From Planctomycetota bacterium (GTDB lineage: Bacteria; Planctomycetota; JACOTG01; JAJDCM01), in contig JAJDCM010000174.1 of NCBI GenBank assembly GCA_029260825.1, positions 1 to 64,000 of the forward strand: DNA of 64,000 bases, in the 5' to 3' direction. The notes under the pieces are model-generated. The model saw nothing but the letters and a program-made list of their open reading frames with translations, made no database searches and was not told where the DNA came from. This document shows positions 1 through 64,000 of the stretch, piece after piece; positions within the stretch are counted from its first letter, which is position 1; each line of letters begins with the position of its first letter. A program made the position numbers and the translations under genes.

Positions 1-725
1 TCCAGGAAGAGAGTACCTCCATCGGCCTGCTCGAATCGACCCGCCCTACTTGTCGTCGCACCGGTAAAGGAGCCCTTCTCGTGTCCAAAAAGCTCACTTT
101 CGATCAAACCCTCCGGGATAGCCCCACAATTGACGGCAACAAAAGGAGCGCTCCGTCTCGGGCTCTCGGCATGGACTGCTCGAGCTGCAACTTCTTTTCC
201 CGTGCCACTGCCCCCCGTCAACAAAAGGGTCACGTCACTCTGAGCCGCCTTGCCAAGGAGGGCAATCGACTTCTTGATTGCCGAAGACTCTCCAAGAATT
301 CGCCCGAAACCGTCCCCGCTCCGAAGTTCACTGGTGAGCAACTCCACTCGAGACTTGAGCATCCCCTGGGTCAAGGCATTACGAACTGACGTGACCACGC
401 GAGTGGAATCAAACGGTTTCTGGACGTAATCAAAAGCGCCGAGCCGCATGCAGTCGACCACATCCGTTACGCCGGTTGACGACGTCAAGACAACCACAGG
501 AAGCCCGGGTCGAGTCTCCTGAATCTTCTGCAAGATCTCTTTACCTGACATCTCGGGCATATAGAGGTCCAGAACAACCGCGGCGGGATTCTCCTGCTGC
601 AGCAGCTTGAGTCCGGTCGCCCCGTCCTTGGCGAGGATGGTTTGCATGCCGGCTTTTTCCAGGCCCGCTTGCACAAGCCTACGTAAACCCGCGTCGTCAT
701 CGATGATGAGGATCTGGCCGTTCAT
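1..725 (-). CDS. NtrC-type sigma-54-dependent response regulator (partial, 3' end beyond window)
   Basis: Reading the minus strand from the ATG at 725 gives 241 open codons that run off the window edge. Residues 1-120 are a receiver domain: acidic pair D9-D10, phosphoacceptor D53 in VLDLYMP, T81 and K103 in QKPF. From about residue 140 an AAA+ sigma-54 activator domain begins, with Walker A GGSGTGKE (171-178) and the sigma-54 contact loop read as GSFTGA (218-223) followed by GGTLFL. The family remodels sigma-54 RNA polymerase after phosphorylation by a partner kinase. The remainder of the AAA+ domain and the DNA-binding domain lie outside. The loop has Ser where the canonical GAFTGA has Ala, and Walker A has Gly for the usual Glu at position two. 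No kinase or sigma-54-type promoter was recognised here. Confidence 0.93.
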   Translation of the reverse strand, partial: MNGQILIIDDDAGLRRLVQAGLEKAGMQTILAKDGATGLKLLQQENPAAVVLDLYMPEMSGKEILQKIQETRPGLPVVVLTSSTGVTDVVDCMRLGAFDYVQKPFDSTRVVTSVRNALTQGMLKSRVELLTSELRSGDGFGRILGESSAIKKSIALLGKAAQSDVTLLLTGGSGTGKEVAARAVHAESPRRSAPFVAVNCGAIPEGLIESELFGHEKGSFTGATTSRAGRFEQADGGTLFL

Positions 726-824
726 TTCCGGGCGTTCACTCTATAGAGGGTAGACAGATCGGAGGCACGTCGCCACCATCGTCAGAATCAGAGCGAAACC
801 ATGAGAAATTTGCCCGATCGGGCG

Positions 825-3047
825 CTAACCGCCGACGACGGGTACGGCAAGAATTCCGTTCGTAACGCTTGCTGGCACCTCCGCCGCCGATCCTGGGTCA
901 TAAATGAGACCTTGGATGAAAAACCGACCGACCACCGGAAGCCCGGAGGGTCGATCGAAGAAGACCGAGGGGGCTGGCTCCGAATCCCGGTTCGGGCTAC
1001 CGAGGTGTCGAAAACGTCCGGCGTTGTTCCAGATGACTCGAGGCTCAGGACTTCCCCCGGTGATCGGCAAGGGAAATGCAGAGTGACCGAGATCGAGGGG
1101 CAACTGACGAAAACTGAGGGCGGTAGGATCCTGCGGCCACAGGTACACGGCAAACGGCGCCAATCCACCCGATGGAATAGCTGGCGGCTTCCTCATCTCG
1201 AGAGCGAAGGACTCAAGGACGTCGTAGCTCACGATCCGTTCAATACTCGTTCCTGACGAACCGTTCAGAAAAAGAACGTCCGCGATCGCCCCCCTCGCTG
1301 CGTTGACCGTCCCCAGACGAATCCCCGGATCCAGAACCGCAAGGTGGAGAAGAACATCATCAATGTCAGAATCAGCATTCAAGTCCATCGCCCCCTGAGA
1401 TCTCTCGATCACCGGAAACGCTACAAAAGTACGGCTCACCGTCACGGTCGTCGTCGCCAGGGAAAGGTTCGTCACCTGATTCGAAACACGATGATACACG
1501 TGAGCCACTTGATCGATCCCATCCCCATCCCCGTTGAGGTCTTCACCCTGATAGGCTTCGAACGCCATGAATGCCGCTGTTCCGTCAGAAGCCTCCGGAC
1601 CGGGAAGCTGACGCTGAGGTCTTGGACCTGATGCTTCAGATGCTCGGCCCGTGTTGATCAGATGTCGACGGGGCCCATCATAGAGAAAAACGACCTGGTC
1701 AAAAAAATCACCGTCCATGTTGAGATCAACTCCGATTTCCTGGACTCCCAGGAGAAGAAGATCCTCGTCCGTGATCGCCAGAATCGTTCCAGGAACCCCC
1801 AGGTCATCGACCTGCCCCGTCACGAAATCGTAAACCGCAACGGAAGTCGTCACGGGACCGGGAGTTTGAACCGCAACAAGATGATCGTTCAACTTGATCG
1901 TTCCAAATCCAACCATGGTGACGAAGAGATTTGTAATCTCGCCAGTTGCTGCATCGAAGAGATGAAGGACCGTTCCGGTGGTGCTTCCGTCACCGTCCAG
2001 ATCCACTCCCTGCTCCGTAACGTTCATGACGATCTTGCCACCGTGAGCCCCAAAAGAGCTGACGTTCACGGGGAGAATTCGGGTTGCGCCGGTTTTTGGA
2101 TTCGAGACGAACGGAAAGATGTCGATCGCATCCCCGTCACCATTCAGATCTCGTCCCTCCAGATACTCGGAGACCGTGGCAAAAACAATCCCCTCGGCGA
2201 CGGCTCCTTCGAGCCCAGAAATCCCCAGGTTGGTGACGGAAGAAGAATCGACGTCATAGTAGTGAAGAACCAGATCGGCGAAATCCCGGTCACCGTTCAA
2301 GTCTGTTCGTCCCTGACCGTTCTCCGGCACAAGAAAGGCAAGAATACCTTCACTGAAACCAATGATCCTTCCAAAGAAGCCGACGTTTCTTAGCGACCCC
2401 AGAAGGGGTTCATAGACAAACACCACTTCATCGTTCGCGTCGAGATCCCCGTTGAGATCCTGGTTCCCGTGAAATGTCTCACTCACCAAGAAGGCCAGCC
2501 GATTGTCGGAGAGGATGCCCCCGGAGCTGCACGCGACACCCAGGTTTTCGACGGTACCGGAGACAACATCCACAACATGGATGACCAGATCCTGGCTGTC
2601 CCCATCCCCATTCAGATCGCGAGCGCCTTCAAAGAGTTCACTCACCAGAAACGGGACGAACCGATCTCTCTCCTCGGGGCGGCTGATCGATTCAATCGAC
2701 ACGCCCAGGTTGATCCGAGTCCCGGAATGAATATCGTGAAGGTGGAGAACCCGATCGAAAAGATCACCGTCATTGTTGAGATCAACCCCATCCCCCTGCT
2801 CCATCACCGGAATCAGGAGTCGGTTTCCTCGAACAAATACGGGGGGGCCCCGATGAGGTTCAACACAGACTCCAAGGTTCAGAACCTGGGGTGGAGCAAC
2901 GACCGGCTCTCTAGTTTGGCCGGCCTGAGCGGAAGAGCCGGAAAACAACCCGGAGCCGCAAAGAAGGAATAGAAGGCCGAAGAAGCAGATCGAAGGCTGG
3001 GGATGTGAGTTTCGATTCCTGAAGGCATTCAAACACCCGTTTGTCAT
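825..3047 (-). CDS. secreted repeat protein with nine DLNxDGDxxD calcium-type loops (probable beta-propeller)
   Basis: 740 residues. The ATG at 3047 is chosen because AGGAG lies 8 bases upstream; an in-frame ATG at 3155 would only add an unlikely leader. A signal peptide follows (hydrophobic CFFGLLFLLCGSGLF, then Ala-rich SSAQAG). The body is about ten units of roughly 50-56 residues. Most open with NLGV, contain a hydrophobic strand like LAFLVSE, then a loop such as DLNGDGDSQD, then a strand like VLHLYD and SGxxT. Nine units carry the Asp-rich loop and one, around the seventh, lacks it. Asp spacing resembles calcium loops of dockerin, EF-hand or integrin-like blades. About 130 residues of different character end the protein (GRFFIQGLIYDPGS near the C-terminus), similar to terminal domains of secreted planctomycete proteins. 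Function unknown. Confidence 0.85.
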   Translation of the reverse strand: MTNGCLNAFRNRNSHPQPSICFFGLLFLLCGSGLFSGSSAQAGQTREPVVAPPQVLNLGVCVEPHRGPPVFVRGNRLLIPVMEQGDGVDLNNDGDLFDRVLHLHDIHSGTRINLGVSIESISRPEERDRFVPFLVSELFEGARDLNGDGDSQDLVIHVVDVVSGTVENLGVACSSGGILSDNRLAFLVSETFHGNQDLNGDLDANDEVVFVYEPLLGSLRNVGFFGRIIGFSEGILAFLVPENGQGRTDLNGDRDFADLVLHYYDVDSSSVTNLGISGLEGAVAEGIVFATVSEYLEGRDLNGDGDAIDIFPFVSNPKTGATRILPVNVSSFGAHGGKIVMNVTEQGVDLDGDGSTTGTVLHLFDAATGEITNLFVTMVGFGTIKLNDHLVAVQTPGPVTTSVAVYDFVTGQVDDLGVPGTILAITDEDLLLLGVQEIGVDLNMDGDFFDQVVFLYDGPRRHLINTGRASEASGPRPQRQLPGPEASDGTAAFMAFEAYQGEDLNGDGDGIDQVAHVYHRVSNQVTNLSLATTTVTVSRTFVAFPVIERSQGAMDLNADSDIDDVLLHLAVLDPGIRLGTVNAARGAIADVLFLNGSSGTSIERIVSYDVLESFALEMRKPPAIPSGGLAPFAVYLWPQDPTALSFRQLPLDLGHSAFPLPITGGSPEPRVIWNNAGRFRHLGSPNRDSEPAPSVFFDRPSGLPVVGRFFIQGLIYDPGSAAEVPASVTNGILAVPVVGG
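1107..2870 (-). repeat. coding repeat array: ~10 units of ~50-56 codons with Asp-rich loops
   Basis: Within the secreted protein, DLNNDGDLFD, DLNGDGDSQD, DLNGDLDAND, DLNGDRDFAD, DLNGDGDAID, DLDGDGSTTG, DLNMDGDFFD, DLNGDGDGID and DLNADSDIDD recur at regular spacing. One unit between the sixth and seventh loops has the flanking strands but no loop. The boundaries given are approximate. Confidence 0.8.
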
Positions 3048-3169
3048 GGCAAGATCTCCTACGGGGTCAATGAGCTCATCAGGATGGCATCCTTTATTAT
3101 GCATCATCCAGGGCATCGACTGCAAGCCTGCCGTTCCCCCGGGCCGCAACACCAAGTAGAATCTCTTTC

Positions 3170-4660
3170 ATGCTCCGAAACCCCATGCCCCTGGCCCTGC
3201 TACTCATCGCATCCCTGGCCCTTTCAACTGTTGCCCTTGGCGACGAATTGACCTTCACCGCATCGGTGGACGAAGCCGTCGAAAAAGGAGTCGCCTGGCT
3301 CCTGAACACCCAACAGGCCGACGGGTCCTGGCTCGGCCCGGACTATCGCCTTTACTATGGAATGACCGCGTTTGCCACCTACACACTTCTCAAGTGCGGA
3401 TTTCCGACGGATCACCCCGCAGTTCGAGCGGGGGCAGTCTACACAGCCCACCGCCCATGCACACGAACCTATGATGCAGCTTGCGTTCTCATGGCACTTC
3501 AAGCTCTTGGATCCGAACGGCCAAAGAAGCTCGCCAAACCGATAACCTTGTTCCTGATTGACAACATGGGCAACGGAAGCCGAGGAAAAAACCTATGGGG
3601 TTATCCGTTTGGGTTACACGGAGAAGGGCCCGCGACCAATCTGGATCTATCCAACACTCAATACGCTCTTCTAGGCTTGAGGGCCGCCGCGGGAATCGGA
3701 GTCCATGTCCCCGGACCGGTCTGGGAAGAAACCGCACTGACACTCCTTGATTTGCAGCGGCCGGACGGAAGCTTCATCTACAAGCCGGGACGAAACGTAA
3801 CCGCCTCCATGACGGTAGCCGGAATGGCAAGTCTCCTGATGTGCAAACAGGCGCTTGCTCGTTACCGGGGAAAGGCCCGCATCTGCCGGAGAATCGAAGA
3901 CGCTGTCAAAACCGGGCTCCTTCTTTGTACCAGCGCCCAGCCCTACCTCATGAACGCCGGCACTTTTGCCCGTCCTCAAGATATCGAAGTCCGGATCAAT
4001 CAGGGCCGCCCCTTGAAGATCACCCTTCATGATTCCGTCCGGCGAAAACAGACCCTTGTCTTCAAGAAGACGAAAGTGCGCTCCCTTCAAATCGCCATCA
4101 AAAGCGTCTACCTGGGAACAACATACCCAAGAAACGGGGGCTTTCGTGAGATCGAACTTTACTGTGATCTGAATCCCGAGGTGGATCCCATGCAACCGTT
4201 CGACCGGGAGAAATCTTCACTCCTTCGGGGCAAGGGAGAAGACAGGGTTTCCTGGAAGTATGTTGAAAAGACGCCATCGCCGTCGTGGATGAATCCTGAC
4301 TTTGCTGATGGAGCATGGAATCGAGCCGAGGCGCCCTTCGGAGCAAACCTCAAGGGTCGCGAACTCAGCCCGTGGACCGGAACCGACATCTGGTTGCGGC
4401 GCTCGTTTTTCTTGACTGCCATTCCGGACTCCCCACTTCTTTTGCAGGTTGCCAGCGACGATCGAGCGGAAATCTACCTGAACGGTGTCCTGGCAGGAAA
4501 AATCGAGGTCTACACAAAGGGACAGTACCGCAAGTTTGCGGTAGACGAAGAGGCGAGCAAAACCCTGAAAACCGGCAAAAACACGATCGCGGTCCACGCA
4601 AAGAACATCGGCGGCGCCTCTCTCATCGACGTGTTTCTACTGAATGTTCATGCCCCGTAG
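3170..4660 (+). CDS. secreted prenyltransferase/squalene-cyclase-like toroid protein with C-terminal sugar-binding-like domain
   Basis: 496 residues beginning with a signal peptide (LALLLIASLALSTVALG, cleaved near residue 25). Residues about 30-260 contain alpha/alpha-toroid repeats of the prenyltransferase and squalene/hopene cyclase superfamily: GVAWLLNTQQADGSW and later LLDLQRPDGSF. These repeats alone do not imply cyclase activity, and no DxDD-type catalytic motif was seen. From about 350 onward the sequence looks like a galactose-binding-type jelly roll, with paired aromatic strands (WLRRSFFL), a DDRAEIYLNGV turn and NTIAVHAKN. This resembles the lectin-like domain of secreted glycosidases. 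The gene is divergent from the repeat-protein gene, with 122 bp between them for two promoters. Probably an extracytoplasmic binding or surface protein; substrate unknown. Confidence 0.75.
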   Translation: MLRNPMPLALLLIASLALSTVALGDELTFTASVDEAVEKGVAWLLNTQQADGSWLGPDYRLYYGMTAFATYTLLKCGFPTDHPAVRAGAVYTAHRPCTRTYDAACVLMALQALGSERPKKLAKPITLFLIDNMGNGSRGKNLWGYPFGLHGEGPATNLDLSNTQYALLGLRAAAGIGVHVPGPVWEETALTLLDLQRPDGSFIYKPGRNVTASMTVAGMASLLMCKQALARYRGKARICRRIEDAVKTGLLLCTSAQPYLMNAGTFARPQDIEVRINQGRPLKITLHDSVRRKQTLVFKKTKVRSLQIAIKSVYLGTTYPRNGGFREIELYCDLNPEVDPMQPFDREKSSLLRGKGEDRVSWKYVEKTPSPSWMNPDFADGAWNRAEAPFGANLKGRELSPWTGTDIWLRRSFFLTAIPDSPLLLQVASDDRAEIYLNGVLAGKIEVYTKGQYRKFAVDEEASKTLKTGKNTIAVHAKNIGGASLIDVFLLNVHAP

Positions 4661-4767
4661 TCCTCCGGAGCTTCCGCCCTCTCGACAAATGGTCCCGGGG
4701 CCGCTATTCTTCTCAACACTCTGCACTGGCGATCTTCCCTTCATCTGAAAAAAGCTAGCTATCCATC

Positions 4768-6096
4768 ATGCGAATACTTGTGGTTGTGCATCTGTTTCCT
4801 CCCAAGGACTCGGCAGGCACGGAAGTCTATACCCGGAATCTCTCCCACGAGTTCAAAAGGCGTGGCAACGAGGTTTTTGTCTACCACACGGAACGCGACC
4901 CTGATCGACCCCAATATGAGTTAACTCGGGTCGAAAACGATGGTCTTCCCACGTTCCGTGCCATCCACAACTACAGATTTCAAACGTTTCGGGACACCTA
5001 CTGGGACGAACGGATGGAGGAAAACTTCCGGGAAATCCTCGCCGAGGTCAAACCCGATGTGGTTCACTGCCAGCATCTCCACCTTCACAGCATGGGCTAC
5101 CTCACCATCCTGGAAGAGCTGAATATTCCAGTCATTTACACCCTCGCTGAATACCTGCTCCTTTGCCCCCGAAACGGGTGGCTCATCAGACCGGATTATT
5201 CCCTGTGTGATGGCCCCACTCCACGCCAGTGTGGCCACTGCACCCTGGGGTTACCCCCTCCCAACAAAACGATCCTGCCCCAACGTTTGGATCGATTTCT
5301 GGGAAAACTCAAGCAACGGATCGGAATGAGAGACGTGCGCTACGTGGAGGCAAATCGCCAACGCAATCAGGAAATCAAGGAACAGCTCGCCAAGGTGGAT
5401 CTTTTCATCGCGCCTTCAATGTTTCTTCGAGATCAATTCCTGAAGAACGAGATGATTGAAAAAGACCGCATCATCCACTCCGACTATGGATTTCGCGTCA
5501 AGGAAATGCTGGCGCTCAAGAAGGATGGAGCTCCCAAGAAAAATAGCGGACCGCTGCGCATCGGGTTCACCGGAGCCATCTCCGTGTGGAAAGGAGTCGA
5601 CGTTCTGGTCGAAGCCATGAGCGGGATTTCCGAATCCGAGGCCGTCTGCGAGATTTACGGAGACCTTGACGCTTTCCCCCCGTTTGTAAAACGCCTTCGT
5701 CAACTTGCTACCCGGGGAAACGTTCATTTCAAGGGGCGCTTCGACAATACAAAGATTGCGGAGGTTCTTGACCGTTTTGATGTCCTCGTGGTTCCATCGA
5801 TCTGGTTTGAAAATTCTCCCCTCACCATTCATGAAGCCTTCCTTTATGGAGTACCGGTGATTACCAGTGGCGAGGGAGGAATGGCCGAGCTTGTAGAAGA
5901 CGGAGTGAACGGACTTCATTTTCGCCTCGGAGACAAAAATGACCTACAAGCCAAGATTCAACGGCTCGTCAATGAGCCTGAACTCCTCTCAACGCTCCGA
6001 TCCAACATGCCGATGATCAAAGACATCGAAGACGACGCCCGCCACATGGAACAGCATTTCCAGGCCCTACTCGACGGAAAGAAACCGGTGGCATGA
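4768..6096 (+). CDS. glycosyltransferase family 4 (GT-B)
   Basis: 442 residues, cytoplasmic. The N-terminus MRILVVVHLFPPKDSAG with GTEVYTRNLSHEF is a typical GT4 donor/acceptor opening. The second Rossmann half contains IGFTGAISVWKGVDVLVEAM and the E(x7)E-like sugar-nucleotide site ENSPLTIHEAFLYGVPVI, followed by GGMAELVEDGVNG. A Cys-rich insertion around residues 132-158 (CPRNGW, CDGPTPRQCGHC) could bind a metal; such insertions occur in some GT4 enzymes. It precedes a GT2 gene on the same strand by 43 bp, so both probably act on one extracellular glycan. Donor and acceptor cannot be told from sequence. The Shine-Dalgarno signal is weak. Confidence 0.92.
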   Translation: MRILVVVHLFPPKDSAGTEVYTRNLSHEFKRRGNEVFVYHTERDPDRPQYELTRVENDGLPTFRAIHNYRFQTFRDTYWDERMEENFREILAEVKPDVVHCQHLHLHSMGYLTILEELNIPVIYTLAEYLLLCPRNGWLIRPDYSLCDGPTPRQCGHCTLGLPPPNKTILPQRLDRFLGKLKQRIGMRDVRYVEANRQRNQEIKEQLAKVDLFIAPSMFLRDQFLKNEMIEKDRIIHSDYGFRVKEMLALKKDGAPKKNSGPLRIGFTGAISVWKGVDVLVEAMSGISESEAVCEIYGDLDAFPPFVKRLRQLATRGNVHFKGRFDNTKIAEVLDRFDVLVVPSIWFENSPLTIHEAFLYGVPVITSGEGGMAELVEDGVNGLHFRLGDKNDLQAKIQRLVNEPELLSTLRSNMPMIKDIEDDARHMEQHFQALLDGKKPVA

Positions 6097-6139
6097 AGAC
6101 TCACTCCATGACCAATGAGCACCTCGACACCCGACCCTC

Positions 6140-7132
6140 ATGACGAGTCTCGCTCAAACCAATCCGGCCGCCAAAGTCAGCGTGGTGATCCCGACCCTGA
6201 ATGGTGGTCCACTTTTTCGCGAAGTGCTAGAAGCGGTGTTCGCTCAGGAATGTCCTTTTCCCTACGAGGTCATCTGCATCGACTCCGGATCGACAGATGG
6301 AACCGCCGAGCATTCCCGGGACATGGGAGCACGGGTCATCAACATCCCCAGGTCGACTTTTAATCACGGGCTGACTCGAAATCTCGGGATTGAAGAGAGC
6401 CAGGCGGATTTCGTAGCCCTTCTTGTTCAAGACGCGACACCCGTCGACTCAAAGTGGCTCTTCTACCTGACTCAAGCACTCCTCGATGATGAAAATGCGG
6501 CCGGCGCCTACAGTCGGCAGGTTCCTCGGGACGACTGCAATCCATTTATTCGAGGAAGGCTTCTTGCTTGGGCAGCCGGGATGAAAGACAAGGTGACCCA
6601 AAAGGTGGGCGCGGAGGAGTGGGAGACGCTCGAGCCTCTCGAACGACTCGGCCGCATCGCATTCGACGATGTTGCATCCATGGTGCGTCGCTCCATCTGG
6701 AAAGAATTTCCCTATCTGAAGCGAGACTTTGGCGAGGACCTTTGTTTTGCCAAAAGGACCATCCTTGCCGGTCACCACATCGTTTTCGAGCCACGCTCTC
6801 AGGTCATCCACTCCCATAACAATTCCATCTGGTACGAAATGCGGCGGCTTTATTCCGATCACGACAACCTACACGATATGGTCGGTCTTCGGCAGGTCCC
6901 GAGCTTCAAAGAGGCACTTCGAGCCATCAAGCTCGGCATCAAGCATTGGGCGCGAGAAGTCAAGATGGACGACCGTCTGGGGTTCTTCGCCAGAAAATGG
7001 TGGCTCCTCAAGACGATCCCTTTTTCCGTAGCCGAGGCATGGGGAAAGTATCTGGGGGGCAAGTCCTCCCGGTGGACAAAATCATCGGCCTTCTTTCGCC
7101 AGGTCGACCGTTTTCTTCGAAAAGGGGTCTGA
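6140..7132 (+). CDS. glycosyltransferase family 2 (GT-A), rhamnosyltransferase-like
   Basis: 330 residues. The start of the catalytic fold is VSVVIPTLNGGPLFREVL, followed by the nucleotide-sugar motif IDSGSTDGT at about residues 50-58. The usual DxD position is LVQDATP at about 96-102. The sequence FNHGLTRNLGIE is typical of rhamnosyltransferase-like GT2 enzymes, and FGEDLCFAKR supplies the catalytic Asp region. The C-terminal part is basic and aromatic with possible membrane association but no clear transmembrane helix. It lies 43 bp behind the GT4 gene and is likely co-transcribed. Sugar specificity is inferred only. Confidence 0.9.
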   Translation: MTSLAQTNPAAKVSVVIPTLNGGPLFREVLEAVFAQECPFPYEVICIDSGSTDGTAEHSRDMGARVINIPRSTFNHGLTRNLGIEESQADFVALLVQDATPVDSKWLFYLTQALLDDENAAGAYSRQVPRDDCNPFIRGRLLAWAAGMKDKVTQKVGAEEWETLEPLERLGRIAFDDVASMVRRSIWKEFPYLKRDFGEDLCFAKRTILAGHHIVFEPRSQVIHSHNNSIWYEMRRLYSDHDNLHDMVGLRQVPSFKEALRAIKLGIKHWAREVKMDDRLGFFARKWWLLKTIPFSVAEAWGKYLGGKSSRWTKSSAFFRQVDRFLRKGV

Positions 7133-7189
7133 GTCCAACCAGCTATTTTTTCTCAGGGGAAGTTACCCCGCTCCCGTCCGTCAAACACC

Positions 7190-7219
7190 TTGACAAAGCC
7201 CGGGGCCAATCTGCACAAT
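7190..7219 (+). promoter_or_regulatory. candidate sigma-70-type promoter
   Basis: TTGACA at 7190-7195 and CACAAT at 7214-7219 are separated by 18 bases, about 50 bases before the Yip1-like gene. The -35 is perfect and the -10 matches four of six positions. Sequence match only. Confidence 0.35.
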
Positions 7220-7269
7220 CGTGAACCTCCCCGAACTGCTCGAAGAAGAAGCCCACCAGAGGAGCACCC

Positions 7270-8001
7270 ATGGCTCAAGACGAATTTCCCGATCATCATG
7301 AGGACACGGACTTCGATAATCCGTTTCAACCTCCTTCATCAACGGGTGCCATCTCAGCCACAGAAGACGACGGGGAACGCAACGGACCTCCCTGGGAACA
7401 AGATGGGCCGTTTCTTTCCCGATTCTGGAATACAACCAAGGGAGTCCTGTTCGACCCCAAGGAAACCTTTCTCAGAATGCGTCGCGAGGGCGGCATGGGC
7501 CCGCCACTCCTCTTTGGTTTCATCGGGGGTTTCGTCGCAGGAATCGTCGGTGCCGTGTATTCCTATTTCTACATGCAGTATCTGACGACCCTTGATCCGG
7601 AAACCTTTCAGCAGCCCTTTGGACCCACTGCCCAGTTTGTTCTTCAAGTAGGATTTATTCCCGTCTCCCTCATCTTTTTCTTCTTCTTCGGTTCCGGCAT
7701 CCTGCACCTGATGCTCCTGCTCTTCAAGGGCGCCAACCACCCCTTTCAGACCACGTTTCGGGTTGTCGTCTATGCATACGGTAGCACCGCGCTGATGACG
7801 ATCGTTCCCGGGATCGGGAACCTCGCCCAGTTCATCTGGGCACCGGTGGTCACCATCATCGGACTATCCTACGCCCAAAACACCTCGATCGGAAAAGCGG
7901 CTGCGGCAGTACTGATTCCGATCGCTCTCACTCTTCTTTGTTTCTGTGGGTTCTTCATCTTTGCTGTTGCCATGATCGCCGGGCAACTGGGCAATGTGTA
8001 A
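7270..8001 (+). CDS. Yip1-family integral membrane protein
   Basis: 243 residues with GAGGAG six bases before the ATG. Residues 1-55 are hydrophilic and acidic. GVLFDPKETFLRM is the usual entry to bacterial Yip1-like domains (named from eukaryotic Yip1), followed by about five hydrophobic segments from residue 75 to the end, including GFIGGFVAGIVGAVYSYFY and a Phe-rich helix. Family members sit in the inner membrane; their bacterial role is not established. It is followed 26 bp later by a DUF2752 gene on the same strand. Confidence 0.85.
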   Translation: MAQDEFPDHHEDTDFDNPFQPPSSTGAISATEDDGERNGPPWEQDGPFLSRFWNTTKGVLFDPKETFLRMRREGGMGPPLLFGFIGGFVAGIVGAVYSYFYMQYLTTLDPETFQQPFGPTAQFVLQVGFIPVSLIFFFFFGSGILHLMLLLFKGANHPFQTTFRVVVYAYGSTALMTIVPGIGNLAQFIWAPVVTIIGLSYAQNTSIGKAAAAVLIPIALTLLCFCGFFIFAVAMIAGQLGNV

Positions 8002-8027
8002 CTCACGATAGGACATAGGTCGAGTCC

Positions 8028-8444
8028 ATGCGCGCAACCCTTCGTCATTCGGTTCCCGGTGAAGTTGATCACGAACGAATCTGGGGATGGATCATTGCGG
8101 GGTTGTTCGCAGCGGGTCTCCTGCTCCGGGAAGTTCAGTGGCTCCGCCCGTTTTCTTGTTTGGTTCGGGAAGCAACAGGGATCCCCTGCCTCACCTGCGG
8201 AACGACCCGCGCCATCGACGCCCTGCTTCAGGGACGGATCGGGGATGCGCTGCGTTTTCACACATTGGCTGCAATCGGATTCACGGCAGGCTTTGCCTAT
8301 CTTGTGTACGCTTTGTCAGCCACTCATCTTCGGCTTCGAAGGATCCGGATCGAACTCACACACAAGGAAGCCACCTGGGTGCGCTGGAGCATCCCCATCG
8401 TCCTCACTCTTCAGTGGGTTTTCCTGATCATCGATGGGCGGTGA
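8028..8444 (+). CDS. DUF2752 membrane protein
   Basis: 138 residues with three hydrophobic segments. The DUF2752 signature is clear: FSCLVREATGIPCLTCGTTR, with CxxCGxTR at about residues 56-62, then ALLQGRIGDALRFH. The family is short, membrane-embedded and uncharacterised; the Cys pair and Thr-Arg are its hallmark. It probably forms an operon with the Yip1-like gene. It ends 39 bp from the end of the convergent FMN reductase gene. Confidence 0.9.
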   Translation: MRATLRHSVPGEVDHERIWGWIIAGLFAAGLLLREVQWLRPFSCLVREATGIPCLTCGTTRAIDALLQGRIGDALRFHTLAAIGFTAGFAYLVYALSATHLRLRRIRIELTHKEATWVRWSIPIVLTLQWVFLIIDGR

Positions 8445-8483
8445 ATGGCACCTCGAAAGATGCAGCTTGCTTGATCCATGAAG

Positions 8484-9020
8484 TCAGGGCGAAGAGGATG
8501 CAAGGCACGCGCTCAAGCGGCGAAGCTCGGACTCAAGCTCGGCAATCCTCTCTTCCACCTTCGGGTCGGTAAGTTTTCCCTCGGTAAATGAAGCGCCGGT
8601 AGCATAGACGAACCGAGGAATGATCAGACAGCGAAAGTCCAGCATGAGCGATGAGGCCAGGGGCATGATCGACATATAGGAACCTTGCCCACCCGCCGCC
8701 GCCACGAATCCGACGAGCTTATCTTGCCATGCGTCTCGCCCGGTGAGAGCGAGCAGGTTTCTTGTCGCCCCCCCAGTTTCGAAGTTGTAAATCGGCGTCG
8801 CAATGGTGACGCTCGTCGCCCCGGAAAACGCTTCCTTTAGCTTGTGAACATTGGGGTCACCATAGCAGGCTCCCGCATCGCAAAATGGTAGGGGAAGCTC
8901 TCTCAGATCGATCAGCTGGGTTGGGGCTCCCTTGCTCTCAAGAGATTCTTTGAGGAGCCCGGCTAGCAGAGCACTATGGCTCTTGGGTGACAGGCTACAC
9001 GACAGGATGAGATGTGACAT
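8484..9020 (-). CDS. NAD(P)H-dependent FMN reductase-type flavoprotein
   Basis: 178 residues with a flavodoxin-like fold. It opens with MSHLILSCSLSPKSHSALLA, where the SLSPKSHS loop corresponds to the FMN-phosphate loop. ATPIYNFETGGATRNLLALT matches the TPxYNxSxPxxLKN-like segment of the NADPH-dependent FMN reductase family, and FVAAAGGQGSY the second flavin loop. Such enzymes reduce FMN or quinones in the cytoplasm. GAGGG lies just before the ATG. It is divergent from efp across 259 bp. Confidence 0.85.
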   Translation of the reverse strand: MSHLILSCSLSPKSHSALLAGLLKESLESKGAPTQLIDLRELPLPFCDAGACYGDPNVHKLKEAFSGATSVTIATPIYNFETGGATRNLLALTGRDAWQDKLVGFVAAAGGQGSYMSIMPLASSLMLDFRCLIIPRFVYATGASFTEGKLTDPKVEERIAELESELRRLSACLASSSP

Positions 9021-9040
9021 TCAACGCCCTCATTGGATTG

Positions 9041-9070
9041 GATGGATCAAGATGGATCAAGATGGATCAA
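9041..9070. repeat. three exact tandem copies of a 10-bp unit
   Basis: GATGGATCAA is repeated at 9041-9050, 9051-9060 and 9061-9070, with a partial GGATTG-type copy just before. The period is close to one DNA helical turn. It lies in the divergent promoter region between the FMN reductase gene (start 9020) and efp (start 9280). Confidence 0.85.
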
Positions 9071-9279
9071 GAGAGAGAAAGTGAAAAGATCGCCGACCGA
9101 CCTGACTCCACTGTGGACCATTGTGTGCAATCCTCGCCGGGCCTTCAAGGATTTGATAGGCCTCTCAGAGAGACAAGAAGAGAACAACGGGCGAGACTCC
9201 CCCCTCTTCAACCCAAAGATGATATCTTCTTTCCCGGTGGGGTGAGAGGCCTCACAAGTTATTTCAAGGAGACTCATTC

Positions 9280-9846
9280 ATGGCATCAGTTCCGATCAAC
9301 ACCCTGAAGAACGGCATGGTCATCAAACTCAACGGTGGACCCCATGTCATTGTATCCACCGAGCACGTAAAGCCCGGCAAGGGTCCGGCCTATCTCCAGA
9401 CCAAGCTCCGGCGCATGAAGGGTGGCGGAATCATCGAGAACCGGTTCAACTCATCCGACAAGGTCGAGGTTCTGGACCTGGTCCGGGAGCCCTACACCTA
9501 CTCCTATGATGCGGGCGACACTTTGATTCTCATGCATCGGGAATCGTTCGAAGAGTATCCGGTAGAAAAAAAAGTTCTCGGGGAAAAACTCCTCTATCTG
9601 AAAAGTGGTGACGAGGTCGATCTGGAACTCTGTGAAGACGAGCTACTGGACATCAAACTCCCCAAATCCGTAACTCACGAGATCACTGAAACTCCCCCCA
9701 CCCTGAAGGGATCAACTGCAACCAATCAACCCAAACCCGCAACAACCGAGACAGGCCTTGTGATCAAGGTTCCGTCTTTCATCGAGGTAGGGGAGGTGGT
9801 TCGCATCGATACGGAAACCGGGAATTATCTGGAACGGGCAAAATAG
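9280..9846 (+). CDS. efp: translation elongation factor P
   Basis: 188 residues, full length for EF-P. The N-terminal KOW-like domain carries the modification loop KPGKGPAYLQTKLR with Lys34, the position that is modified in many bacteria. The two OB domains follow, ending in the family motif VKVPSFIEVGEVVRIDTETG, read here as IKVPSFIEVGEVVRIDT. EF-P relieves ribosome stalling at consecutive prolines. The linker around residues 140-160 (KGSTATNQPKPATTE) matches the usual GSTAT region. No modification enzyme (EpmA, EpmB or YmfI) is seen nearby. The Shine-Dalgarno AAGGAG lies about ten bases before the ATG. Confidence 0.98.
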   Translation: MASVPINTLKNGMVIKLNGGPHVIVSTEHVKPGKGPAYLQTKLRRMKGGGIIENRFNSSDKVEVLDLVREPYTYSYDAGDTLILMHRESFEEYPVEKKVLGEKLLYLKSGDEVDLELCEDELLDIKLPKSVTHEITETPPTLKGSTATNQPKPATTETGLVIKVPSFIEVGEVVRIDTETGNYLERAK

Positions 9847-9909
9847 TAGAGTTCTTACTCCACACTCACTCAAACCTTGATCGCTCGGCCTACCGTTCCG
9901 GTCTCTTAC

Positions 9910-9930
9910 AAGGCGGTCCGTGACCGCCTT
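9910..9930. terminator. hairpin 64 bp downstream of efp
   Basis: A perfect 9-bp stem (AAGGCGGTC / GACCGCCTT) with a 3-base loop. There is no clear T run after it, so intrinsic termination is uncertain, but the position after efp suits a transcript end. Confidence 0.45.
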
Positions 9931-10000
9931 CGCACGGTGCTCGTTAGGTTTGTACTTTCTTTCGGGAAAAGGACGGCCGCTGGAAGCTTACTGATAAGGC

Positions 10001-10165
10001 CTATTCAATCCTGAGAACAATGGCATTGCCGGCATCATCGAAACCCGGCGCATCCAGCACGGGAATCCGAGAAATCAAATCACCCACCCGAGAAAGGTTC
10101 TGGAGATTAGCTGTCTCGACACCAGTCTTTAGTTTGGATCTTCCGACTTTCGTGTGAGCAACGAA
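10001..10165 (-). pseudogene. 54-codon open remnant without start codon
   Basis: Between in-frame stops, the minus strand reads 54 residues ending DDAGNAIVLRIE. There is no ATG and the only GTG would leave about 25 codons. The composition looks protein-like but no family was recognised. It may be the 3' end of a deleted gene, or chance. Confidence 0.3.
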
Positions 10166-10291
10166 CTAACAACTGAACCAGGCATCTCGAGACTTGAACA
10201 GAAGAAAATGCGGGTAGTCCGTGGACTGGAGTACGTAGACGAAATCTTAACGTCTACTCCCTCGACCTCCGGCTCTAAGCATGATCAAGGC

Positions 10292-10320
10292 GCCCCCTCA
10301 CGCCTGTCGCGTGAGGGGGC
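10292..10320. repeat. perfect 12-bp-stem inverted repeat
   Basis: GCCCCCTCACGC at 10292-10303 pairs fully with GCGTGAGGGGGC at 10309-10320 across a 5-base CTGTC loop. No T run follows on either strand. It could be a transcription barrier, a protein-binding palindrome or a repetitive extragenic element. Confidence 0.7.
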
Positions 10321-10593
10321 TGGCTACTCGAACTGGTTTTTCAAGAAGATACATCCGTTCTCAGGCGAAGAGAGTCTTCGGACACAGCTCGGACGTCAAA
10401 GGTCAGCACCCTTGAAGGGCGCTCCGAATATTATCCAATATTACTAATTATTTTCCGATTAATATCAAGTAAGCACTTTTCCTTTGTGTTTGGTTTATGT
10501 TAGTATACCTCATCATCTAAACAACGAAACCTTCTTGCACATCACACCTGAGGGCATTGAAAAGAACATTGAAGAGAAGAAGGAGAAGTATCC

Positions 10594-11259
10594 ATGGCAA
10601 AGCACATTCCAACCACGCCTGGTCTTCATGAATACGCCCGAGAGGAACTCGTCTCTGGTCTTCCCGTTGACGATGTCGTCGAACGAATCCACGGGGCTCT
10701 TCGATCCAACGATACCGGGAATCGTTTCTTGGCCTTCTTTCTCAACGATATGGAAGAGCGAGAACTCTTTCATCAACTCGGTTACTCCTGCACCGCCCAC
10801 TATGCCAGAACAAATCTCAACATCAGCAAGTCCAAAATCTATGAACTCCTTCAGGCCGGGAGATGCTTGAGAAAGTTCACGGAAATCGATCATCGGTTCT
10901 GGAAAGGTGAGCTTTCTTGGTCTCAGGTAAGGCTCATAGTCCGCGTCGCGGAATCTGCCACCGAGAAAGCGTGGATCAAGAAAGCCATGGAGTGCAACTT
11001 GAAAGATCTCTCCTTGGCTGTCAAACACGCCATGCCAGGAGAAGCTCCCATTACGAAACCACATCAACGCAGATCGGTTCAACATGTTCAACAAGAGAAA
11101 CAATCACCTGAAAGCCTTGCGAGCCCCAAATCATGCTCAGAGCTGGAGGGAGAGGGAGCAGATCGCCTGAAGTCCTGCATCCCTTTGGGCTTTCTCATGG
11201 AAGCTGCTGCCCACACGAAGGGGAATTGCCAAGAGCACGAGTTTGGCGAGAACTCATGA
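10594..11259 (+). CDS. DUF222-like protein lacking the HNH nuclease half (probably truncated)
   Basis: 221 residues with GGAGA nine bases before the ATG. Residues about 45-145 match the N-terminal region of DUF222-type HNH endonucleases: ELFHQLGYSCTAHYARTNL, SKSKIYELLQAGRCL, and GELSWSQVRLIVRVAESATE with AWIKKAMECNL. In relatives this region precedes a C-terminal HNH nuclease domain, giving proteins of roughly 350-500 residues. Here the last 70 residues are low-complexity and polar, no HNH motif is present, and the gene stops 10 bp before the end of the next gene. Upstream DNA is AT-rich. A decayed or transferred gene is likely; a stand-alone DNA-binding fragment cannot be excluded. Confidence 0.65.
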   Translation: MAKHIPTTPGLHEYAREELVSGLPVDDVVERIHGALRSNDTGNRFLAFFLNDMEERELFHQLGYSCTAHYARTNLNISKSKIYELLQAGRCLRKFTEIDHRFWKGELSWSQVRLIVRVAESATEKAWIKKAMECNLKDLSLAVKHAMPGEAPITKPHQRRSVQHVQQEKQSPESLASPKSCSELEGEGADRLKSCIPLGFLMEAAAHTKGNCQEHEFGENS

Positions 11260-11269
11260 ATCATCCGAA

Positions 11270-12262
11270 CTAACGCCTCTTCCCCCCCATATCGACAACA
11301 CTTCCGACCCCCTCCGCTACCGCACGAGTGTAGATGTGATGGGCGCAGGCTAGATCCTCGAACCCAATTCCAAGTGACTTGAAAAGTGTTATCTCCTCTT
11401 TTGAAGTGCGACCCTGCATTTTACCGATCAAGACATCCCCAAGCTCTCCAAGGATATGAGACTCCAAGATCTCTCCCCTTTCTTTGGGGATGATAAAGTC
11501 TCCCGCCTCGTTCAACGCCGACTCCATTCGGTCGACAAACATCCTTGACGCCTTCACCGCGGCTGTGTCCAGTTCCCGAGCAGCGGGAAAACACGCTCCA
11601 ACCGCATTGATATGACTGCCCGGCTCGAGCCATTCCCCGAGAAGAACCGGCTCCATCGAGGATGTTGTCGTGCAGAGGATTCCCGCCCCAATACATGCCT
11701 CCCTTGCTGTCTTCGCCGCACGAACGTCGAACTCGAATCGAGGATTCTGTTTTTCGACAAACTCCCGAACTCTCCCCTCATCGGGGCTAAAAATCCTCGC
11801 CTCCTGGATGTCGGCGACGAGCGACATTGCTTCGAGGTGAGTTCCCGCCTGGACGCCAGATCCAAGAATCGCCAGAGCGCAAGGATCGTGATTGGCAAGA
11901 GCTCGGGTGGCGACGGCGCTCGCCGCCGCGGTGCGAATCGCCGTGATCTCACTACCATCGACCTGAGCAATCAGCTGCCCGTTTTCCACCTCAAAAAGCA
12001 ACACCACTCCCTGATGGGATTCAAACTCCGTTCCGAGGTTACCGGGGAACACGCTGATGATTTTTGCTGCCATGATGCCCGGGTCTGCAAGATAGGAAGG
12101 CATCATCCCCAGCGCCCCCTTCTTTCCAGGAAGCCACATCACCGGCCGAAGGGGATTGATCCCATCCCCCTTCGCCAGAGTCTTCAAGGCTTTCTCGACA
12201 ACTGACGTACATTCGTCCATGGGAAGCAGGCGGTTCACGTGCTGATGATTGATCAGAAGCAT
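11270..12262 (-). CDS. ornithine cyclodeaminase / mu-crystallin family dehydrogenase
   Basis: 330 residues, cytoplasmic. The N-terminal half has the family pattern GALGMMPSYL, then MAAKIISVFPGN and VDGSEITAIRTAAASAVAT. The NAD(P)-binding Rossmann loop is LAILGSGVQAGTHLEAM (GxGxxA/G, around residues 131-147), followed by GILCTTTSSMEPVL and GSHINAVGACFPAARELD. The family includes ornithine cyclodeaminase, alanine dehydrogenase and ketimine reductases such as pyrroline-2-carboxylate reductase. The exact substrate cannot be assigned. It is a single gene, convergent with the DUF222-like gene. Confidence 0.9.
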   Translation of the reverse strand: MLLINHQHVNRLLPMDECTSVVEKALKTLAKGDGINPLRPVMWLPGKKGALGMMPSYLADPGIMAAKIISVFPGNLGTEFESHQGVVLLFEVENGQLIAQVDGSEITAIRTAAASAVATRALANHDPCALAILGSGVQAGTHLEAMSLVADIQEARIFSPDEGRVREFVEKQNPRFEFDVRAAKTAREACIGAGILCTTTSSMEPVLLGEWLEPGSHINAVGACFPAARELDTAAVKASRMFVDRMESALNEAGDFIIPKERGEILESHILGELGDVLIGKMQGRTSKEEITLFKSLGIGFEDLACAHHIYTRAVAEGVGSVVDMGGKRR

Positions 12263-12469
12263 CTTCGTTGGTCCTCTCTGGTTTTATTCCTGGTGACCAA
12301 CAAGATAGCAAAGATTGCAGAGAACTCGCCGCCACGGAGGCATCGGGGTAGAAAGGAAGTGCTTGATAAAAGAGGTCCGACCCTCGATTCCCCTACCTCC
12401 AAGGAAAAAGAGCGTCGGACCAAAAGCCAGCACTCAACTTGCCCCGGTGCCGGCAGAAAGACGAAAGAT

Positions 12470-14242
12470 CTAAGGGACCATTCTCACCACTCGGAAAGTC
12501 TCCACCTGCAGCGCCAAGGTCCCCCCGGTGATTGCATCTGATAATCGGACCCCAAACGTATAGGTTCCTATATCGGCGAGATCGCCGGCACCCGCGGTTC
12601 CCACCAGGTCTTCTCGGGTGAATTGATGATTCGCGGGAATCGGGAAGTTTCGGCGGCGACGATAGACGGTCGACGTTCCATCAGGCTTTCGCACCCAGAA
12701 ATGAACGTCCACATTCCGAGCATCCGGACCATTGGTCAGGGTTGGATGAACGATCAAATTCTGCCCCATCGACACTTCTGACTCCGGCATGGAAAAAGAC
12801 AACACCAGCACCGGCGGGCTTCCGGGTCCATTGCAGGATGCCCGAAACGCGCACGCTCCAGGACCACCGAATGCTCCCATATCATTTCTGATTCCACCCT
12901 GAGACGGAGGAAAACAGAGATCCCGATGGGATCCAAGAGGATTCCCCGCGTCAATGGTAGGTGACGACCCGGTAACCGCGAGATCACCACAGCTCAGCCC
13001 CGTACCCGCGAACAGAGGATCCCCGATGATGTTTCCATCCCCCGGAAATGGCGATGAAGCATTCTCGATGCAACTGTAGCTCGCATTCACCGAACCAACG
13101 AGAGCCGCATCCTCGTTCCCGTAGACGATGGAATTCATCACACTGACAGAACCACCGTTTCGCACGATGCCTTCATCGTTGTTGCGAGTGATGGTGGAGT
13201 TAACGATGCTCACCTCTCCGGAATCTACATAGATTCCACTACCGCCGGTAAGATGATTGAGGCCTCCAAAGAACGTGTTTTCGTTCCCCGCCACAACGGA
13301 GTTCGCCATCGAAAGCGAGCCGTCCACAAGGAATATCCCGGCACCAAAACTGATGTCGCTCCCGACGTCGGGAAGGTCAAAGGTGGCATGAGCCTCGTTT
13401 CCAAGTACCAACGTATTCTTGAGCTGAACGTCGGCCTGGGTGGAGAAGATTCCTCCCCCTCGAGCAAAGGCAATCCCTACCGACTGCCGAGCTACACATT
13501 TATTGCCTTGAACCAGGCTGTTCAAGATCTTGGTGTCTCCTTGCAAGAGAAGTCCTCCTCCGAAGGTGTCGAAGTGCATCCGGTGAGGATCCTCGAATAC
13601 CAGGGTGGGATTCGATTGATTATCGACAATACGACAGCCATCCATCTTCAGCCTCGCCGAAGGCGACAAGAAGAACAAACCACCCCCACTACTCTTGGCC
13701 ACACAATCCGAGATCTCACAATCTTGAAGGAGGATCTCGCGATCACCAACCTGGATCTCGATGTTGATTCCCGCGCCCCGGGTCGGGGAAATGCAATTCG
13801 TGATCACCACGTTGCGAAGAACCGGGTAACTATCCAGAATGCGAATTCCAGATTGCTCTGCGAGCTCGATTCGACAGTGGGTCAGGGAGGGAGCCGCCGG
13901 GGTCCGGTGAAAACGAAGGCCACTCCATCGAACGCGAGGGTCCTTGGCCGTGAAGACGATGGGGTCGGCAGCTGTCCCATCGGCATGAATCACCGTCCTG
14001 ACTTCGATCTCGTAGGGGCCATCTACCAGGACATGAACGCCAGGCTCAATAATCAAGCCAGCCGCAGAAATATCACCCATTACACAGTAGGGAGACCCGG
14101 CCAGAGTCCACGTCCCACTCACATTACCAGGAGGAACAAGAGTCCCACATTCCCCCCCACCCTGAGCCAACCCTCCCTTTGCCGCCGAAAGAATCAGAAC
14201 AAGGCCACAGATCGTAATCATCAACCGGCTACTTCCACACAT
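12470..14242 (-). CDS. secreted right-handed beta-helix protein
   Basis: 590 residues with a signal peptide (MITICGLVLILSAAKGGLAQ). Residues about 50-430 form a parallel beta-helix. Short repeats such as GAGINIEIQVGDREILLQDC, GGGLFFLS and GGIFSTQADVQLKNTLVLGN alternate hydrophobic strands with Asn and Gly turns. The segment SPTIDAGNP followed by NDMGAFGGPG is the usual end of choice-of-anchor Q-type proteins. A final domain of about 110 residues (LIVHPTLTNGPDA, IGTYTFGVRL) looks like an extracellular beta-sandwich of the CARDB kind. No catalytic residues of pectate lyases were seen, so a surface or matrix role is more likely than an enzyme. Isolated transcription unit. Confidence 0.85.
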   Translation of the reverse strand: MCGSSRLMITICGLVLILSAAKGGLAQGGGECGTLVPPGNVSGTWTLAGSPYCVMGDISAAGLIIEPGVHVLVDGPYEIEVRTVIHADGTAADPIVFTAKDPRVRWSGLRFHRTPAAPSLTHCRIELAEQSGIRILDSYPVLRNVVITNCISPTRGAGINIEIQVGDREILLQDCEISDCVAKSSGGGLFFLSPSARLKMDGCRIVDNQSNPTLVFEDPHRMHFDTFGGGLLLQGDTKILNSLVQGNKCVARQSVGIAFARGGGIFSTQADVQLKNTLVLGNEAHATFDLPDVGSDISFGAGIFLVDGSLSMANSVVAGNENTFFGGLNHLTGGSGIYVDSGEVSIVNSTITRNNDEGIVRNGGSVSVMNSIVYGNEDAALVGSVNASYSCIENASSPFPGDGNIIGDPLFAGTGLSCGDLAVTGSSPTIDAGNPLGSHRDLCFPPSQGGIRNDMGAFGGPGACAFRASCNGPGSPPVLVLSFSMPESEVSMGQNLIVHPTLTNGPDARNVDVHFWVRKPDGTSTVYRRRRNFPIPANHQFTREDLVGTAGAGDLADIGTYTFGVRLSDAITGGTLALQVETFRVVRMVP

Positions 14243-14473
14243 GACTCACTCCTTTCCACCTGTTCCTGGTCACACGAGCCTTGAACGAACGCTTCTCTCG
14301 GGAGAATGTTCCCAAATGTCGAGCCGCAATCAGAAAGAATGCGGGCCAGTTTGAAAGGCTCCTGGAGAGTGAAGACGGAACGGCGCCAGAACCGAACACG
14401 ATTTCTCGCCTAATCCATCACACTCTTCCCGAACGTCGGAAAGGATCGCTGTAGAGTCGACACCGGTAAGGAG

Positions 14474-14932
14474 TTAGAGAGAGACACGATCGTGACCCCC
14501 TCTTGCAACCGCTATGCGGGCAGTGCCTCCATGATGGTTCACCAGGTTGTCTTTATCGAGAAGGATCAGAGTGTCTGCGTTCCAGGTCACCTCAACAATG
14601 CCCTGAGCGACAACCGACGGCTGCTTTGCCGGATCGTTCCCCTCTTGTCCCGGCGCAACTTGATACCGCATGACCTTGTATTGAATCAATGCTGGATCGT
14701 CGTCCAGAGCAAACCCGACAAAAAGTCCGTTGGGCTTATTCGGGCTCTGAATCGAAGGAACATAGTAAACAACGTTAAAACCATTCGGATCGATGGTTCC
14801 CTGGGTCTGCGGGGGGATGTCAAGCGAAGGGTCGTGCTCCCGATGAGGCGGAGGCGGATTCGTCACCACGTTATAGGCTTCCATATGCCGATTGGTGCTA
14901 TTCTTCATGAAGATCGCGTGCGGCCAGGCCAT
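14474..14932 (-). CDS. hypothetical protein
   Basis: 152 residues with AGGAG seven bases before the ATG, which supports a real gene. There is no signal peptide or transmembrane segment. The protein is Pro/Asn-rich near residues 23-55, then beta-strand-like (FNVVYYVPS, GLFVGFALDDDP, ALIQYKVMRYQV, GIVEVTWNADTLILLD). It could be a small beta-sandwich. No family recognised. It stands alone between two intergenic regions, on the same strand as the beta-helix gene but 231 bp upstream of it. Confidence 0.6.
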   Translation of the reverse strand: MAWPHAIFMKNSTNRHMEAYNVVTNPPPPHREHDPSLDIPPQTQGTIDPNGFNVVYYVPSIQSPNKPNGLFVGFALDDDPALIQYKVMRYQVAPGQEGNDPAKQPSVVAQGIVEVTWNADTLILLDKDNLVNHHGGTARIAVARGGHDRVSL

Positions 14933-15267
14933 GGTCAGTCTCCTATCTATTTGTTGGGCAGTAACAACTCAACCGAGCTACTCCTCCTCATTGTAAACGC
15001 AAAAACCCTCTCCAAAATCCTGAGCATTCTTCAAATTTCCGCCGGAGCCGCTCCTCACACCAAAATCGGCTGTAACCACATGATTTCTCATCTCTTATCA
15101 AGAGACAAGTACCGCCTCCAGTCCGGCCAAGTCCCCTCGAACCTCGGCCCCGATCGAACAATTCAGGTTTCAGGCCCTCCATACCGATAGGAAAACGTGT
15201 CCGAGCCGATCGTCCATTGATCTTCTCGGATTCATGAAAAGCTTCGTCATCTTCTGGAGGCCACCCC
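14933..15267. other. 335-bp divergent intergenic region
   Basis: Lies between the divergent hypothetical gene and the CheY-like gene. No gene, RNA or convincing promoter was recognised; both transcripts must start here. Confidence 0.5.
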
Positions 15268-15654
15268 GTGTCAGGTTCTGTGAAAGTCCTGATTGTCGAT
15301 GATTCTTCCCACGTGCCAAAGCTCGTGGAGAAAGCCTTTCAAGGCTCCGAGTTCGAGGTCGCAGGGACGGCAACCGACGGAGAGGAAGGAATTCGTGCCA
15401 TCCAGGACCTGGAGCCACACATCGTTCTTCTCGACATGCTCATGCCGAAATTAGATGGAATCGAAGTGCTCAAACGCATGCGTGATCGTTACCCGAAGAT
15501 GAAGTTTGTAATCCTTTCATCAAGCCGTCTACGAAAAGACGTGATGAGCTGCAAAGAAGCTGGCGCCCAGGGCTACATCACAAAGCCCTTCAAGCTCAAG
15601 CACCTGGTTCAGTCCCTTCGTAACCTGGGATCCTCTAGACCGGAGATGGCGTAA
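15268..15654 (+). CDS. CheY-like single-domain response regulator
   Basis: 128 residues, receiver domain only. The acidic pair D11-D12 is in VLIVDDSS, the phosphoacceptor D56 in VLLDMLMP, the switch Ser in VILSSS (84-86) and the conserved Lys106 in ITKPF. There is no output domain, so it should act by protein-protein contact. It heads an apparent operon with a zinc-ribbon protein (4 bp later) and a GspE/PilB ATPase. This suggests that phosphorylation controls the secretion or pilus motor, which is an inference from context. No cognate kinase is in view. Confidence 0.93.
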   Translation: MSGSVKVLIVDDSSHVPKLVEKAFQGSEFEVAGTATDGEEGIRAIQDLEPHIVLLDMLMPKLDGIEVLKRMRDRYPKMKFVILSSSRLRKDVMSCKEAGAQGYITKPFKLKHLVQSLRNLGSSRPEMA

Positions 15655-15658
15655 GACA

Positions 15659-16018
15659 ATGGACCGATCCTGCACGAGTTGCGATCGAAAGAACCGACCC
15701 GACCGACGCTTCTGCTCACGATGTGGTGTCACTCTGGGCATCGTGTGCACACGCTGTTGCTTCTTCAACGAAAATGAAGATCAGTTCTGCGGCGGATGCG
15801 GCGTCTCGATCCTCCCCTCAGAGCAGCCACAGGGAATCCCTCCAGCAGAAACGACCGGCGCCATCAATCCACCGGCTCGATCGACAGGAAGAACAACCGC
15901 CAAGGGATTCGACATGGAAGCCCTGATCGGAGAGGCCCAGCAGTACCGCAAAGAGATCGAACAGCTCGACGAGATGGACCAGGGAGAGATAGATGCCCTC
16001 TTCAGCGATTCCCCCTGA
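15659..16018 (+). CDS. double zinc-ribbon protein
   Basis: 119 residues. The N-terminal 50 hold four CxxC knuckles: CTSC, CSRC, CTRC and CGGC (the last preceded by FC), the pattern of a double zinc ribbon binding two Zn ions. A Pro/Thr-rich linker follows (55-80), then a charged, probably helical tail EAQQYRKEIEQLDEMDQGEI. It begins 4 bp after the CheY-like gene, and its last 26 bp overlap the GspE gene in another frame. It may be an adaptor between the receiver and the ATPase. No enzyme motif. Confidence 0.8.
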   Translation: MDRSCTSCDRKNRPDRRFCSRCGVTLGIVCTRCCFFNENEDQFCGGCGVSILPSEQPQGIPPAETTGAINPPARSTGRTTAKGFDMEALIGEAQQYRKEIEQLDEMDQGEIDALFSDSP

Positions 16019-17732
16019 GTCGGATCTGCCCCAAGAAGCAGGACCTCCAAAAGCACGTTGGTATCGAGCGCTCGCCAAGCAGCTCGCCCAGAACAGCGAG
16101 CTTCCTCTCACACTCCTCGAGACCCTTGCAGAAGAGTGCCTGGAGAAAGGAGCGTCCCTACCCGCACTCCTCACCACCCGGCGACTTCTTCCGGAAGCCA
16201 AGATCTATGGTGCGTGGGCGTCTCTCATGGGCGTCGCCTACATCGACCTTGACCCCAGTCAGATCGATTCCGAGACCCTTCGCTCCCTTCCGTCAGCCAT
16301 GTGCTCCGAACTTCGCGTGATTCCCGTGCGCAAGACCGGAGATGAGATCACCGTCGCCATGGTGGACCCCAACGACGTGGCCGCCGTCGACCGCATTCGA
16401 CGACACATCGACTCTCCCATTCTCGTGGTGATGACGTCCCCGAATCGATTCAAGGAAGCATTGAATTTCTGTCAGTTCGAGGAGACGGACGAAGAATCCG
16501 GCCTGGATCTTGGGCTCCTCAACATTCAAGAACTCTCGAGCCCAGAGGACCTGGAGAAAATCGCCGGGGACGACGCCATCATCCGGCTCGTTAACAAGGT
16601 CTTCTCCGATGCGGTAAAATCCGGCGCAAGTGACATTCACATCGAACCCCGGGAAGAAAAACTCCGGATTCGCTTTCGCGTCGACGGAATCCTTGCCGAG
16701 TTCTACAACTTTCCGCGAGCGCTCCACGCACCATTCGTGTCTCGTGTGAAGATCCTGGCCAATCTCGACATCGCCGAAAAGAGAAAGCCTCTCGATGGAG
16801 CCATCAAGTGGGAGATCTCTTCCACACGAACAGTAGAGTTTCGTGTATCCACTCTCCCCACGGTCCACGGAGAAAAGATCGTCTTGCGAATCCTGGATCA
16901 GAGCCAGTTCCAGCGCGGACTCTCGGATCTTTCATTCATGCACGATCAGCAACAGTTGATCAAAGCGGTAATCTCCAAGTCCCACGGAATCTTCTTCACG
17001 ACCGGCCCCACCGGAAGTGGAAAGACAACCACCCTGTATGCGATCCTTCAGGCACTCAACGGCGCAACCCTGAACATCACCACCATCGAAGACCCGGTTG
17101 AGTTCAAGCTCCCCCTCATCAACCAGATCGCGGTCGATGCCCAGGCGGGCCGGTCGTTCGCCAGCGTCTTGCGGGCCGTCCTGCGCCAGGACCCCGATGT
17201 CGTCCTGGTGGGTGAAATCCGGGATCAAGAAACAGCCACGATCGCGGTCCAGGCAGCTTTGACAGGGCATCTTGTCCTCTCGACTCTTCACTCGAATACG
17301 GCCATTCAGGCGATTCCACGCCTCCTGAATATCGGAGTCGAACGACACCTTCTTGCCCCTTCGCTCGTCGGGCTGCATGCCCAACGGCTCGTGCGAAGAC
17401 TTTGCCCGGATTGTCAGGTTCCAGATAGCCCTGATGCCAAGAACCTCGAATACGTTCTCGGGATAAAGAATGCTGATCAGCTGGAGACCTTTCGCGGAGA
17501 GGGGTGCGATGCCTGCCGCGGATCTGGATATCGAGGCCGACTCGCGTTGCACGAGGTCCTCTTGATTGACGAAGACATACGCCAGCTGATCTATGAAGGA
17601 GCCGGAACTCAATCGATTCAGCGCGCCGCAGCAAGAGCCGGATTCCGAACTCTCGTTCATGACGGGCTCCGGAAATGTTTGAGCGGCCTTACAAGTCTGA
17701 GCGAGGTGCTTCGAGTCGCGTCAAGCGATTAG
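15993..17732 (+). CDS. gspE: GspE/PilB-family type II secretion / type IV pilus assembly ATPase
   Basis: 579 residues, cytoplasmic hexameric motor. The N-terminal domain (about 30-170) resembles the MshEN/N1E fold that binds c-di-GMP or the inner-membrane platform. The ATPase core includes DIHIEPREEKLRIRFRVDG (about 214-232), Walker A GPTGSGKT (338-345), the Asp box TIEDPVE, Walker B DVVLVGEIRD (402-411), and the His box TGHLVLSTLHSN. A tetracysteine zinc motif, CPDC (471-474) and CDAC (505-508), marks GspE/PilB assembly ATPases rather than PilT. The start overlaps the zinc-ribbon gene. The stop overlaps by 4 bp the convergent secretin gene, which ends the seven-gene operon of partner subunits. 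Confidence 0.96.
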   Translation: MPSSAIPPESDLPQEAGPPKARWYRALAKQLAQNSELPLTLLETLAEECLEKGASLPALLTTRRLLPEAKIYGAWASLMGVAYIDLDPSQIDSETLRSLPSAMCSELRVIPVRKTGDEITVAMVDPNDVAAVDRIRRHIDSPILVVMTSPNRFKEALNFCQFEETDEESGLDLGLLNIQELSSPEDLEKIAGDDAIIRLVNKVFSDAVKSGASDIHIEPREEKLRIRFRVDGILAEFYNFPRALHAPFVSRVKILANLDIAEKRKPLDGAIKWEISSTRTVEFRVSTLPTVHGEKIVLRILDQSQFQRGLSDLSFMHDQQQLIKAVISKSHGIFFTTGPTGSGKTTTLYAILQALNGATLNITTIEDPVEFKLPLINQIAVDAQAGRSFASVLRAVLRQDPDVVLVGEIRDQETATIAVQAALTGHLVLSTLHSNTAIQAIPRLLNIGVERHLLAPSLVGLHAQRLVRRLCPDCQVPDSPDAKNLEYVLGIKNADQLETFRGEGCDACRGSGYRGRLALHEVLLIDEDIRQLIYEGAGTQSIQRAAARAGFRTLVHDGLRKCLSGLTSLSEVLRVASSD

Positions 17733-19879
17733 TTGCCTCGCGGAGGAGCGGCAGGCAGCATCCGATTCATGTTCAAGACCTTTTCCATGTGAGACCGAGC
17801 AACCGTATGTTTCGGATCGGTCCTCAGGACGGATTGCAGATGATCGACAGCCTCCGCGCCCCGGCCCAAGCTTGTCAAGACGGTAGCGAGATTGACTCGT
17901 AAGACAGAATCGTCAGGATGCTCGACGACCGCTTCCGTGAGCAACTCCTTGGCCAGTTGCCACTCGCCCCGGGAAAGATAGAGGGCGGCAAGGTTGTTGA
18001 CGACAAGAACGTTACTCGAGTTCGATTGATGAAGGGTCGTGAGGTATCGCTCAGCGCTCTCAAGATCTCCCTCTCGTCTCGCCATTGCAGCGAGATAGAT
18101 GTAGGGAAGCCCACCCAGAGCCGCATACTCTCGGGCTGCTTCCAGTCCAACTTCAGCCTTCTGAATCCGGCCCGCCTCGTAATCCATGATGGCACGTCGC
18201 ATGAGCGCCATCGCCAGGCCCGATCGAGAAAGAGCCGATCCTTCGAGAGATGCATCTACCTGAGACTCCTCGAGCGACGTGTCTTCATCGGGCTTGACTT
18301 CATTCAAGATCGTGTCCATCGTGGCAGCGGAGAAAGCATCGAAGAAACTCCCATCGGGAGGAGAATCAAAGAAGAGCCCGAGATGAAAAGGCCTCTTCGT
18401 TTCTTGGATGTAATGACGTGCCTTCCTCAGCTCCTCCACCTGCCTCGCATCGTCGACCGTATGGGGCGTCAGAACCAGAACGAGTTCCACCTGTCGCTCG
18501 CTTTGAATCGTACGGCGGAAGGCAATTCCAAGAAGTGGGATATCTCCAAGAACCGGAATCTTTTCGACGGTCTCAATCTGACGCATGAATCGAAGACCAC
18601 CGATCACCACACTTTGACCGTCTTTGATCCGAAGAGTTGTGGTGGTCTCTCTTACGCTCAGGATGGGCTCCGTCTGTAAACCGTCGGGTGTCGTTACCTG
18701 GCCCACGACTTCCGTGATCCGAGGCGATATGCGGGTCACGATGTCTCCCCCGGAGGAGATCTGGGGCAAAAGATTCAAGACCACACCCGCATCTTCAAAA
18801 CGAATGTCGAACTCGGTCCGGGACGTTTCTCCGTCAATAATGGTCCGCTCGATGACGGGCACTTGATCGGCAACCGTGATGGAGGCTGGTTGATTGTTCA
18901 GGGTCGCCACCCGTGGACGAGAAAGCACCCGGACCTGCCCCACGCTCTTCATGGCATCGACCAGAACGCCGTAGCGATCCTGCTTGAAAAGACCGAACCG
19001 AAAGGCGTTTCCCCCCGAGAGGAGGTTGGCCACAAAGGCAGCACCATTCTCGAGCAGTCCAGTCTCATCAGAAGGCAGCGCACCCGGGAAAACCGAGTAG
19101 GCTACGCCAAGGCGATGCTCGTCGTCCAGAGAGACTTCAAGGATCTCGGCCTCGATCACAACCTGACGATGAAGAGATTTCTCAAGATCCGCAAGGAACT
19201 TCTCCAGAACATCAAGATCGGCAAGAGAACCGCTCGCCACGACCGTTCCCGCTTCCGGCTTCAGCACAACTCGGGTTTCCGGCGAGAGCAGGTCGGCGAT
19301 CTCTTGTTTCAAGGTCTCCCAGGGATCAACCGCTACGGCCGAGCCTCCGCCCTCCGATCCGCCACCGTCCGACCCACCTTCGTCCGAGCCCCCGCCTCCT
19401 CCTTGAATAATTGTGCCTGACACATAGTCGAGGTGAAAAGTCTTGGTCTTCCTTCCCTCCACGATCATGAAATCTCCCTGCCTTCGAATCGACAATCCGA
19501 GGAGATCAACGAGGTTCAAGAGAGCTTCTTCTTGGCTCGTGGCACGAAAGTCAAACGTGACCGACCCGGAGACTTCGGGGGCCACCATCAAATTCAGATC
19601 GCTTTGATCAAAGAGGGTGATCAGAACATCCCGAATATCAGCGCTTCGAGCGGAGAACGCCTGCATGTCATCATGACCCACGTCCGGTGAAACGGACCGG
19701 GCATCCGGCTCCATCCAGATCAAGGGGAGTGATGGGCTCGCCTCGCTCATCTTGGTCCGAAGATCGGGAATCTCGATCTTGGGATCGCGAGGAGTCGGCG
19801 TTGATGAGCAAGCGGAAAGGAAGACCATTCCTCCGATCAACATCGAGAAGCGGGAAAGTCTAGAGGATGGAATGAACAT
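17729..19879 (-). CDS. secretin lipoprotein with C-terminal TPR region (GspD/PilQ/MshL-like)
   Basis: 716 residues. It starts with a lipoprotein signal peptide, lipobox LSAC with Cys24. An STN/N0-like domain spans about 75-145. A Gly/Ser-rich linker (about 158-180) follows, then a short N-domain, then the secretin beta-domain (about 240-475) with RVLSRPRVATLNNQPA and IPVLGDIPLLGIAFR, the latter a secretin signature. After 480 the sequence changes to TPR-like helices (about 560-710: AREYAALGGLPYIYLAAMAR, NNLAALYLSRGEWQLAKELL). A TPR tail on a secretin is unusual; it may replace a separate pilotin or peptidoglycan partner. Outer-membrane ring. Last gene of the operon, 4 bp after its neighbour. 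Confidence 0.92.
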   Translation of the reverse strand: MFIPSSRLSRFSMLIGGMVFLSACSSTPTPRDPKIEIPDLRTKMSEASPSLPLIWMEPDARSVSPDVGHDDMQAFSARSADIRDVLITLFDQSDLNLMVAPEVSGSVTFDFRATSQEEALLNLVDLLGLSIRRQGDFMIVEGRKTKTFHLDYVSGTIIQGGGGGSDEGGSDGGGSEGGGSAVAVDPWETLKQEIADLLSPETRVVLKPEAGTVVASGSLADLDVLEKFLADLEKSLHRQVVIEAEILEVSLDDEHRLGVAYSVFPGALPSDETGLLENGAAFVANLLSGGNAFRFGLFKQDRYGVLVDAMKSVGQVRVLSRPRVATLNNQPASITVADQVPVIERTIIDGETSRTEFDIRFEDAGVVLNLLPQISSGGDIVTRISPRITEVVGQVTTPDGLQTEPILSVRETTTTLRIKDGQSVVIGGLRFMRQIETVEKIPVLGDIPLLGIAFRRTIQSERQVELVLVLTPHTVDDARQVEELRKARHYIQETKRPFHLGLFFDSPPDGSFFDAFSAATMDTILNEVKPDEDTSLEESQVDASLEGSALSRSGLAMALMRRAIMDYEAGRIQKAEVGLEAAREYAALGGLPYIYLAAMARREGDLESAERYLTTLHQSNSSNVLVVNNLAALYLSRGEWQLAKELLTEAVVEHPDDSVLRVNLATVLTSLGRGAEAVDHLQSVLRTDPKHTVARSHMEKVLNMNRMLPAAPPRGN

Positions 19880-19883
19880 CTCT

Positions 19884-20576
19884 TTAGGAACCTCCTTGAT
19901 CCGGATCGGACGGTCCGGAGTGTTCGTTCGCGGTTTCTCTTCGAGAAACCAATGGAAAAAATCGATCTTGAGTTCCCACTTCTATCCAAACACCCTCATG
20001 GTTGATTCGCTGGACTGTAAACCCACGAACCAGATCGCCTACGCGCACAATGCCTCCATCGACAACGGCCACCCGACCGCCGTGACTCACCATTACAAGC
20101 TGAACCGTCACCTGAAGATCTGGCTCTTGCACCTCCACGATCTCTTGACCGGGATTGCCTTCCGCGACGGCTCCCGAGGGATCAACCTCGGGGGATTCCT
20201 GGTCGCCCGCCTCTTGATCATCACTCTGGTCTGACTCAGCCGGAGGCTTGACCAATGCAGCTCCCATCGTTTCCGTCGGAGGAGACGGAGAAGGCAGATC
20301 CATGAATTCGAGTCTTTTCGCCCTTTCGCGAACTGCTGCGGATCGAAACGGCTCGCTTCCGAAGGGAAGACCGATTGCCGGAGAGCCACAGAGGGACTCC
20401 ATCCAGCGCATGCGGGCTGACTTCGGAACCTCCTCGAGGTTCTCAAAGCCGATCTCTTCCTCCTCTTCCTCGTAGTATTCAACTTCCGAAGGAAGAAACT
20501 GAGACACATTCCAATAGACAACACCGGCAATACCAAGCAGCGCGACTACAAGCTTTATGACGAGACCGGGGTTCAC
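19884..20576 (-). CDS. membrane-anchored secretion-system protein, GspC/PilP-like by position
   Basis: 230 residues. One N-terminal transmembrane helix (VIKLVVALLGIAGVVYW) is followed by an acidic run (EYYEEEEEEIGFE) and a disordered Pro/Asp/Glu-rich stretch (95-150). A small beta-domain of about 65 residues comes next (VTVQLVMVSHGGRVAVVDGG, DLVRGFTVQRINHEGVWIEV), shaped like the HR domain of GspC or PilP. In those families this domain contacts the secretin. Its start overlaps the PilO-like gene by 4 bp and it precedes the secretin gene by 4 bp. Assignment rests on architecture and position, not strong similarity. Confidence 0.6.
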   Translation of the reverse strand: MNPGLVIKLVVALLGIAGVVYWNVSQFLPSEVEYYEEEEEEIGFENLEEVPKSARMRWMESLCGSPAIGLPFGSEPFRSAAVRERAKRLEFMDLPSPSPPTETMGAALVKPPAESDQSDDQEAGDQESPEVDPSGAVAEGNPGQEIVEVQEPDLQVTVQLVMVSHGGRVAVVDGGIVRVGDLVRGFTVQRINHEGVWIEVGTQDRFFPLVSRRETANEHSGPSDPDQGGS

Positions 20577-21145
20577 TTGAAATCTCCAGTAGCCGGCGAC
20601 CGGCGCAAGGTCTCAAGAGTAATGCTTACCATCAAGGAACCGTCCGCCTGGCGGCTCATGCCAACCTGACGCATGGCGATGAGTCGATCCAGAGAGCTCA
20701 GATCCGACGCAATCGCGGTTAGCGATTCGTAATCGCATCGAAAGCTCATCCCGAATGGACTTCGCATGACCGACAGACCCTCAATTTCGGGTCCATTCCA
20801 GGGGGAAGATTCAAGAACCTGCAGATTGAATGCCTCGACATCCGGCCGATCCATTTCTGACAGGAGATCTTCCGTAGCAGCCGTAACATCCAATTCGACT
20901 GGAATCCGATCGGCCAGCTCACGTTCAAGATTGAGAGAACCTTTTCCGCTGAATGACTCGACGTCTTCGATCCAATCCGAAAGAGACGAACACTGTTCCT
21001 TGGCTCGCTGGAGGTCATCCTCCGCTCGATGGGTCTGGACGACCGTAAAGCCAAAACGTGAGGCCTGCACCAGCACAAGGAGCCACGTGGTAGCAAGGAC
21101 GGCGTAAACCGCACGGAGCAATATTTCTTGCCTAGCTTTCTTCAT
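20573..21145 (-). CDS. PilO/GspM-like inner-membrane protein
   Basis: 190 residues. A single transmembrane helix (AVYAVLATTWLLVLVQA) is followed by a helical stretch (about 38-60) and a ferredoxin-like C-terminal region (SFRCDYESLTAIASDLSSLD, then GSLMVSITLETL), the arrangement of PilO or GspM. The start codon shares one base with the stop of the PilM-PilN-like gene (TAATG), implying coupled translation. In the family it forms a periplasmic bridge between the PilMN/GspL platform and the secretin-side partner. Confidence 0.7.
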   Translation of the reverse strand: MKKARQEILLRAVYAVLATTWLLVLVQASRFGFTVVQTHRAEDDLQRAKEQCSSLSDWIEDVESFSGKGSLNLERELADRIPVELDVTAATEDLLSEMDRPDVEAFNLQVLESSPWNGPEIEGLSVMRSPFGMSFRCDYESLTAIASDLSSLDRLIAMRQVGMSRQADGSLMVSITLETLRRSPATGDFK

Positions 21146-22584
21146 TACAGGAGCTCCAGCTCAATGATAAACCGAATTCTCTCCTGATCTTCCTCGGCCA
21201 GGGTCGAATCAGAGGTGCTCGTTGGATCAAGGCGACACTTCACATCTTTGATGATCGGCGAACTTCGCAGAAGCTTGAGGGCTTCGCCCAGTTTCCTGGC
21301 CGCCTCCCTACCGTTTGCCGCTTCCACCGACCCCATCATCTGAGCGGAGAAACCTCCCGCCTCAAGAGAATTCATGTCGATATTGCGAAGGGTGATACCC
21401 GGGGCAATCCGTCGGCGTATCTCATCAAGCCAAAGGTCAAGCGGCAGAGCGTTTGTTTCGACCTTTCCAAGGGCAACTTCAATGTTCCGTTTCTCCTGGA
21501 ACACGGCCCGAAGTTCTTCCACTTCAGGTTTCAGTTCGTCATAAGAATCAACCTGGGATTGTATGCCGGCAAGGTTACTTCTCGTCCTTTCCAGATCCCC
21601 GGAAGCATTCATCGTTCCAAGCTCACCGAGAAGTGCGAGAGCAACCGCTGCTGCACCCGCAACCCAGAACTTCATTCGATCACGTGTCGGGACCGGAGCA
21701 TCCGGACGAAGCAGATCCAGATGGCTTGCGTTGCCCAGCAAAGCTCCTCCCCCCAGGCAGAGTGCGTATTCAAGATGGACGTCCGTCTCTCCGTCGGAGC
21801 CGACGTCAGAGAGAATGACCTCACGTTCAAGCCGGTCGTTCCAGGATTGAAGTTCCTCTCCTCGAGGAGAAAGAGCTCCCGTGAGAACAACTCGAGCGAT
21901 CGAATCCGCGTGATTCATATCGTGATGAACCAGACTACGCCGGACTTCTTCCAGGGCCGCGTTTCGGGCGGTTCGGCGGGCGGTTTCTCCCGAATCGATC
22001 CCCTCGCCCCATTGCACCTCTCGAACAAGCATCAACTCTTCTCCTGCCGATACCGTGATCAGAAGACAACCGTAATCGAAATGAACCGCAAGCTCAGGCT
22101 CGCTTCCAGATTGACGGGAGGCGCACGAGGAATGAAGGGATGTCAGGGCCACCGGAGGGGGAACAACGTGTACTAGATTTCCAGCGAGACTACCCAGGCG
22201 CTTCTGAATATCGTTCAGCTCCGTTTCGCTGGCAATCGCTACCAGGGCGGCAGTTCCATGACGACTCGGCCACAATCGATATACGAGGCGCTTATCCACG
22301 GAGGAAACCGCCTCCTCGAACTTGCCTCGAATCATCTCCCTCCCAAGCTTCCACTTGACCGGGGGCAACGGAATCATTTGCAGGCCCAAGGAAACTCCAA
22401 CCGGCACAAGTACAAGAGGTAGCTTTCCAAGGGAGAGCTCTTGCTCGAGAGCCTTCATCTCATCCTGTGTCGGATCGGTGAGGATCCGGGTCTCGACCAG
22501 GCGAGTCTCCCGGGCACGTCTTTCGACGACGGCTACGCGCCACTGGTTGGGGCCCATTTCAATGGTTAGTATTTTCTTTGCCAT
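21145..22584 (-). CDS. PilM-PilN fusion (GspL-like) assembly platform protein
   Basis: 479 residues. Residues 1-295 have an actin-like PilM/GspL fold beginning KILTIEMGPNQWRVAVVE, with HFDYGCLLITV as a second phosphate-type strand and LGGGALLGN near its end. One transmembrane helix (about 305-325, FWVAGAAAVALALLG) follows, then a coiled segment and a PilN-like domain (LPLDLWLDEIRRRIAPGITL, then KLGEALKLLRSSP). In type IV pili these are two proteins and in type II secretion they are joined as GspL; this gene is the joined form. It probably binds the N-domain of the GspE ATPase encoded on the convergent transcript. Confidence 0.8.
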   Translation of the reverse strand: MAKKILTIEMGPNQWRVAVVERRARETRLVETRILTDPTQDEMKALEQELSLGKLPLVLVPVGVSLGLQMIPLPPVKWKLGREMIRGKFEEAVSSVDKRLVYRLWPSRHGTAALVAIASETELNDIQKRLGSLAGNLVHVVPPPVALTSLHSSCASRQSGSEPELAVHFDYGCLLITVSAGEELMLVREVQWGEGIDSGETARRTARNAALEEVRRSLVHHDMNHADSIARVVLTGALSPRGEELQSWNDRLEREVILSDVGSDGETDVHLEYALCLGGGALLGNASHLDLLRPDAPVPTRDRMKFWVAGAAAVALALLGELGTMNASGDLERTRSNLAGIQSQVDSYDELKPEVEELRAVFQEKRNIEVALGKVETNALPLDLWLDEIRRRIAPGITLRNIDMNSLEAGGFSAQMMGSVEAANGREAARKLGEALKLLRSSPIIKDVKCRLDPTSTSDSTLAEEDQERIRFIIELELL

Positions 22585-22590
22585 GTTTCC

Positions 22591-23259
22591 TCAGAGGCTC
22601 AAATCGTCAGCTGTCCCGAGAACTCGATCCGGTCCAGGACTCGTGACTTGAAGCTCACCTGCTTGGGTCTGGAAAACACTTCCCCAGCCGTCACGATCAA
22701 AAGTAGAAGAAAGAAGGAGGGCGGCTCGATCGGACGCCAGCCAATCTCCAGTCAATTCATTGGCAGGATCCGCGGCAAGATATCGCTGCAGAGCAACACC
22801 GATCAGATCAAGCTGTTCTCTTGTTCGGTGAACGCCAGGTCGATCGGATCGCACAATCACCGCGATATCATCCCCGGATCCACTATTGTCAACTCCGTCT
22901 TCTCCTCGGCTGTAAACCGTGCATTGACCGTTCAAGCTGGTGAGAGAAAAACCAAGGTCACTGAGATAGCGGACCATCGGATCCTTGTGGTACTGGCCAT
23001 TCACGGACGCAGGAAGATAGGCATCCACAAACGTCGAATCAGAAATCGACGGAGGGAACGCCTTCTTATCGAAGTAATAGTCTTCCAGGGCTTCGGCCAC
23101 GACCACAAGACGGGTCTCGGTCAATTCAAGGCGGCGCTTCATGATCGTCTTCACGACAAGCGGAGTCATGGTGGTGGCCAGAATCGAAAGAACTCCGATC
23201 ACGACAATCACTTCTATCAAGGTGAAACCTTGGTTCGAGGGTGTGAATGATTTCGACAC
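22591..23259 (-). CDS. pseudopilin with two GspG-like globular halves
   Basis: 222 residues with a type IV prepilin leader. The cleavage site is QG/FTLIEV with Glu5, and the N-terminal helix is IVVIGVLSILATTMTPLVV. The region after it appears doubled. The first half has TRLVVVAEALEDYYFDKKAF and ends SRGEDGVDNSGSGDD. The second has TREQLDLIGVALQRYLAADP and ends GWGSVFQ, then SPGPDRVLGTADD, the calcium-site ending of GspG pseudopilins. A prepilin peptidase must process it; none is in the window. It is 2 bp downstream of gspF in the operon and likely a minor pseudopilin. Confidence 0.85.
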   Translation of the reverse strand: MSKSFTPSNQGFTLIEVIVVIGVLSILATTMTPLVVKTIMKRRLELTETRLVVVAEALEDYYFDKKAFPPSISDSTFVDAYLPASVNGQYHKDPMVRYLSDLGFSLTSLNGQCTVYSRGEDGVDNSGSGDDIAVIVRSDRPGVHRTREQLDLIGVALQRYLAADPANELTGDWLASDRAALLLSSTFDRDGWGSVFQTQAGELQVTSPGPDRVLGTADDLSL

Positions 23260-23261
23260 GA

Positions 23262-24479
23262 CTAGTTTCCAACCACGTTATAGACACTGAAGAGAGTGTT
23301 CAGAAGAATCACCGCAACTCCTCCGACCACCAGTCCCAGGAACAATGTAGAAAGAGGCGTAACGAGGTTGAGGAGATGAGCAAAGCGCTCCTGAACCTCT
23401 CGCTCGAACAATCCATAAACATGACGCAAAGTCTCGGCAAGCCGGCCAGACTCTTCGCCAGCAGTAACGAGGCCAACAACCATGTTGGGAAACGCCTCGG
23501 AAGAACGCATGGCCTCAGCCAACCGGCTTCCACGCATGATTCTCTGCTCGACGGAGCGAACGGCGCGGGATAGCTTCTGGCTACTGACGAGTCCAACGCA
23601 TTCATGAAGAGCCGGGGCCAGAGCAATGCCGTTCCTCATCATGAGGTGGAAGTTCCGGAGAAAACGCATCATCGCAAGTTGCTCAAGGAGCTTCCCCGCG
23701 ACCGGAACCCGATGCAAGACTGTTTCAATGGCAAAACGAAAGGACTGGCGACGTGATGCCAATACGGTGGCAAGCACCGCACAGACCACTCCACCAAGAA
23801 CATAGAGCCCGGATTCCCGGACAAACCCACTCCACTCAAAAACCGTCTTGGTCTCCGCGGGAACCGGGAGTTGTAGCTGTACAAAGAGATTCTCAAAGCT
23901 AGGAATCACAAAGAGCATGAGAACAAGAATCAGGCCAAAGACTCCACAGATAACAATGCATGGAGGAAGGAGGCTTTTTCTGAGAAACCGCTTCTGCTCG
24001 TCCTGCCACTCGAGGTACTCCTTGAGATCCAAGAAGACATCTTCCAGCGCCCCGGTACTTTCTCCGGCCTGAACCATCGAACAGTACACGGGGGGGAAGA
24101 CTTCCGGGTGGCGCCGCAAGGACTCGGTAAAGGTCATTCCTCGATCGACCGATCCTTTGACTTCGTGAAGTAGGGCGGAAACCCTCTCATTCTCCGCTTC
24201 CTCCGCCAGGAGGCGCAGTCCACGGGAGAGAGGAATCGCCGAGGAGACGATCGTATGGAGGTTCGCGGTAAGTCTACCTCGTTCGGCAGAGTTTATTCGC
24301 ACCCGCCGGGACGACGTCTTGCGACCGGATCTCTTGCGAGATTCCTGCAAGGTCAAGACATTGAGGCTCTCACCCAGAAGATGAGATCTTGCCTCTCTCA
24401 GGCTTGCACTCTCACAGTAACCGGTCACGACGCGCCCCGACGGGTTTACCGCTCGATATTTAAATGACAGTAGGTCCAT
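23262..24479 (-). CDS. gspF: GspF/PilC-family inner-membrane platform protein
   Basis: 405 residues, normal length for GspF. An N-terminal segment (FKYRAVNPSGRVVTGYCES) precedes two repeats of the GspF cytoplasmic domain, each entered by runs such as LTANLHTIVSSAIPLSRGLR and LRNFHLMMRNGIALAPALHE. The family signature is seen in VFPPVYCSMVQAGESTGALE and FPNMVVGLVTAGEESGRLAE. Three hydrophobic helices lie at about 165-190, 210-235 and 375-400. It anchors the ATPase and pushes the pseudopilus. The gap after the major pseudopilin gene is 24 bp. Confidence 0.95.
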   Translation of the reverse strand: MDLLSFKYRAVNPSGRVVTGYCESASLREARSHLLGESLNVLTLQESRKRSGRKTSSRRVRINSAERGRLTANLHTIVSSAIPLSRGLRLLAEEAENERVSALLHEVKGSVDRGMTFTESLRRHPEVFPPVYCSMVQAGESTGALEDVFLDLKEYLEWQDEQKRFLRKSLLPPCIVICGVFGLILVLMLFVIPSFENLFVQLQLPVPAETKTVFEWSGFVRESGLYVLGGVVCAVLATVLASRRQSFRFAIETVLHRVPVAGKLLEQLAMMRFLRNFHLMMRNGIALAPALHECVGLVSSQKLSRAVRSVEQRIMRGSRLAEAMRSSEAFPNMVVGLVTAGEESGRLAETLRHVYGLFEREVQERFAHLLNLVTPLSTLFLGLVVGGVAVILLNTLFSVYNVVGN

Positions 24480-24503
24480 CGTTCCTTACGACCTTGGCTA
24501 GAA

Positions 24504-25136
24504 CTATCTCAGGTGAACCAAGAAACCGATATCATCACCGGAAATCTCGGTATCAAAATTGGCATTCTTACTCGTTTGAATGTTGCCATCAGGGCCACTA
24601 CTCAAGACGAGACATTTGCGGTAGGACGTAGCATTGGTCTCAAAGACGCAACGAATGTTGCAGACATAGGGACGACCCCACGGATCCAGCGGAATGTGCT
24701 CCATGTAGGGGCCTTTCCAGCGATCAACTCCGGAAGTCTTGTAGGTGTTGCTTGTCGAACCCTTGGGAGTATTCGTAACCAAATGGTTGTCGAAGGTGTC
24801 CTGAGGAGTCGTCGTAAACCAGGCCTGATTCGACCCCTTGAAAGGGCTTGACCCGGGAACGGTCTTCCCACTCACCAATGTCTTGATGGTGTTTACCGAC
24901 CCGGATTGATCCATGGTCGGAAAAACGGAAAGATCTTTGTAGAAATCAGCAACCGAAGCAGCGATGACTGCCGCCTCATTTTGAGCCTTTGAGATGCGAG
25001 AGTCGTTGATCTTCTGTGCCACGATGGGAGTGAGAACGGCCGAGAGGAGAGCCACGATTGCAATGACAACCACGACCTCAATCAGTGTAAAACCGCTCTC
25101 ACGACCAGTCCGTTTGTTTTCGGACACAAGCTTCAT
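24504..25136 (-). CDS. gspG: major pseudopilin, GspG family
   Basis: 210 residues from the ATG at 25136, chosen because AGGAG lies 7 bases upstream; an in-frame ATG at 25169 is less likely. A basic leader of 15 residues ends ESG/FTLIEVVVV, with Glu5 after cleavage. The hydrophobic helix AIVALLSAVLTPIV follows. GspG hallmarks are ADFYKDLSVFPT, RWKGPYMEHIPLDPWGRPYV and SSGPDG, the last in the calcium loop. It is first in the seven-gene operon, as expected for the most abundant subunit. About 40 residues (85-125, Thr/Ser-rich) are inserted relative to the shortest relatives. Confidence 0.95.
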   Translation of the reverse strand: MKLVSENKRTGRESGFTLIEVVVVIAIVALLSAVLTPIVAQKINDSRISKAQNEAAVIAASVADFYKDLSVFPTMDQSGSVNTIKTLVSGKTVPGSSPFKGSNQAWFTTTPQDTFDNHLVTNTPKGSTSNTYKTSGVDRWKGPYMEHIPLDPWGRPYVCNIRCVFETNATSYRKCLVLSSGPDGNIQTSKNANFDTEISGDDIGFLVHLR

Positions 25137-25442
25137 GAAAGTTCTCCTAGATAAGTAGCAAGTAAGCACGATTCAGAGTCATTACGGGTCGATTCCCGGC
25201 AGCTTCCCGCCGGAAAACGCAGACTCCATAGCGCCTGACTTGAAGCGAATCCCATGCCGCAGCTACCTGGAAACAAGGGACTTAGAGAACAATTCAGCAA
25301 AAACCACCAAGCCATAGCTATTTACGCGCAATCTATTCATCTCCAAGGATTTGGAAGTAATATCGCGCGCCTGAGCCCCGGGAGAAGGGGGGGGTCTTGT
25401 GGTCGTGCCAGGACGAAGTGTTCAAAAAACTGGCGGGCTCTG
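25137..25442. other. 306-bp region upstream of the pseudopilin operon
   Basis: Must hold the promoter of the minus-strand operon. A small stem (CCGGC at 25196-25200 with GCCGG at 25209-25213) lies in the probable 5' leader. No consensus sigma-70 or sigma-54 promoter was found. No gene seen. Confidence 0.5.
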
Positions 25443-25459
25443 TCAGGAAGCTCCTGACA
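25441..25459. terminator. hairpin at the 3' end of the alpha/beta hydrolase gene
   Basis: TGTCAGGA and TCCTGACA form an 8-bp stem around a 3-base loop, overlapping the stop codon of the hydrolase gene. On the minus strand a run of six T follows about 11 bases later, too far for a classic intrinsic terminator, so this is a weak call. Confidence 0.3.
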
Positions 25460-26078
25460 CGAAGCGTCGGATTGCCTGATCCACCTCATCCAGTTTTCCA
25501 TGGAAGAAATGGCCCGTTTCAATCCAGCGAACCTGAGAGGGTCCTGGACGGTTCTTCACCCAGGCCTCAACCAACGCCGGCTCGGCGAATTCATCCTGCC
25601 GACCCTGGATGACGAGGAGCGGTTTTCTCGCCGACTCCTCGGGAAACGTAAAGTCCCGAAGCCCGAGGGCCAGACCGATTCCGATGAGGCGATCTACCTT
25701 CTCATCGACCCCACCCACCGGAAGCCCCATCCAGGCACCGAACGAGTAACCCGCCAGAACGAGCGAAAAGTCGCCGGCATAATCTCGAGCCAGCTCCAGG
25801 ACCGCCCGCACATCTTCTGCCTCCGCCCCCTGCCCGTCATGTGTTCCCGTACTCTTCCCGGTTCCTCGAAAGTTGAACCGTAATGAGTGATACCCCTCTC
25901 GACGCAGCGCCCTTGCCGCCGTATAGACTACCTTGTTCTCAAGGGCCCCCCCACCTTTGGGATGGGGATGACAAACAACGGCTGTTCTTCCCGGTTCGGC
26001 CGCCGGGCCGGGCTCAAAAAGAACTTCAATCTCACCCGCGGGCCCCGGGATCAAGTATCGCCTCCTGTCGAAGTTCAA
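25443..26078 (-). CDS. alpha/beta hydrolase (dienelactone hydrolase / YsgA-like)
   Basis: 211 residues. The fold is typical: VVCHPHPKGGG supplies the oxyanion region, LRFNFRGTGKS the NFRG motif, and LAGYSFGAWM the nucleophile elbow with Ser at GYSFG (about residue 112). The acid is probably the Asp in IQGRQDEFA and the base His in ETGHFFHG. Relatives hydrolyse small esters or lactones in the cytoplasm; the natural substrate is unknown. It follows the VWA gene on the same strand by 21 bp and may be co-transcribed with it. Confidence 0.9.
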   Translation of the reverse strand: MNFDRRRYLIPGPAGEIEVLFEPGPAAEPGRTAVVCHPHPKGGGALENKVVYTAARALRREGYHSLRFNFRGTGKSTGTHDGQGAEAEDVRAVLELARDYAGDFSLVLAGYSFGAWMGLPVGGVDEKVDRLIGIGLALGLRDFTFPEESARKPLLVIQGRQDEFAEPALVEAWVKNRPGPSQVRWIETGHFFHGKLDEVDQAIRRFVSGAS

Positions 26079-26099
26079 GATTCTTTCTCCGACAGAAGT

Positions 26100-27704
26100 C
26101 TATTTTGCGTGGACAAAGCGACCACCATTCTCGGACGCCAGACTCTCCATGAACTCGGCTCCGTTTTCATTTCCAAGGTGGATGCAATGAATGGTGACCC
26201 GCCCTCCGGGGTTGATTCTTCTTACTTCCGCAAGGATGTCTTCTTGATCCGGTATCGATCCGCAGGTAGGTTCGCCGTCAGAAAGAAAGAGAATTGTATC
26301 GGCAAGTTCTTCATCGCTGACCTTTCCTCTCGGCCGTGACATCTGGAGTGCCTCAAGGAGCGGATCAAACGTATTGGTCCCTTGCTGGGGATTTAACTCG
26401 CTTGTCCACCTCTTTACGTCCCGCCTCTTGTCCGCCGTCGCCGGTACCAGGGTCCGAGAATAGCGAGTCACTTTTGTATTGTAGGCGATGACATTGAAAC
26501 GGGTGTCGTCCTGAAGGCCGGTGATCGCCTTTTCAAGTTCAACGCGAGCAAGCTCCATCTTCACTCTTCCCAGCTCTCGTAAAAACCCCTGCTTGGGCTT
26601 GTAACCAACTCGACGCCCCATGCTCCCGCTGATATCCAGCACAAAGACAACTCGCTTTGAATCGAGCTCGATCCCGAAATAGCGCCATTCGGATTCAGCA
26701 CTCTGCTTTCCTGTTCTTTCAGACACAGGAGGTCTTCGCCACGTTGGACGAGAACTAGCCCACCAGGATTGCCAGCGCTCCGAGAGTCGTCCTAGATTCT
26801 CCCCCGTAAGCTTTCCCAGCTCATCCAGGATCTCCCGGCGTGGCAAACCGGTCTCTCGATCCAGTCGACCCACGAGGTAGTCGACGGACTCGGTCGAGGC
26901 CTTGCTGGCCACAACCCGCACCACAGCCCGACGAATGAAGGGATCCGGGTCATCTCCGCAGGAGGCGATGAGCTCGGCAAAAGGATGAGAAGGAAAACGC
27001 CCAGCACACGAGATCGCTTCCAGCCGTTCATCCCGCCCATCCCCAAGGCGCGCGGCCTCGGTAATCAGATCGGAAAACTCCAGGAGGAACGGGCCGTCAA
27101 GAGAAGACAAGAGCTTCTCGCGGGTTGTACCCACTCTCCCGGCAAGGTAGTGCTCTCGAAATTCATTCCGCAGAACATCGCGCCCCGGATCACTCCCTCC
27201 AGGTTCCACCGCTTCAAATTTCTTGCCGAGGCTTCGGGAGAGGAGAACAAAACGCTCAAGCACGCCGGTGGCCTGACCAACTTCCGCGTTCAAGGCCCGA
27301 CTTTCAACCAGGAGCCGTTGATAGCGAGCTCTCGCATGAACGGATGTCCATCGTGCCCCGTCCTTGAATAGCTTGTAGTTGTTCTCAAAATGACGAAGCA
27401 GTCTTTTTCCCTGGGCATCCCGGCGAGACACGGTTCGTTTCAAATTCGTTGCCAGGACAGGAATCACCGCCCAGGCCATGCGAATGGCTTGACTCGCTTC
27501 ACCCCGTAAAGCCAATCGGTCGGCATAGGCCAGCCTTTCCTCGTACGAAGCCCGTTTCAGAACAGAGACCGCGGTCTTCATTTCCTTTTGGAAAGACTCA
27601 TCAACCTGATCCCGTGCCCGAACCCGGTTTCCGATCAGGGGAAACAGGGAAACGAAGAGGATCAGGAACGGTCTTATTTGCCCACCACACTTCATATTGA
27701 CCAT
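26100..27704 (-). CDS. secreted VWA-domain protein with HEAT-like region
   Basis: 534 residues. A signal peptide (FLILFVSLFPLIGNRVRA) is followed by an all-helical region. HEAT-like helices occur at about 220-330 (GDDPDPFIRRAVVRVVASKA, STESVDYLVGRLD). The C-terminal 180 residues are a von Willebrand A domain with a complete MIDAS: DISGSMG (about 350), the Thr-containing loop GTNTFDPLLEAL, and FLSDGEPTCG. Such domains bind partners through a divalent metal. The HEAT-VWA layout recurs in secreted proteins of Planctomycetota, but the function is unknown. An alternative in-frame ATG lies 9 bp downstream. Confidence 0.85.
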   Translation of the reverse strand: MVNMKCGGQIRPFLILFVSLFPLIGNRVRARDQVDESFQKEMKTAVSVLKRASYEERLAYADRLALRGEASQAIRMAWAVIPVLATNLKRTVSRRDAQGKRLLRHFENNYKLFKDGARWTSVHARARYQRLLVESRALNAEVGQATGVLERFVLLSRSLGKKFEAVEPGGSDPGRDVLRNEFREHYLAGRVGTTREKLLSSLDGPFLLEFSDLITEAARLGDGRDERLEAISCAGRFPSHPFAELIASCGDDPDPFIRRAVVRVVASKASTESVDYLVGRLDRETGLPRREILDELGKLTGENLGRLSERWQSWWASSRPTWRRPPVSERTGKQSAESEWRYFGIELDSKRVVFVLDISGSMGRRVGYKPKQGFLRELGRVKMELARVELEKAITGLQDDTRFNVIAYNTKVTRYSRTLVPATADKRRDVKRWTSELNPQQGTNTFDPLLEALQMSRPRGKVSDEELADTILFLSDGEPTCGSIPDQEDILAEVRRINPGGRVTIHCIHLGNENGAEFMESLASENGGRFVHAK

Positions 27705-27789
27705 TCTAACTCGAAGCGTGGATAATCAGCAGCCCTTCCACGAGTGGCCCATGCGGGCTAGACTGACGGGATCATCAGGAGAACAACCC

Positions 27790-28746
27790 ATGACTCAGCT
27801 TGCGACTCTCAGTCAGATCGAAGAAGCCCAAAGGGCTCTGAAGGACATTATCGTTCGGACCCCTCTCGTCCCCCTTCGAAACAAAGATTCCGACTCGAGC
27901 GACATTTACCTGAAGCCCGAGATTCACCAGGCCGTCACTTCCTTCAAGCTTCGCGGAGTATTTTATGCGGTGCAATGCCTCACGGACTCGGCTCGCAACA
28001 AGGGCCTCAGCACCGTGAGCGCCGGAAACACCGCTCAGGCTCTTGCCTGGGCAGGGAGGCATTTCGGCGTCGCGGCCAGAAGCATCATGCCGGAAACCGC
28101 ACCCCGCACGAAAATCGAGGCGGTGGAAGCTTTGGGAGGGATTCCGGTTCTTGTTCCCATTGCCGAGGTCTTTCGCTTCATGCAAGAAAAGCTGTGGGAA
28201 AATGAACCCTATGCCTACATCGATCCGTGGATCAACCCTCAAGTTCATGCGGGCCACGGTTCCCTCGGCCTGGAGATTCTTGCTGATATGCCGGATGTAA
28301 AAACAGTTTTCGTTCCTGTCGGCGGCGGAGGGCTCCTCGCCGGAGTCGGTGCGGCTATCAAAGCCACACACCCCGATGTGCGTCTCGTTGCCGTCGAGCC
28401 GGAAGGGTGCCCGTCCTTTCACCGGAGCCGACAGGCCGGCTCACCCCAAAAAGTAGAGTGCAAGACGCTCTGTGATGGAGTGGCCGTTCCCTACATGACG
28501 GACGAGATGTTTCCTCTACTCAATCAACTAGCCGATGATGCCGTACTCGTCTCTGAAACTCGGGTACGCGAAATGATCCGGCTGCTGGCCCTCGAGAACA
28601 AAATGGTGGTGGAAGGATCCGGCGCACTCCCGCTTGCCGCCGCCCTCGATATGCACAGAGAAGAACGAGGAAAAAGCGTCTGCATTCTTACCGGCGGAAG
28701 CCTCGACTCACGAGTTCTTATCGAAATCCTCGGCGAAAGGACATGA
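27790..28746 (+). CDS. PLP-dependent threonine dehydratase/serine racemase-like enzyme
   Basis: 318 residues from the ATG at 27790, which has AGGAG eight bases upstream; an ATG 93 bp earlier lacks support. Fold-type II PLP enzyme: Lys53 in SFKLRG forms the Schiff base, and GGGGLLAG (178-185) binds the phosphate. The asparagine loop reads SAGNTAQ (77-83) where threonine dehydratases usually have SSGNHAQ, so the conserved His is Thr here. There is no C-terminal ACT regulatory domain, so the catabolic type or a racemase is more likely than biosynthetic IlvA. It overlaps or abuts the next gene, a quinoprotein. Substrate uncertain. Confidence 0.85.
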   Translation: MTQLATLSQIEEAQRALKDIIVRTPLVPLRNKDSDSSDIYLKPEIHQAVTSFKLRGVFYAVQCLTDSARNKGLSTVSAGNTAQALAWAGRHFGVAARSIMPETAPRTKIEAVEALGGIPVLVPIAEVFRFMQEKLWENEPYAYIDPWINPQVHAGHGSLGLEILADMPDVKTVFVPVGGGGLLAGVGAAIKATHPDVRLVAVEPEGCPSFHRSRQAGSPQKVECKTLCDGVAVPYMTDEMFPLLNQLADDAVLVSETRVREMIRLLALENKMVVEGSGALPLAAALDMHREERGKSVCILTGGSLDSRVLIEILGERT

Positions 28747-28748
28747 TC

Positions 28749-30653
28749 ATGTTGCAACGCGTCTTCCTTTGCGTCCTATTTCTCGCCACAACGGTTACCT
28801 TGTCCTGCCATGCCACGCCGGATCCTCCCACCGGGGAAGAAGTCGATGATGGCCTCACCGAGTGGCTCACCGTCGGGGGCGATCGAGAATGCAGCAAGTA
28901 TTCTCCTCTCACTCAGATCAACAAGGACAACGTCAAAGACCTTACGGTCGCGTGGACCTTCCACACAGGCGAGGTCAAGAACGGCAAGGGAAAGACCATC
29001 GAATGCACGCCCATCATGATTGATGGAGTTTTGTTCATTACCACTGCCAACCGACGAGTCTTTGCACTGGATGCCGCCACGGGAAAAGAGATCTGGAGCT
29101 TTGATCCACCCGAATCAAAATACCCCCTTGCTTCTGGAGGAGTGAATCGGGGCGTTGCCTACTGGAGAGATGGAAGCGATTCCGGTGTGGCTCGTATCTT
29201 CCACGGGACATCAGACGGCAGGCTGTTTTCTCTTGATGCCAGGACGGGCGAACTTGATCAGAAGTTTGGCACCGGCGGCGTCAAAGACCTCCGAGAAGAT
29301 CTAGAACCTCACGTGCAAGATCTCTCCTACGGCCCAACGTCAGCTCCGGCAATCTGCAGGGATCGGGTTGTCATGGGCTTTTCCTGCGGTGAAGGCCCCG
29401 GGATTGCGGCGCCCGGCGACATCCGCGCGTTTGATGCTCGCACGGGAAAGCAAGCCTGGCGTTTTCATACCGTTCCTCGTCCGGGCGAACACGGCAACAA
29501 TACCTGGGCCGGAGACTCGTGGAAAATGAGAGGAGGCGCCAACGCCTGGGGCGGCCTCAGTGTCGACGAAAAGAGAGGTTGGGTGTTCGCCGGACTCGGG
29601 TCAGCTTCCTTTGATTTCTATGGAGGCGACCGAAAGGGCGAGAATCTTTTTGCCAACTGCGTGATCGCCCTCGACGGAGAGACCGGAAAAAGAATCTGGC
29701 ACTATCAAACCATCCACCACGACCTGTGGGATCACGACCTTCCCACTTATCCAAACCTGGTGACCCTCAAGAAGGACGGAAGAGAAATCGAGGTTGCGGT
29801 CCAGGTCACCAAGCAGGGCTACGTCTTCGTCCTCGATCGCCAGACAGGTAATCCCATCTACCCGGTGGTTGAAAGAAAGATGCCCGCTTCCAACGTGCCG
29901 GGGGAAGCGTCCTGGCCAACCCAACCGATTCCCGTCAAGCCGCCCCCTTTCGTGAAGATCGAGTTCACCGAAGATGACATCACGGACATCTCTCAAGAAG
30001 CCCATGCCACGGTGAAAGAACAATGGAAAAAGCTCGTCGCTGGCCCATCATTTACTCCCCCAAGCCTTGAAGGCAGTGTCTGCATTCCCGGCTTTCACGG
30101 AGGCGCGACCTGGTCCGGCGCATCCTATGACCCCGGTTCTGGCCGGCTATTCGTCAACGGAAACAACGTTCCCAACGTGGTCACCCTCGTTCCTCGAGAG
30201 AGCAAGGATCAGGAGCACAGCTACGGGATCACCGGGTACAATAAGTTCCTCGATCCTCAGGGTTACCCGGCCATCAAGCCTCCATGGGGAACCCTTTCTT
30301 CCATTGACCTGCGACGAGGTGAGATTGCCTGGCAGGAGCCCCTCGGGGAATACGCCGCTCTCAAAAAAGCCGGCATCCCAAAGACCGGGACGGAAAACTT
30401 TGGCGGAACCATCACCACTGCCGGAGGCCTGGTTTTCATTGGAGGGTCAATGGATGAGAAGTTTCATGCTTTCGATGCCGCTACGGGAGAGACTCTGTTT
30501 GAATACCAGCTCTCTGCGGGAGGCTATGCGACACCGTGCACCTATCGAGTGAACGACCGCCAGTACGTGGTCATCGCTGCAGGCGGCGCCGGAAAACCGG
30601 GAACCCGTCCTGGCGATGCTTTCGTAGCCTTTGCCTTGCCGCGTGAGGAGTAA
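28749..30653 (+). CDS. PQQ-type quinoprotein dehydrogenase (secreted)
   Basis: 634 residues from the ATG at 28749, which has AAGGA seven bases upstream; an ATG at 28743 is also possible. Signal peptide with a lipobox-like TLSC. The rest is an eight-bladed quinoprotein propeller: TVGGDRECSKYSPLTQIN, ALDAATGKEIWSFDPP, ALDGETGKRIWHYQTIHHDL, DHDLPTYPNLVTL, and the tryptophan-docking repeats. The segments fit membrane-bound PQQ dehydrogenases of glucose/quinate type, but the N-terminal membrane helices of those enzymes are absent. No CxxCH heme site. It would oxidise a sugar or alcohol in the periplasm. No PQQ biosynthesis genes are nearby. Confidence 0.9.
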   Translation: MLQRVFLCVLFLATTVTLSCHATPDPPTGEEVDDGLTEWLTVGGDRECSKYSPLTQINKDNVKDLTVAWTFHTGEVKNGKGKTIECTPIMIDGVLFITTANRRVFALDAATGKEIWSFDPPESKYPLASGGVNRGVAYWRDGSDSGVARIFHGTSDGRLFSLDARTGELDQKFGTGGVKDLREDLEPHVQDLSYGPTSAPAICRDRVVMGFSCGEGPGIAAPGDIRAFDARTGKQAWRFHTVPRPGEHGNNTWAGDSWKMRGGANAWGGLSVDEKRGWVFAGLGSASFDFYGGDRKGENLFANCVIALDGETGKRIWHYQTIHHDLWDHDLPTYPNLVTLKKDGREIEVAVQVTKQGYVFVLDRQTGNPIYPVVERKMPASNVPGEASWPTQPIPVKPPPFVKIEFTEDDITDISQEAHATVKEQWKKLVAGPSFTPPSLEGSVCIPGFHGGATWSGASYDPGSGRLFVNGNNVPNVVTLVPRESKDQEHSYGITGYNKFLDPQGYPAIKPPWGTLSSIDLRRGEIAWQEPLGEYAALKKAGIPKTGTENFGGTITTAGGLVFIGGSMDEKFHAFDAATGETLFEYQLSAGGYATPCTYRVNDRQYVVIAAGGAGKPGTRPGDAFVAFALPREE

Positions 30654-30658
30654 GTCTC

Positions 30659-32107
30659 CTACTCGCTACCGGGCACACCGCTCACCGTCAACAGCCAGCT
30701 TCGCCGGGACCGAAGAAGCTGATTCTCGTCGAGCAGAACCCAATCCGTGGGATCGTTGACCTCCACCGTAAGCCGGTAAGCACCAGGTTCGGTGTCGGCT
30801 CCTTTGAGAAGGAACACGTTTTCAATCTTCCCCTTCTTGAGCTTCCTTGTTTTCCCCTGACGCGGCTCGGCCTTGATGGGATCGAGCTCCTGGGCTCTTC
30901 GAATCATCCCTCCGCTGTAGTTGCGGATCCGGTCAGATCGAGTTCCTCTTGTGTACTTGCGTAAATCTGCCTTGGAATGAACCCCAAGATTTTCCAGATA
31001 CCAGTTCACCTTCAAGCGATGAGACTCTGGCGTCATGGGCATCACCTTGAATTCCATTGCTCCATCCGGGGCAATCACAAGTGGTTCCTCGCCGCGCGGG
31101 GGGAACACACCGTCGATGGGATCAACGTATTTGTAAATGCTAAGAACAACCGCCTCCTGGCACACGATGCAATAACTACCACCACCCGACCCCATGACAC
31201 ATCCCTGAACCGTTCCTTTCCAGGCTCCTTTGGACTGTCCGTTGGCTCCCTCAAAAATCCCTACATTCGGCACCTTGGCTTCAAGCCAATGCTTCCAGGG
31301 GATTTCGTTGGGGTCCGTCGATCCGGAAACGTTGGGCGAGTTCCTCACACCACCCCGGTGTCCCGTGTCCGAGGTGTACTCATCCCCCAGTCCAGCAAAA
31401 GCATGTCCCCACTCATGAATCATGGTGGATCCGGGCCCACCACCGATGGTGGCCACACCGCCCCCTCCAGTTCCCAAGGTGCCAAGGCGGACCATCACCA
31501 CGGCAAGACCTTCTGAATGAGGGGAGTGAGAAAGATACTTCCGCACAAGGCCATGATCGACGATCACTTGCCCCTGGGAACCACCACTTGCCTTGGCGTC
31601 AAGAGCGGTATCGTACTGCCGATCTCCCATGTCGACTCCCTCATCCTTTGAGGCGAGGTTCATCTTATGAAAGTTAAGATACCGGTAGTATTCCTTGAAG
31701 GTCGGTTGCCGCTTGAAGAGCTTGATTGCCTCGAGAGTCTGGCGATCAAACCTCTTCTGTTTCTTGGGGTCGAGGCTGTAGCCATCTCCCATGAAAAAGA
31801 TGTCAACACGGTTCTCTGGATCCCCCGACTTCACCTCGGTGACCGTTCGAAGAAGAGAGTTCTCTCCGGTGCGCACCGCCGCCTTTTCCGCCCACTCTGA
31901 GCCGGGAAAGTCTTTTTGGATCTTCTTGAAGAGCTTTCGAGATTTTCCGTAGCCCCCCTTCGTCGCCAGGGCATCCGCGGCCTCGTAGAGTTCTTGAGGG
32001 TTGTCCGCCCCGAACACGGGCAAGGCAGAAAGGAAGATGGAGGTCAGGAAAATGGCAAACCCAAGGCGCACAATCCCCCGTAGCGAATCGCTAGTACTAC
32101 ACAGCAT
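30659..32107 (-). CDS. secreted M64-family metallopeptidase (IgA peptidase M64-like)
   Basis: 482 residues with a signal peptide (about 1-33). A short TPR-like helical pair (35-80, YEAADALATKGGYGKSRKLF) precedes the catalytic domain (about 100-345). That domain has DIFFMGDGY, FHKMNLASKDEGVD and the zinc motif HEWGH at 231-235, then AFAGLGDEY with the third ligand region. This is the M64 signature. A C-terminal domain of about 130 residues is beta-rich and may bind substrate. Named after clostridial IgA protease, but environmental members are general secreted peptidases. Convergent with the quinoprotein gene, 5 bp apart. Confidence 0.93.
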   Translation of the reverse strand: MLCSTSDSLRGIVRLGFAIFLTSIFLSALPVFGADNPQELYEAADALATKGGYGKSRKLFKKIQKDFPGSEWAEKAAVRTGENSLLRTVTEVKSGDPENRVDIFFMGDGYSLDPKKQKRFDRQTLEAIKLFKRQPTFKEYYRYLNFHKMNLASKDEGVDMGDRQYDTALDAKASGGSQGQVIVDHGLVRKYLSHSPHSEGLAVVMVRLGTLGTGGGGVATIGGGPGSTMIHEWGHAFAGLGDEYTSDTGHRGGVRNSPNVSGSTDPNEIPWKHWLEAKVPNVGIFEGANGQSKGAWKGTVQGCVMGSGGGSYCIVCQEAVVLSIYKYVDPIDGVFPPRGEEPLVIAPDGAMEFKVMPMTPESHRLKVNWYLENLGVHSKADLRKYTRGTRSDRIRNYSGGMIRRAQELDPIKAEPRQGKTRKLKKGKIENVFLLKGADTEPGAYRLTVEVNDPTDWVLLDENQLLRSRRSWLLTVSGVPGSE

Positions 32108-32182
32108 GACTTTCCCTTTTTTCTCTTTTGGACGATCTGCGCACGCATGGGTCAGGGCATATCGTGGAGGCTCTCTATTGTG

Positions 32183-33607
32183 TCACTTTTTCTCGTCAAT
32201 CTGAAGAGCCCTGGCTCGAAAGAGGAAATCAACGATATTTCCTTCGTGGGGCTGGAGCCAGTTCATTTTGATGGTGGGCATGGCGCCGAGATTCAGCCGA
32301 TCGATCCCAGTTGTTTCGATGAGCTGTTCCCGCAGTGCCTGATCGTCGGTAATCGCGCTGAGAACCAGGGTCGGTCCCATCTTTTCGATCATTTGATCCT
32401 GGGGACATTTCACCACACTGACAAACGGGAACATGTATTCCGTGTTCGCGAGAGGATGATCCGGTGCATCACAGTGGATCACCGTTGGACGCAAGTAGCC
32501 ACATCTTTCCATCTCGACGAGACGCGCCCCGTAACGTGCGGTCATGTCTTCCGCTCCCGGAGTCTGGACCAGGGCATCGATCTGCTGGGATATCGCCTGG
32601 GGAACACCGGGAACCGTAAACGCAGCGATCTGCGCATCCGGGTCTGATGGATCCTTGGGCTCTACGGGGCCGATTCGTTCCGCCACCGCAGCCGCAATTT
32701 CCTTGGTGTGACGAGATGCCCAGATGCCCGAGCAGTTGATGCAACCCCGGCCACTGTTCAGGAAAACACTATCAACCATGATGTCGATATAATCTTCCCA
32801 GCGATCGACGAGGTCGTCAGCAAGCATGATTTTGCTGAAACCCGGACCATGAACCTGAACCCGGGGGTCACCTGCATATCGCTCGACCGTTGGAGCCCCG
32901 CCAAAGATCATGGTGCGTCGGCAACGACTCACGACCTCCGCTCCCATGTCCGCGCCACCCGGATAGATCGAGATCGCCTCTCGCGGAACACCCGCTTCAA
33001 AAAAGGCGGTGGCCATCCGGTACGGAGTCCACGGCTCCTGTGGACCGGGCTTCAAGATAAGACCAACTTGCATGGGGATGACCGGAAGCCAGAGGGTGTG
33101 CACGCCCGGCGAGTTGGAAGGAAGAACCATTCCCAGTGCAGGGCTTTGCACCTGATAGCTGACCGTGACACCGCGTCCTTCTTCTCCGTAACCCTGGGTC
33201 AAAATAGAGAGAGGAAGCCCTCGAGTCAAGGCCTCCAGCATCTGGTCCATGTTACTGAGGACGAAGTGGTTTTTCTCCATGTTGCCGCGACACATGACCT
33301 CCGGCAAGCCGGTGGTGGCCGATTGCATCCTGGCAAAGTCATCCGGTGACTGGACCCCGTCCCCGAGCGGGAGAGTCCCGTTCAGGTAAAGGTCGGCCGC
33401 CTTCTTCATCATCTGCACGAGGTCGGAAGTCGGTATCTTCTTCAGAGCCTCCCGGGCCTGCTTGACCTTTCGAATATCCCGGCCAAGAAGCCCCGGATTC
33501 GCCTGACCAACTCGAGCAAGAGGCTCCCCGGTAATGAAATGAGAAACCTCATCGGCTTCCAGACTCTCGTAGGGCTTTCCCCAGCGCAAGACAGGAATAT
33601 TAAGCAC
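32183..33607 (-). CDS. acyl reductase of the aldehyde dehydrogenase superfamily (LuxC/EhpG-like)
   Basis: 474 residues starting at GTG 33607, with GGAGG seven bases upstream. Aldehyde dehydrogenase fold: PSNSPG (163-168), LKPG with Lys186 for the NADP ribose, IFGGAPT, and the catalytic Cys in NSGRGCINCSG (C289 or C292). In LuxC-type reductases an acyl group is loaded on this Cys and reduced to the aldehyde with NADPH. It starts 14 bp after an acyl-adenylating partner, so the pair likely converts a carboxylic acid to an aldehyde. It might equally act in the oxidative direction. Confidence 0.85.
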   Translation of the reverse strand: MLNIPVLRWGKPYESLEADEVSHFITGEPLARVGQANPGLLGRDIRKVKQAREALKKIPTSDLVQMMKKAADLYLNGTLPLGDGVQSPDDFARMQSATTGLPEVMCRGNMEKNHFVLSNMDQMLEALTRGLPLSILTQGYGEEGRGVTVSYQVQSPALGMVLPSNSPGVHTLWLPVIPMQVGLILKPGPQEPWTPYRMATAFFEAGVPREAISIYPGGADMGAEVVSRCRRTMIFGGAPTVERYAGDPRVQVHGPGFSKIMLADDLVDRWEDYIDIMVDSVFLNSGRGCINCSGIWASRHTKEIAAAVAERIGPVEPKDPSDPDAQIAAFTVPGVPQAISQQIDALVQTPGAEDMTARYGARLVEMERCGYLRPTVIHCDAPDHPLANTEYMFPFVSVVKCPQDQMIEKMGPTLVLSAITDDQALREQLIETTGIDRLNLGAMPTIKMNWLQPHEGNIVDFLFRARALQIDEKK

Positions 33608-33621
33608 CCAACCACCTCCTC

Positions 33622-34728
33622 TTAGTAAACACCGACAGTGGTGGATTGGGCCAGCTCATGGTAGGGCCGGACTCCACTGATTCCATCCCACGGATATTTC
33701 TCATAGGGAGCCTCCCGCTCTCCTTCATCACGCTCAAGGAAACCGGGAACAAACAACTCCTGGGTCAATGTAGTCAACTTCACACGACCGGTGGCTCCGT
33801 AGTCGACACATTGGTTCGTGTCTTCGAACGAAACCACTTCGATCGTTGCTCGGGGCTGGGGAGCATAATAGGAGATCTTATAACCGTCCTCGGCTGTTAC
33901 CGGACGAGAGCATGCAAGCCCCATCAAGGTGTTGCCATAAGTCGGAGTCATGTAGACGCCCTCGATCAACTCCTCCATGGCAAAGCGAGTCCACTGAGGA
34001 GTGAATTCGGTGCCGCCGGAGAAGATTCCCTGAATCCCCATCTCGCCGATCGAGGACCCTCGGTCAGCCAGGGCGTTGGCGAGAGACTCCAGAAGTTTGG
34101 GGGTCGTGAACATACATTTCACATCGTGCCCCGCCTCAAGGACGGTAATCGCCTGATCAACGATGTGCTTCTTGTATGCCTCGAGCTGGTCCATCTGCCC
34201 CTTCTTGATGAGCTTGATCACCCACCGGGGGTCGAGGTCGACACAAAAACAGACTCCTCCTCGATGCTGGCAGAGATGCTCGACCGCCAATCGAAGACGC
34301 CGTGGCCCGGACGGACCGAGCATGAGCCAGTTCGACCCGGGAGGGAAAAACTCATCCGGAAGGGTCTCACTGAACATTTCATAGTCGGTTCGAAAATCGT
34401 TGATGGCGACCCTGCTCTTTGGAGTTCCGGTGGTGCCTCCCGTTTCGAAGACATAGATCGGCTCGTTGGCGAACGCCTTTGGAACCCAGCGCCGCACCGG
34501 TCCACCCCGCAACCAATCGTCTTCGAAGGGGGGAAACTTCTTCAGATCGTCAAAATTCTGGACGTCATTGCGCGGATTGAAGGGCAATTTGGAGGCATAA
34601 TCGAGCCAAAACGGACACCCTGTATCCGGGTTGAAGTGCCACTCCATGGTTTTGCGAACATGTTCATCGAGAGCCGTCCGCGCCTCTTCGACCTTTTGAT
34701 CGAGATCCAGAACCGGGGAATCACTCAC
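33622..34728 (-). CDS. acyl-adenylating enzyme without C-terminal lid domain (EhpF/LuxE-like)
   Basis: 368 residues starting at GTG 34728 with GAGGAG eight bases upstream. ANL-superfamily core: the phosphate loop TGGTTGTPK (96-104), FSGGTE at about 237-242 and TPTYGNTLMG. The roughly 110-residue C-terminal subdomain of ordinary acyl-CoA ligases is missing. The length and shape match EhpF of phenazine/griseoluteate biosynthesis and LuxE acyl-protein synthetase, which activate acids for a partner reductase. The reductase gene follows by 14 bp. The substrate is unknown; no phenazine core genes or luxAB are present. Confidence 0.82.
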   Translation of the reverse strand: MSDSPVLDLDQKVEEARTALDEHVRKTMEWHFNPDTGCPFWLDYASKLPFNPRNDVQNFDDLKKFPPFEDDWLRGGPVRRWVPKAFANEPIYVFETGGTTGTPKSRVAINDFRTDYEMFSETLPDEFFPPGSNWLMLGPSGPRRLRLAVEHLCQHRGGVCFCVDLDPRWVIKLIKKGQMDQLEAYKKHIVDQAITVLEAGHDVKCMFTTPKLLESLANALADRGSSIGEMGIQGIFSGGTEFTPQWTRFAMEELIEGVYMTPTYGNTLMGLACSRPVTAEDGYKISYYAPQPRATIEVVSFEDTNQCVDYGATGRVKLTTLTQELFVPGFLERDEGEREAPYEKYPWDGISGVRPYHELAQSTTVGVY

Positions 34729-35008
34729 TCGCTCAACTCCTCATCATTCAATCCTGAAGGTCCGTGGCTCCTCGAGCCGCTCTTGTCGCCTCGCTGCCGA
34801 GCGAAGATCGACTATTATATACGGTCATTCGCCCGAATTGAGGGGATTCCCCAAACAAGCCGCGAACCCGGAACGTCTTCAACCCGGTCCTTGCAGCCCG
34901 AAGGTCCCAAAATCGGGGATTTCAGGAACTTTCCCCCCGAGGGGATGTAAAAAAGAGACCTTTCCCAATTTTCTCTGGAAGCCATTCACTCGAAGTCCCG
35001 GAGACACC

Positions 35009-35767
35009 ATGCTTCAAAGCAGAGTTTTACTGGACGTCAAAGAACTCAGGTATAGCTACGGAGAGAGGGTGGCGGTGAACGGCGCTTCCTTCCAAATACA
35101 TCGGGGGGAAATTTTCGGTTTTCTCGGCCCCAACGGAGCAGGGAAGACGACGACCATCTCTTGCCTTTCCGGTCTCCTTGGCGACTGGAAGGGAGAGCTC
35201 CTGTTCGATGGAAACACATTTTCCCCCTCAAAGAACATCGACGACCGGAAGCGACTTGGCACGGTTCCTCAGGAACTCGCGCTCTATGAAGATTTGACGG
35301 CCAAAGAGAACCTGACCTTCTTTGGCCGCTTGAACGCTCTCAGAGGTTCGGAGCTCGAGCAGGCCGTCCAGCATGCCCTGCAAATCGCGGAACTCACGGA
35401 CAGAGAAAATAGCCGGGTAAAGGAATTCTCGGGCGGAATGAAACGCCGGCTGAACCTCGCCGCGGGAACCCTTCACAAGCCTGACCTTCTCCTTCTCGAC
35501 GAGCCCACGGCAGGAGTCGATCCTCAATCCCGAAACCACATCTTTGAAGCGTTGCTCAACCTGAAGAAGAACGGCCAAACCCTCCTCTATACCACTCATT
35601 ACATGGAGGAAGCGGAAAAGCTCTGTGATCGGATCGCGATCATCAATGAAGGGGAAGTCTGTGGGGTGGGAACGCCGCACGAGCTCGCGTCTCGAGCCGG
35701 GAATGCCGACGCGAACCTGGAAGAGATCTTCTTACAACTGACCGGAAGAAAGTTGCGCGATCAATGA
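35009..35767 (+). CDS. ABC transporter ATP-binding protein (ABC-2 exporter type)
   Basis: 252 residues from the ATG at 35009 (GGAG six bases upstream); a longer in-frame extension from 34838 has no support. Walker A GPNGAGKT (40-47), the Q loop in VPQELALYED, signature FSGGMKRRLNLA, Walker B LLLLDEPTAGVDPQ and the His switch YTTHYMEEAE are complete. This subfamily (NatA/CcmA/DrrA-like) powers ABC-2 exporters. The stop overlaps the permease start by 4 bp. Confidence 0.96.
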   Translation: MLQSRVLLDVKELRYSYGERVAVNGASFQIHRGEIFGFLGPNGAGKTTTISCLSGLLGDWKGELLFDGNTFSPSKNIDDRKRLGTVPQELALYEDLTAKENLTFFGRLNALRGSELEQAVQHALQIAELTDRENSRVKEFSGGMKRRLNLAAGTLHKPDLLLLDEPTAGVDPQSRNHIFEALLNLKKNGQTLLYTTHYMEEAEKLCDRIAIINEGEVCGVGTPHELASRAGNADANLEEIFLQLTGRKLRDQ

Positions 35768-37125
35768 AAACAATCACGGCGGCCATCTGTATCGCGGCAA
35801 AAGATCTGAAGTCCTACTTCCGCGATCGTACTGGAATGTTGCTCGGGTTCTTGCTCCCCATCATTCTGGTCAGCGTATTCGGACTTACCATGAGCTGGGT
35901 TTTTGGCTCCGAGGGGGGAATGCCCAAATCAACCCTCTGGGTCGTCGACGAGGACCAAACCGAGAAGAGCGAGTTCTTCATCACTCAACTCCGCTCGGCG
36001 GACATGATCGTGGTAAGACCCAAGCCCGACGATGAAGCCAGGTCCCAGGAGGATCTTCGGCAAGAGATCGCGGACGGAGAAGTTCATCATGTATTGGTCC
36101 TTTCCAGAGGCTTTGAGGCCGCCGTCGCCGCGGGTAAAACTCCAGAACTGATCATGCTTCGTGATCCGGGCCGGGAGATGGAAGATCAGGTCACTCGCAT
36201 CTCGATCATGCAAGCGTTCATGGCAACGAGCGAAGGCAAGATGTGGCCCCAGGCGCTCGCTGGCATGATGGACAAGATGGGGCTCGATGACCAGGGCGTC
36301 GACCAGATCATGGGCCTCTCCAAGGGAATCCAGGCCACAATTTCCGCTTTCGTTCAGTCCTCGGGGGGAGAGGCCGAAGAACCAAAGACAACCGAGGAGG
36401 CAAAAGAGAAATCAACGGAAGGTGGATTCGATTTTGGCAGCTTCATGACCGACATGGTGCCGCTGACAACCGAAGATATCCAGCCCCCCGAGCGCCCCAA
36501 AAACCTCTCCTACATTCTTTCCCAGAATGTCGCCGGCGTGATGGTCATGATGCTCATGTTCGGGCTCATGGCATGCAGCTCCATGCTCATTCTTGAACGA
36601 GAGTCAGGGGCTCTTCCCCGGCTACTTCTCGCCGCCATCCCCCGGGACAGCATCCTTCTTGGCAAGTTCTTCTTTGCTGTCGTCATCGGTCTGATTCAGT
36701 TGCTGATTCTCTCCGCCTACGGTGAGCTCGTCTTCGAGGTTGGCTTGTTCCGTGACCCCATCACGTTGATCATCATTTCGTTTACCTGGGTCCTGGCGGC
36801 AACAAGCTTCGGCATGCTCATCGCCTCCTGGGCAAAAACGACCAAGCAAGCCGAGGGACTTTCAACCATCCTCATCCTCATCATGGCAGCTCTTGGAGGA
36901 TGCTGGTTTCCCATTCAACAGGGCAGCATCCCTTGGGGCGCAAAGATCGTGACCCATTCAACCCTCACTCACTGGGCCATGTCCACCTACCAGGGAATGC
37001 TCTGGCACGGTTTCACCTGGAGCCATCCCAAAATGCTGGTCAGCCTCGGGGTCCTTTGGGGCTTCACCATCCTCGGTTCCGGGGTTGCCGTGTCCTTCTA
37101 TCGAAAACGGTACGTCGCGGGATAA
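35764..37125 (+). CDS. ABC-2 type permease (NatB/YhaP-like)
   Basis: 453 residues. One helix near the N-terminus (MLLGFLLPIILVSVFGLTM), then a large periplasmic domain (about 50-250) with a lysine/glutamate-rich low-complexity part (EEPKTTEEAKEKSTEG). Five helices follow (about 255-450), including MVMMLMFGLMACSSMLILER and the conserved ERESGALPRLLLAAIPRDSI. This is the layout of ABC-2 exporters. ATGA overlap with the ATPase gene. The cargo is not apparent; the downstream secreted amidohydrolase starts only 5 bp later. Confidence 0.93.
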   Translation: MKTITAAICIAAKDLKSYFRDRTGMLLGFLLPIILVSVFGLTMSWVFGSEGGMPKSTLWVVDEDQTEKSEFFITQLRSADMIVVRPKPDDEARSQEDLRQEIADGEVHHVLVLSRGFEAAVAAGKTPELIMLRDPGREMEDQVTRISIMQAFMATSEGKMWPQALAGMMDKMGLDDQGVDQIMGLSKGIQATISAFVQSSGGEAEEPKTTEEAKEKSTEGGFDFGSFMTDMVPLTTEDIQPPERPKNLSYILSQNVAGVMVMMLMFGLMACSSMLILERESGALPRLLLAAIPRDSILLGKFFFAVVIGLIQLLILSAYGELVFEVGLFRDPITLIIISFTWVLAATSFGMLIASWAKTTKQAEGLSTILILIMAALGGCWFPIQQGSIPWGAKIVTHSTLTHWAMSTYQGMLWHGFTWSHPKMLVSLGVLWGFTILGSGVAVSFYRKRYVAG

Positions 37126-37130
37126 ACACC

Positions 37131-39200
37131 ATGAAAACCATTCTGATCCTGATCACCCTCACCCTCGTTCTCGCCGGCCCATTTGAAACCCTCGCCGAGA
37201 ATCCCTCTCCGATCGCCATCGTGGGAGTCACGGTTGTGGATGTGGAAAAGGGAGCGCTTCTTGAGGGTCAAACCGTGCTCCTTCGAGATGCACTCATCAA
37301 AAGCGTCCAACCCTCGGCGCAAGAACTTCCAGCAGGGGTAACCGTCGTGAACGGTCGTGGCAAATATCTCATCCCCGGCCTCTTCGACTCCCACGTCCAC
37401 TTCGTTGATCCTCCCTCCTACGGGAAGCTTTTCCTTGCTCATGGAGTCACCCATGTGCGAGATCTTGGCGGGTCCACCGGGCAGGTCCTGGCCATCCGCG
37501 ACGCGCTCAACAAAGGAGAGATGACCGGCCCTTCCATGATCGCCACCGGCGCCATCGTCGATGGGAAGCCCGCAATCTGGCCATTTTCGGAAGAGTGTGA
37601 CACACAAGAGCAAGGGCGTGCCGCCGTCAGGAAACTGTCCGGCCAGGGGGTCGATCAGATCAAGGTCTACAGCATGCTCAAGAAGGATGTGTACCTCGCC
37701 ATCCTGGATGAGTGCAAGAAGATCGGCATCCGTGCGGTGGGCCATATCCCGCACACCGTAACCCTGGAAGAGGCGGTTGCCGCCGGCCAAAAAACCTCCG
37801 AACACTTGAACGGGCTGGACGAGTTACTGGGGAGGCTCTCCGGGTCAAAGAAACCAGGGTCTCATTCGAACCATATGGATCATTTTCGTTACTGGAAAGA
37901 AATCAACAACATAGACCTTGAAGGATTTCGTTCGGTTCTTGGCGATGTGGCGGAAGCGGGAATGGCTCATTGCCCGACCCTTGTCGTTTTTCAGGGCCTT
38001 GCAAGCCTTGCCGACGGAACGGGGAAGGAACACCCGGAGCTTGCCTATGTCCCCGGCTCCATCCAGAGCTTCTGGGACCCGGAACGATACGGCTTTGCCA
38101 CCTACATAAACGACACCATTCCATCGATGAAAAAGTCCGTCTTCGAACTCCACAAGGCAGGCGTGACCCTTCTAGCAGGATCGGACCTCGCAAATCCCTA
38201 TGTCTTTGCTGGTGCCTCGTTGCACGATGAGCTCGCACTTCTTCAGGATTGCGGCGTCCCCGCGGCCGAAGTGCTTCGCTCCGCAACCCTGAATCCCTCC
38301 CGGGTATTTGGGCTCCCGGATGTTGGGACCATCAAACCGGGGAAGATCGCCTCCCTTGTCCTTATTCGTAAGAACCCCCTTCTTGACATCCGGAACGCTC
38401 GGGAGATCGAAGCGGTCTTCCTTCGTGGTCGATACATTCCCGCCGACGAAATAGAAGAACTCCGACAAGAAACCCTCGCCATGGTCAAAGGAGTCTCGAA
38501 GCCTGGCTCTTCAGGCGAAGTCGATCTCAACTTGCCGGGAACCCTGATCCATCGGGGAACATATACATCAACGTTCAATGGAATGAACGCGGGAAGCGAG
38601 GACTTCGCCATCACGCTCCTTGCAGATGGCGGACGACGCCTGAAGGCCCACAATCAACCCATCGGTTTTGGAAACCCTTCCGTTACCACGGCGGAACTGG
38701 CAAAGAACGCTCCCCATCCGACGATCCGCTGGAACGAGATGACCAGCTCGACTGTTGTGAAATACGAGATTTCCGGAGAGCTTGCCAGGGCAACGGCCCT
38801 GATCCGTGGACAGGTTCTGCCCCCCCAGACAGCAGATATCAAGAAGTCCGCCTACTTCAGCGGCCCCTCGAGCGCCCAGAACTTTGCCGTGTTCGAGCAC
38901 CTCGAACTGCAAGTAGGCAAGACTCTTCCCTTTTCCAGCATCGGCTTCGGGTTCCCCAGCTGGAGGATGATGGTTGCCCCCGCAACTCTTACCCGAGGGG
39001 AAGACGAGGCATTGACTCTACCCGACGGGCAATCCGTCAACGCTCGAACTTTCCGGGTGAAGTTCAACACCCCCATGGGCGAGTTCGACACGAGGTTCTG
39101 GGCCGCGGAAGACGGGCTCCCCCTGAAAAGTATCATGAAGATGTCCTTTGGGACGGTCGAGGTCAAGCTATCGAAGCTCTCCTCAGGAGAACGTGGCTAA
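37131..39200 (+). CDS. secreted amidohydrolase with C-terminal beta domain
   Basis: 689 residues from the ATG at 37131, which gives a clean signal peptide (ILILITLTLVLAGPFETLA). Residues 27-430 are an amidohydrolase-superfamily TIM barrel. The metal motif is DSHVHF (H88, H90), with further ligands in RAVGHIPH and TSEHL and the terminal Asp in LLAGSDLANPY. GLPDVGTIKPGKIASLVLI is the usual composite-domain return. The last 250 residues form an added beta-rich domain (GEFDTRFWAAEDGLPLKS) of DUF3108/DUF6134 flavour. Relatives are imidazolonepropionase- or prolidase-like enzymes. Substrate unknown. It follows the ABC-2 permease by 5 bp and may be co-transcribed. Confidence 0.88.
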   Translation: MKTILILITLTLVLAGPFETLAENPSPIAIVGVTVVDVEKGALLEGQTVLLRDALIKSVQPSAQELPAGVTVVNGRGKYLIPGLFDSHVHFVDPPSYGKLFLAHGVTHVRDLGGSTGQVLAIRDALNKGEMTGPSMIATGAIVDGKPAIWPFSEECDTQEQGRAAVRKLSGQGVDQIKVYSMLKKDVYLAILDECKKIGIRAVGHIPHTVTLEEAVAAGQKTSEHLNGLDELLGRLSGSKKPGSHSNHMDHFRYWKEINNIDLEGFRSVLGDVAEAGMAHCPTLVVFQGLASLADGTGKEHPELAYVPGSIQSFWDPERYGFATYINDTIPSMKKSVFELHKAGVTLLAGSDLANPYVFAGASLHDELALLQDCGVPAAEVLRSATLNPSRVFGLPDVGTIKPGKIASLVLIRKNPLLDIRNAREIEAVFLRGRYIPADEIEELRQETLAMVKGVSKPGSSGEVDLNLPGTLIHRGTYTSTFNGMNAGSEDFAITLLADGGRRLKAHNQPIGFGNPSVTTAELAKNAPHPTIRWNEMTSSTVVKYEISGELARATALIRGQVLPPQTADIKKSAYFSGPSSAQNFAVFEHLELQVGKTLPFSSIGFGFPSWRMMVAPATLTRGEDEALTLPDGQSVNARTFRVKFNTPMGEFDTRFWAAEDGLPLKSIMKMSFGTVEVKLSKLSSGERG

Positions 39201-39291
39201 TGCCCTGATTCCCCGGGCGCGGGAGTTGCGTGGGCTTATTCTGGCTTCTACAATAGCCAGGTCACGCAACCATGAAACCGAGGAGCAAGTC

Positions 39292-39723
39292 ATGAGCGAC
39301 CAGATAGACCTCAAAGAGTGCGTCGAAGGAAATGACGGCATCTCGGTCATTCGAGCCAGCGAGACCTGTCGGGGGTGGAACGGGATCAAATACAAGATCG
39401 GGATGTCGGAGAAGAACGTCGGATCCAAAAAACTCTCGATGAATGTGGCTCAGATCCCTCCTGGCGGTGTGGCTTACGCCCACATCCACGTTGATTTTGA
39501 AGTCATGCTGTACATCCTCCATGGAAACGTCCGCCACGAATACGGCACGGGGCTGAAGAAATCCGTCGAGAATAAGGCCGGTGACTTCATTTACATCGAG
39601 CCGGGAATGCCTCACGAAGTTTTCAACATGAGTGAAGAGGAACCGGTTGTCGCCGTCGTCGCCCGCTCGGACTCGAGCGAATGGGAAAACATCGTAAACT
39701 ATGACCGGAACAGCGAGTCCTAG
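39292..39723 (+). CDS. cupin-domain protein
   Basis: 143 residues from the ATG at 39292 (GAGGAG seven bases upstream). One cupin: PPGGVAYAHIHVDFEVMLYI, with H at AHIH and E in the first motif, and GDFIYIEPGMPHEVFN as the second with its His. These residues would bind one metal. The family includes small dioxygenases, isomerases and sugar-binding proteins; no substrate can be assigned. It is followed 23 bp later by a YfiT-like gene. Confidence 0.88.
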   Translation: MSDQIDLKECVEGNDGISVIRASETCRGWNGIKYKIGMSEKNVGSKKLSMNVAQIPPGGVAYAHIHVDFEVMLYILHGNVRHEYGTGLKKSVENKAGDFIYIEPGMPHEVFNMSEEEPVVAVVARSDSSEWENIVNYDRNSES

Positions 39724-39746
39724 GATAACTCAAGAGGACTTCAATC

Positions 39747-40268
39747 ATGGATGATCTTCGCTTTCCGATTGGTACCTTTGAAGCAAAAGCATCCTATTCC
39801 AGGGAAGAGATCAACGCGGGAATCGACGCCATCGAAACAACGCCCGGTCGTCTAGGCGAGGCGGTCTCCGACTTGACGGAAGCGCAGCTCGACACGATCT
39901 ATCGACCCGGCGGGTGGACCGTTCGGCAAGTTGTCCATCACCTCCCCGATAGCCACGTCAATAGCTACGTTCGGTTCAAACTTGCTCTCACCGAAGAAGT
40001 CCCCACCATCCGTCCCTATCACGAAGACCGATGGGCAACGCTTGCCGATTCAAAAGCCCCGATCCAGCTATCGCTTTCCCTTCTTGAGGCTTTGCATCAA
40101 CGATGGGTGGTGTTGTTGCGATGCCTCTCTGACGAAGATCTTGCTCGTCGCTTTCGCCACCCCGAAATCGGTGAGCTCGAAGTGACCACCAACATAGCCC
40201 TCTACGCCTGGCACGGTAATCATCACATCGCTCACATCACCGCTTTACGCCAAAGAAGTGGCTGGTAA
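39747..40268 (+). CDS. YfiT/DinB-fold metal-dependent protein (thiol-transferase-like)
   Basis: 173 residues. Strong match to the YfiT branch of the DinB four-helix fold: LRFPIGTFEAKASYSREEI, the first metal His in VRQVVHHLPDSH (64 or 65), PYHEDRWA, and WHGNHHIAH (H159/H160 and H163). The three His positions would bind a divalent ion. Bacillus YfiT/BstA is a bacillithiol S-transferase. Whether this organism makes bacillithiol or another thiol cannot be told. Part of the cupin to Rieske gene run. Confidence 0.92.
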   Translation: MDDLRFPIGTFEAKASYSREEINAGIDAIETTPGRLGEAVSDLTEAQLDTIYRPGGWTVRQVVHHLPDSHVNSYVRFKLALTEEVPTIRPYHEDRWATLADSKAPIQLSLSLLEALHQRWVVLLRCLSDEDLARRFRHPEIGELEVTTNIALYAWHGNHHIAHITALRQRSGW

Positions 40269-40284
40269 GAGCACGGGAACGAAC

Positions 40285-40764
40285 ATGATCACGACTTCGA
40301 GAATCGTCACCCTCTTCTTCGTTGGACTCATCTTGAGTACCTGCGGCTGCTCGAGCTTTAATCGGGAGTGGGAAGAGTTCCCCGCGATGGGGAAGGACTC
40401 CCCGGCCGGGCGCTGGGTGGGCCGGTGGAACAGCCAGGTAAACGGACACGAAGGGGACCTTCGGTGCATGATCAGCCCCGCCGAAAAAGACATGTACGAG
40501 GCAAAATTTGAGGCCTCCTACGGACCGGCTCTTACGTTCAGGTACTCCATGAGTTTTTCCGCAACCAGGGAAGACCGTTCCTGGATTCTCGAAGGAGAGG
40601 AAGACCTTGGCCTCCTTGCTGGAGGCATTTATCGCTATCGAGGAACCGTCGATCTCACTGATTTCGTCGCCACCTACTCTTCCGCCAAAGATATGGGAAC
40701 GTATCGAATGACCCGGTTCCTGGAAGAAAAAGTAGCAGCAGCAGAAGAAGAGGAACACGAGTGA
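40285..40764 (+). CDS. hypothetical lipoprotein
   Basis: 159 residues from the ATG at 40285. A lipoprotein signal peptide (IVTLFFVGLILSTCGCSS) with Cys at about 20-22. The mature part contains WVGRWNSQVNGHEGDLRCMI and alternating strands (AKFEASYGPALTFRYSMSF), like a small beta-barrel, and ends in a short acidic Glu-rich tail. An ATG at 40258 would overlap the YfiT-like gene. Its stop overlaps the Rieske gene GTG start by 4 bp, so the two are translated together. Confidence 0.75.
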   Translation: MITTSRIVTLFFVGLILSTCGCSSFNREWEEFPAMGKDSPAGRWVGRWNSQVNGHEGDLRCMISPAEKDMYEAKFEASYGPALTFRYSMSFSATREDRSWILEGEEDLGLLAGGIYRYRGTVDLTDFVATYSSAKDMGTYRMTRFLEEKVAAAEEEEHE

Positions 40765-41075
40765 GCGAGTGGAAAGAGGTGGCAGACCAGGCCGACCTCC
40801 CGGTGGGATCGGCGCTCAGCGTGGAAATCGGCAGGGACAAGATCGGCCTCTTCAACGTAGAAGGAACCATTTATGCCATCGGTGACGAATGTACCCACGC
40901 CGACGCATCTCTCTGCAAGGGACTCGTCGAAGGCACGACTGTGTACTGCCCCTGGCATGGGGCCGCCTTTGACCTGAAAACCGGCGAGAAGCGAAGCAAT
41001 CCCGCTCCTTTTGGCGTCCCGTCCTACAAAGTAAAAATCGATGCAGGAAAGATCTTCGTCGAAAGCAAGCGATAG
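40761..41075 (+). CDS. Rieske-type [2Fe-2S] ferredoxin
   Basis: 104 residues from a GTG start at 40761 with GAGG about eight bases upstream. The two cluster motifs are CTHADASLCKG (C44, H46) and CPWHGAAFD (C63, H66). Length and sequence match stand-alone ferredoxins of non-heme iron dioxygenases or NirD-like proteins. A cytoplasmic electron carrier. No oxygenase gene is adjacent; the cupin or the lipoprotein may be partners only by position. Confidence 0.95.
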   Translation: MSEWKEVADQADLPVGSALSVEIGRDKIGLFNVEGTIYAIGDECTHADASLCKGLVEGTTVYCPWHGAAFDLKTGEKRSNPAPFGVPSYKVKIDAGKIFVESKR

Positions 41076-41118
41076 GGAGAAGGCCCCCCTATCGCTATCT
41101 CACGTTTCTCTGGAACGA

Positions 41119-42390
41119 TCAGGCTTCCGCCGCAACCTTGTGAATGTGGATGTCTTGCTGCGGATACGGAATCGAGATTCCCGCTTCGTCAAACTTCTCT
41201 TTGACCGTTCGGGTAAGATCCCAGTAAACATCCCAGTAGTCCGACGTCTTTGACCAGGGCCGACAGACGAAATTCACGGACGAGTCGGCGAGTTCATGCA
41301 CCTTGATCACAGGCGCCGGATCTGCCAGTACCTTGGGGTGAGCCTTCACCACCTCTTCGAGAATCTTCTGGGCATCTTCCATGCTGTCGTCGTAGCCGAT
41401 CCCGAACATGAGGTCGACCCGTCGTGTTGTACTTCCGGTGATGTTCGTGATGATCCCGCCCCAGATAGAACCGTTGGGAACGATCAAGGTCTGGTTATCA
41501 GGGGTCTTCAGTGATGTCGATACAAGACTCATTGCGGCGACCTTCCCGGTCACTCCGGAAGCCGTTACCACATCCCCAAGATCGTAAGGGCGATAGAAGA
41601 GAATCATGATGCCTGCAGCAAAGTTGCTGAGGGTTCCCTGCAGTGCAAAGCCAATGACAAAACCAGCAGCCCCGATCGCAGCGAGGAAGGGCCCGATATT
41701 GACCTCCAGCATCGAAAGCGCAATCACAACTCCAATCAAAAACACAAGCTTCCTGGCCGTGTTGACAAAGAAGTCCTTCAGAAGATCCGAAACCTTCATC
41801 CGTGACAAGGATAGAGTCTTCTTGATAATTCGGGCAACGATGGCAGCCAGTAGCCGAAAAGCAATCAAGGTCAAGAGAAAGAAGGCGATGTTCTTGACCC
41901 AGCGAATTCCACCTTCTGGCGATTCGGCCCAGTTCCGCACGTAGCTCAACACCACGCTGGGGTTCTTTACGTCTGCAGCAATGTCCGAAACGGCACTCAC
42001 ATATTTCTTGTAGGAGCTGACGTCGCCGCCTTTGTTTTCAAGCTCCCGCAGGACGAGGTTGAGGCGATCAATGGCAAGGGATCGCTGGGCGAGCAAGTCG
42101 ACTTCACTCGCCATTTCATCTTCGGCTCCTCCCTTTTGAAGAGCAATGCGAGCGGCACTCAGAGCTCTCACTGTTTCCTTGACCTGATCCAGCCAAGCAT
42201 CCGCAATGGACGTGAGCTCCGCCTGATCAAAAGGAGTCAACATCAGCTCAAACTCCTGCAAGGGAGTTTCGCGAGACCCGACAAGACCCGGCCCTTCGGG
42301 CTCCTCCGCAATCAAAGACGCGGATAAAATGAAGGTGGATATCACCGCAAAAACAAAACATGGCAGAAGCTTGGTGGTCTTTTCAAACAT
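41119..42390 (-). CDS. MscS-family mechanosensitive channel
   Basis: 423 residues from the ATG at 42390 (weak GGGA before it), which leaves a good signal peptide (LLPCFVFAVISTFILSASLIA). A periplasmic helical domain of about 120 residues precedes three to four membrane helices (about 175-310). The pore helix and core are LAAIGAAGFVIGFALQGTLS and FAAGIMILFYRPYDLGDVV. These are followed by the beta-domain with VPNGSIWGGIITNIT, and the C-terminal alpha/beta domain ending near YPQQDIHIH. It opens on hypo-osmotic shock. The signal peptide and extra periplasmic domain place it among larger MscS relatives. Confidence 0.93.
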   Translation of the reverse strand: MFEKTTKLLPCFVFAVISTFILSASLIAEEPEGPGLVGSRETPLQEFELMLTPFDQAELTSIADAWLDQVKETVRALSAARIALQKGGAEDEMASEVDLLAQRSLAIDRLNLVLRELENKGGDVSSYKKYVSAVSDIAADVKNPSVVLSYVRNWAESPEGGIRWVKNIAFFLLTLIAFRLLAAIVARIIKKTLSLSRMKVSDLLKDFFVNTARKLVFLIGVVIALSMLEVNIGPFLAAIGAAGFVIGFALQGTLSNFAAGIMILFYRPYDLGDVVTASGVTGKVAAMSLVSTSLKTPDNQTLIVPNGSIWGGIITNITGSTTRRVDLMFGIGYDDSMEDAQKILEEVVKAHPKVLADPAPVIKVHELADSSVNFVCRPWSKTSDYWDVYWDLTRTVKEKFDEAGISIPYPQQDIHIHKVAAEA

Positions 42391-42691
42391 GGCATTTCCC
42401 ATCGAAGGTAAAGGAATGTGTGATCTCGGAGGGCACGGAACACTTGACACGAAGAAGATTAGCCCCCTTTCGGGGGGCAACTTATCAAATCAGACTCGAC
42501 CTTGGGATCGAGAAAATCACCGATTTCGGGGGCTCGAAAACCCGACCCCCATTGTCGCCAATCCCATTCCTGCAAGCCCAACGGGGCCTGATATTTGCCC
42601 CGACTTCAACTTTCCCAGGAAATCACTGAACCCTTTTCGGCTCCGGACGTATGATAGCTTGGTGAAATCAAATTGATTACGGAGCAATATT
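42391..42691. other. 301-bp divergent region between mscS-like and SPFH genes
   Basis: Contains a 6-bp GC stem (GCCCCC at 42462-42467, GGGGGC at 42473-42478). A TATGAT hexamer at 42650-42655, about 37 bp before the SPFH start, could be a -10 element without a convincing -35. No gene seen. Confidence 0.45.
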
Positions 42692-43567
42692 ATGGAACAA
42701 GTAACTGAGAAGCCTGCGTTCAAGCTGAACGGATTCTTGATGCTGACGGTGGTCATCGGAGTTCTGGGTGGAAGCATCTGGCTGTTTATTGGCGCGGTTC
42801 AGCAGGAGGCGATCCCCTCCATTCTCACCGCAGTCGGGGGCTTCATCCTCTCCATCCTGCTGATGGCGGGCTTTGTCCCGGTTCAGCCCAACGAGGCCCG
42901 GGTCCTCCTCTTCTTCGGACATTACACGGGTGTCATCCGGGAGTCTGGATTCTTTTGGGTCAATCCGTTTGCGATAAAGAAACGGGTTTCCATGCGGGTT
43001 CGCAACTTCAATAGCGAGAAGATCAAGGTCAACGAATCTTCCGGAAGCCCCATCGAGATCGCCGCCGTCGTCGTATGGAAAGTCATCGACAGCGCCAAGG
43101 CTCTCTTCGAGGTCGATCATTACTCTGGCTTCGTCGACATCCAGAGTGAGACGGCACTTCGAGCACTGGCTGTCCGCTACCCCTACGAGCCGGATGATGA
43201 ATCCCAGTATTCCCTTCGCGGCAACCCTGAAGACATCGCTGAAGAGCTGAAAAAGGAAGTGCAAGCTCGACTCAATGTGGCTGGCGTGGAGGTCATGGAG
43301 GCAAGGCTCACTCATCTGGCTTACGCACCCGAGATTGCTCAAGCCATGCTTCGTCGCCAGCAGGCGCAAGCTGTCATCGCCGCCCGTCGGCTGATTGTAG
43401 ACGCTGCGGTAGGAATGGTGGACCAGGCCTTGACCCATCTCTCCGAGCAGAAGATCGTGGATCTTGACGAAGAGAAAAAGGCCGCCATGGTCAATAACTT
43501 GATGGTCGTCCTTACCGGCGATCACGGACCGACTCCCATCATCAATACAGGAACCCTCTACACCTAA
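42692..43567 (+). CDS. SPFH/band-7 membrane protein
   Basis: 291 residues. Two N-terminal hydrophobic helices (about 13-33, [18 protein letters not shown], and 42-60) are followed by a band-7 domain: [40 protein letters not shown] and a helical segment [24 protein letters not shown] proteins form membrane-bound oligomeric cages or microdomains. The gene is followed by a small Arc-like DNA-binding protein, a pairing seen in many bacteria. Confidence 0.93.
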
Positions 43568-43741
43568 CAGCCCGTTGACAAAGTCAGATTTCGTCGAGGA
43601 CAGCCCTTTCGGCCCAGCTCTGCGTCGCCGAAAAGCACAAGAATCAACAAATTCGAGTCCATTCCGGCTCCTTCATCTGAACCGAAATGACTAGCCCTCG
43701 ACAAAAAGCACTTGATCAACGGACTGCCAGCCCGAAATCGC

Positions 43742-43921
43742 ATGACGGAAAAGAAACGATTCTTGCTGCGGCTTCATCCGGAGCTCTACCGCACCCTCGA
43801 GAAATGGGCGGCGGACGAGCTCCGGAGCGTCAATGCTCAGATCGAGTTCATCCTTACCGACGCAGTTCGCAAGCAAGGCAGGTCCCCAGAGGAAAACGAC
43901 CCGTCCTCGAATACGGACTAG
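43742..43921 (+). CDS. Arc-like ribbon-helix-helix protein
   Basis: 59 residues from the ATG at 43742. The short fold is [20 protein letters not shown] (strand and first helix), then [18 protein letters not shown] (second helix), the Arc/MetJ ribbon-helix-helix pattern. The C-terminal ten residues are polar. It lies 174 bp after the SPFH gene and its end overlaps by 4 bp the convergent DUF1080 gene. Proteins of this type paired with SPFH genes may autoregulate the pair; no toxin partner is present. Confidence 0.85.
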
Positions 43922-46566
43922 CGAGCCACAAGTCGCCGGATCTTCAGGTTGCGAAATCGCACCTCATCTCCATGATCTTGAATCGCGATCAAACCTGACG
44001 CCATCTTGCCGAACTCAGGCATTCTGGAAAACTTACTCCCGGCGACAAGCTTCGTAAACCGGGGACTGTCTAGCCGATACTCCACCACCTTGTATCCGTT
44101 CAACCAATGCTCAACATGATTCCCTTCAACCCGAATCCTCGCATGATTAAACTCACCGGCGGGCCGAGAAACGGGCCGTCGACAGGAGATCAAAGCGTAC
44201 AAAGAACCGGCGGAAGTGAGCGGGTTCTTCCCATCCCCGTGGAGAGCGTCGTCTAGCACTTGCATCTCAGGACCGGTCTCGTACGTTGCACCCCGGGTTT
44301 CGGAGACGTTGTACATGATCCCGCTATTCCCTCCCGGCTCGACCATCCATTCACATTCAAACTCAAAATCGTCATAGGCTTCCGTGGTAACCAAATCCCC
44401 CCCACCTTGGCCGCGCACATGCATGAGACAGCCGTCCTCAACAACCCAACCCCGCCGAGGAAGAGAATCGGAGCGAAACCCGCGCCACCGAGTGATCGCC
44501 TTTCCATCGAACAGAAGCTCCCAACCTGCCGCCTTCTCCTCGTCCGAGAGAACGTTGTTCCGGACAACCGGCGACGGACGACCAACGACACCCGGTCGAT
44601 GCTTTGGAATCCCGTTCAAGGTGTACCAGCATTCCGTGCTCCAAAGAGCTCGATGCGAAACGGAACGGAGCTGTCCTGACAGCCTCAAATAGATCACATG
44701 ATCCGGAAGAAGATGGTCAAGCTCAAGAAAGACTTTTCTTCTGTCCGCAGAAACAGAGGCGGACTTTGGAACGAGTTGACGCTCATCGACCTTGGGGCCA
44801 CCATATTCACTCGTTGGCACATAGCGCCACATCGAAATCGTGTAGTCTTCAACTCGCTCTCCGTGGGAAGGGGCAAGAGGCTCGGTAAACTCAATCTCCA
44901 TGCCATTGGTCTTGGCGCGTACCGCCCTCATCTCAAACGAGGGTTCTCCATTTTCAGAAAGTCGTTGGAGACCGTAAAGATTTTTACCGTCATGGCGCCA
45001 GTTCCCACCACTCCCGATCCCTCCGACGAAGATCGTCCCATCCTCACGAATCTTCATCCGATTGATACCGGCCTCAAGCCCCTGAGTGAAACGAAAGGCG
45101 GCTCCTTGAAGCCTGCCACGGACATTCTCCATGAACACCCTCTTGATGCCACCATGGGTCACATCGCTGACCGCAAGCTGCCCCATGAATGGGCCGTGCG
45201 GAAAAACAGAGATCTCTCCCGGAGAGTTTCCGATCTCGTTCTGAGGGAGCCAGGCAACCGGAGGAGTCCTCTCCTTTTCCTGCCAGTTTTTCGGGAGAGC
45301 CGCCCTCGAGTCATAAAACGCCCCGATTTGAAGGTGGACGATCTTGCTAGCGGGTAGCCAATCTCCTTGATTATCGGCGATGAAGATCTGGCCATTGCGA
45401 GTCAGACCGATTCCGTTCGGTGTTCGCAAACCCTCGGCGACAAACTCGAGTTTTCCCGTGGCAAGCTCCACTCGTGCACTCCGACCCCGATCGGGAGCCT
45501 GAGGCCGAGTAGACTTTCCGCCCGGATCAATCGCTATGGCCAGATTAAAATAGAGCCATCCGTCCAGATGCACGAGTCCAAAGGAAAACTCGTGAAAGTT
45601 GGGCGATACACTCCAGGAATCGCTGATGCAGCGATACTCATCTGCCTCGCCATTCCCATCGTGGTCGATGAGCTCGGTCAACTCCTGCTTTTGCAGAACG
45701 AAGATTCGATCACCCACCACCGAGAGCCCGAGCGGCTCCGCCAATCCCCAAGCAAATCTCTTTGCCGTGATCTCCTCCCGGTTGGTCCCGTGCACTCCAT
45801 CGAGAACATAAACCTCACCCGTTGCGTTCCAGCAACTCACGATCATGCGCCCGTCCGAGAGGAAATCCAGACCACCAACCTTGGGTTGGAAGTCATCGGG
45901 TCGGCAAGTCATCACATCATAGGAAGGATGAACATGAACAAGCGGGCGGCCATCTCCCGGAGGATCCGGAGACCGCAAGGGTTCGATCTTCTTGTTGCCG
46001 GGCGATGTGACACGAACAACTCCCGCAGGAGTCGAAAGATGTTTCCTGGGAATGATCTCGAACTCATCAACCCCAGGTGGTTTCCACTCCAGCTTGAGGA
46101 TCGCCCCCCCTCCATTTTCAAAATGACGAACCGTAAAAGTATGGTATCCCGACTCAAGCTCCAGAACATTGCTCTTCACGGTAGCTCCGTGAAGGCCATC
46201 GTGATCGATCACAAGACGATCATCCAGCCAGAAGTTCGAGCCATCATCGCTGGTAAGCCTGAATCCAAACTCTCCCGACACTTCGACCTGAAGGCGTCCG
46301 GTAATGACCGTAAGAAACTGATCCTCGTGATCGGCAAAGTCACCCCGGGTATCAAGCAAATCAATGGAAGAAATGAGTCTGTTGGTATTCGGTGTCTGAC
46401 CTTCGATCAGCTCAGGAACAAGTGTGAGCGGCGCGCCGATGGCATAAATAGCCAGATTGACACCCGGCTCGAAGACCCTCGCATCCTGGCTCCTCCCGAT
46501 TCCTGAGAGAAGAAGAAAGGATACAACCAGGAGCGAACATACGGCAAGGCTTCGGTGATGGGTCAT
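43918..46566 (-). CDS. secreted PA14 - beta-propeller - DUF1080 protein (3-keto-glycoside hydrolase-like)
   Basis: 882 residues with a signal peptide ([16 protein letters not shown]). Domain order: a PA14 carbohydrate-binding domain (about 45-180, [20 protein letters not shown] and [14 protein letters not shown]); a propeller of NHL/sorbosone-dehydrogenase type (about 210-545, [19 protein letters not shown]); a beta linker; and DUF1080 (about 690-880, [26 protein letters not shown] and [13 protein letters not shown]). Characterised DUF1080 proteins cleave 3-keto glycosides without a typical acid/base pair. Last gene of a four-gene operon; ATGA overlap with the ThuA gene. Confidence 0.92.
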
Positions 46567-48032
46567 GGCATTTCTGTCAAATGATAGGTCAATCGAAGAA
46601 CTGATTCGCCGTCTTGTAAAACAGCACGATACTCATCACCAACCTTCTGAATCTCGAGAGCATCACCTTCTGTCTGACTGACCCCGGAAAGGTCACCCAG
46701 ATTCACCTCCACGGCCTCACCGCTGGAAAGACCACTCAAAAAGAAGGTGCGGTAAAGCACAGGATCTGCGAGTGCCCCGCATTCCGGGCTCTCGGAAGCC
46801 AGGAAAACCCGTCCGCTGCTCGAAGTCAATCGATACTGAAGGCGCAGTCTTCCCGCGATGATCCGGTAGCCAAGATATTGTGCCGTCAAGCTCTCCCGGA
46901 CGCCCTCTTTCTTCAGGGTCCACACGGAACCCACCGGCCCCTCATCAAAGGGCTCTCCCAAGGTTGTGGGCTGGGGTCCATGTTCGCCGGTGAAAACGGC
47001 ACCCTCAAAATTCACTCCCCCTCCCCAACTTCGATAGAAGCTGCAACTCTCCGCATCATAAGCGACCCACATCCGGGGATCCAACGCAGCAACGATCATC
47101 CGAGGCTTCTCGTTCAACACACAGCGAAAGATCCAGGGAGACCTGGGGCGCCCGGACGAAACCGCCGGGACGTTCAGCCCAAACGTCTTCCCCTCGATCG
47201 AACACTGGCCCGTTGCTGCCCATTCCGCTCCCCGAGCAATGAGCCATCTGAACTGCGGGTCAAGGTGAGACGATCGACTATTCACATCCCCTCTCCATAC
47301 ATGCCCAAGGGGTGTGTGAAAGACCCTCCCTTTTCCGAAATGGGAGACGGTCATCATGGGCTCGCTCTTTCCGGTCCCGTTCGATTCCTTGCTCGAGTGA
47401 GCGGTGGCAAGGACGCGGTAGTTCGCTCCCTCCATCTTCACAAGGTTGTGATAAAGCTCATCCGGGTGAGCCTTGAGATCGGGCATTCCAAATGTCAGGG
47501 GGTGATTCCGGTCGATGATCTTGACGTCGAATTCATGGAATTTTCCGTGGCCGGTCCCTTTTCTCCAGCACAGACCAACGAGAGCTTCAAAATCTTTCCA
47601 CCCCTCAAACGCGTTGTTCGATGCGTGGACAATCACAACACCGACCCCACCCCGGACCGCGGCGAGGAATGCCTCCTCCGCCTTTTCCCCCCAACGTTTT
47701 CCGTTGTAGTCGAGAATGAAGACCCGGTACTGATCGAGATCATCCCTTGCCAAACGAACCGACGGGTTCTCCGTCATCGTGACGGAAAAGAGTTCGGTAT
47801 CTTCGAGGATCTCCTTCAGGGATCGATAGGTGTAGGCCCAGTCGTGATTGTTTTCTCCGGTGATCAAGAGGGCGGGAATTCGCTCCTTGCCCAGACCCGG
47901 CGCGGCAAGCATGAGAATCCAACCGATGATTCCGGCCGTACGAAACAGTCTTGTGACCCGTTCGTTTTTCTTGCGCATCACTCTCTTTCGTCTCATCTTG
48001 GAACAAAAGAACAACAGCCGAAAAATCGTCAT
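46563..48032 (-). CDS. ThuA-domain protein
   Basis: 489 residues. The N-terminus holds several in-frame ATGs; one at 47978 would leave the tidy signal peptide [16 protein letters not shown], while the annotated ATG at 48032 overlaps the upstream stop. Residues about 50-280 are a ThuA domain of glutamine-amidotransferase-like fold: [34 protein letters not shown], and [10 protein letters not shown]. The last 200 residues are an extra beta-rich domain ([19 protein letters not shown]). ThuA acts in trehalose/sucrose use, where 3-keto sugars are intermediates. Overlaps both neighbours by 4 bp. Confidence 0.9.
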
Positions 48033-49069
48033 GATCCCTCAGCGAAGGCATCATCAAAACCACGGTCCGACGAATCGAAGTCGAGCCGACGAACGAATCC
48101 CGCCGCTTCCCTCGCTCCGAACTCCCGATCCATCATCGGGTCCTCCCACTCCACGGAGAGGGGGCCTCGATACCCCGCATGATTCAGGAGGCGAACCACG
48201 GCTTCAAAGTCGACGCGCCCGCGCCCGGGAGAACGAAAGTCCCAGTTGCGGCCGTCTACCCCGAAGTCCGAATGCCCTCCGAACGTCCCGATGGTGGTTG
48301 GAGTGTCGGACCACCACACATCTTTGATGTGAACATGAAACACCCGATCACCAAACTCGCGAAGAAAGGCAAGATAATCGACCCCCTGATAAGGAAAATG
48401 CGAGGGATCGTAGTTGAAGCCAAAACGAGGATGCCCCGAAACCGCCGCGAGAGCCCGGTGGGCCGTGCCGATGTCAAAGGCGATTTCTCCGGGATGAACT
48501 TCGAGGGCAAAGTGAGCATCGACTTCCTCAAAGACATCAAGGATCTTCCCCCATCGGCTACCAAAATCTTCAAAGCCTGCCTCGATCTGTCCGGGAAGAT
48601 TCGGGGGAAAGGAATAGATGTATGGCCAGATCGAGCTCCCGGTAAATCCGTTCACCACCACTGCGGTCATCTGTTCGGCAACCCTGGATGGAGCCAGATC
48701 GAAGAACTTCCGGGCGGCTCTTGCCGTATCTTCCATTTCTTTTGTCGCCCGAGCTCGAACCCCTTCCGGCTCACCGTCCCCCCAGACATGCTCGGGAAGA
48801 ATCGCTTGATGACGAGCATCGATTTGATCGCATACGGCCTGACCGACAAGATGATTGCTGATGGCAAAACAGGAAAGCTTGTTTGATTCCAGAAGTTTCC
48901 AGAGAGATGAACAATAGCTGTCTTCTCGAAGAGCTCTTTGGACATTGAAGTGATCCCCCCAGCAGGCAAGCTCGACCCCGTCATATCCAAAGGCTTTTAC
49001 TTTGGCAAGAAGAGCCTCAAGAGGAAGATCTGCCCATTGGCCGGTAAATAATGTAAGAGGTCTTGCCAT
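48029..49069 (-). CDS. sugar phosphate isomerase/epimerase-type TIM barrel
   Basis: 346 residues from the ATG at 49069, with AGGAG eight bases upstream and overlapping the upstream TGA. Xylose-isomerase-like TIM barrel: [20 protein letters not shown]-type opening (read [20 protein letters not shown]), [12 protein letters not shown] with catalytic Glu, [22 protein letters not shown] and LSVEWEDP, the ligands of a divalent metal. Members isomerise or epimerise sugars or cyclitols. In this operon it would act on a keto sugar between the oxidoreductase and the ThuA/DUF1080 proteins. Specificity unknown. Confidence 0.92.
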
Positions 49070-50238
49070 CACCGAATCTCCTGAAGCTTGATTGAACACC
49101 GATTCCTTGCGGATACAAGGGCTGCCTCGAGAACCCGTTGCGTCTGGTAAGCATCGTCAAAATCCGGAAGGGGAACCTCGGGCTTTCGACCGGCAATCGC
49201 TCGCATGATATCGGCAGCCATATTGGTAAATCCGTGCTCGTAACCCAGGATGTGAGCATCCGGCCACCAGTTCTCTGCGTAGGGATGGTTCCCTGCAGAA
49301 GTACACATGATCCGGCGAAACCCGCCTTCTCTTGCTCCATCCGAAGCATCGCAGAACTCGAGCCAGTTCATGTCTTCGAAGTTAAATCGAAGCGACCCCT
49401 TCTCCCCGTTGATCTCAATCTTGTTGGCATTGTGATTTCCGTGCGCCAGACGGGTTGCCTCGAAACTCCCCACCGCCCCCTGCTTGAAGCTTGCAAGAAA
49501 GAGGACACAATCGTCCACACTACTTCTCTTCATCTTTCCCGTGGCAAGATCTTTCCGCTCCTTGACAAAGGTCTTGCGAATCGCACCGTTCACTTCGGTA
49601 ATCTCATCGCCGGTGATGAAACGAGCCATGTCAACAATGTGGGCGTTCAGATCTCCATGAGCACCCGAACCCGCTTCCTTCTTGTTGAACCGCCAGAGCA
49701 TCGGTGTCTGGGGTCCTCCCCAGCTCTGGAGGTACTGGGCTCGGACGTGATAGATCCGCCCCAGGCGCTTCTCCTTCACCAACCGATGCGCAAGAGCAAC
49801 TGCCGGGCAACGCCGATAGTTGAACCAGACAAAAGTTTTTCCCCGGGACTTCCTGGCCGCATTGCGCATGGAGCGAGCATCCTCAAGGGTTCCCGCAAGA
49901 GGCTTTTCACAAGCCACATGCTTCCCCGCCGAAAGGGCAAGAAGAGCTGGCTCGGCGTGTACGTGATTCGGAGTGGCGATATCGACCAGATCGACCGCCT
50001 CATCCATCACCGCTTCATGCAGACTTGTCGTCTTGTTCACGTACCCCCACCGGGCGGCGAAGGCGGCCAGCTCCTTGGCATTTCGCCCCACGATCGTATG
50101 CAGTGCGGGCTGAATCGGAAGATTGAAAAAGCGCTTCACCTGGCCATACGCATTGCTATGCGCCCGGCCCATGAACTTTTGCCCGATCAAGGCGACATTA
50201 CAGTTTTTCAACGCCCTCCCTTTCGTTCCCGGTCTCAC
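49069..50238 (-). CDS. Gfo/Idh/MocA-family oxidoreductase
   Basis: 389 residues, probable GTG start at 50238; an internal TTG nearer a GGGAGG motif is an alternative. Rossmann loop [18 protein letters not shown] (about 14-31), [17 protein letters not shown], and the catalytic EKPLAG with Lys112. The C-terminal domain carries [17 protein letters not shown] with the usual Asp/His pair ([10 protein letters not shown]). NAD(P)-dependent; some members oxidise the 3-hydroxyl of sugars. First gene of the operon with the isomerase, ThuA and DUF1080 genes. No signal peptide. Confidence 0.93.
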
Positions 50239-50455
50239 GCTGCTCGAAGGCTCTCCGGCCTTGAGCCGGTTAGGGGTTCAACCCTAACCTTGCCGAAAAG
50301 CCCAGGAGCCATACCTGACGAAGCGAAAAGCATAGCCGGGAGCGCTTCGAATGGCAAAAGATAAGGCGTGATATGGAGCCACCGAACCGGCACAGCTTTG
50401 ACATCGAAACCTCAAAATTCCATACTGTTCACTTCAATCACCCGGAAACAAATCC
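50239..50455. other. divergent intergenic region with palindrome
   Basis: GGTTAGGG at about 50268-50275 pairs with CCCTAACC at about 50282-50289 in an 8-bp stem. It lies 30-50 bp upstream of the Gfo/Idh/MocA start and could be an operator or leader hairpin of that operon. No gene. Confidence 0.45.
50398..50426 (+). promoter_or_regulatory. candidate sigma-70-type promoter
   Basis: TTGACA at 50398-50403, a 17-base spacer, then CATACT at 50421-50426. It ends 30 bases before the ATG of the DUF72 gene. The -35 is perfect and the -10 matches four of six. Confidence 0.5.
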
Positions 50456-51148
50456 ATGACACTTCTAGCGGGAACGAGCGGCTACTCTTACAAGGAATGG
50501 AAGGGATCTTTCTATCCGGAAGATCTTCCTCCGGCAAAGATGCTGTCTTCCTACGCATCTCGCCTCTCCACCGTGGAAATCAACAACACCTTCTATCGGA
50601 TGCCCTCTCAAAAAGTAATCGAGGGTTGGGCGGAGCAGGTTCCCGAAGACTTCACATTCGTCATCAAGGCCTCGAACAGAATCACCCACATGCGTCGGCT
50701 AAAAAACACCGATGACGCCTTGAAGTATCTACTTGAGACAACCCGTCACCTCGGAGCCAAACTCGGCCCGTATCTCTTTCAGCTCCCTCCAAACTTCAAG
50801 AAAGATGTTCCCCGTCTCAACGACTTCCTGGCCACCATTCCTGACGATCGAAAGGCGACCTTCGAGTTTCGACACAAGACCTGGTTCGACGACGAGACCT
50901 ACGACGCACTCCGAAAATACAACGTGGCACTCTGCATCTCCGACGAAGCCGAAAAGGAAGTCGAGATCATCAAAACGGCCGACTGGGGTTACTTCCGATT
51001 GAGAAGGGAAGACTACACCGAAGACGACCTCGAGAACTGGTCACGCCGAATCCTTGCCCAGAAATGGGATTCCACCTTCGTCTTCTTCAAGCACGAAGTG
51101 ATTGGACCGGATCTTGCCATGCGACTGAAAAAGCTGCATGACAAATGA
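50456..51148 (+). CDS. DUF72-domain protein
   Basis: 230 residues, the usual length of the family. Signature segments: GTSGYSYKEWKGSFYPEDLP, SRLSTVEINNTFYRMPS, VIKASNRITHMRRL, GPYLFQLPPNFKKD and FEFRHKTWFDDETY. The fold is a TIM barrel of unknown activity (YecE-like), cytoplasmic. A sigma-70-like promoter lies 30 bp before it. Single gene, convergent with a small RDD gene 44 bp later. Confidence 0.93.
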   Translation: MTLLAGTSGYSYKEWKGSFYPEDLPPAKMLSSYASRLSTVEINNTFYRMPSQKVIEGWAEQVPEDFTFVIKASNRITHMRRLKNTDDALKYLLETTRHLGAKLGPYLFQLPPNFKKDVPRLNDFLATIPDDRKATFEFRHKTWFDDETYDALRKYNVALCISDEAEKEVEIIKTADWGYFRLRREDYTEDDLENWSRRILAQKWDSTFVFFKHEVIGPDLAMRLKKLHDK

Positions 51149-51191
51149 GCTTCGAGTCCAACGGTTTCAAGACGACCCTTGATCAGCCGGA

Positions 51192-51716
51192 TCAAGTCTT
51201 CCTGGAGACCTCAACAACCTTGGTCCCCGCGATCAGATCGTGGACACACCTTTGCTCTTCTCCAAGAATAAACGCGGCATCGATGATCGGCCACAGGAGT
51301 CCAATGAGGGGTGTCGCCCCGATGAGCCCCGCCACCAGATAGCGCAAGAGAAACACTCTTACGAACCGAGCTCGTCTGCCATCGTCGTAGTTGACAATCT
51401 GAGCCCCGATGATCATTTTCCCCAGAGTCTGGCCACGAGTACAAAGAAGAACGACCTGGAGCCCCCCCACCAGGAGTGCCCCCAGAACCATCGTAAGAAA
51501 ACCGGTAGAACCAAAATCATCAAACACTTCCGGGTCCTGCGAAAGGAGAAGGAGGGCCAGCCCAGGCACCACACTCAGAAATCCAAACACATGGTCAAGG
51601 AGCCATGCGGCGAGGCGAGCCCCCCTTCCGGCCAGAACATGGCCGGAAATTTCGTCCCTTACCTTCCCACTCATCTGAGGAGCCTGGTACGGGTTCTCTA
51701 TCGGCGAACGATCCAT
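51192..51716 (-). CDS. RDD-family membrane protein
   Basis: 174 residues from the ATG at 51716 (GGAG six bases upstream). A cytoplasmic segment, then ARLAAWLLDHVFGFLSVVPG, the RDD entry with Arg and Asp, a second helix (FLTMVLGALLVGGLQVVLL), TRGQTLGKMIIGAQIVNYDD, and a third helix pair near ATPLIGLLWPIIDAAFI, ending HDLIAGTKVV. The role of most RDD proteins is unknown; some move ions. It stands next to, but divergent from, a second RDD gene that heads the MoxR/DUF58 operon. Confidence 0.9.
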   Translation of the reverse strand: MDRSPIENPYQAPQMSGKVRDEISGHVLAGRGARLAAWLLDHVFGFLSVVPGLALLLLSQDPEVFDDFGSTGFLTMVLGALLVGGLQVVLLCTRGQTLGKMIIGAQIVNYDDGRRARFVRVFLLRYLVAGLIGATPLIGLLWPIIDAAFILGEEQRCVHDLIAGTKVVEVSRKT

Positions 51717-51832
51717 TTGCATCTCCAAGAAGAAGCCAATCCGAGTTACCCGGGCTTCTGTCGTATTTTTCCACGTACTCCCAACAATAGTGTGACGACT
51801 CCGGTTCAACAATCGTTAAAATCTCCCCCCTC

Positions 51833-52693
51833 ATGCCAAGGACGGAGGACAACCTGGTTCATATCGAAACCCCCGAGGCCGTCTGGCTCACTTTTCAAGT
51901 GGCCGGTCCCGGTGCTCGGATGGGTGCGTACTTCCTCGATTTGCTCTTTCGAATCGCCATCCTCTACTTTCTGAACTGGGCCCTTTCCATCATCGTGATG
52001 GGCTTGGGGGGGACGGCAGGTTGGCCGATGGGAGTCCTGCTCCTTGCATTTTTCATTTTGGAGTGGGGATACTCGACTTTCTTCGAAACATTCAACAATG
52101 GCCGAACGCCCGGAAAACGGATCGTCGGATTGCGAGTGATCAAGGTCGGCGGATATCCGGTCGGTTTTTATGATGCTTTCATGCGAAACCTGTTGCGGGC
52201 GGCAGACGGAATGCCGCTCCTGCTCTTTGGAATGTTTCTCCCGACGTACGGGGTCAGTCTTCTCGTCATGCTGATGAACCCGAAGATGCAGCGAATCGGG
52301 GATTTGATTGCTGGAACCATGGTTGTTCGGGAGAAGAAAGCTCGTCTTCGGGCAAACCCCGGGTTTGTGGATCTTGTACAGCCCATTCCTCGATCCCAGC
52401 TTCGGTCCGGTTATCGTCCCTCGGAACGCCTCCTCGATCTCATCGAGCTCTTGCATCAGAAGAAAAGCAGTCTTCTTCCCGGTCGTCGGGAGGAGATCGC
52501 TCTCGTGCTGGCGGCACCTCTCGCAGAGCGACTGGGATATGACGGCAAGGATGAGGCCGAAAAGAACGCTCCAATCGATTTTCTCTATCGGGTGTACAAG
52601 ACATTTCAACCCCAGGATCCATCAACCCAGGGTCAAGAAACCACCCACAATCCAATCGTTGAGCCTGAAGATCCGGGGAGCGATTCACAATGA
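51833..52693 (+). CDS. RDD-family membrane protein (operon head)
   Basis: 286 residues. RDD core in the first 170: ARMGAYFLDLLFRIAILYF, NGRTPGKRIVGLRVIKVGG and MQRIGDLIAGTMVV. A cytoplasmic tail of about 115 residues has helices (ERLLDLIELLHQKKS, RREEIALVLAAPLAERLG) and a polar end. First of seven overlapping genes leading to DUF58; its stop overlaps the SpoIIM-like start by 4 bp. Only divergent DNA of 116 bp separates it from the other RDD gene. Confidence 0.92.
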   Translation: MPRTEDNLVHIETPEAVWLTFQVAGPGARMGAYFLDLLFRIAILYFLNWALSIIVMGLGGTAGWPMGVLLLAFFILEWGYSTFFETFNNGRTPGKRIVGLRVIKVGGYPVGFYDAFMRNLLRAADGMPLLLFGMFLPTYGVSLLVMLMNPKMQRIGDLIAGTMVVREKKARLRANPGFVDLVQPIPRSQLRSGYRPSERLLDLIELLHQKKSSLLPGRREEIALVLAAPLAERLGYDGKDEAEKNAPIDFLYRVYKTFQPQDPSTQGQETTHNPIVEPEDPGSDSQ

Positions 52694-53649
52694 CCAAATC
52701 GCGCTTCCTGTCAACTCGAAAGAAAAGCTGGAAAAGATTCGAAACTCTTCTCACCCGTTCCGAAAAACACAAGATGAAGAACATACCTGCAGATGAGATT
52801 GCAGAGTTCTCCCATCTCTTTCGTCAGGTGTGTTACGACCTTGCCACCGTGCGGTCCAGAGACTGGGGCCTGGGACTTGAGCGATTCCTCAACAACCTCG
52901 TCACTCGTGGCCATAACAGTTTCTATCGATCTCCTCCAGGAAGACCCAAAGAGGTGATTCGTTTCCTGCTCGAGGGTTTTCCTCGCTTGCTCCGAAAAAA
53001 CTGGCCCTACTTTCTGGTGGCCAACATTCTTTTCTACCTACCGGGGTTCATCACCGCCTACCTGGCAGCAACAGACCCTTCCATGCCGAGCCAGATTCTC
53101 CCGACGTCCGCTCTTGCCCAGATGGACGCCATGTACGATCAAGACATCAAAGGCACATCGATGGAAGCCGGGGCAGCAGGCTTCTATGTCCAGCACAACG
53201 TGGGAATCGCGTTCAAATGCTTTGCAACCGGTGTCTTGTTCGGGCTAGGAACGATCTACACCCTGGTCTTTAACGGCCTCTACCTGGGAACGGTCAGTGG
53301 CTACATGATTGCCCAGGGACATTCTTCGAATTTTTTCAGCTTCGTCATCTCCCACGGGTCTTTCGAGCTCACCGCCATCGTCATTTCGGGAATGGCCGGC
53401 CTGGTGCTGGGTCATTCCCTCATCCGGCCTGGTCGGCACGGACGCCTGGAGGCCATTCGCATTCGCGGCCGCATCAGCCTCCAGCTGGCTAGCGGCGCCG
53501 CAGCGATGCTGATTGTTGCCGCTCTCATCGAAGGATTTTGGTCTCCATCCGCCGCTCCCAAGGTATTGAAATACATCGTAGGAACCGGCCTCTGGGTCAT
53601 CGTTGCCCTCTATCTTGGCATTGCGGGAAGAGGAGAGAGAACCGCATGA
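52690..53649 (+). CDS. stage II sporulation protein M-like membrane protein
   Basis: 319 residues. A cytoplasmic N-terminal domain (1-95) with FETLLTRSEKHKMKNIPADE and EFSHLFRQVCYDLATVRSRD is the usual SpoIIM-family lead in MoxR operons. Four to five helices follow (about 100-315), including YFLVANILFYLPGFITAYL, GTIYTLVFNGLYLGTVSGYM and FVISHGSFELTAIVISGMAG, the SpoIIM core with HGxxELxAI. This is not evidence of sporulation; the family is common in non-sporulators next to RDD, MoxR and DUF58 genes. Confidence 0.9.
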   Translation: MTKSRFLSTRKKSWKRFETLLTRSEKHKMKNIPADEIAEFSHLFRQVCYDLATVRSRDWGLGLERFLNNLVTRGHNSFYRSPPGRPKEVIRFLLEGFPRLLRKNWPYFLVANILFYLPGFITAYLAATDPSMPSQILPTSALAQMDAMYDQDIKGTSMEAGAAGFYVQHNVGIAFKCFATGVLFGLGTIYTLVFNGLYLGTVSGYMIAQGHSSNFFSFVISHGSFELTAIVISGMAGLVLGHSLIRPGRHGRLEAIRIRGRISLQLASGAAAMLIVAALIEGFWSPSAAPKVLKYIVGTGLWVIVALYLGIAGRGERTA

Positions 53650-54527
53650 AGCTAGATGGCGCCATCATCACGATCGAAGCTCGACCCCTCTCTGCGTGCG
53701 TGGATCTTGCGTTTTCTATTTGCCGTTCCTATGCGACCAGGATTTTTACCCTGACTGCTTTCTTTGCCCTACCCTCGACCCTGATCACCCTGATCCTGGC
53801 AAAATACTCCGACTTCGGCCTTGCGTCCTGCGCGGCACTTTTCCTTTGCACCGCGCCCTTCCTCGGAGCCAACCTGGTCGCGGGAATGGGACACCGGACT
53901 TTCGGAGATGAATTCACGGTCTCCAGTGCATTGCGCCAATCTCGCCCCTGCTGTACTTCTGCCCGATTCATTTTCGCCGGAACCAGATACTCTTTGGCTT
54001 CTTGCGCTTTCTTTGCCCTGATAGCACCCAACCTGGCCGGGGCCTTTACCTTCTTTCTCCTGGCTCTCATTCCCGCATGCCTCATGGTTCGAATAGGCTT
54101 CCTTCCCGAGATCACCATTCTTGAGCGACTCCGCGGAGCACATGCCGCCACCCGACGAGGGAGCATGTTGCGGGAGTCCTACTTCTCCCTCTTAGGTCGC
54201 TCACTGGCCATCCTTCTCTTTTCCGGCATCGTAAGTGTTGCTCTCTTCTCGGTTCTCGATCAAGCCATCGGACTCGCATTCGGATACTCGATTCTCTTCG
54301 GCGAATCGACGGGCTCCATGGGAACTGTCGCCATCCGGGAAGCCTGGGATCGATTTTATTTTGACCCCTTCTTGATCGCACTGGTGCACCTTGTCCTCTG
54401 GACCATTTATCCGATCGCCAGGCTCGCCTGGTTTTTCTGCTACGTGGATCTACGGATCCGGAGCGAAGGTTGGGACCTCGAGCTCGACTGTCGAATTGAG
54501 GCGCAACGACTGGAGGTGAAGAATTGA
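53646..54527 (+). CDS. hypothetical polytopic membrane protein of the MoxR/DUF58 operon
   Basis: 293 residues from the ATG at 53646, overlapping the SpoIIM-like stop by 4 bp. About six hydrophobic segments: YATRIFTLTAFFALPSTLIT, LASCAALFLCTAPFLGANLV, LAGAFTFFLLALIPACLMV, LLGRSLAILLFSGIVSVALF and YPIARLAWFFCYVDLRI, the last ending in a charged stretch. The Arg-rich loops are cytoplasmic. No domain name fits with confidence. Position between SpoIIM-like and DUF4129 suggests a structural part of the same membrane complex. Confidence 0.75.
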   Translation: MKLDGAIITIEARPLSACVDLAFSICRSYATRIFTLTAFFALPSTLITLILAKYSDFGLASCAALFLCTAPFLGANLVAGMGHRTFGDEFTVSSALRQSRPCCTSARFIFAGTRYSLASCAFFALIAPNLAGAFTFFLLALIPACLMVRIGFLPEITILERLRGAHAATRRGSMLRESYFSLLGRSLAILLFSGIVSVALFSVLDQAIGLAFGYSILFGESTGSMGTVAIREAWDRFYFDPFLIALVHLVLWTIYPIARLAWFFCYVDLRIRSEGWDLELDCRIEAQRLEVKN

Positions 54528-55351
54528 ACCTCCTCAGGAAGCCGTTGGTCATTCTCTTTTCCGTCTTGATCTTTTTTCTCGTTTCCGGTGCGCCGGCCCC
54601 TTGCCAATCGAATCCCCTCACCACGAAACAGGACCCCAACTCCCAGACCAGCGTTTCCCCCCTTGCCACTGACGCCGAAGTTCGGTCCACATTATCTACG
54701 GTGCTTTCCGGATCCGAGTACGATCGACTGCGTCGCCTCCTCGAAGCAAGGAAAAGAGCCGAGGAAAACCCGACCGATTGGAGCTGGCTCGAGAAGATCC
54801 TCCAGGCACTCTTTGGTAGCGCAGACGCTGGAAACATCGGAGGGGCCTTTCAAGGAGTGATCAAGGCTCTCCTTTTCGTTTCGGTGGCCATCGTCCTGGC
54901 CCTGATCATTGTCATTATTCTGAAATCGGTCGCCGCCAAACGGGATCAACGCAGGAAAGATTTTTCCCTCAAAGATGACGAACTCGCTTTCACTCCTGCG
55001 CTTCCTCCAGGAGAGATGCCCGCCGATGAGTATCACCGGCGAGCTCTTGAACTGGCGAACAAACAGGACTACCGGAGCGCGATTCGGGAGTTGCTTCTTG
55101 GCGGTATGAGCTGGATCGAACGTGCAGGCCTTCTCCGCCATCGAAAAGGACTCACGAACCGCGACTACCTCCGAGCCGTCTGGCGAAAACCGAATCGAAG
55201 ATTGCCCTTCGAAAACATGGTGCAAATCTTCGATCAGGTCTACTTCGGGCGTCGCGATGCAAGCGAAGAGAGATTCGATACCTGCCTCACTTCCTTCCGT
55301 GAAGGATTTCAGATCGAGAAGGAGGGCAAGATCCATGAAACTGAGAGTTGA
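54524..55351 (+). CDS. DUF4129-domain membrane protein
   Basis: 275 residues from a TTG start at 54524 with GGAGG eight bases upstream and a 4-bp overlap with the previous gene. Signal peptide (LVILFSVLIFFLVSGAPA), a periplasmic part of about 85 residues, one helix (LLFVSVAIVLALIIVIIL, about 112-132), then the cytoplasmic DUF4129 region: YHRRALELANKQDYRSAIRE, LRHRKGLTNRDYLRAVW and FDQVYFGRRDAS. DUF4129 accompanies MoxR/DUF58 operons widely; the activity is unknown. Confidence 0.9.
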   Translation: MNLLRKPLVILFSVLIFFLVSGAPAPCQSNPLTTKQDPNSQTSVSPLATDAEVRSTLSTVLSGSEYDRLRRLLEARKRAEENPTDWSWLEKILQALFGSADAGNIGGAFQGVIKALLFVSVAIVLALIIVIILKSVAAKRDQRRKDFSLKDDELAFTPALPPGEMPADEYHRRALELANKQDYRSAIRELLLGGMSWIERAGLLRHRKGLTNRDYLRAVWRKPNRRLPFENMVQIFDQVYFGRRDASEERFDTCLTSFREGFQIEKEGKIHETES

Positions 55352-56576
55352 AGGCGCCTTCGCGTTCCTGGTTTTGATGATCCTTCTTCTGGGCTTCTGG
55401 TGGTTTCCAGGTTCCTCTGGAAATGAAGACACATTCTCTTCTGGCATCGCCGGAAAGAAAGCGTTCTTCGACCTTGTAGCTGAGCTGCAAACCCAGGTCG
55501 TTGTGGAGCGAAACATCGAGACCGTCCTCCCACCTCCGGATGCAGACGTACTCTGCATCCTCGGGCCGGCCCGCTATCCAGACGACCGAAAGCTTGCTCA
55601 ACTCCTGGACTGGGTGGAGAGTGGAAACTCTCTCATCATTGCCGCACGGAACGGAGACCCCAGCTTCGATCTCGCTCCCATCCCGGTCAAGGTAGTTCGG
55701 CCCGAGTCTAGCGACCCAGACGAGGAGGAGGTCGGCGACGAGGAAGAAGAAGAAGAAACAGAAGAGGAGCCTGAAGCAGAAGAGGAAGATATTCACGAAC
55801 GTCCCGACTTCCTCAACTTGTTCGGACAGGAGATTGACACCGACCTCGCCGAAGGTGAGTTCACCTGGCGAAGCAACGGATTCGTCGAAGATGTGAATGG
55901 AACCGGAACAGTTCTAGTATGGGAGGAAGATACCCCCCACGTCGTCCTCTGGAAAATGGGGTCGGGAATTCTGATCGTTTGTTCTTCCGACTTCATTTTC
56001 ACCAACGATTCCATGGTTCGAGATGACAACTGTCTTCTGGCCTACAGAATCCTGGAACAAAGCGCCATCGAAGGTTCCATTTACTTCGACGAGTCTCTCA
56101 ACGCCAACGGCCCCGCAAAAGTTGTTGGACTTCTGTTCGACCCGCCGTTCCGCCCCCTCACACTCCAGATTCTCTTGATCGGAGTCCTCTTTTGTTGGTG
56201 GGGCTGCCGGCGCTTCGGACCGCCCATTTCGGATCACTCCTCCCTTCGTCGCAACATCGTTGAACATGCAACTGCACTCGGCCACCTTTACTACAAAGCG
56301 GGCGCAGGAGCGCGTGCGGTGCGATCCTACTTCAACTACTTTCGACGTGGGCTCCATCAAGGTTCTCGAGGAAGGGGCGACGCCATGCTCGCCAAAACTC
56401 TCGCCAGGCGAACCGACGCAAAAGAAGAAGACATCATGACCTTGTTGACGCAAGTCAAGAAGCTCGAAGCCAACAAACGCATTCCCTCGGCCCGGGCAGC
56501 AAGCCTTCTCAAAAAGCTAGCCACCCTGCAGGCCGGAAGACATACAAAGAGAAAAGGAGTCGACCATGGAACTTGA
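55335..56576 (+). CDS. DUF4350-domain membrane protein with acidic insert
   Basis: 413 residues from the ATG at 55335, overlapping DUF4129 by 17 bp. One N-terminal helix (AFLVLMILLLGFWWFPG), an extracytoplasmic Rossmann-like DUF4350 domain with AKLAQLLDWVESGNSLIIAA-like text (read KLAQLLDWVESGNSLIIAAR), and SGILIVCSSDFIFTNDSM. A second helix (LTLQILLIGVLFCWWGC) is followed by RRFGPP. The cytoplasmic tail is basic with LKKLATLQAG. A run of nearly 30 Asp/Glu-rich residues at about 126-155 is unusual and might bind cations. Confidence 0.88.
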   Translation: MKLRVEGAFAFLVLMILLLGFWWFPGSSGNEDTFSSGIAGKKAFFDLVAELQTQVVVERNIETVLPPPDADVLCILGPARYPDDRKLAQLLDWVESGNSLIIAARNGDPSFDLAPIPVKVVRPESSDPDEEEVGDEEEEEETEEEPEAEEEDIHERPDFLNLFGQEIDTDLAEGEFTWRSNGFVEDVNGTGTVLVWEEDTPHVVLWKMGSGILIVCSSDFIFTNDSMVRDDNCLLAYRILEQSAIEGSIYFDESLNANGPAKVVGLLFDPPFRPLTLQILLIGVLFCWWGCRRFGPPISDHSSLRRNIVEHATALGHLYYKAGAGARAVRSYFNYFRRGLHQGSRGRGDAMLAKTLARRTDAKEEDIMTLLTQVKKLEANKRIPSARAASLLKKLATLQAGRHTKRKGVDHGT

Positions 56577-57525
56577 CCGGGTGGAAACCCTCTTTCGCAC
56601 CACGGTAGATGAGATCTCCAAGGTCATCGTGGGACAGATCGAGCTGATCGAAGGTGTGCTCGTCGCTTTTCTTTCCGAAGGAAGCGTGTTGATCGAGGGT
56701 GTTCCCGGACTGGGAAAAACCCTCCTCGTCAACGTTCTCTCCAAAGTCGTTTCCTGCGACTTCAAGAGAGTTCAGTTCACCCCCGACCTCATGCCCTCCG
56801 ACTTGACCGGGCACAGCGTTTACAACATGGATAGCCGGGAGTTTGATTTCCGCCCAGGACCGATCTTCACCAACCTCCTCCTTGCCGATGAGATCAACCG
56901 GTCTCCTCCAAAAACCCAGTCGGCCCTTCTTGAGGTCATGCAAGAGAGACAGGTCACGGTGGACGGGAAGTGTTTTCCCCTGGAAAGTCCGTTTCTTGTT
57001 CTGGCCACACAAAACCCACTGGAACACGAGGGAACCTATCCTCTGCCCGAGGCCCAGGTCGACCGATTCATGTTCAAACTGATCGTGAACTATCCCAGTC
57101 AGCCGGAAGAAAGCGAGATCCTCGGGCATTACGCGGCAAAAAAGGATCCACGACAGATTGCATCCTTTGGCCTTCAACCCACGATGCAAAGTCAGGACGT
57201 GGCCGATGTCCAAACCGCCGCCTCCGGCGTGATCGTCGAGCCCAAGGTGATCGACTACATCACCAAGATCGTCAGCAAGACACGAGAGTGGCACTCGGTC
57301 TCCGTCGGAGCAAGTCCCCGGGGGAGTGTGAATCTATTCATCTCCTCCCGAACTCTCGCGGCTTGCCGGGGGCGTGATTTTGTCACTCCTGATGACGTGA
57401 AGGAAGTTGCTCCCTGGGTTCTTCGTCACAGGCTTCGCCTCCGACCCGAAGCAGAAATCGAAGGCCTTGCACCGGATGATGTGATCCTGGAGATTCTTGA
57501 TAGCGTGGAGGTCCCCCGGTCGTGA
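56566..57525 (+). CDS. MoxR-family AAA+ ATPase
   Basis: 319 residues. IVGQIELIEGVLVAFLSEGS, Walker A GVPGLGKT (45-52), the MoxR segment VQFTPDLMPSDLTGHSVYN, Walker B LLLADEINRSPPKTQSALLE and sensor-1 ATQNPLEHEGTYPLPEAQVD are complete. The lid has SPRGSVNLFISSRTLAACRG. MoxR ATPases act as chaperones for VWA-type partners; here the partner is probably the DUF58 protein encoded next. Overlaps DUF4350 by 11 bp and DUF58 by 4 bp. Confidence 0.97.
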   Translation: MELDRVETLFRTTVDEISKVIVGQIELIEGVLVAFLSEGSVLIEGVPGLGKTLLVNVLSKVVSCDFKRVQFTPDLMPSDLTGHSVYNMDSREFDFRPGPIFTNLLLADEINRSPPKTQSALLEVMQERQVTVDGKCFPLESPFLVLATQNPLEHEGTYPLPEAQVDRFMFKLIVNYPSQPEESEILGHYAAKKDPRQIASFGLQPTMQSQDVADVQTAASGVIVEPKVIDYITKIVSKTREWHSVSVGASPRGSVNLFISSRTLAACRGRDFVTPDDVKEVAPWVLRHRLRLRPEAEIEGLAPDDVILEILDSVEVPRS

Positions 57526-58832
57526 CACCGCGTCCCTTCCTTCTCTGGACTGCGGCAGGCCTTACACCGCTTCTTGCCCTTGGTATCTGGGCACCGCCCC
57601 TTGCGGCTGCCGGGATTCTCGGCAACATGCTATTGCTGGCGCTGGCCCTTGCCGATGCTCTCGCAACCCCTTCCTCCAGGAAAGTTCACATCGTTCGTGA
57701 GGTCGCGGAAGTCTTGAGTGTGGGCACCAGAAACCCGGTTGCTCTCGTTGCCACCAACAAATCTCGGTTTCCCCTCCATGTGGAGCTCGCGGACAGCCCA
57801 CCGGTTCCTTCTTCCGTCAGTGTTCCGTTTCTCGCAATTGACCTCCCTCCATGGAAAGAACGTAGCGCTAGCTACCATGTCGAGCCCAAACGCAGGGGTC
57901 GAAACCTTTTTACTTCCGTCCACATTCGTTTCAAGAGCCTCTTTGGATTCTGGACCGTCGTCGAAAAACGCCGCCTGGAGAACCCGGTACGCATTTATCC
58001 CGATATCAAGGCAGTCCATCGGTTTGACCTCCTCTCCCGCAAGAATCGCCTGGAGGAAATGGGGCTGAAGATCTGGCGCATACGGGGTCAAGGGGGCGAA
58101 TTTGAACGCCTACGCGAATACCGGTTCGAAGATGAGATGCGTCACGTCGACTGGAAGGCGACCTCCAAGAAGCAGAAACTGATCAGTCGGGAGTACACGG
58201 TTGAGCGCAATCAGAACATCCTCATCCTTCTCGACTGCGGCAGGTCGATGCGCCTTGAAACCGATGGGATCTCTCATCTGGATCGAGGCCTCAACGCATC
58301 GATCATCCTGAGCTACATCGCTCTGGGTCAAGGAGACAACGTCGGCCTTCTCGCCTTCTCGAATCGCATCGAGCGCGCGGTGGGGCCGGTGCGTGGCAAA
58401 CCTGCAATCCAGACCATCATCCAGGGAACGTTTGATCTTGAACCGCGCGGGGAATCCTCCGACTACGGGATGGCCTGGGAGGAGATGCAAAGGCGACAGC
58501 GAAAACGAGCTCTTGTCGTGCTTCTAACCCACGCGCTGGATGAGAGCCACATCCTTGCCATTGCCACCTACGCACGAACACGAACCCTGAATCATCTCGT
58601 CTTGTGCGTATTCCTCAAAGATGTTGGGCTCGTCGAACTGGCAGAGACAGTTCCTCGGGATGATGTGGAGGCGTTTCGCGTTGCGGCGGCCGCAGAGATT
58701 CTGAGCCAGCAGGCAAAACACGTGGACGATCTTCGAGAGGCGGGGGTACTGGTCCTGGAAACCCTACCTCAGAAGCTCTCTGCCGATGTCATCAACGAAT
58801 ACCTCGACCTGAAGGCCCGTCATCTTCTGTAG
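57522..58832 (+). CDS. DUF58-domain protein (VWA-like, MoxR partner)
   Basis: 436 residues from a GTG start at 57522. Two N-terminal hydrophobic segments (about 10-48). A beta domain (VEPKRRGRNLFTSVHIRFKS) leads to the DUF58 signature GGEFERLREYRFEDEMRHVD followed by WKAT. The VWA-like metal site is LLDCGRSM (DxGxSM) with LSYIALGQGDNVGLLAFSN behind it. Members bind partner proteins under MoxR control and sit in the membrane. Last gene of the seven-gene operon, ending 13 bp from a convergent gene. Confidence 0.95.
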   Translation: MTPRPFLLWTAAGLTPLLALGIWAPPLAAAGILGNMLLLALALADALATPSSRKVHIVREVAEVLSVGTRNPVALVATNKSRFPLHVELADSPPVPSSVSVPFLAIDLPPWKERSASYHVEPKRRGRNLFTSVHIRFKSLFGFWTVVEKRRLENPVRIYPDIKAVHRFDLLSRKNRLEEMGLKIWRIRGQGGEFERLREYRFEDEMRHVDWKATSKKQKLISREYTVERNQNILILLDCGRSMRLETDGISHLDRGLNASIILSYIALGQGDNVGLLAFSNRIERAVGPVRGKPAIQTIIQGTFDLEPRGESSDYGMAWEEMQRRQRKRALVVLLTHALDESHILAIATYARTRTLNHLVLCVFLKDVGLVELAETVPRDDVEAFRVAAAAEILSQQAKHVDDLREAGVLVLETLPQKLSADVINEYLDLKARHLL

Positions 58833-58845
58833 ACTTTTGCCCTCA

Positions 58846-60795
58846 TCAATCGGAACTCGTGGCAGCTTCACTCGGGACCGAGACGGCATTTCTTAACACC
58901 GCAAGAATGGCCCCGTGATCGAACTGTTCAGCCTGACTGAGAGGTGTGCGACCGTCGGTCGCTGCAATCGTCGGATCAGCGCCCGCCAGAAGAAGAGCTT
59001 CGACGATCTCGGTATGACCCCAGTCCATCGTCGCCCCCCAGAAAAGAGCGGTACGACCCCGATGATCGACCCGATTCACCGAGGCACCCGTGGCGAGAAG
59101 CAGCTTCACCTGATCCGTAAAGCCATAACGAACCGACATCATCAGGCTCGTGGTTTCGCCCCGAGTCGCTTCGATGTCCGCTCCGCGCTCGAGCAAGAAC
59201 CGCATCATCTCATACTCACCCTGGCGAGCGGCGTAGAGGAGAGGCGTTTCTCCGACCGAGTGACCGACATCGATATTTGCTCCCTGCTCAAGGAGCCACC
59301 CGACTTTCTGACGGTCTCCTACCATCGAGGCTGCGAATAATGAACTGGTTTCGTTCAGGGTGTTTCCATCGTCTTCAAGAGCAAGAAGCATCTTCATCGT
59401 TTCAAAATTTTCGCTGAACTTTGCCGCCAGGATCGAAGCACTATAGCCGAGCTTTGATCGAGCCCGAAAATCTGCTCCCCGCCACAAGAGAAGCCGCACC
59501 CTCTCAGGATCATGGACCGAGCACATCAGTGCGGTCACACCCTGCAAGGTTGCGGCGTTCACGTCCGCCCCCCGTTCAATCAACTGCTTCATGTCCTCCA
59601 GAGACCCAGAAACGGCTGCCTCAATGAGAAGAGTCGCACCCTGGTCATCTCGAGCATGAACGTCTCCGTCAAAGCGAGGCGTGCTTGTAAAGCCTTCTTC
59701 GTAGAGGTTTCCACCGTTGAATGCTCGGGTCTTCAAGACCATCTCTGCCGTTTGTCGGCGATCTCCCGCCAACATGCACGCCATCGTAGCCCAGGCACTT
59801 GCCGCATAGGAAATGAACTGATCCGGCCCATGGGGGAATCCGGATTCAAAGTATCGATTGCCTGGTGTTGTGCGCCTTGATTCGACCCGCCAGGATCCGT
59901 CCTCAAAGCGAGTCTCAAGAAGATAGTGCAGACCTCGCACAAAGACATCATCCGTCACGGGCATTCCGGCAGCCTGATTGAGAACCACCAGGGCCTGACC
60001 AGTAGCGTAGGCATCGCTATCGGCAAGACGGTCGGGAGAAGAGAAGGGCAACTGGGACCATCCTCCATCCTCTCGTTGCTCGGAGACGAGCTCGTCCGCA
60101 TATTTCTGAATCGAATCCTTTCCCGCGCCCGCCCACAACAGGGAAAGAAGATGCATCGTTCTCTCTTCGGTCGTCTTCGGAGCTGCGGATTCCAGCCAGA
60201 TCAATGCATTTGCGCGCCGGCGATCCATCTCCGCCTTTCGTCCAGGAGGGCCATAGGCCTGGATGGATCGAAGAGACCAGGCCGTACCCGAGTAGTCGCT
60301 ATCTTCAAGCGGTGGGCGGTGGCTCTCCGAGAGCCAGTGTCCGTCCTCAACTTGCTTTCCCGCGAGATCGTGTACGATGGCGTTCGTCAATTTACTCGGA
60401 GGCTCGCCCCCCGCCGCCAGGCCGAAAAGCTCGATACCAATGCTGATCTGAGCATCGACATGGCCTTCTCCCTGAAGCATCGCCTCTCGCATTCCTTCAT
60501 CGCCCCAGATAATGGTTTCAATCTGGTCGCTTGCGAGTTCAACGTCATATTTGTATCCGAGCTCTCTCGCCAGCCCGATCACCGCCGACCCGAGTCCTTG
60601 ATGATGGCAAGAGAAACAGGATTTTTTGTCATACCAGACGTCGGCGCTCTTCTGGAGGAGGAAAACGCTCTCTTCCACCGACCTTCGCAGAAAAAAGCGA
60701 TCCGGGAGCTCCTTGGCCGAAACGGCCCCCATCGAGCACCCTAACACAGCCCAACTCAAGAGAGCCGCGAGCGAGGGTCGGAATCGAGTATTCAT
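58846..60795 (-). CDS. secreted toroid-repeat / ankyrin fusion with a CxxCH motif
   Basis: 649 residues. Signal peptide (LAALLSWAVLGCSMGAVSA). A single CFSCH motif (C60, C63, H64), the c-type heme pattern, sits between YDKKS and HQGLGS. Residues about 40-370 resemble the alpha/alpha toroid of prenyltransferase/squalene-cyclase proteins (YADELVSEQREDGGWSQLPF, FEDGSWRVESRR). Residues about 385-640 are ankyrin repeats (GADVNAATLQGVTALM, LLERGADIEATRGETTSLMM). The protein is likely periplasmic. No cyclase active site was seen. Convergent with DUF58. A true heme attachment needs proof. Confidence 0.85.
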   Translation of the reverse strand: MNTRFRPSLAALLSWAVLGCSMGAVSAKELPDRFFLRRSVEESVFLLQKSADVWYDKKSCFSCHHQGLGSAVIGLARELGYKYDVELASDQIETIIWGDEGMREAMLQGEGHVDAQISIGIELFGLAAGGEPPSKLTNAIVHDLAGKQVEDGHWLSESHRPPLEDSDYSGTAWSLRSIQAYGPPGRKAEMDRRRANALIWLESAAPKTTEERTMHLLSLLWAGAGKDSIQKYADELVSEQREDGGWSQLPFSSPDRLADSDAYATGQALVVLNQAAGMPVTDDVFVRGLHYLLETRFEDGSWRVESRRTTPGNRYFESGFPHGPDQFISYAASAWATMACMLAGDRRQTAEMVLKTRAFNGGNLYEEGFTSTPRFDGDVHARDDQGATLLIEAAVSGSLEDMKQLIERGADVNAATLQGVTALMCSVHDPERVRLLLWRGADFRARSKLGYSASILAAKFSENFETMKMLLALEDDGNTLNETSSLFAASMVGDRQKVGWLLEQGANIDVGHSVGETPLLYAARQGEYEMMRFLLERGADIEATRGETTSLMMSVRYGFTDQVKLLLATGASVNRVDHRGRTALFWGATMDWGHTEIVEALLLAGADPTIAATDGRTPLSQAEQFDHGAILAVLRNAVSVPSEAATSSD

Positions 60796-61031
60796 CGACT
60801 TGTCTCCCTGTCTTTTGTTCTTTTTTGGAGGTGTATTTTACACGGCAGGAGGAGGAGAGACTCCAGAAAACAGGGTAGGAGCCGCCGATCCCCGACCCTT
60901 TATCAGCGACACCGGCTTGGAAACGGGTCGCCAATCTTCTATCAAGGGGGGTTGAAACGGCCCAAACACGGTCAAGAGATGGCCATATCGTAGAGTCGCG
61001 GGCTTGCCTGTCCCTTGAATTGGAGAGCGCC
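60796..61031. other. divergent intergenic region
   Basis: 236 bp between the toroid-ankyrin gene and the small lipoprotein gene. Both transcripts must start here. No gene or hairpin stands out. Confidence 0.4.
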
Positions 61032-61745
61032 ATGGATAACCGAAGGGTCCTTCTTCTCGCTTTTCTCGGCCTCGTAGTCCTTACGATTGGCTGTCTGCAG
61101 CCCGAAGAAGCAGAGATCGTCCCTCCCCTTTCACCGCCTCCGATGACGGACGGAGAGAAAGACTTCCAGGACATGGAAGATCGCTTGCTCGCCGCCAGCA
61201 CCGTCCTCATTCGCGCCAAAATCACCGCCGAGGGAGCCTTCTCAGCAGACCTTCTGGGCGAATCCGAGATCAAACGAGGCAATCGCATCAAGATGAAGTA
61301 CGAGGGAGACTTTGGTGACAAGCAGCATCGTCTGGAGCTTCGTTCCGACGGCGAGATGCTTCGCGGCGGATCCCCCATGAACCGGCTGGAGCTGGCCTGC
61401 CCCGGGAAACTCAACGAAGGAGTCCTTCTCGGAGCGACGCGGATGGGCCTTCTGCATAACCTGGCGATGCTCACCCAGGGAGCTCCTCCCGACCGAACGG
61501 ACGGGACGATTCGCGACTGGGTCAAGCTCTCGAAGTTTCGTCTCGGGCCTATCGAGAATCGAGGGGGCCTTTGGCTTCAGTCCCTCGAGTTTTCGATCGC
61601 GGTGAGCGATGAACCCGCAGGCGACGTAACTCTCTGGATTGATCTATCGACCCGGCTTCCCTTCCGGCGCACACAGTCCGTCCAGTTCGGGGATCAGAAG
61701 ATGCACGTTCTTGAACAGTACGAGGTCTTCGAAATCCTCGATTAA
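61032..61745 (+). CDS. lipoprotein, LolA-like fold possible
   Basis: 237 residues from the ATG at 61032 (GGAG six bases upstream; an ATG 12 bp earlier is possible). Lipoprotein signal peptide (VLLLAFLGLVVLTIGC). The mature chain alternates strands: VLIRAKITAEGAFSADLLGE, IKMKYEGDFGDKQHRLELRS, and DVTLWIDLSTRLPFRRTQSV, a pattern of LolA/LolB and DUF2092-like half-barrels that bind lipids. Confidence in the fold is low. The gene ends 4 bp into the convergent GT4 gene. Confidence 0.7.
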   Translation: MDNRRVLLLAFLGLVVLTIGCLQPEEAEIVPPLSPPPMTDGEKDFQDMEDRLLAASTVLIRAKITAEGAFSADLLGESEIKRGNRIKMKYEGDFGDKQHRLELRSDGEMLRGGSPMNRLELACPGKLNEGVLLGATRMGLLHNLAMLTQGAPPDRTDGTIRDWVKLSKFRLGPIENRGGLWLQSLEFSIAVSDEPAGDVTLWIDLSTRLPFRRTQSVQFGDQKMHVLEQYEVFEILD

Positions 61746-63067
61746 CCGAGAACCGGCGTCGGTGCGCAAGAACCGCCCAAGGAACTTGAACCCGGGTTCT
61801 GCCTCGACCGGGGAGCCGTTGGAGATATCGTCGGTGCGCAAGAAACACCACCCCAGTTTTCCATTGCCGGGACGGTCGTGCTTCGTTCGGATTCCGGCTC
61901 GTGAGCCTGATCTCCGGAGAGCATGGCTTTCCAGATCTCGATTGTTCGGGCGGCCGGTTCCCTCCAGCTGAACCAGTCAGCTCTCTCGAGACTCAACGCC
62001 CGAAGCTCCCGTCCGACTTCCGGCCGATCCAACAGGCCAAGAAGACCACGACTGACGCCCCACACGTTGTCCGGATCGAACATCAGAGCAGCACCTTCTG
62101 CAAGCTCCGGTGTCGCTGCAGCTTCGCTGGCCACGATCGGACATCCATTCGCCATGGCTTCGAGAAGATGGAACGGGAATCCGCCGTACCTGGAAAGATC
62201 GATCACGGAAGATGCTTGACGACAGAGCGAGGCAACTTCCTGTCGATTGATGTCTCCGGTGAACAGAACGTCCCTCGCAAGAAGCTCCCGAAGATCCGTC
62301 CCCGCCTCGACAAACCATGAATCCCGATCTCCAACGATGATCAGCTGGACTTCATGGGTTTCCCGAACGGTGCGGAAGGCTTCCAGAACCCTCTGGATGT
62401 TTCGATGCGGACCGGCCTCTCCCACATGCAGGAAAAACTGTCCACGAATCCCAAAACGCGCTCGAACTTCTCGAGCCACCGAGTCGGTGACCACAGGAAT
62501 CGCTTCGGCGCAAAGCCCGGCCGAAATCACTTCGATGCGGCCAAGAGGAATGTCCACTGCATCCGAAAGCTCGCTTCGAGCAAACCGAGACGCGGTAAGA
62601 AGCCGGGCATTCGAAGTTCGATGTTGCTCGAGCCGAATCCGGTAGGCTTCCTGTTCATCCGAGCGGTCACCCCCGCGGGAGAATCGCAACGGAATCAGAT
62701 CGTGAACCTGAACCGTCGCCATCGCTTCTCGATAGAGACGAAAAGGAGAATCAAAGCCGGGCGAAAGGAGAAGCCCATCAGGGATATGAAGAAGGTCCAC
62801 CGACCCAGCCTCGTAGGCATCCAGGGGGTGGTACTTAACATTGGGGAGAGTAAGAAGGCTGTCGAGGGCTTCCGAAGACCGTTTTTCGCTGAAGCAGACG
62901 AAGCGAAAGTCCTTGGCCTGGGTCATCACTTCCCTGAGAAAGGAAGCTGTTCGATCCGCGAGACCGGTTCGCCGAGCTCGAGGGTCGCCAAGACACCTCG
63001 CGTCAACTCCGACCTTTGGATTTCGATCCATTTTACCCTGTCCGTTTACCGTTTGGAACGTGTCCAC
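61742..63067 (-). CDS. glycosyltransferase family 4 with atypical C-terminal tail
   Basis: 441 residues from a GTG start at 63067 with GGGAGG six bases upstream. GT4 core: VGVDARCLGDPRARRTGLAD, a VQVHDLIPLRFS linker, FFLHVGEAGPHRNIQRVLEA, VIDLSRYGGFPFHLLEAMA and GCPIVASEAAATPELAEGAA, the last two covering the sugar-nucleotide site. After about residue 390 the sequence changes to a Ser/Pro/Thr-rich tail that contains SCAPT twice. The DNA for this tail holds a 16-bp direct repeat. The tail may be a read-through of former intergenic DNA. Confidence 0.88.
   Translation of the reverse strand: MDTFQTVNGQGKMDRNPKVGVDARCLGDPRARRTGLADRTASFLREVMTQAKDFRFVCFSEKRSSEALDSLLTLPNVKYHPLDAYEAGSVDLLHIPDGLLLSPGFDSPFRLYREAMATVQVHDLIPLRFSRGGDRSDEQEAYRIRLEQHRTSNARLLTASRFARSELSDAVDIPLGRIEVISAGLCAEAIPVVTDSVAREVRARFGIRGQFFLHVGEAGPHRNIQRVLEAFRTVRETHEVQLIIVGDRDSWFVEAGTDLRELLARDVLFTGDINRQEVASLCRQASSVIDLSRYGGFPFHLLEAMANGCPIVASEAAATPELAEGAALMFDPDNVWGVSRGLLGLLDRPEVGRELRALSLERADWFSWREPAARTIEIWKAMLSGDQAHEPESERSTTVPAMENWGGVSCAPTISPTAPRSRQNPGSSSLGGSCAPTPVLG
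61757..61844. repeat. 16-bp direct repeat, 72 bp apart
   Basis: CGTCGGTGCGCAAGAA occurs at 61757-61772 and 61829-61844. The distance is a whole number of codons, so both copies read SCAPT-type residues in the minus-strand GT4 gene. A perfect 12-bp palindrome GAACCCGGGTTC lies between (61788-61799). Confidence 0.85.
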
Positions 63068-63267
63068 GTTTTGCCTCCCAGCAACTGGAAAAAGCTCGTA
63101 AGAACCCGTCTACGTTCCCTATCGGAGGAAATACCTGTCTTCCATAAGACTTACTGCAAAAGTTTGAAACTTTCTGAATAGAACCTTCCCCCTCAAGGTC
63201 TGTCTGGCTCTTTTCCGATGAAAGTCGAGATCGAGTTCCACATCCGGCTTCGATCGGAAGGGAAGAA
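63068..63267. other. divergent intergenic region before sigma factor gene
   Basis: 200 bp. No gene recognised; the GT4 and sigma-factor promoters must lie here. Confidence 0.4.
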
Positions 63268-64000
63268 ATGACGGAGAAGGAAAAATTGGATCGGGGTTCT
63301 CGACAATCCATCGAACAGCGGATCATCGAATACCTTCCGCTCGTCCGACATATCGTCGGGCGCCTTGGACTGAAGCCCCCTGCTCCTCTCGACATGGAAG
63401 ATCTCTACGAAGTGGGAGCCATGGGGCTTGTCCGTGCCGCCTACTCGTACCGAGACGACCGCAATGCCTCCTTCAAGACCCACGCTTATCATCAAATCCG
63501 CGGAGCAATCCTCGATGAACTCCGGCGCCACAGTCCTCTCAGTCGTAAGCGACGCGAGCAACTGAGGGACTTCCGGAACGCCTACTCCAGACTTCAATCC
63601 GAAAAGGGAAGGACAGCGACCCACGAGGAGATTGCGGATGCCCTGGGAATTGATCTCGTGGAGCTCAATAGTCTGTTAGTCGACCTGAGAACTCTTCGCA
63701 TTCTCTCTCTGAACGAACCGGCCGAGAATACTGAAGGCGAGGACTACCAGAGCACGCTGCCCTGCCCAAGAGCAAAGCGGCCCGATGATATTGCCGAGAA
63801 GAAGGAGCTACAGCGCAAACTTGAGTCCGAGATCAAGAGACTCCCCGAAGCTGAGCGCACGGTGCTTCTTCTCTACTACCATGAAGGGCTTCGTCTGCGG
63901 GAGATCGGCGAGCTTCTTTCTCTCTCTGAATCCCGCATCTCTCAAATCCACAGTCACGCCCTTCTTCTCCTCGAGACCCGAATGGAACAGAAAATCCAAT
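63268..64000 (+). CDS. FliA/WhiG-type sigma factor (partial, 3' end beyond window)
   Basis: ATG at 63268 behind AAGGGA. 244 codons without a stop. Region 2 begins IIEYLPLVRHIVGRLGL, with DMEDLYEVGAMGLVRAAYSY and FKTHAYHQIRGAILDELRR, the pattern of flagellar sigma-28 and WhiG. Region 3 has SRLQSEKGRTATHEEIADAL, and region 4 RLPEAERTVLLLYYHEGLRL with REIGELLSLSESRISQIHS for -35 recognition. Region 1.1 is absent, as in this group. The class reads motility or surface genes in many phyla. No flagellar gene is in view. Confidence 0.95.
   Translation, partial: MTEKEKLDRGSRQSIEQRIIEYLPLVRHIVGRLGLKPPAPLDMEDLYEVGAMGLVRAAYSYRDDRNASFKTHAYHQIRGAILDELRRHSPLSRKRREQLRDFRNAYSRLQSEKGRTATHEEIADALGIDLVELNSLLVDLRTLRILSLNEPAENTEGEDYQSTLPCPRAKRPDDIAEKKELQRKLESEIKRLPEAERTVLLLYYHEGLRLREIGELLSLSESRISQIHSHALLLLETRMEQKIQ

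Follow-up and report, generated by a model that had tools for sequence, protein, structure and literature searches.

A ten-unit Asp-loop repeat protein from a planctomycete, a likely beta-propeller with a C-terminal domain shared across its genome

The gene described here lies close to the start of the window, by which is meant the whole 64,000-nucleotide stretch of a Planctomycetota contig that was analysed. An open frame on the minus strand, running from an ATG at 3047 to a stop codon at 825-827, encodes a protein of 740 amino acids, in agreement with the coordinates (825-3047) and the length given in a preliminary description that was made from the sequence alone. By eye, the signal peptide has no lipobox, and it is followed by a repeat domain and a separate C-terminal domain (Table 1). 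The preliminary description had read ten units with nine loops, and the motif count came out the same, with nine loops and one loopless unit; the latter is predicted to retain four of four strands, as had been said of the one blade that lost its loop but kept its strands. An NLGV strand had been assigned to each unit; one such stretch stands alone at the N terminus and the last unit has none. The layout proposed for the protein as a whole stands for the ten-unit part and overlooked the C-terminal domain of 166 residues.

Table 1. Features of the 740-residue protein and its gene (positions are those of the window)
Feature	Position	Strand	Basis or remark
Gene, 740 aa plus stop	825..3047	-	start ATG at 3047
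Sec-type signal peptide, aa 1-42	2922..3047	-	probable cleavage after SAQA (SAQA/G), by-eye reading
Repeat domain, ten units, aa 46-577, predicted beta-propeller	1317..2912	-	unit HMM and structure prediction/matches
Lone N-terminal NLG stretch QVLNLGVCV, aa 54-62	2862..2888	-	strand predicted in relative L064, not in the window model
Loop 1, DLNNDGDLFD, aa 89-98	2754..2783	-	motif
Loop 2, DLNGDGDSQD, aa 144-153	2589..2618	-	motif
Loop 3, DLNGDLDAND, aa 197-206	2430..2459	-	motif
Loop 4, DLNGDRDFAD, aa 249-258	2274..2303	-	motif
Loop 5, DLNGDGDAID, aa 300-309	2121..2150	-	motif
Loop 6, DLDGDGSTTG, aa 349-358, final Asp gone	1974..2003	-	motif
Unit 7, loopless, about aa 382-424	1776..1904	-	four strands predicted; hairpin without Glu
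Loop 7, DLNMDGDFFD, aa 441-450 (unit 8)	1698..1727	-	motif
Loop 8, DLNGDGDGID, aa 503-512 (unit 9)	1512..1541	-	motif
Loop 9, DLNADSDIDD, aa 555-564 (unit 10)	1356..1385	-	motif; unit end without NLG strand
C-terminal domain, aa 575-740 (166 aa)	828..1325	-	at least 150 places in the genome, on several exported protein kinds

The neighbouring genes name no function for the protein. Upstream, a divergent gene at 3170-4660 has sub-cut-off similarity to squalene-hopene cyclase, and beyond it lie genes for two glycosyltransferases and for a protein with a Yip1 domain. A response regulator of the NtrC type (3-725, minus strand), cut by the window start, lies 100 bases downstream of the gene and is possibly co-transcribed with it, and a scan of the region for promoters and terminators gave nothing above shuffled sequences. 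Elsewhere in the window a secretin is encoded at 18455-18955 on the minus strand, and the genome holds 11 secretin matches, compared with 9, 7 and 5 in three relatives.

The repeat unit is about 50 residues long and recurs in the 740-residue protein with a period of about 50-60 residues. An HMM of the unit, trained on 141 copies from this protein and its paralogues in the same genome, found nine units at 34.8-63.9 bits, scores that are high partly by construction, and missed the loopless one; the best match among 320 shuffled sequences (20 for each of 16 sequences) reached 5.9 bits. The loops follow the pattern DxNxDGDxxD exactly in five of nine cases, with loops 3, 4, 6 and 9 deviating, and the Dx[DN]xDG core is found in six, loops 3, 4 and 9 being without the Gly. 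The same loop recurs 144 times in 16 proteins of the genome (15 long family members and one fragment) when a stricter pattern is used, in which Asp 1 is the defining residue and hence present in all; Asn 3 is found in 135 of these loops, Asp 5 in 140, Gly 6 in 132, Asp 7 and Asp 10 in 131 each, and Asp 9 in 20. All 144 have a Glu no more than 12 residues upstream, placed at -6 or -7 in 124, where about 40% would be expected from composition. A looser pattern gave 146 matches, five of them without the Glu and by eye not in loops, together with 11 long gaps, two of which were artefacts.

Nine loopless units lie between loops in seven of the 15 family members and keep the normal short hairpin. 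The Glu is missing from eight of these nine hairpins, and L030 begins with two further loopless units, made out by eye, of which one has the Glu, so that nine of 11 are without it overall. The eleven units bear out the earlier suggestion that the strands, and not the loop, are the fold. On this comparison the loop appears to be an insert of some 15 residues that a unit can do without, the Glu usually being lost along with it, and, because the two are lost together, the Glu is taken to be part of the site of the loop. The loop and the Glu that closes strand B would most likely form a calcium site, a reading that draws on the literature on the Dx[DN]xDG motif, where one source describes such motifs as mostly extracellular and those in propellers as calcium blades (PMC3123361).

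Neither Pfam nor NCBIfam held a match to the 740-residue protein, and a sequence search of solved structures returned nothing better than chance for the protein (best E 0.9) and no match at all with the family profile. When all 15 members were compared with Pfam, eight families appeared, each in a single member, including EF-hand_7 (0.13) and TIG (4e-7), the latter in a member that by eye has an extra domain; the NCBIfam matches were LIC10067_lipo (3e-4) and choice-of-anchor Z (0.002), again in one member each, and these scattered weak matches were discounted. The 15 long members, the 740-residue protein included, represent an expansion of the family in this genome and are accompanied there by fragments, whereas two genomes of the same order hold only a few partial matches. 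Counting loops and loopless units together, 13 of the 15 have ten units, L030 reaching that number only if its two by-eye units are counted, and two (L026 and L034) have eleven. The positional memory of the units is weak, a unit being matched best by the one at the same position in 206 of 942 comparisons where about 99 were expected; this comparison used 11 of the 16 proteins, and spurious motif matches shift the numbering in some.

The repeat is present in 37 of 294 genomes of the phylum, and at least 35 loci of named relatives were collected, among them Armatimonadetes, Binatia, Myxococcota, Deltaproteobacteria, Anaerolineae, Actinomycetota and one Woesearchaeota, although these taxa are taken from record titles and the names of metagenome-assembled genomes may be wrong. 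Four relatives (L041, L073, L076 and L068) are ten-unit proteins whose chain runs only 0-5 residues past the last unit, and for this reason the ten-unit block is regarded as a complete domain. Other numbers occur, with nine units in L064 and L065 and seven found in L099, the one relative from a viral collection, whose protein looks archaeal by eye and has a below-cut-off match to nos_propeller_2 (E 9e-4). Its hydrophobic C-terminal segment resembles, again by eye, an archaeal surface anchor. In ten long relatives (L074, L075, L077-L083 and L095) two units stand about 500 residues apart from the remainder; these proteins, of about 1,400-1,800 residues, are from Binatia, deltaproteobacterial and related sources, and have several units past the gap. 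TSP3 repeats fall below the curated cut-off in three of the five long relatives scanned; in L075 and L095 such sub-threshold repeats lie near the end. A tblastn search with the repeat region of a paralogue found nothing in 72,556 plasmid records, and the literature listings, judged by titles and abstract openings, included no paper on the repeat family, a single match to the loop sequence being unrelated, which does not in itself show that the family is absent from print. Propellers with calcium loops are a known kind; the libraries searched contain no description of this family, its blade number or its loop pattern, and the family is widespread without a Pfam or NCBIfam model.

The preliminary description had proposed either a propeller or a solenoid and had called for a structure prediction. 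The AlphaFold2 model of the protein from the window, covering aa 46-600 with an alignment of 13 sequences, has a pLDDT of 75.8 and a pTM of 0.74, and predicts four strands per unit. Its first 23 residues, which include the lone NLG stretch, lie below a pLDDT of 50 and that stretch is not predicted as a strand, while the first blade lies at about 58-75. The closure of the 740-residue protein accordingly rests mainly on the nine-unit relative L064, modelled with 11 sequences at a pLDDT of 89.0 and a pTM of 0.84. Here a lone NLG strand is followed by eight sets of four strands and a last set of three, giving 36 (1+8x4+3), and the model is thus predicted to form nine four-stranded blades with a velcro closure by the N-terminal strand. 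In WD40 propellers, too, a lone N-terminal strand completes the last blade. Repeat closure of the kind asked about is therefore predicted, mainly in L064, and four-stranded units, velcro termini and matches to propellers of known structure speak for the propeller side of the earlier proposal.

Those matches were sought with Foldseek and VIA for both models, and the best 50 listed per search were propeller-bearing proteins when judged by title, a few titles (for example those of 9xrl_C and 9qzc_i) naming only a large assembly. The best query TM-scores among the 50 listed for the window model, a moderate 0.49-0.54, belonged to the ten-bladed sortilin and SorLA, with an rmsd to sortilin of about 7-14 A and an identity of about 7-12%. 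Sortilin also gave the best listed Foldseek query TM-scores for L064 (0.44-0.47), and since a nine-unit protein leads with it as well, the structure matches are taken to bear on the fold and not on the number of blades. By E-value the top Foldseek match of both models was tricorn protease. Many of the VIA alignments listed for L064 span model residues of about 29-518 at Z 12.4-15.2, the top Z being 15.2 and the longest listed alignment being with the nine-bladed eIF3b propeller (362 residues, 5.1 A, Z 12.8). A viral fold search returned Kelch, WD40 and similar propellers along with unnamed proteins. Taken as a model-based assignment, a propeller fold is likely for the 740-residue protein.

The order of the strands within a blade was read from their spacing in L064, where the short strand is separated from FxVxE by 2-4 residues and VLHVYD from NLG by 4-6, with the connection from NLG to the short strand (1-12 residues) being the most variable in length. 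This spacing suggests that a blade begins with the short strand as A and continues with FxVxE as B, the loop, VLHVYD as C and NLG as D, which would put the loop on the B-C hairpin. On this reading the chain would pass from one blade to the next between NLG and the short strand, and in eight of nine cases that connection has just 1-5 residues, a tightness that counts against this order.

How such a repeat relates to known propellers admits more than one answer. It might be an FG-GAP/integrin-type or VCBS calcium-blade propeller too diverged for the models to recognise, which we consider improbable. In two sources the Dx[DN]xDG core is common to the blade hairpins of calcium blades (PMC3123361, PMC8023676), FG-GAP proteins of the same genome carry the same C-terminal domain, and hhalign of the unit profiles against FG-GAP units gave a probability of 63 and a score of 21.0, where the maximum for 40 column-shuffled profiles was 16.2. 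That match, however, consists of nine Asp-loop columns, and because the reversed profile scored better (27.5) it is read as a similarity of motif. None of the 15 members matched FG-GAP (PF01839, PF13517, PF14312) at E up to 10, whereas FG-GAP controls from the same genome (L036, L006 and L005) were recognised with best E-values of 7e-30 to 4e-72; the match to an FG-GAP or dockerin family that had been named as speaking against the preliminary description was thus absent. Calcium blades also have an extra acid at position 9, two past the DG, where Asp occurs here in just 20 of 144 loops, the usual places being 7 and 10 (131/144 each), and the loop seems to sit on B-C and not on A-B, the latter being the calcium-blade loop in one of these sources (PMC8023676). 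Integrin was not among the best 50 Foldseek or best 50 VIA matches listed for the window model, an observation that carries no weight. An origin from a diverged WD40/TolB-like (PD40) propeller with an inserted calcium loop is compatible with our best explanation, given below, and is a real though tentative possibility. It would fit the abundance of TolB, tricorn and S9-peptidase propellers among the best 50 matches listed for both models, the in-register alignment of the units over 42 columns with PD40-like units of a sister genome and, presumably, the turn, strand order and velcro pattern, which we take to resemble PD40. The profile scores are less favourable, at 12.9 against the sister-genome PD40-like units (maximum of 40 column shuffles, 12.27) and 10.8 against classical PD40 units (null maximum 11.39), in a test that works, as PD40-like against PD40 profiles gave 46.9. 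No own-genome member of the 15 matched PD40 (PF07676), compared with PD40-like controls of the sister genome of which two of three were over the cut-off and one below, and the one PD40 match in a relative, L095 (E 7e-10), lies in the stretch between its units. From these sequence comparisons descent from the WD40-like class is plausible, though not proven.

Other arrangements of the same units bear on the shape of the domain. Asp-rich loops at a near-fixed period, along with the sub-cut-off TSP3 repeats of three of the five long relatives scanned, would suit an open solenoid or stalk with loops like the calcium ladders of RTX or TSP3 proteins, but this is highly improbable in view of the units of four strands, the lone strand at the start, the absent one at the end and the propeller matches that span both ends of L064. 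Very wide single wheels are rare, and apart from this nothing specific points to two wheels in place of a single ten-bladed one; we give that arrangement very little credence, as loopless units occupy different positions in the paralogues, members with seven, nine and 11 units exist and a single N-terminal strand would close a single final blade. Dockerin was rejected, with no family match in Pfam and a unit period of about 50-60 residues.

The C-terminal domain leads away from the propeller and may be the stronger lead of the two. When the full protein was compared with the genome (8.37 Mb in 425 contigs), 177 matches appeared, and the majority of those listed fall in this domain of about 160 residues; a profile of 17 copies then matched all 150 candidates scored, of 335, so that the domain occurs in at least 150 places, the one in the window included. 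In 57 of 58 match rows 4-8 residues separate its end from the stop; in this count several open frames were entered twice, and the lone exception is half of a split match. Of the 15 long repeat proteins all but L021, hence 14, have the domain, which is also found on other kinds of protein: of six partners compared with Pfam, two matched FG-GAP_3/FG-GAP, one FG-GAP_2 and three TIG and PD40 (two over the cut-off), and by eye it is also carried by a subtilase-like protein and a parallel beta-helix-like protein. Within the phylum 15 of 294 genomes have it, the present one among them; the E-values are best in two genomes of the same order, and three genomes of one other family have at least 12 scored copies. 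No Pfam family was matched by any of the 17 profile members, and in NCBIfam one of the 17 touched a PEP-CTERM family model (E 0.017), with nothing for the 740-residue protein itself. A search for the SprA translocon matched none of four genomes, and none of the control genomes gave a match, making this result uninformative; a literature search on FG-GAP, C-terminal and secreted proteins of Planctomycetes found nothing. Recurrence in about 150 places suggests that the domain is an address tag or an anchor. A wider conjecture, speculative and rather doubtful, is that some Planctomycetota lineages use it as the address tag of a route for secretion or surface display that is yet to be described. 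Such a route would serve at least 150 cargoes per cell, many being propellers of the FG-GAP, PD40-like or ten-bladed kind, and would coat the cell with a large repertoire of swappable propeller binders.

Our best explanation, probable with moderate confidence, is that the protein is an exported and most likely surface-held, ten-bladed calcium-loop beta-propeller. Each blade would run from a short strand A through B (laFxVxE), the metal-type loop and C (VLHVYD) to D (NLGLA), with the lone N-terminal NLG strand completing the last blade, as predicted for the fold and its closure by the models. A loop of the DxNxDGDxxD type would occupy the B-C hairpin in nine of ten blades and, with the Glu of strand B, would form a probable calcium site that stiffens the blade, these sites together ringing one face of the wheel. 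The C-terminal domain would send the protein to the cell surface or anchor it there, and the propeller may then serve as a calcium-stabilised platform for binding, in adhesion or capture. The natural members with seven, nine, ten and 11 units would let the gain and loss of blades be tested in propellers, a metal-type loop on nearly every blade offers a test of the need for calcium in very wide wheels, and the common C-terminal domain provides a handle on how planctomycetes deliver and retain their surface proteins.

Set beside known systems, the protein has points in common with several. With FG-GAP, integrin alpha and VCBS proteins it would share the propeller fold, a Dx[DN]xDG loop on several blades and a mostly extracellular setting, but it has the upstream Glu and ten units instead of seven or eight. 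The WD40-like, TolB, PD40 and S9-peptidase propellers resemble it in the predicted order of four strands per blade, the velcro closure and the many structural matches, and differ in the lack of a clear profile match and of a DxNxDGDxxD loop in the known propellers; they have fewer blades as a rule. The Vps10p domain of sortilin has ten blades and gave the top TM-scores listed for the window model, but the 740-residue protein is without the Asp-box SxDxGxTW, having no TW, and sortilin is matched by the nine-unit L064 as well. As for the C-terminal domain, it recalls the CTD of the type IX secretion system (T9SS) and PEP-CTERM in being one domain found at the C terminus of different exported proteins. 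It stands apart from them in having no Pfam match and only the single NCBIfam touch described above, and PEP-CTERM tails are shorter than its roughly 160 residues.
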